The translations under genes and the position numbers were made by a program. A model generated the notes under the pieces. That model had not been told where the DNA came from. It was given only the letters and a program-made list of their open reading frames with translations, and searched no databases. Positions 1 to 34,227 of a DNA stretch of 34,227 nt are shown here, in pieces (position 1 is the stretch's first letter; every line of letters starts with the position of its first letter). This DNA comes from Candidatus Zixiibacteriota bacterium (lineage in GTDB: Bacteria; Zixibacteria; MSB-5A5; GN15; FEB-12): positions 1 to 34,227 of the forward strand of contig JAJRXM010000034.1 in assembly GCA_024276275.1 (NCBI GenBank). Direction: 5' to 3'.

Positions 1-1
1 A

Positions 2-49
2 AGGGCAACCGAAATTGAAACGGTTATCGAAAAAAGTCTGGATAAATAA
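2..49 (+). CDS. Possible 3' end of an unidentified CDS
   Basis: Reading from base 2 gives a short open stretch ending RATEIETVIEKSLDK and a TAA at 47-49. It looks like a charged, helical C-terminus, but only 15 codons are inside the window and the family cannot be recognised. It would converge with the minus-strand small gene at 99-329. Confidence 0.3.
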   Translation, partial: RATEIETVIEKSLDK

Positions 50-81
50 ACCGAGAGCTGCGTAAAAACAGAAAAAAGATG

Positions 82-99
82 AAATTTTATAGAAAATTT
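82..99 (-). terminator. Weak AT-only hairpin after the small secreted gene
   Basis: AAATTTT (82-88) and AAAATTT (93-99) can pair around ATAG. Read on the minus strand this sits at the stop codon of the 99-329 gene and is followed by a T-rich stretch. The stem has no G-C pairs, so terminator function is only a possibility. Confidence 0.25.
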
Positions 100-329
100 T
101 AAGAAAAAATAAGTAAGAAATGTGTCCCATTTTTATTGACAAGTTCCGCCCTTTTAGGAGTAATACCGAATGAAAAATTTATTATTTCTCCAACCACAAG
201 TTGGTCCTCTGTTTCAAGGCTGTACTCTATCGGCCATGACGGCATTGTTTTAGCAAATGTTGTTGAACATACTAAACTAATGATTATGTATAATATGCTG
301 ACATTTTTTATTGTCGAATCAAATTTCAT
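99..329 (-). CDS. Small secreted protein, 76 aa (possibly a truncated larger protein)
   Basis: The product starts with a convincing Sec signal: basic residues, a hydrophobic core around residues 10-22 and a cleavage-like site near FAKT (26). The mature part is only about 50 residues, includes WPIEYSLETEDQLVVGEI and matches no family I recognise. The ATG at 329 has an SD-like GGAAGG 7 nt upstream, so translation is plausible. The mature start resembles the beginning of a beta-rich domain and stops abruptly, so this may be the N-terminal remnant of a larger exported protein. It is the first gene downstream of the sigma-54 promoter at 603-618 and is therefore the candidate target of the activator at 864-3014. 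An intact small secreted peptide is the alternative reading. Confidence 0.5.
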   Translation of the reverse strand: MKFDSTIKNVSILYIIISLVCSTTFAKTMPSWPIEYSLETEDQLVVGEIINFSFGITPKRAELVNKNGTHFLLIFS

Positions 330-602
330 TATTTCACCTTCCTACTTTTTTCAATTTACACTCTTAACTCTTTTACAATCAACAATAAACTTTCTTCCAT
401 ATTTTATTACATTATTATTGCATTTCTTTTCTCCTTACATTTTGTAGTAGTCCGGCTGTAAGGTGACTTGTCACGTTGTGAATTATCACATTCCACCCCA
501 TCCCCGCCGAACAGCTACAAGGCTCACACACGCTACCAAAACTCTCGAAAGATTCGGTTATTTATGTCTACTGTAAATAAATGTCCTACCCAATAATACT
601 TT
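330..602 (-). other. Predicted long 5' leader below the sigma-54 promoter
   Basis: No gene is supported here. Transcription from the sigma-54 promoter would start near 592 and cross about 260 nt before the ATG at 329. The leader has a small hairpin, GTGA-CTTG-TCAC (463-474). On the minus strand it also has AAGGAG (431-436) 7 nt before an ATG (421-423) that is followed by one codon and then two TAA stops (412-417), a minimal two-codon reading frame. Whether it is translated is unknown. Confidence 0.35.
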
Positions 603-618
603 TGCAATTGCTGTGCCA
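603..618 (-). promoter_or_regulatory. Sigma-54 (RpoN) promoter, -24/-12 type
   Basis: On the minus strand the sequence is TGGCACAGCAATTGCA. It matches the sigma-54 core consensus TGGCAC-N5-TTGC with the required spacing between the GG and GC dinucleotides. Transcription would start near 592 and run toward the gene at 99-329. The adjacent gene at 864-3014 encodes a sigma-54 activator carrying the GAFTGA motif, and clustered repeats lie 100-230 bp upstream, where activator sites normally sit. Confidence 0.75.
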
Positions 619-630
619 AAATTGAACAGT

Positions 631-699
631 TGTGCGATAAATCGTATAACGTGTTGAATGTGAACAGAATGCGAAGTGATGCGAAAATCTGTGCGATAA
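631..699. repeat. TGTGCGATAA pair and ATGCGAA tandem upstream of the sigma-54 promoter
   Basis: TGTGCGATAA occurs exactly at 631-640 and again at 690-699. Between them ATGCGAA occurs at 669-675 and 679-685, ten bases apart, which is about one helical turn. The first copy ends 12 bp from the -24 element. These look like protein-binding sites. A related motif precedes the activator gene at 3091-3110. Confidence 0.5.
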
Positions 700-725
700 G
701 TGGAAACAGGTAAATTAACTGGTTT

Positions 726-822
726 GGTACGCACAAAGGTACGCAGTAAAAATATATTTATAAAATTATGTTGTGAGATAACAACTTACAGCTGCGTACC
801 GGTACGCAGTAGATGGTACGCA
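726..822. promoter_or_regulatory. GGTACGCA repeat cluster, predicted upstream activating sites
   Basis: GGTACGCA occurs at 726-733, 738-745, 801-808 and 815-822, and inverted (TGCGTACC) at 793-800. The inverted and direct copies at 792-809 form an 18-bp perfect palindrome, CTGCGTACCGGTACGCAG. The cluster lies between the end of the sigma-54 activator gene and the sigma-54 promoter, about 135-230 bp above the predicted start site. Dyad sites at this distance are typical for Fis-HTH activators. Binding by the neighbouring activator is inferred. Confidence 0.6.
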
Positions 823-863
823 CGAAAATTGATAGAATTAATTTGGATATTAGTTTGTAATAA

Positions 864-3014
864 TTAGAGCTTTGATAGTTCTATTAGATTGTATTTTAAG
901 ATACGCTTACGAATTGCACCTTCAGAAACCCCTAAAATACGAGCTGTTTCACGACGATTCCAATTAGTTTCTTTAAGTAAACTTAATAGTTGTTTACTTT
1001 CAGACAGAGGTTGTTGTTTATCGACCAACTCAATCATTTTTTCAATAGATTTATCAGCAAAAAGATATAATCGTTTCAATTCGTTCCGCAGTTCCCGAAT
1101 ATTGCCATCCCAATTATGTTCTGATAAGATAGTTGCTAATTGCTCAACAATCAATACATCGCCGTTTACTTTAAATCCAAAACTTTGTAGGAAGTATTCA
1201 ACTAAGGCAGGGATATCACTCTTGCGATCTCTTAGAGGAGGGAGCGAAATTTCAATCTCTTTTAATCTGAAATATAAATCAGGTCGGAACAGATTATCTT
1301 TTATCATCTGTTCCAAATTACGGTTAGTCGCCGCAATCAGACGGAAATTAACTTTTCTTGTTTTATTCTCACCTAATCTCCGATATGATTTTTGGTCTAA
1401 GACCCGAAGAAGTTTTGCCTGAGACTCTAAATTTATATCACCGATTTCGTCTAAGAAAAATGTCCCGCCCTCGGCCATTTCAAAAAGTCCGGGCTTGTCA
1501 TCTTTGGCACCAGTGAAAGCTCCCTTTTTATATCCAAATAGTTCGGACTCAAACATTTCATTTGGAAAAGCAGAGGAGTTTACTGCGACAAAGTTATCAT
1601 TTCGTTCGCTATGATAATGAATATAGCGAGCCATAATCTCTTTGCCTGTTCCGGTTTCACCTGTTAAAAGTATAGACATTTCAGACTTGGCAATATGTTT
1701 CGTATGGTCAAGAATTTTAACCATCTTAGAATCGACTGTAATAACATCGGGACAGATGAATTTTGTATTTGTTACTGTTGATTTTTTTGTGCCGATAATA
1801 TTTTTGAGCCTTTGTAATTCCCTTTGAACTTTATCAACATAATGGGTGATGTTTTCTGACTCAAAATACTCTAATGCCAAATGAAGCATCGCATTTTTTT
1901 CATTCGCATTAAAAGTATCTGTCTGCGAGGCGATAAACCGTGTAACAGCAAGTTCATAGTTTGATTTTATATTGTTAAAAATCGTAAAGGCTTTTTCAAA
2001 GTTATCTTTTGCTTTGTCGTTGTTACCGTTGTGCTGTTCAAGCTGTGCGAATATACGATAACAAGCGGCGATTTCTATTCGTTCGTTGATTTTTTCGGCT
2101 ACTTGTAATGCTTTGGTTGTGTGTGACTTGGCGTTGTCGTAGTCACCGGAGAGAAGATATGCATCACCGAGAAGTCTTTTTACTGTTGTTTCCATATCTA
2201 AAACAGAAGCAGATTTGCTATTTACTGTTAAACCTTTCTTAAGAAATTTAATTCCTTTTTCTATATCATTATCTAATAACAAGATATTACCATAGAACTG
2301 ATAATATATCATCTTATGGTAATTACTTAAATTCTCTAATAATTCTATTTCAGCTATTTTTTTGTATGAATCTTCAATTTTCCCTTTCAATGCTAATGCC
2401 AAAGCGTAACCTAAATAATAAACATATTTAGTTTGATCGTCCATCTTAAGAACTACAATTGCATTTTTTTTATATAATGAAATAGATTTATCTATAAAGC
2501 CTGCCCTAAAATAAAATAAAGCAAGGTTGTTTTCTCCCCTTATTATACTATCCTTATTTTCAAGGATCCTACAATATTCTAAATTAATAGTTGCATAACT
2601 AATTGCTTTTTCAAAGCAGTCAAAACGGAGAGCAATATATGCCAGCCTGTTTGAAACATTTCTTACAATTCTATAATGTTTATATTTAATTGAACTATTG
2701 TATGCTAAGCTTAAATACTTTTTTGCTTCTTCTATTTTTCCTAGTTGTTGATATTGCCATCCTCTAAGATATAACGATTCAGCATAGTTCACAGAAGTTT
2801 TTTGATTGCTATAAAATTCCAATGCATTTAATGGAAAAGAGTTTTCATATTTCCCAAGAATCAAAGATGTAAAACCTATTAAAATACAATATTCACCCCA
2901 AAAAGTTGAACCTTTATCTATTTTTGATTCATCAATAGAATTTAAAACATCTAATGTTTCTAGGTATTTACGTTCTTCGCAAAGTTTTTGAGCTTTTTGA
3001 AATTGACTGTTCAA
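864..3014 (-). CDS. Sigma-54-dependent activator with N-terminal TPR sensor, 716 aa
   Basis: Residues 1 to about 410 are helical tetratricopeptide-like repeats in place of a receiver domain. The AAA+ sigma-54 interaction domain follows, with Walker A GETGTGKE (452-459), GAFTGA (498-503), Walker B around FFLDE (519-523) and an arginine-finger region FRPDLYFRL (576-584). A Fis-type helix-turn-helix covers about 687-705 (RRETARILGVSEGAIRKRI). The intact GAFTGA loop indicates genuine sigma-54 activation rather than a degenerate relative. The TPR region probably senses a protein or peptide partner, but the signal is unknown. The start is TTG at 3014: an in-frame TAG lies just upstream and the SD is weak. 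A sigma-70-like promoter is at 3052-3080. The likely targets are the repeats at 726-822 and the promoter at 603-618, immediately downstream of the gene. Confidence 0.92.
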   Translation of the reverse strand: MNSQFQKAQKLCEERKYLETLDVLNSIDESKIDKGSTFWGEYCILIGFTSLILGKYENSFPLNALEFYSNQKTSVNYAESLYLRGWQYQQLGKIEEAKKYLSLAYNSSIKYKHYRIVRNVSNRLAYIALRFDCFEKAISYATINLEYCRILENKDSIIRGENNLALFYFRAGFIDKSISLYKKNAIVVLKMDDQTKYVYYLGYALALALKGKIEDSYKKIAEIELLENLSNYHKMIYYQFYGNILLLDNDIEKGIKFLKKGLTVNSKSASVLDMETTVKRLLGDAYLLSGDYDNAKSHTTKALQVAEKINERIEIAACYRIFAQLEQHNGNNDKAKDNFEKAFTIFNNIKSNYELAVTRFIASQTDTFNANEKNAMLHLALEYFESENITHYVDKVQRELQRLKNIIGTKKSTVTNTKFICPDVITVDSKMVKILDHTKHIAKSEMSILLTGETGTGKEIMARYIHYHSERNDNFVAVNSSAFPNEMFESELFGYKKGAFTGAKDDKPGLFEMAEGGTFFLDEIGDINLESQAKLLRVLDQKSYRRLGENKTRKVNFRLIAATNRNLEQMIKDNLFRPDLYFRLKEIEISLPPLRDRKSDIPALVEYFLQSFGFKVNGDVLIVEQLATILSEHNWDGNIRELRNELKRLYLFADKSIEKMIELVDKQQPLSESKQLLSLLKETNWNRRETARILGVSEGAIRKRILKYNLIELSKL

Positions 3015-3051
3015 AATTGTCTACTCTATCATAGGTTTATAGGCTTACAAT

Positions 3052-3080
3052 AAAATAGTTGATTGTCACGATTCTGTCAA
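3052..3080 (-). promoter_or_regulatory. Sigma-70-like promoter of the sigma-54 activator gene
   Basis: On the minus strand TTGACA (3075-3080) is followed by a 17-bp spacer and TATTTT (3052-3057), about 40 bp above the TTG start at 3014. The -35 box is perfect and the -10 box is a partial match. Confidence 0.5.
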
Positions 3081-3090
3081 GGCAATAAGT

Positions 3091-3110
3091 CGCATAAAAT
3101 GCGATGCGAG
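3091..3110. promoter_or_regulatory. CGCAT-AAA-ATGCG dyad plus ATGCGAG, possible operator
   Basis: CGCAT (3091-3095) and ATGCG (3099-3103) form a dyad, followed directly by ATGCGAG (3104-3110). It lies 10 bp above the -35 box of the activator gene and shares ATGCGA with the repeats near the sigma-54 promoter (669-685). Autoregulation is possible but unproven. Confidence 0.35.
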
Positions 3111-3161
3111 TAGTTGTGTAAAGAGTTATCATGCTTTAGCTTACGGTGTCAACTCTGGCAC

Positions 3162-3211
3162 TCAAACTATATAGCATACAGTTTTCACTTTGTTAGTGAA
3201 ATATAGTTTGA
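3162..3211. other. Long imperfect hairpin below the M6 protease gene
   Basis: Outer arms TCAAACTATA (3162-3171) and TATAGTTTGA (3202-3211) pair perfectly, and inner arms TTTCACT (3183-3189) and AGTGAAA (3195-3201) pair around TTGTT. An 11-nt bulge remains on one side. It follows the M6 protease gene on the minus strand but has no T-tract, so it may be an mRNA 3'-end stabiliser, a non-canonical terminator or a small-RNA element. Confidence 0.45.
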
Positions 3212-3281
3212 TGGCAATATCACATCAAACTTCTTTCCTCTAAGATTTAGAAAAGTATCTGCCGTCTGATTTTGTTTGAAC

Positions 3282-6200
3282 CTACGGGCAAGACGGTGGG
3301 GTTGCACCGCTTTGGAACATAAAGGCTACTAAATATACCAAATCAGAAATATCAATTCCTGCCAACCCGTCAACATTCCCTTCCTCCGGACAAGGTGACG
3401 AAGGTCCCCCCTGGAACATAAAGGCTACTAAGTAAACTAAATCGGAAATATCAATATCTGCCAACCCGTCAATATTCCCCCTAACCCCGATACAACATCC
3501 TGAAGAACCGGTATTAAAGGAAAACATATCCGTTGACCATGTCGTGTCGTTAGCTAAATCGTTTGCCGAAACTTTCCAGTAATAGGTAACTTTATCAGTT
3601 AGTGGAGTTACAATAGTATACGATGTATCCCCTGCTGTATTTGCTGTCAAAGGAATACCGAACAGAGAATCGTCGGAATAAACTAATGTATATGTAACTA
3701 AATCACCTATGTCGGCATCGGTTGATACATTCCAGACAAATGTCGGAGTCAGGCCGACTGAGAAAATTGTATCGGCAGGTGCGACTAAACCAAACGATGT
3801 CGGAGCCTGATTAAATTGATTGACATAGAATGATCCTGTCTCTGAATAAAGTGCTGACTCAAGTCCGTCGTTCGGACGAGACCTCCAATAGTATCGGCTG
3901 TCTTCGGATAAATTAACATCAACAACCCATGAGGTTGTACTCGCACCCTCTGCTACAGATGTTGCCGAAGTTATCAAATTTGTCAATGCTGAGTCGGAAT
4001 ACAGTTCAACTTCATAAGTCATCGCATCACCGTTTCCGTCAAAACCGTTATTGACAACCAATGTCGGTAAATCTGTTGTAACAAGATTATCATTAACAGG
4101 TGAAACCAAAGCACCTGACAGTGGAGCTATATTCATAGTGAATGTTGTTCTTCTCCAACTTGACCAATCGGTTCCGTTATAGGCACGAATACGTACAAAG
4201 TATGTCATACCGTCTTGTAAAATAGCACCGCTGTATACTATAGAGTCAACAGAACCTGACAAAAGACCGGAGTCCCACATATCATCGGCATTAAAACAAA
4301 GATTACCGCTTCCAACTTGAATTTGGTATTGCAATTGTGTTGCTCCGGTTGTGTCAGCATAGTTCCAGAAGAATGTCGGATCAGAACTGACTACAGAGTT
4401 AACAGATATTTCGTTAGGTAGTAGTATCGAATCAATAAATGGATTAGAAAATTTATTTACGTCACCATAATCAAAAAATGACATGATACGGGCAAGTACT
4501 GTATCTTGTGTACTGTATCCACTTGATTCGTTGATGTTAGAAATACCTTCAAACCCAAAACTCATCAGGAGTGATTTATAACTACCGTCATAACTAATAC
4601 CGAGAACACCACCGACTTGTATTTCAAACTCGGAAACTCCGTCAACTCCGAAAAGAGTCATTTTTTCAGGAGAGGTTTGATTTGTCCAAGAGTCGTATCT
4701 TACTTTAATACCGTCCCCAATTTTAGAACCTGCCTGTCCGTCAATAAAAGGAAACAGCAAATCGGAATCATAATCAGCTTTTAAATAGTTTTGTAAAAAC
4801 GAAAGGTCGTCTATAGAAAGTTCTTCTGTTATAGACTGCCCGGAAAGCATAAATTTTCCGCCATTATCCATAAATCCGATCATCGAAGTTACATCTGCTG
4901 CCGACAAGACATCCGCCCTGTCATTGCCTGTAATCCAAATTACGATTTTGTAATTATTTAAAAGCGATGCTGAAGGTGAACCTGAAATAGATTTATCATA
5001 CACGTCATAAGGAATACGAAGATTATTTAGCGTGTTTGTAACTGCCTGTTCCCAAGCTGCACCGTTGTCATCATCAATAACAAAAACTTCAGGAGAACCT
5101 ACCTGTAATTCAAAACCGACCGTTATATCTCCCTGCGGGTTATCAGATGTAATCGTCAAATAGAAAGAGTCAATACATGGATCAAAAGTAGCCGGAATAT
5201 CAAAAACAATAGGACTGCCGATATTTGAGCCGGTACCTCCCTCACCGTTGATAGTACCTATATTTACAGATGATGTCGTAAAGGTAAAATCTGAATTGCC
5301 GGAGACCATCGAGCCGATTACATTATTAGCTGTTAACCAAAGGTTATTGGCAGTAAATGAAAATGTTATCGTTTCACCGACCTCAACAACTCCATTATTA
5401 TTTCCAAATAAAGAATCAGAAAACAACGATGAAACTACATTAAATTTCGGTGCCGAGAAACTTATATCAAGGTTCGCATACATAAGAGAATCAGGTGCTG
5501 TGATATTCCATACAACAGTATTAGTCGGAGAGCCGTTATATTTATTTGTGTTCGGTATAGTTAGATTTGAGAATTCTGTTTTGGTCAGAGTAGACCATAC
5601 ATCCCCCCCGTCACCGCTATTCAGATCGTTTTCCAAATCAAATTTACCATCTGCTTGTTCGATTGCTACCAAATAATGAGTTTCATCAGAATTACCCCAT
5701 TGTGATTCATCGATATGATAAATTAACAGCCCTGAACCGGGAATACCTTTGTCATTACCAGTGTTTTGTCTGTTTTCAACAATAAAGTATTGCTGCCCGA
5801 CAGTTCCGTTTTCCCAAAGTCTAAAAGCTGTCGGGTTATGATAGCTTGAGGGAATCTCAAGATTTTGTTGATTTGAAGTTATATTGGTCAAAGTTATGAA
5901 CCCAAGTTGTTTCTTACACCATGCATCAAGAAAAGCAGGAAATCTTCCGCTGAAGTTCCAGCTTCCCCCTGCCATCAGAGACCATCTTCCGATACCTGCC
6001 GAGGAATAATCAGTATCATACAGGTCAGGTAAACCTAAAAAATGTCCGTATTCATGAGAGAAAACACCCTGTGTAATTAATCCGCTCGACATTTCTTCCG
6101 GTTCGGTAGTATATCTGGAGATAGAAATTCCGTCAAGATTCATTGTAAAAGAAGTAGACCAGGCATGCGACCAGATTTGAAAATCAGAACTTGTCGACTC

Positions 6201-6848
6201 TGCCCCTGCTCCGGCATGTACAACAAAAACACCATCGGCTGTTCCATTACCGTCATTGTCAACTTGAGAATAATCGACAAAGGGGTCAGCAGCATTGATG
6301 GCATCTTCAGCCATACGTTGTGCATTTGTCGGATAAGGTCCAAATCCATTTTGACCGTCAACATAATACGCATACGTTTGAGGTAACCGATACCATCCGA
6401 CAACAACACCTTCTAAAACAAAATTTCCATACGAGTTATCGTAATAGAATTCTGTCATGGAATAATTATTATCAGTAGAATCATCTGAGAACAGAAGCTG
6501 TTCAAAATCGGCGACAGTAGCTGAGAATGTGCCACTACTGGCAGGGTTATCTGAAAAATCAGCCAAAATAACTATTACCCGAAAAGTATCAATAGCATTG
6601 GCATCCAAACTATAAGTTTCTTGTCCTTTTGAGGGGTCGTGAGCAAAAGGTTGACAAACACCTTTGCTTTTTGCGGTAGCCATTCTATCAATAAATTTTT
6701 GAAGTTGTCCGGACTCTTTTAATTGCTCGACAATTTCAGGAGACAATGGAACCGCTTTAATCGATTGATTTGTGAAGATACAAAAAAGTGTAGAGAAAAT
6801 AACAATTTGTAATATTGATTTCATGAAATCCGAATTCGATTGAAACAA
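3282..6848 (-). CDS. Secreted M6-family metalloprotease with tandem dockerin-like repeats, 1188 aa
   Basis: A signal peptide covers about residues 9-32. The catalytic domain has the zinc motif HEYGHFLGLPD at 265-275 (HExxHxxGxxD, Asp as third ligand) and a Met-turn-like SLMAGG (290-295), both typical of M6 (immune inhibitor A-like) proteases. A calcium-site-like DNDGNGTADG is near 197-206. The middle contains an alpha/beta segment (VFVIDDDNG...) and several fibronectin/Ig-like segments. The end carries two 33-residue-spaced repeats from 1124 and 1157 (GNIDGLADIDISDLVYLV and GNVDGLAGIDISDLVYLV) that resemble dockerin type I calcium loops. The start is TTG at 6846-6848: GGAGG (6856-6860) lies exactly 7 nt away, whereas the ATG at residue 9 has no SD. 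Role: extracellular or surface proteolysis, inferred from the family. No T9SS tail is evident. Confidence 0.9.
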   Translation of the reverse strand: MFQSNSDFMKSILQIVIFSTLFCIFTNQSIKAVPLSPEIVEQLKESGQLQKFIDRMATAKSKGVCQPFAHDPSKGQETYSLDANAIDTFRVIVILADFSDNPASSGTFSATVADFEQLLFSDDSTDNNYSMTEFYYDNSYGNFVLEGVVVGWYRLPQTYAYYVDGQNGFGPYPTNAQRMAEDAINAADPFVDYSQVDNDGNGTADGVFVVHAGAGAESTSSDFQIWSHAWSTSFTMNLDGISISRYTTEPEEMSSGLITQGVFSHEYGHFLGLPDLYDTDYSSAGIGRWSLMAGGSWNFSGRFPAFLDAWCKKQLGFITLTNITSNQQNLEIPSSYHNPTAFRLWENGTVGQQYFIVENRQNTGNDKGIPGSGLLIYHIDESQWGNSDETHYLVAIEQADGKFDLENDLNSGDGGDVWSTLTKTEFSNLTIPNTNKYNGSPTNTVVWNITAPDSLMYANLDISFSAPKFNVVSSLFSDSLFGNNNGVVEVGETITFSFTANNLWLTANNVIGSMVSGNSDFTFTTSSVNIGTINGEGGTGSNIGSPIVFDIPATFDPCIDSFYLTITSDNPQGDITVGFELQVGSPEVFVIDDDNGAAWEQAVTNTLNNLRIPYDVYDKSISGSPSASLLNNYKIVIWITGNDRADVLSAADVTSMIGFMDNGGKFMLSGQSITEELSIDDLSFLQNYLKADYDSDLLFPFIDGQAGSKIGDGIKVRYDSWTNQTSPEKMTLFGVDGVSEFEIQVGGVLGISYDGSYKSLLMSFGFEGISNINESSGYSTQDTVLARIMSFFDYGDVNKFSNPFIDSILLPNEISVNSVVSSDPTFFWNYADTTGATQLQYQIQVGSGNLCFNADDMWDSGLLSGSVDSIVYSGAILQDGMTYFVRIRAYNGTDWSSWRRTTFTMNIAPLSGALVSPVNDNLVTTDLPTLVVNNGFDGNGDAMTYEVELYSDSALTNLITSATSVAEGASTTSWVVDVNLSEDSRYYWRSRPNDGLESALYSETGSFYVNQFNQAPTSFGLVAPADTIFSVGLTPTFVWNVSTDADIGDLVTYTLVYSDDSLFGIPLTANTAGDTSYTIVTPLTDKVTYYWKVSANDLANDTTWSTDMFSFNTGSSGCCIGVRGNIDGLADIDISDLVYLVAFMFQGGPSSPCPEEGNVDGLAGIDISDLVYLVAFMFQSGATPPSCP
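3314..3479. repeat. Near-identical 67-bp direct repeat encoding the dockerin-like units
   Basis: Positions 3314-3380 and 3413-3479 are closely similar over 67 bp (both begin GGAACATAAAGGCTACTAA or a one-base variant). They encode the two C-terminal repeats of the M6 protease. Similarity at the DNA level suggests recent duplication or gene conversion. Confidence 0.7.
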
Positions 6849-7097
6849 GGTAAAACCTCCAAGCTGTTTACGAAGAAAGTGTAGTAAAATATAAGTAACT
6901 CATGTAAAATACAACACGGACGTATTAAGTCAATAATTCATTTTTATACCACAAAAAATGCGTTATCTGTCCCTTGTTTCAAATATCGGTATTATAGCGT
7001 AAATCTTTGGTCTTTTAGGTTTGTTAATAGAAGTCTTATTAGGGAACATACATCGACTCCGCCTAGACGGACAGTATGACAAACGTATAAGTTATTG

Positions 7098-7138
7098 CTT
7101 TTCAAGTCATCCTGAACTTGTCGAAGGGTCGTGAAAAG
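7098..7138. repeat. REP-like intergenic hairpin element
   Basis: CTTTTCA (7098-7104) and TGAAAAG (7132-7138) enclose TCATCCTGAACTTGTCGAAG and a few more bases. The inner sequence resembles a motif I recall as a dispersed intergenic repeat in many bacterial genomes. Only one copy was noticed in this window. Confidence 0.4.
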
Positions 7139-7139
7139 T

Positions 7140-7167
7140 AAATGAGATTTTTTTAACAGTCTCATTT
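7140..7167 (-). terminator. Possible terminator after the EamA-NlpC/P60 gene
   Basis: AAATGAGA (7140-7147) and TCTCATTT (7160-7167) form an 8-bp stem, 7 bp beyond the minus-strand stop codon. The following tract (ACTTTTC) is only moderately T-rich, so this is a weak candidate. Confidence 0.4.
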
Positions 7168-7174
7168 TAGCCTG

Positions 7175-8515
7175 TTATGCTATTATACGTATGATTTTTG
7201 TCTTCTGAGGTCGTAATTTAATCGGACGGATTTTGACATAGCCGTTTTGTTCCCAAGCTTTATCTCTGTCGGTAGTTTGAGAATCGCCCCCCGATGCTCC
7301 GATTTGAAATGACTCATCTAAACAGATAACAAGATGATACGCTTTACTGTTTTCATTCAAATGAAACAATAAAGCTCCTTTTTCGGGTCTGTCCAGCTCT
7401 TGTTTGTCGGAAAAATGTTTTAACAATGAATCAGCGGTGAAATCATCATTTTCAGAACATAACCCGACCGTTTTTAAACATTCTAATACATATCCAGAGC
7501 AGTCAAAACCTGACGGGTCATCACCTCCCCATTTGTATGGTGTCCCGAGATACACAAGGGCAGTTTTGAGAAACCATTTAAGTCTATTTGATTCTTCCAT
7601 AGTAAAGAGATTATTTCTGACAAATACACTTAAGTTGTAAAGAAAATGTAAACCGTTATTTTTACTCGAAAGAAATACACCCGACAGCACTAACATACCG
7701 CCGACAGCAGTAAAAATTCCGCACTGTTCGTTCAAATACGGCACAGCTAGAGCAGTAGTAGCCAACGGCTCCAGATAGAGGAAAAAACCTGCTTTAGCAG
7801 CACCGAATTTCGCGACACCCTCCTGCCAAAACCAATGTGAAACAGCCAAGCAAAGAATCCCGAGTATACCGAGAGCTATCATCGGTTCGGTCGGAAGATT
7901 AACAAAAACTGTCCAGTCAGAATCAAACAGCATGTAACCGACTGTTATAATTGTTGCGGGTATGAACATCGCAAATGTTACCGCTATCGGATTATATCTT
8001 CTGGAAATGTCTCTGGTAATAACAGTATAAATTGCCCAGGTATGGGCTGACAATAAGACCAGCCAGTCACCGACCGATGATAGCCAATCGACTTTGGACA
8101 GCTCTCCTTTTGAGACTAACAGAATAATCCCTGTTGTTGCGATAACAATTCCTAAAATTGCATTCCTCCCTATTTTTTCTTTTAGGAAAAAATAAGACAA
8201 AAGAGCCAACACAAGAGGTGTAACAGAAATAATCCATCCGGTATTTGTTGCCGAAGTATATTTCAGGCCGGTCATTTGAATAAAAAAATGTACGGTAATT
8301 ATCAACCCACCCAGTAAAATTTTGGAGTAATCTTTTTTTTCAAATTGTAGTTGAATTTTTTTCTTTCTGAGAACAAGATACAAAAAAGGAAGTCCGATTA
8401 TGAACCGCAGACCCATTAATTCAAGAGGAGTAACGTAATCTAAAAGTATCTTCGTAAAGACAAAAGAGAAACCCCAAAAAACAACTGCCAAGAGCAGCAT
8501 AATTCTTTCACGCAT
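7175..8515 (-). CDS. EamA/DMT-family transporter fused to an NlpC/P60 peptidase domain, 446 aa
   Basis: Residues 1 to about 285 form a complete ten-helix drug/metabolite (EamA) transporter. After a short linker, residues about 308-446 form an NlpC/P60 cysteine-peptidase domain: YLGTPYKWGG leads to the catalytic Cys339 in GFDCSGYV, and His394 in AYHLVIC is the likely second catalytic residue. NlpC/P60 enzymes cleave peptidoglycan peptide stems, usually outside the cytoplasmic membrane. The whole stretch is one uninterrupted frame. Met306, at the junction (MEESNRLKWF), could be the old start of a separate peptidase gene. ATG at 8515 is preferred over TTG at 8518, since it overlaps the TGA of the upstream transporter gene as TGATG, indicating translational coupling. 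Either a genuine fusion or a lost stop codon would explain it. A role in importing or salvaging cell-wall peptides is speculative. Confidence 0.85.
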   Translation of the reverse strand: MRERIMLLLAVVFWGFSFVFTKILLDYVTPLELMGLRFIIGLPFLYLVLRKKKIQLQFEKKDYSKILLGGLIITVHFFIQMTGLKYTSATNTGWIISVTPLVLALLSYFFLKEKIGRNAILGIVIATTGIILLVSKGELSKVDWLSSVGDWLVLLSAHTWAIYTVITRDISRRYNPIAVTFAMFIPATIITVGYMLFDSDWTVFVNLPTEPMIALGILGILCLAVSHWFWQEGVAKFGAAKAGFFLYLEPLATTALAVPYLNEQCGIFTAVGGMLVLSGVFLSSKNNGLHFLYNLSVFVRNNLFTMEESNRLKWFLKTALVYLGTPYKWGGDDPSGFDCSGYVLECLKTVGLCSENDDFTADSLLKHFSDKQELDRPEKGALLFHLNENSKAYHLVICLDESFQIGASGGDSQTTDRDKAWEQNGYVKIRPIKLRPQKTKIIRIIA

Positions 8516-9405
8516 CAAGCGTCATGCTCCGTCACATCTGTTTTACCATATTTTTCGGCAACCATAACACCTATTGTTATCAATACAGCACCTCCTATGA
8601 GCCAAATTGTAATTTTCTCGTCTAAAATAATCCACGCTCCGACCATTGTAATAAGTGGTTCAAAATATAAATATATCCCTACCTCGGCAGCTTTTAAACG
8701 TGCTAACCCTTCCGACCAAAGCCAAAAGGCAATTGCAAGAGAAAAGATACCGAGAAATAGTAAACTAATAATCGTGTCCGTTTGTAAAGTTATAAACTTT
8801 GAGATATTTGAGGTCATAAAAGTATACGGGACAAAAATCAATCCGGCAAATGTTGCCATCCAAAATGTCGTAACAAGCGGGTCATAGATTCCTCTTATCT
8901 TACGAACCCAAATTGTATAGATAGCCCAGGTTATACAGGAACCGAGAACAATAAAGTCTCCCCTTGAATTTTCCCATCGTAAATTCTCTAACGACCCATT
9001 TGCTGTCAACACAATCACACCTATTGCTGCGATGAATAACCCTATTGATTGCCAAAGAGAAAACTTCTCTTTTAAAACCATCCATCCTAAAATTGCTATA
9101 AAAATCGGAGCAGTTGTGAGTATCCAAGCTGTATTAGAGGCGGTAGTCTCCTGCATACCGACTGCCATGACCCAAAAATGTATAAATATCAATAATGACC
9201 CGACAAAAATAACTTTAAAGTTCTTTATCGGTAATATCTTTATATTTTTATATAATAGGATCAACCAAAGCGAAGGTGCTGCAAGAAGAAACCTTAGTGA
9301 AATCATCTCAACAGGTTCTAACTCTGTTAAGACAATTTTAATGGCAATATATGATAACCCCCAAAAGATTACAGGTATAAGCAAATATAGAGATGTTCTT
9401 TTCAT
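8515..9405 (-). CDS. EamA/DMT-family transporter, 296 aa
   Basis: Ten predicted hydrophobic helices in two five-helix halves, with EamA signatures such as PVIFWGLSYIAIKI at the start, RFLLAAPSLWLI and a C-terminal YLYFEPLITMVGAWIILDE. The family exports amino acids or metabolites across the inner membrane, but the substrate cannot be read from sequence. It is a paralogue of the transporter half of the next gene, whose ATG overlaps this gene's stop. The pair thus looks like one operon, perhaps after tandem duplication. The ATG at 9405 has no obvious SD. The gene is divergent from threonine synthase, so export of a related amino acid is possible but only suggested by position. Confidence 0.88.
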   Translation of the reverse strand: MKRTSLYLLIPVIFWGLSYIAIKIVLTELEPVEMISLRFLLAAPSLWLILLYKNIKILPIKNFKVIFVGSLLIFIHFWVMAVGMQETTASNTAWILTTAPIFIAILGWMVLKEKFSLWQSIGLFIAAIGVIVLTANGSLENLRWENSRGDFIVLGSCITWAIYTIWVRKIRGIYDPLVTTFWMATFAGLIFVPYTFMTSNISKFITLQTDTIISLLFLGIFSLAIAFWLWSEGLARLKAAEVGIYLYFEPLITMVGAWIILDEKITIWLIGGAVLITIGVMVAEKYGKTDVTEHDA

Positions 9406-9483
9406 TTTAAAATAGTAATAGATATTTTCACAGGATAAAATAATTAAATTTTCAAATTTTAAACTCTCTTTGAAAAACGGTTT

Positions 9484-9513
9484 TTGATTGATAAATTATA
9501 AGTTGCATAATAT
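9484..9513 (+). promoter_or_regulatory. Probable sigma-70-like promoter of threonine synthase
   Basis: TTGATT (9484-9489), an 18-bp spacer and TAATAT (9508-9513) fit a moderate sigma-70-type promoter. The start site would fall near 9520, just above the SD at 9527-9532. AAAAAC (9473-9478) and GTTTTT (9480-9485) form a small dyad touching the -35 box, a possible operator. Confidence 0.45.
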
Positions 9514-9526
9514 CTTGATTTAAACT

Positions 9527-9540
9527 AAGAGGTACCGATT
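9527..9540 (+). promoter_or_regulatory. SD and rare ATT start codon of threonine synthase
   Basis: AAGAGG (9527-9532) is followed after 5 nt by ATT (9538-9540), in frame with the whole zinc-ribbon region. An in-frame TAA at 9526-9528 bounds the frame upstream. No ATG, GTG or TTG occurs in frame before the ATG at 9706, which would delete 56 conserved residues. Confidence 0.6.
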
Positions 9541-10713
9541 AAAAGCTTTATCAAAAATCTTTATTGCCCTTCTTGCAAGGCAGAACATAAAACTGCTATA
9601 CTGATAAATCTCTGTGAATGCGGTTTACCTCTTTTAGTTCACTATGATATAGAAAAAGCTAAAGATACTCTCACAAAAAGCTCTCTTCCACACCGTATAA
9701 ATTCAATGTGGCGATATAGTGAAATGCTTCCTGTTCAAAACAATCAAAATATTGTTACCCTTGGTGAAGGTATGACACCGCTGCAACCGTCAGTTACTAT
9801 TGGGAAAAAATACGGTATAGAGAAACTGTTTATCAAAGATGAGTCTTTAAATCCAACCGGTTCTTTTAAAGCAAGAGGTTTAGCGATGGCAGTATCTAAA
9901 GCAAAAGAACTCGGTGTCGAGAAAATTATTATCCCTACTGCCGGAAATGCCGGTTCCGCTCTTGCTGCTTATTGTGCCAGAGCAAATATAAAATGTAAAG
10001 TCATAATGCCCGAATCTACTCCCGATGCATTTGCGATTGATGCGACCTATCACGGAGCAGAGATTGAAAAAGTTTCGGGGTCTATTAAAGATGCCGGAGC
10101 GAGAACAGCTCAACTTGTAAAATCAGAAAACTGGTTTGCTGTCTCAACTCTCAAAGAACCGTATCGAATAGAAGGCAAAAAAACGATGGGCTATGAACTT
10201 GCCGAACAGTTAGATTATGTTCTACCCAATGTTATCATCTATCCTACAGGAGGAGGAACCGGATTAATCGGGATGTGGAAAGCATTTGATGAGATGGAAA
10301 AACTCGGATGGATTGGTTCAGAACGTCCAAAAATGGTCTCGGTACAATCAACAGGCTGTGCTCCGATAGTAAAAGCATTCAACGACGGTAAAAAGAATGC
10401 AGAGCTTTGGGAAAATCCGACTACCCATGCGGCAGGGCTTAGAGTCCCAGGAGCTATCGGAGATTTTTTGATACTGCAGGCAATCCGAGAATCAAACGGC
10501 ATCGCATTGGCAGTTACTGAAGAAGCTATCTGCATCGGCACTAAAGATATGTCAAAACATGAAGGTATTTTCCCTGCTCCAGAAGGTGGAGCATCATTGA
10601 CAGCATTTTATCAATTAGTTCAATCTGAATTTATCAAGACAACCGATACAGTAGTTGTTTTTAATACCGGAAGCGGATATAAATATCTGGATGTGCTGAA
10701 AGAACGAATGTAA
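9538..10713 (+). CDS. thrC: Threonine synthase with N-terminal zinc ribbon, 391 aa
   Basis: A PLP enzyme of the tryptophan-synthase-beta fold that converts O-phosphohomoserine to threonine and phosphate in the cytoplasm. From the proposed ATT start the first 30 residues hold a zinc ribbon (Cys10, Cys13, Cys26, Cys28). MWRYSEMLP and VTLGEGMTPL follow, then the PLP lysine in TGSFKARG (Lys111) and a phosphate-binding loop PTGGGTG. This order matches zinc-ribbon threonine synthases well. Starting at the ATG at 9706 would remove the ribbon, although the frame, the cysteines and an SD all continue upstream, so the longer form is preferred. It is transcribed with the DinB-like gene that follows after 34 bp. 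A related PLP enzyme is possible, but the N-terminal ribbon and the motif set favour ThrC. Confidence 0.9.
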   Translation: MKSFIKNLYCPSCKAEHKTAILINLCECGLPLLVHYDIEKAKDTLTKSSLPHRINSMWRYSEMLPVQNNQNIVTLGEGMTPLQPSVTIGKKYGIEKLFIKDESLNPTGSFKARGLAMAVSKAKELGVEKIIIPTAGNAGSALAAYCARANIKCKVIMPESTPDAFAIDATYHGAEIEKVSGSIKDAGARTAQLVKSENWFAVSTLKEPYRIEGKKTMGYELAEQLDYVLPNVIIYPTGGGTGLIGMWKAFDEMEKLGWIGSERPKMVSVQSTGCAPIVKAFNDGKKNAELWENPTTHAAGLRVPGAIGDFLILQAIRESNGIALAVTEEAICIGTKDMSKHEGIFPAPEGGASLTAFYQLVQSEFIKTTDTVVVFNTGSGYKYLDVLKERM

Positions 10714-10747
10714 ACATGATAACTCATTATTTGTAGAAAGAATTGAA

Positions 10748-11194
10748 ATGGATTATAAAATAATTTTACGCCACCATTTAGCAACTTTAGCTTTTCGCAC
10801 AAATTATGCTATTAAAGATGCTCAAGATAATTATTCTTATTTTTCTGCCGGTCAAGGGGTAAGACCTCCGGGTGAGATGTTATTGCATGTAGTTCAAATG
10901 ATAAAAGCTACCGATGATAATTTAAACGGCAACACATATATTAAGATTGAAATAGATGGATGGGAAAATATCATTTCAGAATTTTATATTCAGTTAAATA
11001 AACTTGATAATACGATTAAAAACCTTACCGATGTAGATGAAGATCAGATACTTAAACTATATCAAGGACCTCTTTCTGATGCGATGACTCATGTAGGACA
11101 ACTGATGACATTACGCAGAATGTCATGTGACGCTCTTGATGGTATGAATTTCTATAAAGAAGATTCTATTAAAATTGGTAAATTTGATTTTTAA
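10748..11194 (+). CDS. DinB-like four-helix protein, 148 aa
   Basis: A small helical protein with features of the DinB/YfiT-like putative metalloenzyme family: PPGEMLLHV near residues 40-48 with His47, and SDAMTHVGQLMTLRRM near 110-125 with His115. These histidines are usual metal-ligand positions, and GMNFYK near the end is also DinB-like. Members include thiol transferases and damage-inducible proteins, and no specific substrate can be assigned here. It begins 34 bp after thrC in the same direction and ends just before a hairpin terminator, so it is probably the last gene of that unit. Confidence 0.72.
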   Translation: MDYKIILRHHLATLAFRTNYAIKDAQDNYSYFSAGQGVRPPGEMLLHVVQMIKATDDNLNGNTYIKIEIDGWENIISEFYIQLNKLDNTIKNLTDVDEDQILKLYQGPLSDAMTHVGQLMTLRRMSCDALDGMNFYKEDSIKIGKFDF

Positions 11195-11197
11195 ATA

Positions 11198-11231
11198 ATA
11201 AAGCCTCACTAATTTCTTAGAGAGGCTTTAT
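11198..11231. terminator. Bidirectional hairpin terminator
   Basis: ATAAAGCCTC (11198-11207) and GAGGCTTTAT (11222-11231) form a perfect 10-bp stem around a 14-nt loop. It follows the DinB-like gene on the plus strand and the SRP RNA on the minus strand, and the minus-strand side continues with a T/A-rich tail. It probably serves both transcripts. Confidence 0.7.
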
Positions 11232-11236
11232 ATTTA

Positions 11237-11512
11237 CGTGCACCCACAATCGAATCTGGTTCAATAAGCGTTTCAGCCAGCCGGCTCAAACCGGGGGAAC
11301 TTGCAACACACAGAAGGAACTACTTACGGCTGCTACCTTCCGATCCTGACCGGATTCACAGGCTTCTGTTGTACAAGACCCGGTTATCAATACTGCTTAA
11401 CTGTCCCGCAAATCAAAAACAGACCCTCAAGTGGGAATTCGATCTCGGTAGAGCGGATTTCCGAGTAACAGGGAGCCACTAATTCCCCACCTAGCACATA
11501 GTCTGTAGTAAT
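11237..11512 (-). ncRNA. ffs: Signal recognition particle RNA, large bacterial type with Alu domain
   Basis: The SRP helix-8 core is unmistakable on the minus strand: GGTCAGGATCGGAAGG followed by TAGCAGCC (11328-11351). Upstream lies an Alu-type 5' domain, GTGCTAGGTGGGG (11485-11497) and AATCCGCTCTACCG (11446-11459), and the 3' end is GGGTGCACG (11237-11245). All resemble the roughly 270-nt Bacillus/Thermotoga form rather than the roughly 110-nt 4.5S RNA. The long stem includes AACCGGG (11379-11385) pairing with CCCCCGGTT (11289-11297). With Ffh it targets nascent membrane proteins. The 3' end is close to 11237; the 5' end is approximate (11497-11515). The shared hairpin at 11198-11231 terminates it. 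Confidence 0.9.
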
Positions 11513-11544
11513 TCTATATAAATTTTCAAAGAACAATATTCCTA

Positions 11545-11580
11545 CACACCCCCGACCCCTCTTTTTAGAGGGGAGAAAAA
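11545..11580. repeat. REP-like CCCCTCT-TTTT-AGAGGGG hairpin element
   Basis: CCCCTCT (11556-11562) and AGAGGGG (11567-11573) form a 7-bp GC-rich stem, preceded by ACACCCCCGA. I recall sequences of this form as dispersed intergenic repeats in FCB-group and cyanobacterial genomes. It lies between the phosphatase gene and the SRP RNA start and lacks a canonical T-tract for the minus-strand transcript. Confidence 0.4.
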
Positions 11581-11674
11581 ACACAAATAAGTGCTTTGAC
11601 AAGTTCTATCAGAGCAGAATGAAAGTAACACAGAAAGCTTCAGAGGTAAAGAGGTTTTTGAAAATTTGCGTAAC

Positions 11675-12784
11675 TTATTTGTTTTTATGAATTTGACGTC
11701 TGACTCCGTTGATGTCGCAAGCGTAAAATACCCCATTTTCAATAAAAAGACCTTTAAATTCTTCACGAACTTCGTAATCCTGATTGACTCCAAATATTTT
11801 TCCGTCATATAATACTGCGATTGAATCTTTAGCCGTGTGTCCGACAATGATATTTGTAGCATCATAATAGTCTAAAAGTGAATCAATTTGGATAGTAGAT
11901 GCTTGCGAATATTTATCCATATCATAATGATAACCTCGGTACCAAATCGGTCCAAAAGACCCAAACAAATCTTTCAGAGCAGAATCTGCCTTTATAGATT
12001 CACGAGGTATGCCAATATTAGTTCGCATTTTTTCATTTATAAATGCAAGCGAGTAACCTTTGTGCATCATCTTTGGACTTATTCCACCATGTACAAACAA
12101 CATACCGTTGATTATTTCAGCAATATTTTTAGAACGAAGCCAATTGCCAAAAACTGTTTGGTTTGAATACAAATTAGAGAGCAAGCTGTCTGAGTCCAAG
12201 TATTCAGCAACTGATTTATATTTATCATGTATATACCTCAAGTCATTTTGCAGAACCATCATTTCATGATTACCCAATAGAAAATGCACTCCCCCGCCTG
12301 CTTTCTCTGCTTCTTGTTCCAACCGATAAATCATCCACAAAATTTCAGTTACTTTATAACCTCTATCCATCATATCACCGTCGATAACAAGATGCCCGTC
12401 ACCAAATGACCAGTAAAGATTTGAATCTATAATTTTATTATTGATAAGCAGTTCACATAGATTATCAAACTCACCATGTATATCAGAAAAGACAAAAAGT
12501 TTAGAAGTTAAATTCGTTTTGAGTTTAGGTACTTGATACTGTGTAGAAACATTATAACTGCCTAAACTGTCAAAGCCTTTGCCTTTGAAAACAAATCTTT
12601 CATTTCCAAAAACTGAGAACTCAATTATTGTGTCTTGAGAAATATATTGAACTAAAATAGTTGTGTCATTTATAATTTTTATATACGGTCCATCAGAATA
12701 CTTTGTTCTACTAGCAGGCGTCGTTGCGTTGGTGTAAGTTGTAGTAATAAATATTAGAGATAGAATGAGTGTTATTTTTTTCAT
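11675..12784 (-). CDS. Exported PPP-type calcineurin-like phosphatase, 369 aa
   Basis: A Sec signal peptide (residues 1-20) is followed by a metallophosphoesterase with the full PPP-family motif set: SDIHG at 100-104, GDMMDRG at 136-142, GNHE at 171-174, VHGG near 231 and GHT at 315-317. These residues bind two metals and phosphate. The pattern resembles the bacterial 'Shewanella-like' PPP phosphatases, which dephosphorylate proteins or peptides, and the signal peptide places it outside the cytoplasm. It starts 7 bp after the MarC gene, so the two are probably co-transcribed. The natural substrate cannot be read from the sequence. Confidence 0.85.
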   Translation of the reverse strand: MKKITLILSLIFITTTYTNATTPASRTKYSDGPYIKIINDTTILVQYISQDTIIEFSVFGNERFVFKGKGFDSLGSYNVSTQYQVPKLKTNLTSKLFVFSDIHGEFDNLCELLINNKIIDSNLYWSFGDGHLVIDGDMMDRGYKVTEILWMIYRLEQEAEKAGGGVHFLLGNHEMMVLQNDLRYIHDKYKSVAEYLDSDSLLSNLYSNQTVFGNWLRSKNIAEIINGMLFVHGGISPKMMHKGYSLAFINEKMRTNIGIPRESIKADSALKDLFGSFGPIWYRGYHYDMDKYSQASTIQIDSLLDYYDATNIIVGHTAKDSIAVLYDGKIFGVNQDYEVREEFKGLFIENGVFYACDINGVRRQIHKNK

Positions 12785-12791
12785 AATTCCC

Positions 12792-13427
12792 CTATGGATG
12801 TATCATTTTCTGAACTATTGGAGTCAGACCGCTGAAGAAAAACTCGACCGCAATAACCATCACTATCAAACCCATCAACCGCATCATAACTTTGTTGCCT
12901 GTTTCTCCAAGCACATTGATAATCTTTGATGCACCGAACAAAATAAGAAAAGTGAACAGCATGACAACAAAGACAGCTACAAACAAAGCTATCTCAAAAT
13001 TGATTGTCTGGGCATCTTCCATAAGAATAATAGCATTGGTGATAGCTCCCGGCCCGCAAATCATCGGAATAGCAAGCGGAGTAATAGAGATATCTTCGAC
13101 ATATTTATGGATATCCTCTTTGTCTACTCTAATTTGGCCAATTCGTGCCTGCAGCATATCCAAGCCGACAATAAAATAAATTATCCCGCCGACAACCCGA
13201 AAAGAATTAACCGAGATATTAAAAAAATCAAATAGCAGTTTTCCTGAAAAAGCAAACATAACAAGTGTTAAAAATGCGATAATCACAGCTTTGCGGGCGG
13301 TTTTGTTACGGGCTTTGTTATCGAACGATGAGGTCATAGTCATAAAGACCGGCATCACCCCAAGCGGATTTATCAGGGTAAAAAACGATGTAAAGCACAA
13401 AAGCCCAAATGTAAGTGTCTCTGACAT
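12792..13427 (-). CDS. MarC/UPF0056-family inner-membrane protein, 211 aa
   Basis: Six hydrophobic helices and family motifs are visible: FTLINPLGVMPVFMTMT near the start, FRVVGGIIYFIVGLDML in the middle and ISITPLAIPMICGPGAIT in the second half. This duplicated N-P-(L/I)-G / P-x-x-x-GPG pattern is diagnostic of MarC-type membrane proteins, whose transport role is unresolved. Length is normal for the family. It precedes the PPP phosphatase by 7 bp in the same direction. Confidence 0.9.
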   Translation of the reverse strand: MSETLTFGLLCFTSFFTLINPLGVMPVFMTMTSSFDNKARNKTARKAVIIAFLTLVMFAFSGKLLFDFFNISVNSFRVVGGIIYFIVGLDMLQARIGQIRVDKEDIHKYVEDISITPLAIPMICGPGAITNAIILMEDAQTINFEIALFVAVFVVMLFTFLILFGASKIINVLGETGNKVMMRLMGLIVMVIAVEFFFSGLTPIVQKMIHP

Positions 13428-13493
13428 AACTGGATATTAGTCAAAAACAGAAAAAAGCAACGGTTATTCTTACATTTGTCTATGTGGTATAAA

Positions 13494-13512
13494 TCGAATA
13501 ATATGAATTCGA
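13494..13512 (-). terminator. Possible terminator of the cytochrome operon
   Basis: TCGAAT (13494-13499) and ATTCGA (13507-13512) pair around a 7-nt loop, about 20 bp beyond the minus-strand stop of the cytochrome gene. On that strand TTTAT follows. The stem is short and the T-tract poor. Confidence 0.35.
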
Positions 13513-13534
13513 CTTATGTAAAAAAGCACAATTA

Positions 13535-13945
13535 TTAGTGTTTACCCGGTTCTAGTGATACTCCTCGACGTTCATAAGTAACATATGCTTCAATCGCTAC
13601 CATTTCACGACTATCTAAAGCAAGCGGTTCTCCTTCTGACGGGTTCATTAAACACCAATTTATCATATCTCTGAGAGCTATAACTCGTCCCAGCTGTTGT
13701 TGAAACTTAGGGTACGTTTCAGGGTGTGTATTAGCGGCATTAGGATGACACTGTGCACAGGCAACTCCATTACTACCTAAGTCAGGACTGACCCAAAGTT
13801 CACGACCTTTAGCGACTACACTCATATATTCATTTTGCCACCGTTGTTGGTCTTTTTCTGTAAATTCATCAGCTTGTAATACGGCTACAACTACTATGCC
13901 AATCAAAATAATTGTTATTGCAGAAATTGATATTTTTTGAGACAT
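13535..13945 (-). CDS. Periplasmic monoheme cytochrome c, 136 aa
   Basis: An N-terminal hydrophobic segment (about 5-24) acts as a signal or anchor. A single heme-binding site CAQCH lies at 63-67, within SNGVACAQCHPNAANTHP. The C-terminal half (MINWCLMNPSEG, then REMVAIEAYVTY) resembles SoxX/thiosulfate-dehydrogenase-type class I cytochromes, with Met residues that could be the second heme ligand. It is the last gene of a three-gene operon, 13 bp after the Tat phosphoesterase, with AGGAG before its ATG. Probably it passes electrons to or from the diheme peroxidase encoded first in the operon. This role is inferred from context. Confidence 0.82.
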   Translation of the reverse strand: MSQKISISAITIILIGIVVVAVLQADEFTEKDQQRWQNEYMSVVAKGRELWVSPDLGSNGVACAQCHPNAANTHPETYPKFQQQLGRVIALRDMINWCLMNPSEGEPLALDSREMVAIEAYVTYERRGVSLEPGKH

Positions 13946-13958
13946 AACTTACTCCTTC

Positions 13959-15029
13959 TTAATAATGTTCCTGAGGAGGAACCTGTTTGGTTTTCTCCTG
14001 AAAATCCTTGTCTTCCGGCTGACCTGTTAAAGGATTATATGCAACTGTTCGATTACTGTTATTGGTAAGACTATAGCGTAAATCAACCCGACCGGAATTT
14101 ATATCAATTAGCTGCCATCCTGTCGCATCACGTTCATGAAACGGATTAGCACGATTCATCGGTACTGTTAGTTTAGGTACGTATGCTTTGTTCTGAGAAT
14201 AACTCTTTGGATATGGCCAGGGCCAGGCAGTAGCCATAACAGCGTTAAAGCTGATATTACCAATCTGGTTATACTGAATCTGGTGTACATGACCATAAAC
14301 TACAGTTACATCATCAAACGGCTTAAGAAGTCTCTGAACTTCTTCGGCATCATCTGTCCAAAAATTCCATCCTTTATAGATTTTTTGAATTGGAGAATGA
14401 GAAAAAACTACAACAGGAGTCTTTTTGCTTACTTTTTCTAAATCTTTCTTTAACCACTGTCGCTGTTTTTCGCCTACCATAAATGGTGAGCCGTTAGGAT
14501 TGTCTAAGCCTGCCATTTCATTCATACGTTGCTCGGCAGTTCCCCAACGATTGAATGTCCATTCATCAAAAGTAAGAATGCTATTCAGAACAATAAAATG
14601 AACACCTTTATGATTAAAGCTGTAGTATTGTTTTCCAAAAATCTCACTCCAGTATTCACCTAAATCCAAATAATAATCATGCTCACCCATAACTTGGTAT
14701 GTTTTATAGTCCAGTTTAGCTAAGATATCAGCTCCATGATCTAATTCTGCCTTTTTACCAAGTTGAGCCAAATCCCCCCCAAACACTACAAAGTCCGGTT
14801 TAGGGTTAAGTAGATTTGTTTCAGCTACAGCACGACTCAGTCCTCTGTCCCAGTTACGAACAAACTTGTTTCCCTTGATTTGCTGAATATGAGCGTCAGA
14901 AATATATGCAAACGTAAAATTCTTACTATCGTCTGCAAAAGCCAACTCAACAAGATTGAGTGGCAAACAGCTTGCAGCAGTAAGCAGGCCGGCTGTTTTT
15001 AGAAAGTCACGCCGTTTTTGATTTTTCAT
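13959..15029 (-). CDS. Tat-exported metallophosphoesterase, 356 aa
   Basis: The N-terminus has a twin-arginine signal, KRRDFLK (5-11) plus a mild hydrophobic stretch ending near AFADD. The mature part carries calcineurin-like phosphoesterase motifs: SDAH (44-47), GGD (84-86), GEHD (115-118, in place of the usual GNHD), SHSP (210-213) and GHVH (246-249). The Asn to Glu change in the third motif is unusual, since that Asn normally binds metal and phosphate, so activity may be altered. It lies between the cytochrome peroxidase and the cytochrome c genes with gaps of 11 and 13 bp. Its substrate is unknown. Export by Tat suggests it folds with metal in the cytoplasm before export. Confidence 0.86.
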   Translation of the reverse strand: MKNQKRRDFLKTAGLLTAASCLPLNLVELAFADDSKNFTFAYISDAHIQQIKGNKFVRNWDRGLSRAVAETNLLNPKPDFVVFGGDLAQLGKKAELDHGADILAKLDYKTYQVMGEHDYYLDLGEYWSEIFGKQYYSFNHKGVHFIVLNSILTFDEWTFNRWGTAEQRMNEMAGLDNPNGSPFMVGEKQRQWLKKDLEKVSKKTPVVVFSHSPIQKIYKGWNFWTDDAEEVQRLLKPFDDVTVVYGHVHQIQYNQIGNISFNAVMATAWPWPYPKSYSQNKAYVPKLTVPMNRANPFHERDATGWQLIDINSGRVDLRYSLTNNSNRTVAYNPLTGQPEDKDFQEKTKQVPPQEHY

Positions 15030-15040
15030 AACTTTTTCCT

Positions 15041-16192
15041 TTATTTCTTGCTGTCACTGTTTTCATTGGCACTTTCAAACTCCGGGCTCGTTAATGCCTC
15101 CATGAAAGAAACAAGATTGCTAATCTCTTCGTCTGTCAACTTTAGCGGTCTGACACCTCCGGATAGAAAGTCATTCACGGGGAAATTAACATTTGGCATC
15201 CCGCCATTGTTATAATGAACAACAACATCATTCAAAGAGATAAAACTGCCGTCATGCATATACGGGTTTGTCACGGCGACATTACGTAAGGTTGGTGTTT
15301 TGAATGAACCTAAATCATCAAGATTACGAGTTACAGCAAAACGTCCCAATTCGGAAGTATTTTTATCGCTTAATATCTTAACATCGACTTCGCTAAGGGT
15401 AGCTTTTGCATGCAAAAATTCACCTACCAATTTAGGTATTTTTTCCTGTATATCATTGATGCCTACTCCGATATTGTGAAAACGATTATCTGTAAACAAA
15501 GCCTGGGTTTGCTCAACAACATGACAAGAAACACAGCGTCCTTTGTTAACAAAAAGATCAAAACCTTTTTTTTGAGCCTCTGTGAGAGCATTTTCTTCTC
15601 CACCAAAATACCAGCGGTCAAAAGGAGAGTTACCACTGACAATTGTACGTTCAAATGAGGCAATTGCCTTGGTTACTTCTGTCATTGTAATATCATCACC
15701 GCTCTTACCAAAAACAGTTTTAAAAGCAGAGACATATTCGTGGTCTGTACGCACTATATCAAGAATAGGTTGATGATTTTTCAACCCCTGTTCAACAGGA
15801 TTAATAAAAGGGTGTAGTGCTTGATCTTCAAGACTTGGCGAACGACCGTCCCAAAATTGTTTGTCAAAATAAATTGCGTTAATTACTGTTGGAGCATTAC
15901 GGGTACCTGTCAACTTATTTATCCCTTCGGATGTTTTCAGAGGACTATCGGTAAATGCTTTTTTTGAATCGTGACAAGTCGCACAGCTCACTTCACCGTT
16001 AGAGCTGAACCTCTTATCGTTAAATAGTTTCTCCCCTAACGCAACCTTCTCAGCAGTTTGTTGGTTATCATGAACAACAGGTAATGGGGGTAAACCTAAG
16101 GGAGGTGTCGTATTTTGTGATTCCTCGGCATGAACTGCCAAAACGCCTACAAGTATCACAACTAGTAGCGCCGATATCCGATATCCTTTCAT
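15041..16192 (-). CDS. Diheme cytochrome c peroxidase (CCP/MauG family), 383 aa
   Basis: A signal peptide (1-22) is followed by two heme-c domains: CATCH at 70-74 and CVSCH at 220-224. TGTRNAPTVIN and the FWDGR segment near 113-117 are characteristic of bacterial diheme peroxidases, and NPYMHDGSF near the C-terminus supplies the family's later conserved region. These periplasmic enzymes reduce hydrogen peroxide with electrons from small cytochromes; MauG-like members oxidise protein side chains instead. Length is normal. AAGGAG lies 8 nt above the ATG. It heads the operon with the Tat phosphoesterase and cytochrome c, and is driven by the consensus promoter at 16282-16310. Confidence 0.92.
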   Translation of the reverse strand: MKGYRISALLVVILVGVLAVHAEESQNTTPPLGLPPLPVVHDNQQTAEKVALGEKLFNDKRFSSNGEVSCATCHDSKKAFTDSPLKTSEGINKLTGTRNAPTVINAIYFDKQFWDGRSPSLEDQALHPFINPVEQGLKNHQPILDIVRTDHEYVSAFKTVFGKSGDDITMTEVTKAIASFERTIVSGNSPFDRWYFGGEENALTEAQKKGFDLFVNKGRCVSCHVVEQTQALFTDNRFHNIGVGINDIQEKIPKLVGEFLHAKATLSEVDVKILSDKNTSELGRFAVTRNLDDLGSFKTPTLRNVAVTNPYMHDGSFISLNDVVVHYNNGGMPNVNFPVNDFLSGGVRPLKLTDEEISNLVSFMEALTSPEFESANENSDSKK

Positions 16193-16206
16193 TACTTACA
16201 CTCCTT

Positions 16207-16219
16207 GTCGCAATGCGAC
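16207..16219 (-). promoter_or_regulatory. Hairpin immediately above the peroxidase SD
   Basis: GTCGCATTGCGAC on the minus strand can fold into a 5-bp stem with a 3-nt loop directly before AAGGAG (16201-16206). It could stabilise the mRNA or modulate ribosome access. No regulator is identified. Confidence 0.35.
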
Positions 16220-16248
16220 CGCTTATGGATACTATAAATTTTATGAGT

Positions 16249-16319
16249 AGTATGTTCTACTATTTGACAAGATATACTTCCATTATAAAGGAGTAATAAA
16301 TACATGTCAAGAACATACT
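16249..16319. promoter_or_regulatory. 10-bp inverted repeat bracketing the redox-operon promoter
   Basis: AGTATGTTCT (16249-16258) and AGAACATACT (16310-16319) are perfect inverted copies about 61 bp apart, close to six helical turns. One abuts the -35 box and the other lies downstream of the predicted start site. The lower copy also sits inside a local dyad, AGTAG (16246-16250) / CTACT (16257-16261). Such paired sites suggest a repressor acting by looping or double occupancy. This is inference. Confidence 0.5.
16282..16310 (-). promoter_or_regulatory. Perfect sigma-70 promoter of the redox operon
   Basis: On the minus strand TTGACA (16305-16310), exactly 17 bp and TATAAT (16282-16287). Both boxes and the spacing match the consensus. 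Transcription would start near 16275 and give a leader of about 80 nt before the peroxidase ATG at 16192. Confidence 0.75.
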
Positions 16320-16527
16320 GGAGCAATCAATCCTATATCAACCTTGTTTAGATGTAAATAATTATGAACTCATAAAAAGATTTTATCTATATTTTATCCT
16401 TTAAACGGAAATTAGGTATCCAACTGAATAAAAATACTATTTTATCATAAGTACACGCTATTATTCAATCACATTTAATAAAAATTATGATTTCCCATTG
16501 TCTCATTTTTTACTATATTAAAAGTCT
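16320..16527. other. Upstream region of dnaX, no clear elements
   Basis: Very AT-rich spacer between the redox-operon promoter and dnaX. I see no convincing -35/-10 pair for dnaX and no SD before its ATG at 16528. A 15-codon frame at 16304-16351 lies over the opposite-strand promoter and is not accepted as a gene. Confidence 0.4.
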
Positions 16528-17751
16528 ATGAGTTATATCGTATTTGCCCGAAAATACCGTCCGATGTCGTTCAGCGACGTTGTGGCACAAGAACATGTCA
16601 CTAAGACCCTCCAAAACGGTATTAAAAATGACCGTATCGGACAGGGCTATCTGTTTTGCGGTCCGCGCGGTACCGGTAAAACAACTACCGCCCGTATATT
16701 GGCTAAGGCAGTCAATTGTACCGAAGGACCGACTCCGACTCCTTGTATGAAATGTCCTGCCTGCGAGGAAATTACCAAAGGGGTCTCGCTTGATGTCTTA
16801 GAAATCGATGCTGCCTCTAATACCGGTGTTGATGATATCCGTACTATTCGAGAAAATGTACGTTATATGCCAACTTCGGGACATAAACGAATTTATATTA
16901 TCGATGAAGTCCACCGGCTCTCTGCCTCGGCATTTGATGCTCTGTTGAAAACTTTAGAAGAACCTCCTCCTCATGTCATGTTCATTTTTGCGACTACCGA
17001 ACCTCTCAAAGTTCCGGAAACTATTTTATCGCGTACCCAGCGGTTTGATTTTAAGCTGGTTTCTATTGATGATTTAGCAAAACATCTCAAAGGTATTGCC
17101 GACAAAGAAAAATTAGATATTTCAGAGTCTGCTCTCAGGTTAGTTGCCAGAAAAGCAAACGGTTCGGTGCGTGATTCATTATCTCTTTTAGACCAGATTG
17201 CAGCTTTTGCCGACGGTGCCATCACCGAAGAAAATGTTATTGAAGCACTCGGTTTAGTTGATAAACAATTACTGTTTGATTTCACTAATGCGATAGCATC
17301 AAAAGATAAATTAACAACTCTCAGAATAATAAAAACAATTTTTGAGAACGGTGTCGATTCAAAAGATTTTGTTGCCGAACTGATGGAGCATTTTAGAATA
17401 CTACTGGTTTTGGCAACCGATAAATCAGCAGCAGAACTTCTGAATATAAGCAACGATGATTTAAAAGACTATCTGAAGCAAATTGATTTTTATTCGGTTG
17501 GTGACATTATCCGTCTGATGAAAATCGGTTCGGACATGAACAATGACATTAAATTTTCCGGTCTTGATGAACGCTTGATACTTGAGATGAATTCTGTTAA
17601 AATGGCCGAGATTGAATCAACCGTAAAGTTTGAAGAAGTTCTGGCTTATTTAAAAAATAACCCGATACAAAACAATTCTCCAATTACCCGAACAGATACA
17701 GGACTCAGTCAGCTAGAAAAAAAAAGAGTTTTAACAGCCAACCAAAAGTAA
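16528..17751 (+). CDS. dnaX: DNA polymerase III gamma subunit (unshifted dnaX product), 407 aa
   Basis: The clamp-loader ATPase of the replicative polymerase. Walker A GPRGTGKT is at 45-52, the zinc module cysteines are Cys64, Cys73, Cys76 and Cys79, Walker B IIDEVH is at 124-129, and FIFATTEP holds sensor 1. The usual SRC arginine-finger motif reads SRT (168-170): Arg is kept and Cys is replaced by Thr. In frame zero the protein ends eight codons after an A9 run, at TAA 17749-17751. That is a complete gamma without the C-terminal polymerase- and helicase-contacting part. No SD is visible before the ATG at 16528. It starts the classical dnaX-ybaB-recR cluster. Confidence 0.93.
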   Translation: MSYIVFARKYRPMSFSDVVAQEHVTKTLQNGIKNDRIGQGYLFCGPRGTGKTTTARILAKAVNCTEGPTPTPCMKCPACEEITKGVSLDVLEIDAASNTGVDDIRTIRENVRYMPTSGHKRIYIIDEVHRLSASAFDALLKTLEEPPPHVMFIFATTEPLKVPETILSRTQRFDFKLVSIDDLAKHLKGIADKEKLDISESALRLVARKANGSVRDSLSLLDQIAAFADGAITEENVIEALGLVDKQLLFDFTNAIASKDKLTTLRIIKTIFENGVDSKDFVAELMEHFRILLVLATDKSAAELLNISNDDLKDYLKQIDFYSVGDIIRLMKIGSDMNNDIKFSGLDERLILEMNSVKMAEIESTVKFEEVLAYLKNNPIQNNSPITRTDTGLSQLEKKRVLTANQK

Positions 17752-18248
17752 CATTTGTAAAAAACTCACAGCAACAAACGACAACACAACCTGATTCACA
17801 ACAAAATGAACCTCCGCCGACAGAAAATCAAAAATCATATACAAATAATATAAATTTACCACTGATAGAAACCGGATGGAAAAAGTTTTTATCAGCTTTT
17901 AATAAAAAACGACCGATGCTGGCATCGCAACTAGGATTAGTACAACTGACCGAAGTTTCAGACAATACAATCCTGTTTATCTATCCTGCATCATCTGAAA
18001 ATTCAAAACAAATAGTTGAAAAAACTGAAAATTTACATATAATCAGAGAATCATTACGTGAATATTATGAATCAAACCTGAGTATAAGATTCAGTTTAGA
18101 TAAAAATAACGTTATTACACCTCATGTTAGTGATGAACAAAGTGAGAAAAAAAATAAATTAAACGAACTGGTCGCCAATTCATCAAGGATACAAAATCTC
18201 CTTGAAAAAGTTGACGGCAAAGTAATTGGTATAAAAGAAATTATTTAG
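16528..18248 (+). CDS. dnaX: DNA polymerase III tau subunit by -1 slip at A9, about 573 aa
   Basis: The minus-one frame stays open from the A9 run (17717-17725) to TAA at 18246-18248 and encodes about 174 further residues. These begin with a polar, Gln/Pro/Asn-rich linker (NSQQQTTTQPDSQQNEPPP), followed by a folded-looking domain (LPLIETGWKKFLSAFNKKRP... ILFIYPASS...) where tau domains IV-V are expected. No start codon with an SD precedes that region, so it is best read as the frameshifted C-terminal part of tau. Tau normally contacts DnaB helicase and the polymerase alpha subunit. A base-call error in the homopolymer is the alternative, but then there would be no separate gamma form. Confidence 0.82.
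17717..17767 (+). promoter_or_regulatory. dnaX slip site: A9 plus downstream stem
   Basis: Nine consecutive A (17717-17725), read GAA-AAA-AAA-AGA in frame zero, allow a -1 shift or transcriptional slippage. GAGTTTT (17726-17732) directly after the run can pair with AAAACTC (17761-17767), a 7-bp stem with a 28-nt loop. Known dnaX genes of E. coli and Thermus use A-rich slip sites. Confidence 0.72.
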
Positions 18249-18302
18249 AAAACAACGAACACCTTATTTAAAGGTAAAAAAAGACTTTAAAGGAGAACTG
18301 TT

Positions 18303-19247
18303 ATGGCTAAAGGCGGTGGAATGGGCAACATGATGAAACAAGTTCAGCAAATGCAGGCGAAAATGGAAAAAATGCAGGCAGAGCTTGAAGAGATGGAAAT
18401 TGAAGCATCCTCAGGCGGCGGCATGGTAACCGTTGTCGTAAACGGTAAACAGGATGTAATTTCTATCAAACTTGACCCGGAAGTTGTAGACAAAGATGAT
18501 GTCGAAATGCTTCAGGATTTAATCGTTGCTGCAATCAATCAGGCAAAAGAAAAAGCCGGCGAAATTCAAGCTGAAAATATGTCACAAATTACCGGCGGTA
18601 TGAATATACCCGGTATGAATCTTCCTTTCCAAGAAAATGATAAATTGATGTTTAAATCAGCAAATTCAGTTGAAAGACTCGCCAACCGTTTAGCACGTCT
18701 TCCCGGAATCGGGAGAAAATCAGCAAACCGCTTGGCATTTCATATTCTCAAATTATCCAAAGAAGACGCTATTGAGTTAGCCGATACTATTCGGGAAGTA
18801 AAAGAAAAAGTCGGGTTCTGCTCAGAATGTAATAATATCTCCGAAACAGACCCTTGTCAGATTTGTTCCGACCCAAAACGCTCTCGATCTATTATATGCG
18901 TTGTCGAAGAAACTCCCGATGCTGCCGCTATTGATAAGGCGGAAAGTTTTAACGGGATGTTTCATATACTTGGAGGGAAACTTTCTCCTCTTGACGGAAT
19001 CGGACCGGATGATTTAAAAATTAGTGAACTGCTTCAAAGAATTCATAACGGAGATGTCACCGAAATTATTTTAGCAACTAATCCTAATGTCGAGGGTGAA
19101 GCAACTGCTCTTTATCTTGCGGGGTTGTTGAGACCTCTGGGACTGAAAATAAGCAGAATAGCTCGCGGTCTCCCGGTCGGTTCTGATTTGGAATATGCCG
19201 ATTCTGCTACACTTTCCAGAGCATTAGAAGGTCGTCAGGAGTTTTAA
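18303..19247 (+). CDS. recR: YbaB/EbfC-RecR fusion protein, 314 aa
   Basis: Residues 1-109 are a complete YbaB/EbfC nucleoid-associated protein: a Met/Gln-rich helix with KQVQQMQAKMEKMQ, VVVNGKQDVISIKLDPEVV and a tail ending GMNIPGMNLPF. Residues 116-314 are a complete RecR of 199 aa: helix-hairpin-helix LARLPGIGRKSANRLAFHIL, a zinc finger CSEC...CQIC, a Toprim segment around SIICVVEE, and ATNPNVEGEATALYL. Normally these are two adjacent genes. Here only a six-residue linker (QENDKL) joins them, with no stop. Gln110 (CAA, 18630-18632) is one transition away from TAA. RecR could also start internally at ATG 18648, but its SD is weak. RecR loads RecA at gaps with RecO/RecF. AAGGAG precedes the first ATG. 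Confidence 0.92.
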   Translation: MAKGGGMGNMMKQVQQMQAKMEKMQAELEEMEIEASSGGGMVTVVVNGKQDVISIKLDPEVVDKDDVEMLQDLIVAAINQAKEKAGEIQAENMSQITGGMNIPGMNLPFQENDKLMFKSANSVERLANRLARLPGIGRKSANRLAFHILKLSKEDAIELADTIREVKEKVGFCSECNNISETDPCQICSDPKRSRSIICVVEETPDAAAIDKAESFNGMFHILGGKLSPLDGIGPDDLKISELLQRIHNGDVTEIILATNPNVEGEATALYLAGLLRPLGLKISRIARGLPVGSDLEYADSATLSRALEGRQEF

Positions 19248-19253
19248 CAACTG

Positions 19254-21251
19254 ATGACTAACTCTGAGGAACATACCAAACCGATTACGATTGTAATTGG
19301 AGTTACATTTACTCTGTTTCTTATTGTCAGAATTATAGGTGCTTTTTCTTTTGACAATAATTGGTCATTTACCCAGCTGTTTTATATTCCGATATGGTAT
19401 TATATCGTGCCGTTATTGGTATGTACATCGTTTTATATTCTTACCAATAAAGAAAACAACTTTATCTACAACTTGCTGAACAACCGACTCAATTCATTTT
19501 TGCTGTTTGGCTTTTTACTTCTGCTTTTCTTAATCTTTCAATTTGATTCATTTATTTACGGAGGCGGGAATTATAAGATTCATCAAATTGCACAAACCGA
19601 CAGTATTATTTATAGGTTCTATGAGTACGGTTCAGTTTTTCTTGTTTCTCTTTTTTACAAACTTTTCTCACTCTTTGAAATTAAAAACAGTACGGCTGGT
19701 GTCTATAGTTGGAAGCTTTTCTCTTATTTAGGAACTGTGTTGACTTGTATAGCCTCACTTCTGATTTCAAAAACTATTAGCGAAACAACAAAAAATAGAT
19801 TTCTTATTTTTATTATTATTTTCTTCGGTCCGCAGACTCTCTCCTATTTTGGCTTTGTAGGTAATCTTTCATTTATCTCGGCATCTATTTATTTCTTTAT
19901 CTATTATGGATTACAGTTTGAGAGAACAAAATCATTTAAAACATTAGCTATATTATGGATTATAACTCTGCTTGCTATCACAGTCCATATCAGTTTACTG
20001 CTGTTATTACCTGCTCTTTTGTTTATAACTTTCAGCAAGCTCTTTAAACAGACTACTGTAGCATACATACTAGGGATAACAACTTATGCTTGTTTATTGG
20101 CAACTGTATTTTGGATGGCATCATCAAATTTTGAATTCGCAAAACAAATTCTCTTTATAAAAGGTATGAATATCAGAGTGTATTATAGTTTGTTTTCTCT
20201 TTCTCACTTTGCTGACTTTTTACAACTTCTCTTTTTGTTTGTACCTCAAGTTATTATAGTTAAATTTCTAATTTTCAAAAACAGAAAAAAAGTCCACAAC
20301 ACCTTTCGTTTTCAATTAGTAACTCTGATTATATTATCTGCCAATACTCTTGTTTTTATTTCAGAACCGACTCACTCTATAATTTTTGATGCACCATTAT
20401 TTGCGGTTTATTTTTCTCCTCTGATAATTTTACTGGTTCTCTTTCTCTCTGGCTCTACTAAAAACTTAAGATATCTTGCTCTGTTTTCTCTTTTTATTCC
20501 ATTAATTACTTTGCCGAGTTACACTAACATTGATATAGCAGAAAAACAAATTGAAGTATTCCTTGAGAAAAACCATCATTTCTATATAGAGGGTTCTACC
20601 GCATTGCAAGACTCATATTTTCAAACAGGAGAAATCGATAAGGCTAATTACTGGTATTTGAATCTTCCTAAAAGGTCCAGAGACTTTTTAGACTTCACCG
20701 CTGCCAGTGAATATACTTATGCTAAGATGTATCCCGAAGCATTGCGATTATACTACCAGCTCAAAATTAAATCTCCATTCTGGGGAGAACCTCGATATCA
20801 AATTGCTTCAATTCTGATTACCCAAAAACAATTTAATCTTGCCCGTCCTGAAATTGATACTTGCCTGATGATTTCTCCCTATGAAAAAGATTTTCTCAAA
20901 CTGGACTATTCTTACTATCGAGACTTAGGTGACTTTAATAAAGCAAAAGAAAAAGTATTTGATGCTCTTTTAATTTATCCTAATGATTATGATATGCAGA
21001 CTGATTTAGCTATTATTTATTACAGATTAAAAGATATTGTAAATGCAGATTCAACCGCAAAAGAAGTTTTAAGGCAAGACCCCTCTCAGACATATGCATA
21101 CTTAATTAGGGGATTTATTGCTGAAATAAAAAAACAACCAAAACAAGCGATTGCTTTTTTTAAAGAATTTGTAAGGCTTGCTCCCGATGAACCGGAAACA
21201 CCTGATATTCGAAAAAGATTAAATAATCTTATCTTACAACAACAGAATTAA
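19254..21251 (+). CDS. Polytopic membrane protein with C-terminal TPR repeats, 665 aa
   Basis: About the first 430 residues contain some 10-12 hydrophobic helices separated by short loops. Residues about 440-660 are helical repeats of tetratricopeptide type, for example LRLYYQLKIKSPFWGEPRYQ and QAIAFFKEFVRLAPDEPE. The arrangement resembles O-antigen-polymerase/glycosyltransferase-like membrane proteins carrying periplasmic TPR domains, but I see no diagnostic catalytic motif and give no enzyme name. It begins 6 bp after recR and is probably co-transcribed with the dnaX cluster. It ends 3 bp from the convergent sthA stop codon, with no terminator hairpin visible between them. Confidence 0.75.
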   Translation: MTNSEEHTKPITIVIGVTFTLFLIVRIIGAFSFDNNWSFTQLFYIPIWYYIVPLLVCTSFYILTNKENNFIYNLLNNRLNSFLLFGFLLLLFLIFQFDSFIYGGGNYKIHQIAQTDSIIYRFYEYGSVFLVSLFYKLFSLFEIKNSTAGVYSWKLFSYLGTVLTCIASLLISKTISETTKNRFLIFIIIFFGPQTLSYFGFVGNLSFISASIYFFIYYGLQFERTKSFKTLAILWIITLLAITVHISLLLLLPALLFITFSKLFKQTTVAYILGITTYACLLATVFWMASSNFEFAKQILFIKGMNIRVYYSLFSLSHFADFLQLLFLFVPQVIIVKFLIFKNRKKVHNTFRFQLVTLIILSANTLVFISEPTHSIIFDAPLFAVYFSPLIILLVLFLSGSTKNLRYLALFSLFIPLITLPSYTNIDIAEKQIEVFLEKNHHFYIEGSTALQDSYFQTGEIDKANYWYLNLPKRSRDFLDFTAASEYTYAKMYPEALRLYYQLKIKSPFWGEPRYQIASILITQKQFNLARPEIDTCLMISPYEKDFLKLDYSYYRDLGDFNKAKEKVFDALLIYPNDYDMQTDLAIIYYRLKDIVNADSTAKEVLRQDPSQTYAYLIRGFIAEIKKQPKQAIAFFKEFVRLAPDEPETPDIRKRLNNLILQQQN

Positions 21252-21254
21252 TAG

Positions 21255-22655
21255 TTATAATCTATTTTCAATTCGAGCAAACCCGTCAAGTGCGGCAACC
21301 TTGTATGCTTCTGAAAGAGTCGGATAGTTTAAAACAGTTTCCATAAAATAATCCAACGTCCCCCCAAATGTCATTACTGCCTGTCCAATATGAATAAGTT
21401 CGGTTGCTCTTTCACCTACTATATGCACCCCTAAAATCCGACGTGATTTCGGTTCAAATACTAGTTTCAACATACCGTCATGGTCATTTATAATTTGTCC
21501 TAGGGCAAGTTCAAAATACCTGGCGATTCCTATTTCATATTCTTGATTGTTTTCACTTAATGATTCTTCTGTTTCACCAACCATGGAAACTTCGGGAATT
21601 GTATATATTCCTATCGGCCAAATATTATTGATACTGGATGTATCACCCTGTTTGAAGGCATGAATCGCCGCAAGTCGTCCTTGGTCCATTGATACAGATG
21701 CTAATGAGGGAAACCCGATAACATCGCCTACGGCATAGATGTTATCTACAGATGTTCGATACATTTCATTTACTTTAATTAACCCTCTATCATTAACATC
21801 AATTCCAAGATTTTCTAAGCCGATATTTTCGGTATTACCGCTTCTCCCAGCCGCGAATAAAAGCCTGTCCGAGACTATTTTACGTCCGTTATTTGTAATA
21901 GTGACTACTTCCTCATTTTCTATATAGGTTTCTTTATCGCCGTCACCAAGAATTAGATTAATACGGTATTTTCGCATAAGATATATCAACGCATCGGCGA
22001 TTTCTCTATCTAAAAAAGGAAGTAATCTTTCTTTACTATCAATAATCGTTACTTTTGCTCCGAGATGTGCAAAAATGGACGCATACTCGCAACCGATAAC
22101 ACCACCACCGACAATCGTAATTGAACGGGGAATCGTATCAAGATTTAAAATTGTCTCCCCGTCATAAATATAATGGTCATCAAAATTTAAGCGTTCGGGT
22201 CGATAAGGTTTAGTCCCGGTAGAAATAACAATTACTTCACCCTTTAGAATCGAAGTATTATTGTCAGCATCCGACACAACTACAGTATGTGGGTCAGATA
22301 TCATACCGACACCCTTGATAACATCAATTCGATATCTTGCCATATTTTGCTGGATAACATCGACTTCTTCCTGAATAACCTGATCTTTGCGATACATCAA
22401 CTCTTTTACAGAGATATTCGCTTTTACTCCTCCAACCAGTCCATAGACAGATCGTTGTCGTAACCCTGAGATATAGAGAACTGTTTCTCGAAGCGTTTTA
22501 GAGGGAATTGTTCCGGTGTGAATACAGACTCCACCCGGCAAGGAATGCCTTTCGACAATCGCAGTGGTTTTTCTCATCCGAGCGGCCTCAATTGCAGCTT
22601 TTTCTCCCGCAGGTCCCGAACCTATAACAATCAAATCATACTCTTTAAAACTCAT
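21255..22655 (-). CDS. sthA: Soluble pyridine nucleotide transhydrogenase, 466 aa
   Basis: A flavoprotein of the disulfide-reductase fold that exchanges hydride between NADPH and NAD+ in the cytoplasm. The FAD Rossmann motif GSGPAG is at 12-17, and the NAD(P) motif VGGGVIGCEYASIFAHLG follows mid-protein. The active-site region is GGVCIHTGTIPSK: only one Cys (44) remains, and Thr49 replaces the second redox Cys of lipoamide dehydrogenase. The C-terminus has NYPTLSEAY where dehydrogenases have HAHPTLSE. Both traits fit SthA rather than lipoamide dehydrogenase. The ATG at 22655 is chosen: GGAG lies 8 nt upstream (22664-22667), whereas an in-frame TTG six codons earlier has no SD. It follows rmuC in the same direction. 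Confidence 0.9.
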   Translation of the reverse strand: MSFKEYDLIVIGSGPAGEKAAIEAARMRKTTAIVERHSLPGGVCIHTGTIPSKTLRETVLYISGLRQRSVYGLVGGVKANISVKELMYRKDQVIQEEVDVIQQNMARYRIDVIKGVGMISDPHTVVVSDADNNTSILKGEVIVISTGTKPYRPERLNFDDHYIYDGETILNLDTIPRSITIVGGGVIGCEYASIFAHLGAKVTIIDSKERLLPFLDREIADALIYLMRKYRINLILGDGDKETYIENEEVVTITNNGRKIVSDRLLFAAGRSGNTENIGLENLGIDVNDRGLIKVNEMYRTSVDNIYAVGDVIGFPSLASVSMDQGRLAAIHAFKQGDTSSINNIWPIGIYTIPEVSMVGETEESLSENNQEYEIGIARYFELALGQIINDHDGMLKLVFEPKSRRILGVHIVGERATELIHIGQAVMTFGGTLDYFMETVLNYPTLSEAYKVAALDGFARIENRL

Positions 22656-22698
22656 ATTATAAACTCCATACAAACGATTTAATATACATATTCTCTAT

Positions 22699-23712
22699 TT
22701 ATTTCATATCAATATAGTCTTGTAATAAATTTTGCATAGTAGTTAGACTATCTTTTATTTTATCGACATTTTTAACCGCCGACCTAAGCGAACCGGATGT
22801 TCTTTCTTGTAAATCGTTTAATTTTGAAACATTTTCATGCAATGAATTTAATAACTCGCCGAATTTACGACCTCCCGATGTTATCCCTGCTTCTCGGTAA
22901 ATGGCAGAAATTGAAGCTAGAAACCCGTACATGTGCCCCGGTGAACTCGGTATTACTTTTTTAAGCAAAGCATAGCGAAATAATTGTTCTTGTTCGTGTG
23001 AAAGAAGATGGTTATAAATTGCTTCCGACGGTAAATACATCAGAGCAAATTCTGTACTGTTTTCATCAGGACGAATATATTTGTCGCTGATAGCATCTAT
23101 ATGTTTCTTAATTGCCTGTGCAAATTCTTTTTCAGATTTACTTTTTGTATCTTCATCTGCTGATGTAATTAATCTGTTAAACGACTCCAATGGAAATTTA
23201 GAATCTATCGGAATCAATCTTTCGTTTAGTTTGACAACTGCATCAACCCGCACATTATCTTTAAAGCTATATTGGAAGTCGAGCAGGGCTTCAGGTAAAA
23301 TTTCCCGAAGTAAATTTTCAAGAAGTATCTCCCCGAATTGGCCTCGCATTTTAGGCGGTTTTAATATGTCAGAAAGTGACTGGATATTTTTGCCAATTGA
23401 CTCTAGATTATTTGTTTGAGTTGAAAGCTGACCTAATTTGTTTTCAATTTCACTTACGACTGCAAGCCGTTTGTCGATAGCCGCATTTCCCTCAGATAGT
23501 CTGTCGAAAAGAGTTTGATTTGCTTTTTCAACAGAATCTTTAAGAGTTATCAGACCTTCCAGTTGTTTGGTAGTAATTTCGTTTTTAAATTCAGACAGAG
23601 TAAGCGAAATTGAATCATCCGGTTTGCTTTTCTTCAGATTGATAAAAAGCAATGACGTGATTATAATATTGATGACAACCGCAATTAGTAAAACGAGCGT
23701 AAACTGATCCAT
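22699..23712 (-). CDS. rmuC: RmuC-family DNA recombination/nuclease-like protein, 337 aa
   Basis: An N-terminal membrane anchor (about 5-26) and a coiled coil (about 45-115) precede the conserved RmuC domain. That domain has the signature MRGQFGEILLENLLREILPE, VDAVVKLNERLIPIDSKFPLESF and an endonuclease-like core with FALMYLPSEAIYN. RmuC limits DNA inversions and is thought to act as a nuclease on recombination intermediates. AAAGAG lies 5 nt above the ATG. It starts 14 bp after the secreted peptidase gene and is followed after about 45 bp by sthA, so the three may share a transcript. Confidence 0.92.
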   Translation of the reverse strand: MDQFTLVLLIAVVINIIITSLLFINLKKSKPDDSISLTLSEFKNEITTKQLEGLITLKDSVEKANQTLFDRLSEGNAAIDKRLAVVSEIENKLGQLSTQTNNLESIGKNIQSLSDILKPPKMRGQFGEILLENLLREILPEALLDFQYSFKDNVRVDAVVKLNERLIPIDSKFPLESFNRLITSADEDTKSKSEKEFAQAIKKHIDAISDKYIRPDENSTEFALMYLPSEAIYNHLLSHEQEQLFRYALLKKVIPSSPGHMYGFLASISAIYREAGITSGGRKFGELLNSLHENVSKLNDLQERTSGSLRSAVKNVDKIKDSLTTMQNLLQDYIDMK

Positions 23713-23726
23713 GTATGCTCTTTACG

Positions 23727-25295
23727 TTAATCTGATAAAAGTGTAAAATCCGTTTTCTTATTTAATTCAAAAGGTAAGACATCTTTTTTAAATTTAAAAT
23801 ACAATTTATGCTCTGAATCATCAAAATAACTATCTACCGGTTTTAAGCTCCAGATATATTTAGCAATAAGATGATTTGTTGCATAGTCATATACGCCGAC
23901 CTCATTACGGTCATATCTAACACCGAATCTATAACCGGAAAACTTCTTGGTAAGTTTATACTGCTCTCCAAATAGTGAAGAATTTTTTCCATCCAAAGCC
24001 TTTTCATAATCAAACACTAAATTACCCGAAACAGTATCTTTACTTTGAGAGGAGATTTCAAAAGTATAAAAACCTTTATCGTCTCTTATAATTATTCCAT
24101 CGGCATTATATATTTCTTTATTTCCCTTGGTTAACCCCGGAGTCATTTGAGCGTTTATTAATAACTTATCAAGATAGGAGCGAAAATCTTTTTGCAGATC
24201 ATCCCAGTTTTTCTTCTTAACGGTGTCAGCAAATTTTTGTTTTATCTCATCAGCAGATAAATACATTAGTGTTTTAAGGTCCCCACTAAACTCTCGATAC
24301 AATTTCAAATATGCATCAACCCCAATTTTATCAATTAAATAGCCGGTAAATAACCCGGCAACAGAATAGGCTATATTTGATGTTGCTATCTTGTTAAAAT
24401 CAGAGAAAGTAATAATTGAATCTAATGAAACGATATTTTCTGTAATAAGAAATTCACCGATAGTAGCTAATGTTTTAGGTGCTTTCCCCCATCGACCTCC
24501 AAAATAGACAGCGGACCCTTCACGTAGCAACGGTAAAGCATAAAAAGGTAATTTTCGTAATTTATAGTTTACAAGCAAATGAACTATCTCATGATAATGC
24601 GGGAAAAATGCCGAAATAATATCATTTGACGGCATGTCATAGGTACCTTTGACTAAATGCCCGGTAATACTTTTGACTTGCTTATCAGATTCACAATAGA
24701 TGTATTCGATGTTCTTTTGTTCAATCAGTTTAATATCTTCATTTGAGAGTCCTAGTTGTACCGCTGTATTCTCAATAAATTTATCAGCTTCAGCCAGATT
24801 TATTTCATTTAGATTGTTTTCTAAAATACTGTTATAGCGGATTCTAAAATATTTTGTCTCTTTAGTTTCCCAATTCGCAGTATAATACTGCTGAGGAAAT
24901 GTCAGCCAGAAATAGTTATCTATATCCCTCATATAATATGTATGTTCGACCAATTCCCCACTTACAATGGCGGAATATGAAAGAGACGAAAACCCGAGAG
25001 GCATATTAGCTGTTTTTTTAGCAGGAGGTTGTAAATAGTCTCTCATAAGATCGATATCTTTTACAACCGGAGAATAACAATCAATTTTCAAAGGAATATT
25101 TTCATATTCAATACCAAATCTTCCGGCTCTTTCACGACATTCTTCTGTCCATAAATAATAAGCTGATTCTAAATTTCCCGAAGCAAGCAAATCAAAATAA
25201 TTAGATAATGTCCCTGCTTTTGATTCGGCATGTATAGTTGATAATGGAAGAATTAGAGATACAATCAGAATTGAGAAATATAATTTTTTTAACAT
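23727..25295 (-). CDS. Secreted HExxH metallopeptidase (gluzincin-like), 522 aa
   Basis: A signal peptide covers residues 1-23 (MLKKLYFSILIVSLILPLST...). The zinc motif HEIVH is at 235-239, and Glu259 in REGSAVYF lies 20 residues further on, the expected third ligand of gluzincin or peptidase-MA-like enzymes. The C-terminal quarter is beta-rich (GFYTFEISSQSKD, GYRFGVRYDRNEVG) with no named family. The role is proteolysis or processing outside the cytoplasm, with unknown substrate. The ATG at 25295 is preferred because GGAG (25302-25305) lies 6 nt away, whereas the upstream GTG at 25316 has none. It follows the strong terminator at 25361-25388, so it has its own promoter or is reached by readthrough. 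Confidence 0.78.
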   Translation of the reverse strand: MLKKLYFSILIVSLILPLSTIHAESKAGTLSNYFDLLASGNLESAYYLWTEECRERAGRFGIEYENIPLKIDCYSPVVKDIDLMRDYLQPPAKKTANMPLGFSSLSYSAIVSGELVEHTYYMRDIDNYFWLTFPQQYYTANWETKETKYFRIRYNSILENNLNEINLAEADKFIENTAVQLGLSNEDIKLIEQKNIEYIYCESDKQVKSITGHLVKGTYDMPSNDIISAFFPHYHEIVHLLVNYKLRKLPFYALPLLREGSAVYFGGRWGKAPKTLATIGEFLITENIVSLDSIITFSDFNKIATSNIAYSVAGLFTGYLIDKIGVDAYLKLYREFSGDLKTLMYLSADEIKQKFADTVKKKNWDDLQKDFRSYLDKLLINAQMTPGLTKGNKEIYNADGIIIRDDKGFYTFEISSQSKDTVSGNLVFDYEKALDGKNSSLFGEQYKLTKKFSGYRFGVRYDRNEVGVYDYATNHLIAKYIWSLKPVDSYFDDSEHKLYFKFKKDVLPFELNKKTDFTLLSD

Positions 25296-25360
25296 TTTAA
25301 ACTCCATGAAACGCACATAATTTTATTTTTGAGTTATACAATATATACTAAAAACAGCTT

Positions 25361-25388
25361 AAAAAAAACCCCTTTTATAAGGGGTTTT
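25361..25388 (-). terminator. Strong intrinsic terminator of the TonB-receptor operon
   Basis: AAAACCCC (25365-25372) and GGGGTTTT (25381-25388) form a stem that extends by TT/AA around TTAT. On the minus strand it is followed by a run of T (complement of the A-run starting at 25361). It lies 21 bp beyond the stop of the PorV-like gene. Confidence 0.85.
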
Positions 25389-25409
25389 AATAAAATTTTT
25401 GAGCATTTT

Positions 25410-26399
25410 CTAAAAGGCAAATCCGATTGAAAAACGCTGTGTAGATGCTAATCGACCAAAATCTTGCCATGCATAATCAATAAACAGTTGGGATTCTTCT
25501 CCAATTTTTGTTTTAATACCGCCTCCAAAGGCTAATCCTTCTTCATCATAATTGATTTTATATCCACCTCGAAGGAAATACTTATCGTCAAAGGCAAACT
25601 GTGTACCTAACGAACCTTGTTCAAGGTTATCATTTGGATGTTTAAACTCTGATAATAAGGTCAAAACCGATTGTGAGCTAAAATCAATATCATATGCAAA
25701 ACCGATACGAAAGACTAACGGTAATTCATACGATGAGGCTTTTTTCTCAGATGTTACCGAAACTCCGGAAGAGTCTGTATTTTGGAATACTAAATCTGAA
25801 CCCGAGAAACTCATCTTAGGTCCCATATTAGTAATACTCATTCCCATTCTGAGCGAATTAAACCCTGTATTAAGCATAGTTCCAAAATCAAATGCAATTC
25901 CTGATGAACGAAGATGATGAATTTTTTCACCGACATATTTAAAAGTAGCTCCAAATGCAACTTTAGCATTCAATTGCCTGGCAAAAGAAAGACCCAAAGA
26001 ATATGAAGATGCTGAATAGAATTCACCGGTTCCATTTTGGTTTTCAAAATTAGTAATTTCTAAGTCATCCATAGAAAGTACTGTCGCCGAAAAACCGAAT
26101 ACACCTATTTCTTCATAATTTTTAGCATAGGCAAAGTAGTTTAAATTTACATCTAAAAGATAATTCACCTTTGTAAATACTGCCTGCTGTTCAGTAACAC
26201 CAACTAATCCGGCAGGATTCCAATACATAGCATAAGCATCATTAACGAATGCGGCAGTTGCTTCACCGGCACCCTGATATTTTGAACCGACACCTATTTT
26301 TAAAAACTGAGCACCACTTGAACCGACCTTGCTAAATTGAGCAGAGACAGAACAAAAGATGAAGAGAAACATAAAAGCAACTAAAGATATTTTTTTCAT
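25410..26399 (-). CDS. PorV/PorQ-like outer-membrane beta-barrel, 329 aa
   Basis: A signal peptide (about 1-20, ending VSAQ) is followed by the PorV-type opening GAQFLKIGVGSKYQGAGEAT, AMYWNPAGL and then alternating beta strands ending in a terminal Phe (RFSIGFAF). These are hallmarks of the PorV/PorQ (FadL-like) family. In type 9 secretion PorV shuttles cargo from the SprA translocon, and in other lineages relatives accompany TonB receptors. The ATG at 26399 has AGAGGAG with 8-nt spacing; the GTG at 26408 overlaps that SD and is rejected. It is the last gene of a three-gene operon with the secreted protein and the TonB receptor, closed by the terminator at 25361-25388. Confidence 0.86.
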   Translation of the reverse strand: MKKISLVAFMFLFIFCSVSAQFSKVGSSGAQFLKIGVGSKYQGAGEATAAFVNDAYAMYWNPAGLVGVTEQQAVFTKVNYLLDVNLNYFAYAKNYEEIGVFGFSATVLSMDDLEITNFENQNGTGEFYSASSYSLGLSFARQLNAKVAFGATFKYVGEKIHHLRSSGIAFDFGTMLNTGFNSLRMGMSITNMGPKMSFSGSDLVFQNTDSSGVSVTSEKKASSYELPLVFRIGFAYDIDFSSQSVLTLLSEFKHPNDNLEQGSLGTQFAFDDKYFLRGGYKINYDEEGLAFGGGIKTKIGEESQLFIDYAWQDFGRLASTQRFSIGFAF

Positions 26400-26412
26400 T
26401 TTATTCACTCCT

Positions 26413-29124
26413 CTACTTCACTACCGCAAATCGTCCGAGGAATTCACCGTAAGGTGATTCGACATGGTAAAAGTAAATGCCGGATGCAACTTTTTGATCA
26501 TTAACAGATAATAGATTCCAAGTAGCTTCTCCACCAACTTGATTATGATCAATCGTTTTGACTAAGTCTCCGGCCAGGTTATAAATTCTTATTGTGCACT
26601 CATTCGGTAAGTTAGTAAAATGTAATGCGGTATTTAAATCATAAGACCGCTCTACTATACCCTCATAAGAGACAAAATACGGATTAGGCACAACTTTTAT
26701 ATTTTTTAATTCATTACTTGCTGCCTGTGTATCAATACCGTCAACCTTAAAGAGAAATTCATCTTGTGGTCCGTTTATAGATGCACCATCAATTGTATAG
26801 ACATCTCCGATTTGAGGATTGTATAAGGTTTCATCAAAGCCGATTAACCAACTATAGTCTAACGGAAATGAGGCTGCGGCTACTGATTGAGTTGAATCAT
26901 ACGGATAGTCTACAATTTGTAACAAATCGTAAGGTTCCCATATATCGTTATTATTAAAATCATATACAGCCAAAGATACTTGTTGATTTGTAGTTGTATT
27001 CCAAACCTCAAACGGTACGGTATAAGGATAATCCGAGCTATAATACCCGTCCAGAATCCAAGCTGCCAAAGTTGAGTCACCAGTAAAACGTAGTTCATAA
27101 GAATCACGGAAGCGTTTATGTCCAAATGTCATATCTGCACTAAAGAAGTTATTCAGACCGATACCCCAGAATTTATCAAGAACTAAACTGGAATCACCTA
27201 CTGTTTGTCCATAAGAACGAGGAGTTATATCACCGTCATTAACGACAACACGTAATCCGTTAACGACATCATAAAGACCCGGGTCTTCGCTATTCATTTG
27301 TGTTTGATAAGCTATTATTGTATCAGAAATACTTGTATTTATCAGATGCCAAAAAGTTGAATCAGGAGTATCTTCAAATACAACTTTATAATCTCCGCTT
27401 ACCATAGCATTCCAATCAAATACAGTAGGAAATACTTTACCGTCAGAAGGGACATCAAATCCGGTATAAAAATGCTCTACCGTTGATGCTGCCTCATAGA
27501 ATCCGGCGGGGTGACTTCGAGGAGTAACTTTTACAACATTCGGAGATGAACCGGCTAAACCGAATCCATTTTGTAAAGGGTCTCCACCTGTTAAAGAGTC
27601 TCCCTTATCAAAGGCTGCTAAACAATACCAATACTCAACTCCGTTATAGAGACCGGTATCAACGAACGTATGCGGAATCGGGTCTCCTGTGTTTGTAACA
27701 GAATATGATGCTATTGTTTCGTAATCTAATTCAAGACAACTGTTTGTATTATTTTCGTCAATTGCTCCCCATGTTTTGCCAAGGTCGGTAGAGCGATACA
27801 GTTTATATCCGGAAAAATCCTGCACACTTGAAAGAGGGTCCGTTGAATTTTCAGCAACATTATCCCACTCAAGATAAACTTTTTCATCACTGGCACGAAC
27901 TGAAAGGGTCGGTATTGACGGAGGTTCCGGTCCAACATAAAACCCGTCATATAATGTTTGAACCGCATCAGCATTTTGTACAAAGTCCAATGAATCTTCA
28001 GCTCCAATTAAAGCATACACAACTCGAACAGTTTCACCTGCCAATAGACTAATTCCACGAACAGCTTGAATATAAAATTGATCGGTAGGAGCTAAAGGTG
28101 TATCATATTGTGTCGAATTAATCATCGCAAATTTACCGGGGTCATTGTCCGGCAGAAATGCCCAGTCATCAGTACGAAATGCCGTCATACCGACGTTATT
28201 AGGAGTTTCTAAAAGTTTAGTACCCATAATACCGGTTTTTGCGTTCCATCCCGGATCAGTACCTATAACATCATAGTTATATGCCCAACCGTTTGCAGTA
28301 TCATAAACTACTGCATCTTGTAAACGACCGTTTTCACCTGATCCGTCCGGACCGCCTACATCTAAATCTACATAAAGTCCAAAGGCGAAATCAGTATAAT
28401 CATTTGAAGATGTATTCGTAATATCCATAACGACAAACATAAAGTCTTCGTTATGACAATAATTCCATTGATACACAGAATGTGTCAATTCAAGTCCCAT
28501 TAAAGAACTTCCAGAGGCGGCATCATTAAAACGATAATAAGAATCCTGTACAGAAGTAGGACCGCCTTGAGTGAATCCTGTTGCTAAGGTATTATATTTT
28601 TGATTATATCCCCAGCTATTCAGATTTTCATTCCAAACTCTCCACCCTTGTGCCGGACGACTTTCACCCAATCCTACGGTATCGGTAATATCATAATCAT
28701 AATATCGGGTTGTATCGGTTGAAAGATATATTTTATATTCGTCAACTCCACTCACGGGCATTGTCATAGCTTGAAAATCATCAGTTGAATTAGCAACTGC
28801 AATATCACCGTTTGGCATTGTTGCACCCATCCAATATCTGATTTCAGCTAAATAACTATGTCCGGAATTTCTTGGCCATTCTCCGGAAGGTAAACCTCTG
28901 TATGAATAACCGCCGATATAACCGTAATTATCAATAGTAGTTACTATTTGACCCTGATTATGGGTAACTTGGTCAAGTGTATTCAACCCGGGTGCTAAAG
29001 AGATAGTTGGATTACCTCCGTTAGGTTGGTTTGATTTTGGAATTTTTTTAGCACTTATTGTTGAAACAACAAGTAAAGTAACTAAAAGATATAAAAGACT
29101 AACTGTATAATTTCTCATTTTCAT
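26413..29124 (-). CDS. Large secreted protein with FnIII-like segment and FlgD/T9SS-like C-terminal tail, 903 aa
   Basis: The signal peptide covers about residues 1-25. The N-terminal half is beta-rich without a catalytic motif I recognise. A fibronectin-like segment (PTLSVRASDEKVYLEWDN...YKLYRSTD) lies around 400-540. The last roughly 95 residues read NIKVVPNPY...TIRIYNLAGDLVKTI...GIYFYHVES...FAVVK. This is the pattern of FlgD-Ig-like and type 9 secretion sorting tails. The neighbours are a TonB-dependent receptor (15 bp upstream) and a PorV-like barrel, so surface display or secretion is likely. GGGAG lies before the ATG at 29124. The function of the mature protein is unknown. Confidence 0.78.
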   Translation of the reverse strand: MKMRNYTVSLLYLLVTLLVVSTISAKKIPKSNQPNGGNPTISLAPGLNTLDQVTHNQGQIVTTIDNYGYIGGYSYRGLPSGEWPRNSGHSYLAEIRYWMGATMPNGDIAVANSTDDFQAMTMPVSGVDEYKIYLSTDTTRYYDYDITDTVGLGESRPAQGWRVWNENLNSWGYNQKYNTLATGFTQGGPTSVQDSYYRFNDAASGSSLMGLELTHSVYQWNYCHNEDFMFVVMDITNTSSNDYTDFAFGLYVDLDVGGPDGSGENGRLQDAVVYDTANGWAYNYDVIGTDPGWNAKTGIMGTKLLETPNNVGMTAFRTDDWAFLPDNDPGKFAMINSTQYDTPLAPTDQFYIQAVRGISLLAGETVRVVYALIGAEDSLDFVQNADAVQTLYDGFYVGPEPPSIPTLSVRASDEKVYLEWDNVAENSTDPLSSVQDFSGYKLYRSTDLGKTWGAIDENNTNSCLELDYETIASYSVTNTGDPIPHTFVDTGLYNGVEYWYCLAAFDKGDSLTGGDPLQNGFGLAGSSPNVVKVTPRSHPAGFYEAASTVEHFYTGFDVPSDGKVFPTVFDWNAMVSGDYKVVFEDTPDSTFWHLINTSISDTIIAYQTQMNSEDPGLYDVVNGLRVVVNDGDITPRSYGQTVGDSSLVLDKFWGIGLNNFFSADMTFGHKRFRDSYELRFTGDSTLAAWILDGYYSSDYPYTVPFEVWNTTTNQQVSLAVYDFNNNDIWEPYDLLQIVDYPYDSTQSVAAASFPLDYSWLIGFDETLYNPQIGDVYTIDGASINGPQDEFLFKVDGIDTQAASNELKNIKVVPNPYFVSYEGIVERSYDLNTALHFTNLPNECTIRIYNLAGDLVKTIDHNQVGGEATWNLLSVNDQKVASGIYFYHVESPYGEFLGRFAVVK

Positions 29125-29138
29125 ATTGTTCTCCCGGC

Positions 29139-31844
29139 TTAGAAGTTAAATTCTAACCCAGTACGAAGAGTCCGGGGTCTTGAATAATTGGTTGGGTCTT
29201 TATCATATAGACGGTTGTAACGATTAACGCTGTTAGCATAGTCTATTTCTTCTTGAGTCATTCCTGAAGTTATCGTAGCCGTAGGACCTCTTCCGTCATA
29301 ATCGGGTCTTCCGGTATTTGTATATACATCTATGATATTTCGTTTATCAAATAGATTATCGACTTCAAAGAAGAATGATAGTTTGTAATTATTTTTACCG
29401 ACATTGAAATGTTTAATAAATTTCATATCAACCGTATAGTTAGCAGGTAAGCGTCCTGAGTTTCTTTCTCCTATACGATTTCCGTTTCTGTCAGTAATAG
29501 TGTATGGAAGACCTGAGCCGTAATTACCTACAAACCCGACTCCCCAATTTGTCGGAAACTGCAACCCAAACATTTGAGCTTTATATTTTGCTGGTACTCT
29601 GAAATCTAAAACTGCTGTCAATGTATGTCTTTGGTCGAAATCAAGCGGAAATTCAGATACCGGAGCAATTGTATCAATCGTTGATGTCAGAAAACTGTAA
29701 TATGGGTCGTAAGCTGATGAACCGTTACCGTTAGCTATCATATACCCATATGAGATAGAGGCATTCAACAAACCTTTACCCGGTAATTTTTCGATCTGAA
29801 CATCAATACCTTTTGCTGCCCCATAATCTTCATTTAAGAAAGTCGTAACTACTGCAGAAGTTGCTTTATTACTCGGTAACAATCTTGTTGTTACTAGGTC
29901 AACTATATCTTTTTGATATGCAGTTACATCTATACGGAGATTCTCAGAAAGAAGGTGGTTTAAACCAACCTCATAAGATGTTGTCCGTTCAGGTTTCAAG
30001 TTCGGGTTACCCAAAAGCGGAAATCCTGACTGCGTATCTCCTTCCAAATTGGTATACATATATGTAAATCTAGGAACCTGATAATAAATACCGTAGTTAA
30101 AATGCATAACCGAAATATCAGAAATCGGGAATGATACACCAAAACGAGGAGATATGTTTGAAACACTTTCAGCTTGTTTATACACCGATGATGTATCATC
30201 CGGTGAACTTAAGAAACGATATTTTATATCATCATTACGATAATCATAACGCAAGCCTATGTTAAATACATAAAAATCGTATTCAATTTTATCCTGTAAA
30301 AACATCGATAAGTAAATAGGTTTCGAATCATATTTTTCACCATAAGGTTGTGAATTATAAAATTGTTTGAAATCCCATTTAATATCATAAGTTCTATATT
30401 CAAAACCTGCTTTTAATTGATGATTCTTATTTGCCTGATTAACAATACTCATGTGCAAGGCATTATATTTCGATTCTCTTAAACGAAATGTCGGATCATA
30501 ATCATTACCGGTAGTAAAACCTATTAACTCCATAGGGTTCGTGTAATCTACATTTCCTCGGTAGTTATTGTCGTCAATAGTACCGTTGTATACACCGTTT
30601 GAATCTTCAGAATACCCTTCCCAATCTTTCCAGTAAGTATTAAACAGATGTTCAGGAGCAGTTTTTGTCATTGTATAAAAATGGTTAAAACGTGTTGAAA
30701 TTATCACTTTTTCATTCAAATGATAATTACCTGAAAGCCCTATCAAATACGCTTCTTTTTTAAAGCTTGGCAACCCGTCCAAATTCATACTATAAGAGAC
30801 ACCGTTTACATCACGATGATCATAAACTTCACCTCCTGCTTTATAGTAAGTTAAATTGGATATTAATCTTATTTTTGGAGTTGGCTGGATTGAAAATTTT
30901 GCTGTTCCGGTATAAGAAGCAATCCCATTATTAGGAAGCGAAGTAGGGGCATTTAGATATTCACCGGCAAATGAGAAATGATCGGTTTTGTTATTCAACA
31001 TAGGTATTGGACCGGAAAGTAACAAACTGGCTGATTTATTTCCATTTCGATTTAAATCAGACCATTCACCGGAATTAACATTATATGAATGTGTCATACC
31101 CTCATACATTTTAACAGTACCCTTATACTCAGAGCCACCTTCTCGGGTCACAGCACTCACAACTCCCGAAAGAGCTTCACCATATTCAGCAGTATAACCG
31201 CCCGATGTTAATGATAATTCTTCCAAAGCATTCGGCATTATACGGATACCGGAGTTTGCGACAAATGGATCCTGAATTGAAAATCCGTCAAAATAGTAAG
31301 AAACCTGACCGGAACGTCCACCGCGAACATGTAAATCTTCATCTCGTCCAATTACAACACTGGGATAATTTGTTAATACAGATTGAACAGTAATAATATT
31401 CGGAAGTTGTTGTAATTGATCGGATGTGAAAATTACTTTAGATGCTGTTAAATCTTTTTGAATAATAGGATTTTGTGCAAATACTTCAACATTTGCTCCG
31501 ATATCAATTGTCTTTACTTTAATTTCAAAATCTACCGGTGTAGTTAAATCTACTAATACACGAACATCTAATTTTGTTACGGTTTCAAATCCAACTGAAG
31601 TAACAGAAACATCATATTTTCCACTGGGAACATTAATTATAAAATACTCTCCATCCATATCAGTCTGTGTAGCAATATTACTTCCAAGAATTCGTACAGT
31701 AGCCCCAACGATAGGCTCACCGAATTTAGCATCTAGAACAATTCCAGAAACCTTTCCGGTAACGCCTGCTTTAGTTTGTGAGGTTAATAGTAATATAAGT
31801 AACGGTACTATATACAGTATTAACTTCAACGGTTGCTTAATCAA
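29139..31844 (-). CDS. TonB-dependent receptor with carboxypeptidase-like N-terminal domain, 901 aa
   Basis: After a signal peptide (1-27), residues about 28-115 form a carboxypeptidase-regulatory-like beta domain (VSGIVLDAKFGEPIVGATVRI). A plug follows with LPNIITVQSVLTNYPSVV and RGGRSGQVSYYFDGF, then a long barrel with PRFGVSFPISD, NPNLKPERTTSYEVGLNH and a terminal Phe (LRTGLEFNF). This is a SusC-like or ligand-gated outer-membrane transporter of FCB bacteria, and its substrate is unknown. The start is TTG at 31842-31844: GGAGG (31852-31856) lies exactly 7 nt away, and the frame above it is leader. It heads the operon with the secreted protein and PorV-like barrel. Confidence 0.9.
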   Translation of the reverse strand: MIKQPLKLILYIVPLLILLLTSQTKAGVTGKVSGIVLDAKFGEPIVGATVRILGSNIATQTDMDGEYFIINVPSGKYDVSVTSVGFETVTKLDVRVLVDLTTPVDFEIKVKTIDIGANVEVFAQNPIIQKDLTASKVIFTSDQLQQLPNIITVQSVLTNYPSVVIGRDEDLHVRGGRSGQVSYYFDGFSIQDPFVANSGIRIMPNALEELSLTSGGYTAEYGEALSGVVSAVTREGGSEYKGTVKMYEGMTHSYNVNSGEWSDLNRNGNKSASLLLSGPIPMLNNKTDHFSFAGEYLNAPTSLPNNGIASYTGTAKFSIQPTPKIRLISNLTYYKAGGEVYDHRDVNGVSYSMNLDGLPSFKKEAYLIGLSGNYHLNEKVIISTRFNHFYTMTKTAPEHLFNTYWKDWEGYSEDSNGVYNGTIDDNNYRGNVDYTNPMELIGFTTGNDYDPTFRLRESKYNALHMSIVNQANKNHQLKAGFEYRTYDIKWDFKQFYNSQPYGEKYDSKPIYLSMFLQDKIEYDFYVFNIGLRYDYRNDDIKYRFLSSPDDTSSVYKQAESVSNISPRFGVSFPISDISVMHFNYGIYYQVPRFTYMYTNLEGDTQSGFPLLGNPNLKPERTTSYEVGLNHLLSENLRIDVTAYQKDIVDLVTTRLLPSNKATSAVVTTFLNEDYGAAKGIDVQIEKLPGKGLLNASISYGYMIANGNGSSAYDPYYSFLTSTIDTIAPVSEFPLDFDQRHTLTAVLDFRVPAKYKAQMFGLQFPTNWGVGFVGNYGSGLPYTITDRNGNRIGERNSGRLPANYTVDMKFIKHFNVGKNNYKLSFFFEVDNLFDKRNIIDVYTNTGRPDYDGRGPTATITSGMTQEEIDYANSVNRYNRLYDKDPTNYSRPRTLRTGLEFNF

Positions 31845-32221
31845 TGTGAAGCCTCCAAATTTAACTATTTCAATCAAATTCTACATCTTATTTGTTATTA
31901 AATAAACACCAACTGTTTTTAAAGATTTACGAAGTTTATGTTTTATGCTTATAGACGTTATCGGAGTTCTTTACTATTCCTTAATCATATTCTTAATGAT
32001 TTTTTCACAGAAATAGTATTTTTTTGACACCTTATTTTGAGTCAGATTTGAACTGCTTCATCCTCTAAAACTGTTATTATATAAAGATTTTTTGGATATC
32101 AAGTTTCCTTGTAAATGCCCGATAAGTAAAACGATATAGAAAATTTAAGCGGAGATACATCTTTTATAAATAAAGCTATTTAACCCTTTTGCTGTATTAA
32201 AATGGATAGAAACAGGAATAA
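31845..32221. other. Divergent intergenic region between the TonB receptor and ABC-type binding protein
   Basis: An AT-rich spacer with no gene. It must hold the promoters of both divergent units. TTGACA (32024-32029, plus strand) has no matching -10 at the right distance, so I assign no promoter. The only certain elements are GGAGG (31852-31856) for the TonB receptor and AGGA before the ATG at 32222. Confidence 0.4.
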
Positions 32222-33172
32222 ATGCATAAATTTGTAAAAATTCTAATACTGGTAATATGCACTATTTTATGTCTTACCGAATTTATTCAAGCCGGTAAAG
32301 ATAACATCGTTATTATATCCGGCGATGAATTAACATCGACAAGACGTACTATCAAAGGTGCTTCAAAAATTATTAGTATTGAACATCCTACTGTTATTTT
32401 TACTAACTTTTTAGTTAAAAATAGTTCGGATAAAAATCTATCTATCATTGACTCAATTAAAACTATCAACCCGAAACTTATTCTCACAATCGGCTCCTCT
32501 GCTACAAAGTTGGCACAAGAAAACTTCGATGATATACCTATTGTTTTTTCATCAGTGAAATATCCGGTACTATCAGGATTTGTTAATTCAGTTTCAAATC
32601 CGGGGAAAAACATAACCGGTGCTTCTATAGATATCCCGACTAAAGTTCAGTTTTCTAAATTTAAGCAAATTATTCCAAACTTAAAAAAAATAGGTGTTCT
32701 ATATACCCAAAATACTGAAAGCTTAATTCCACAAGCTAAAATTATTGCCAACCAACAAGGACTAGAGCTTATAGCAATAAAAGTAAATCATGAAAAAGAA
32801 CTTCCCAAAAAACTAGATTCATTGGCATCACTCGTACAAGGGATTTGGTCTGTTGCTGACATGAATCTTTTTAAAGAAAGAACTACAAGATACATTTTAA
32901 TAAATACGCTTCGTAAAAGAATACCTTTTATGGGCTTTTCAAAATATGTGGTTGAGTCGGGTGCTTTATTCGCACTTGATTTTGACTATAAAGCAGTAGG
33001 GCGACAAGCAGGCGAAATTGTTAATAAAATAATATCCGGTATACCGCCTTCTTCTATTGAAGTTACTACAGCAGATGTTATTTGGTTTCACTATAACGAA
33101 AAAACTGCTGAACGTATCAACATCACGATACCGGAAGAATTAATATCTGTTGCCAAGGAGGTGTATCGATGA
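32222..33172 (+). CDS. Periplasmic ABC-type substrate-binding protein (ABC_sub_bind family), 316 aa
   Basis: The signal peptide covers about residues 1-24 (hydrophobic [18 protein letters not shown]). The mature protein has the two-lobed periplasmic-binding fold of the ABC_sub_bind (DUF534) family: [78 protein letters not shown]. No ABC permease or ATPase gene is present. Its TGA overlaps the ATG of the following histidine kinase by 4 bp, so the protein more likely serves as a ligand sensor for that kinase. AGGA precedes the ATG. The ligand is unknown. Confidence 0.88.
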
Positions 33173-34227
33173 GATATAACTTCTTGAACAAACTATTACC
33201 GAACAGCTTACGGATGAAATTTGTAATACCGGTAGCAGCTCTTCTGATAACTACAATTTTCGGTTTCAGTATGTATCTGACCAAAAAGCAATCAGAAGGT
33301 TTCCGTCGTGAAATGGAAACAAGTAGTGAAGCAATGATTCGCATGTTATCAGCATCTGTTGAAACAGGTATTATTTTTGGATCTAATTATGAAATAAATG
33401 ACGCGATGAAACTCTTGTCACCTTTTGACAATGTTGAATATGCTGAAATCGTCAATTCTGACAATGAAATTCTGGCAACTACCGGTGAATGGAATGACAC
33501 GACAGCTATACTTGTTAAAGAAGCAGATAATAATGATGAGAATACTGACAGAGAATACTGCGAAGATTATTATGTGTCAAATCAAAAAGGTGAAGAATTC
33601 TTGGTGATGAACTACCCGGTCTTCTATTTTGAAAAAGAGTTAAGCCGTGAAAACCTTGGATTAACAGGCGGGTTAGACTCTAATAATGAAGCAGAAGCAG
33701 AAATTATAGGTAATGTTAAGATTGTATTTTCTTTAGAACATGTAAATGATTCTATTGCTGAGGCTCAAAATGCGGCCTTCTTCTTATCAATTATTATTTC
33801 TATCATTGCTATTATCATCTTAACATTCTTTGTAAGAGTTATTGTATCTCCAATTAAGAAAATGGTAGATGCTACTACTCTGATAAGTCAAGGTAATTTA
33901 GATCAACAAATTAATATTGACAGAAACGATGAAATCGGTAAGCTGGCAAAGTCGTTTGATATGATGGTAGATTCTCTGAAAATATCTCGTTCAGAAATTG
34001 AAAATTACAATAAAACTCTGGAAGAAAAGATTATCGAACGAACTTTAGAACTTGAAGATGCTCAAGCTCAGCTCATTCAATCTGAAAAACTTGGTGCAAT
34101 CGGACAGCTTGCTGCAGGAGTAGCACATGAACTAAATAATCCTTTAGGCGGTATTTTAGGTTATGCTCAATTTACACTTGAAAAACTTAAGAAAAAAGAT
34201 GTAGAATCAACGACTCAAAAAGACCTT
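33169..34227 (+). CDS. Membrane histidine kinase, N-terminal 353 aa (runs off the window)
   Basis: TM1 is at about 17-36, followed by a periplasmic region of about 165 residues, then TM2 at about 201-222, HAMP ([18 protein letters not shown]... [15 protein letters not shown]) and a coiled coil (about 270-310). The HisKA box is [17 protein letters not shown] with phospho-acceptor His320. The ATPase domain lies beyond the window end. AAGGAGG (33155-33161) is 7 nt above the ATG, which overlaps the previous stop as ATGA. This translational coupling suggests that kinase and binding protein are made together as a two-part sensor. A cognate response regulator is not within the window. Confidence 0.92.

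Follow-up and report, generated by a model that had tools for sequence, protein, structure and literature searches.

A TPR-type sigma-54 activator, putative private sites and a downstream promoter form a probable repeated module in a Zixiibacteriota genome

The 34,227-nucleotide stretch of DNA analyzed here, hereafter the window (G000:C98:1-34227, from a 3.39-Mb draft genome of 100 contigs), probably carries a self-contained, one-component sigma-54 module of a kind that is repeated elsewhere, a reading that we hold with good confidence. The module begins with the gene for a TPR-type sigma-54 activator, here called family A, and continues with a cluster of repeats, a -24/-12 promoter, a structured leader and the remaining part of a secreted-protein gene. 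An earlier note had read the order of activator, sites, promoter and secreted gene as a self-contained circuit, and that layout recurs in relatives. The layout, its conservation, the covariation of sites with the recognition helix, the leader structure and the single occurrence of the dyad in the genome are established by sequence statistics.

Results

Organization of the module in the window

The features of the module are as follows.
1..148, strand not assigned: repeat end (IS-like); a frame ending ...EKSLDK* closes at about 49; it interrupts both the output gene and the contig
149..329, minus: secreted-protein gene, remaining 5' part, the presumed output; about 60 codons with a signal peptide
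443..519, minus: second leader hairpin, arms TGTAGCTGTTCGGC / GCCGGACTACTACA
535..558, minus: leader hairpin ACCGAATCTTTCGAGAGTTTTGGT, 24 nt, identical in all three genome copies
535..679, minus: promoter/leader block, 145 bp; two ATGCGA words lie in and just beyond it (669-674, 679-684)
603..618, minus: sigma-54 -24/-12 promoter TGGCACAGCAATTGCA; predicted start near 592
726..822, both strands: putative upstream activating sites; five TGCGTACC half-sites and a perfect dyad, covarying with the recognition helix
864..3014, minus: sigma-54 activator of family A, 716 aa, TTG start; TPR, AAA+ (GAFTGA) and Fis-type HTH, from Pfam, relatives and alignment A1

The promoter sequence TGGCACAGCAATTGCA (618-603) has zero mismatches to TGGCACNNNNNTTGCW, with the -24 GG and -12 GC correctly spaced, which bears out the earlier recognition of a sigma-54 core consensus at 603-618. 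It is the only perfect -24/-12 match in the window; the 3.39-Mb genome contains six in all, against 0 for a reversed control pattern. RpoN is encoded in the same genome (C31:42958-43434, 3.5e-57).

All five copies of GGTACGCA/TGCGTACC present in the 34-kb window sit at 726-822 (726-733, 738-745, 793-800 on the minus strand, 801-808 and 815-822), where 0.40 would be expected; five were reached in 0 of 100 shuffles. A perfect 18-bp dyad, CTGCGTACCGGTACGCAG, lies at 792-809, and the dyad TGCGTAC-N0-14-GTACGCA occurs once in the 3.39-Mb genome, at 793-808. Two upstream repeat clusters had been described. The one at 726-822 stands; the weaker one at 631-699 amounts to two 17-mers, 82% alike, at 624-640 and 683-699, and is better regarded as belonging to the shared 145-bp block.

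The 76-aa secreted product named in the earlier note as the output proved to be a truncated remnant. Window positions 1 to about 148 recur at 13 other contig ends with 94-100% identity, and because of this repeat end only the roughly 60 codons at 149-329 are native to the secreted gene; the 76-aa open reading frame (99-329) consists of these codons, with the signal peptide, followed by repeat sequence. The real product of C98 is presumably longer and cannot be seen in the present assembly. The secreted output proteins of relatives are mostly longer, at about 100-1200 aa. A protein of locus L095 was considered as full-length kin of the 76-aa product and rejected, the match covering just 17 residues (E=0.014).

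The activator

Pfam domains and an intact GAFTGA, present as ESELFGYKKGAFTGA, confirm the earlier assignment of a TPR-type sigma-54 activator. Its TPR stretches fall within residues 78-347, Sigma54_activat (PF00158) covers residues 425-589 (7.5e-65) with a match to the AAA lid as well, and the C-terminal, Fis-type HTH_8 lies at residues 672-708 (1.2e-5, above the cut-off). The Walker A residues G452, T454, G455, G457 and K458 are invariant in alignment A1 of family-A activators. The Pfam scan revealed no receiver domain. RRNPP sensors have an N-terminal XRE-type HTH or no HTH, and the activator has neither arrangement. A single-sequence AlphaFold model of the TPR region (mean pLDDT 67.9) has a TPR superhelix fold; the model matches peptide-binding TPR proteins such as LGN and, at a lower level, NprR, a match that is generic for TPR. 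Among named relatives of the activator family, the best is from a Candidatus Zixiibacteriota MAG (L117), and neighboring secreted proteins have dockerin-like tails, which we take to be fitting for this phylum. Two family-A activators, those of L086 and L091, have GAFTNA in place of GAFTGA, and several others have GAYTGA.

Paralogous modules in the same genome

The layout is repeated at least twice more in this genome, on contigs C22 and C81, with different sites. The order of activator, site cluster and 145-bp block is the same at C98, C22 and C81, and the site words are TGCGTACC, TGCGTAAA and CTCGACT, respectively. The C22 activator is 53% identical to that of the window, a C-terminal activator piece lies at the C81 end, and another piece lies at the C74 end. 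The C98 and C22 activator genes share 62% DNA identity, and 46% at third positions. The block at 535-679 is about 91% (90-92%) identical to G000:C22:1382-1527 and C81:53107-53251, and these are its only three genomic copies, each at the same place after an activator. Such identity would fit either gene conversion, a recent copy or strong constraint. A same-genus relative (G001) keeps the promoter part of the block at the same place, and more distant loci keep the -24/-12 elements without the remainder of the block.

The gene after the block differs among the three loci. At C98 it encodes the truncated secreted protein; the C22 product is also secreted and matches NHL repeats weakly, and the C81 gene specifies a right-handed beta-helix protein with dockerin. 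Output genes are cut at contig ends at C98 and C22 and whole at C81 only, so that the evidence for working outputs comes mainly from relatives. C22, a contig of 3.7 kb, has inverted copies of one sequence at both ends (L021 1-135 and 3560-3695), which cut the activator and the output gene and reflect an insertion element or an assembly effect. The activator C-terminal piece at the C74 end (L026 4500-4649) has 13 bases in common with the C81 end (L024 4028-4060), and the two pieces may be one gene; C74 joins its piece to an efflux-protein-like gene, possibly through a chimeric join.

Conservation in relatives

Full-length family-A homologs at E<=1e-80 were present in 27 of 61 relatives, mostly members of the same taxonomic order, and homologs at E<=1e-100 in 34 of 132 genomes of the phylum. 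The earlier note had proposed looking for the promoter and the repeats in related genomes, and for the promoter the outcome was strongly positive: within 420 bp after the activator stop, a sigma-54 promoter by a loose pattern was found in the sense direction at 25 of 34 loci and in the antisense direction at 0 of 34, with 0.5 expected in the 34 downstream regions from dinucleotide shuffles. A strict pattern gave 11 sense and 0 antisense matches in the same regions (0.07 expected). About a quarter of family-A loci have no recognizable promoter within 420 bp. Six loci that were fetched later had a promoter within 450 bp in five cases. Control EBPs from other bacteria, together with some from this genome, had a promoter at 11 of 72; they came from an alignment-based contig search, which returned mostly ordinary EBPs, and a contig search with a single activator as query gave no matches.

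For the repeats, too, the outcome was strongly positive, in that their arrangement is kept; GGTACGCA is not a family-wide sequence, the half-site being private to each activator and following its recognition helix. On the refuting condition set in the earlier note, a lack of conservation in relatives, the result therefore favors the circuit.

Outputs elsewhere include lipoproteins, propeller proteins and beta-helix proteins, mostly behind structured leaders. Lipoprotein-like outputs occur at L073, L075, L076, L077, L080, L081, L084 and L085. At L084, L085 and L087 the promoter is followed directly by a short leader and then by a lipoprotein-like gene with its ribosome-binding site, and this position of a secreted gene right behind the promoter supports a secreted protein as the output. 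Cys/Gly-rich hydrophobic C-terminal tails recur on the output lipoproteins of L073, L075, L077, L081, L084 and L085; NCBIfam and Pfam gave no family placement for these Cys-rich tails, and their halocin-like look is an impression only.

Covariation of sites and recognition helix

Repeats of the form NNCGNN lie between the activator stop and the promoter at nearly every locus, and their sequence varies with the HTH. Where the residue after WN[RQ], in the HTH motif WN[RQ]xE, is R, the sites start with TGCG; where it is S, T or L, they start with TTCG or CTCG ([TC]TCG). Scored by these words, R loci were above zero in 17 cases and below in 4, and non-R loci above in 2 and below in 15. The separation across all n=40 loci has a Mann-Whitney p=8e-7, uncorrected for relatedness. 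Among promoter-bearing loci the prediction fits 14 of 16 R loci and 13 of 14 non-R loci (14/2 and 1/13 above/below). Other helix positions follow further bases: SEGxxRK pairs with GTAC, SEGxxR[YNSH] in most cases with GTAA or GTAG, and, by eye, SE[SA][ST]VRR pairs with GTCA and xExTVRR with GAC. The helix and site words were defined after inspection of most loci, and were counted on both strands at places that were not hand-picked. The six held-out loci alone gave p=0.17 for the word count, and position 2 of the half-site fits at all six by eye. A requirement for perfect dyads left 13-14 loci (p 0.02-0.10) and was too strict, hence the use of word counts.

The residue after WN[RQ] has undergone about nine changes on the tree, so the covariation is not one old split. 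A test corrected for relatedness had five well-supported independent pairs, of which on average 3.5 agreed and 0.1 were opposite (p=0.125), five pairs being too few to reach 0.05. Since the private site follows the recognition helix in this way, we regard the repeats as very probably the family-A activator's own sites; the case for them as putative cognate enhancers is strong, if not final.

Leader RNA and a shared element

Over the 160 nt that follow the predicted start, folding is better than in shuffled sequences, with a mean z of -2.26 against 0.00 for coding controls (p=7e-7). At the place of the C98 hairpin at 443-519, C22 and C81 carry a different hairpin. No T-run terminator is obvious in the window leader, and Rfam searches of the leaders gave sub-threshold chance matches only. 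One family of loci, L076, L080 and L088, has a leader in common that contains CCTCC and GGTGGTTGAAG together with several long hairpins, of which GGAGCGA...TCGCTCC is the last; this is perhaps another structured RNA.

The word TCGCAT/ATGCGA is enriched between the sites and the promoter, even for private sites of the TGCGTA kind (18 versus 4.0 expected), and also before the sister module described below (20 versus 4.7); control words were not enriched.

A core sister module and its small RNA

A sister TPR activator, 33% identical and encoded here on C34, is present as a single copy in 50 of 61 relatives. Next come a sigma-54 promoter and an RNA of about 100 nt, closed by a terminator (L212:4162-4286, G000:C34:13886-14010). 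Over 19 sequences of this RNA, 9 of 12 pairs have compensatory changes and 98.7% of cells pair, a level equaled by 0 of 500 shuffles. The RNA model matches 55 of 98 genomes, with a single match in every one of these except one, and Rfam gave sub-threshold chance matches only. The sister RNA appears to be a new small RNA family, a candidate for sigma-54 control. Apart from the main finding, it is the best-supported new result. The notion that family-A leaders are the same RNA was ruled out, as the model matches no family-A leader. Behind the C34 module (L027 4000-6501), genes resembling a microcompartment shell protein and an RnfC-like protein can be read from the sequence.

Discussion

We propose that the family-A activator would bind the TGCGTACC dyads just past its own gene through its HTH, as a Fis-like dimer, and would then oligomerize and remodel the closed sigma-54 complex at 603-618, presumably in an RpoN-dependent manner. 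Contact with the polymerase at TGGCACAGCAATTGCA would be made across a DNA loop of roughly 110-220 bp, through GAFTGA and with ATP hydrolysis. The resulting transcript, from near 592, would run through a structured leader of about 260 nt into the secreted-protein gene, which is cut here by the repeat end. With paralogs that have private sites and altered recognition helices matched to them, the circuits within one cell should be mutually insulated. The TCGCAT elements may add a shared second input by a common regulator, perhaps the core sister activator, which is a guess. The TPR superhelix would receive the signal, a protein or a peptide. It is speculative that the secreted output supplies a peptide as this signal. 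An extended form of this idea, that the modules are diversifying private channels in which each TPR region senses a peptide or surface product of its own secreted output, forming orthogonal sigma-54 circuits for self-recognition or quorum sensing under the oversight of the core TPR activator and its small RNA, seems to us improbable.

The rival to be weighed most closely concerns the product of the promoter, which might be mainly a structured RNA, a leader or small RNA, with the secreted gene secondary or served by its own promoter. The strong leader structure, with a 24-nt hairpin that is identical in three copies, would suit such a role. So would the sister module, where the RNA of about 100 nt behind the sigma-54 promoter is terminated and has 9 of 12 pairs compensated, the terminator-like hairpin at L086 that is followed by a seemingly unrelated gene, and the EBPs of D. 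vulgaris with an adjacent ncRNA target (PMC4641369). However, a lipoprotein-like gene stands directly in line behind the promoter and short leader with its RBS at L084, L085 and L087, family-A leaders are unmatched by the sister RNA model, and the window leader lacks an obvious T-run terminator; we therefore consider an RNA as main product unlikely, though deserving of attention.

The repeats could instead be sites of another regulator, such as a nucleoid protein or a factor that represses the activator gene, lying near the sigma-54 promoter incidentally. TCGCAT, which is unmatched to the family-A helix and is likewise enriched near the promoters, lends something to this explanation, but changes in the private site track the recognition helix of the activator itself, a dyad length of about 14-18 bp suits a Fis-type dimer, and the arrangement is found again in many genomes, all of which leaves it with little probability. 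Smaller still is the chance that no promoter lies in the 145-bp block and that it is instead some mobile or repeated element that has spread by chance. Its non-coding DNA is about 91% identical where the neighboring coding DNA is 62% identical, and IS-like repeats lie close to it; against this, the genome holds just three copies, always at the same place behind an activator, the same-genus G001 keeps the promoter part in place, and distant loci keep -24/-12 but not the remainder of the block. The self-contained module, with a secreted protein as its output, is the reading that we prefer.

Several features of the module have precedents. Sigma-54 activators often adjoin their targets, as surveyed in D. 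vulgaris (PMC4641369), sigma-54 regulation is biased toward the cell exterior and lipoproteins (PMC3162934), and sigma-54 promoters precede secreted-protein genes in PEP-CTERM systems (PMC1569441). One-component EBPs of the NtrC/PspF type are alike in having a Sigma54_activat AAA+ domain, GAFTGA, a Fis-type HTH, dyad upstream sites, a -24/-12 promoter and a neighboring target. They have a receiver, GAF or PAS domain, whereas family A has a TPR region of about 350 aa instead; in family A, the activator gene precedes its sites and promoter, and one genome has several diverged copies with nearly one promoter block. The PrsR/PrsK/PrsT system resembles the module in having a sigma-54 site and an activator-site motif before secreted genes and in involving a TPR protein (PMC1569441); PrsR, in contrast, is a response regulator of many genes with one shared site, and in family A each activator has a private site and a fused TPR region and lacks a receiver. 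RRNPP sensors (PlcR, NprR, Rgg) are alike in pairing a TPR and HTH regulator with an adjoining secreted-product gene, whereas family A has an AAA+/sigma-54 output and a Fis-type HTH. In Vibrio, LuxO, a response regulator, is a sigma-54 activator that adjoins the sigma-54-driven Qrr small RNAs. It is the core sister module on C34, with its activator next to a small RNA behind a sigma-54 promoter, that LuxO-Qrr resembles; the sister RNA, however, matches no Rfam family, and in family-A modules the leader is followed by a secreted gene.

Our literature search found no paper that joins Zixibacteria with sigma-54 and none on TPR-fused activators of the family-A kind. What appears new in family A is the TPR region as sole input domain, sites downstream of the activator gene, and several private copies with one promoter block. 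With some 30 natural activator/site pairs, a recognition code for the Fis-type HTH of sigma-54 activators becomes readable and testable, and would be useful for orthogonal promoters. The modules also point to lineage-wide control over secreted proteins in an uncultured phylum, and a new conserved small RNA stands at the core of this system.

Elsewhere in the window, a 314-aa open reading frame at 18303-19247, shortly after dnaX (16528-17751), fuses YbaB/EbfC with RecR, and a 447-aa open reading frame at 7175-8518 combines an EamA transporter with an NlpC/P60 domain.
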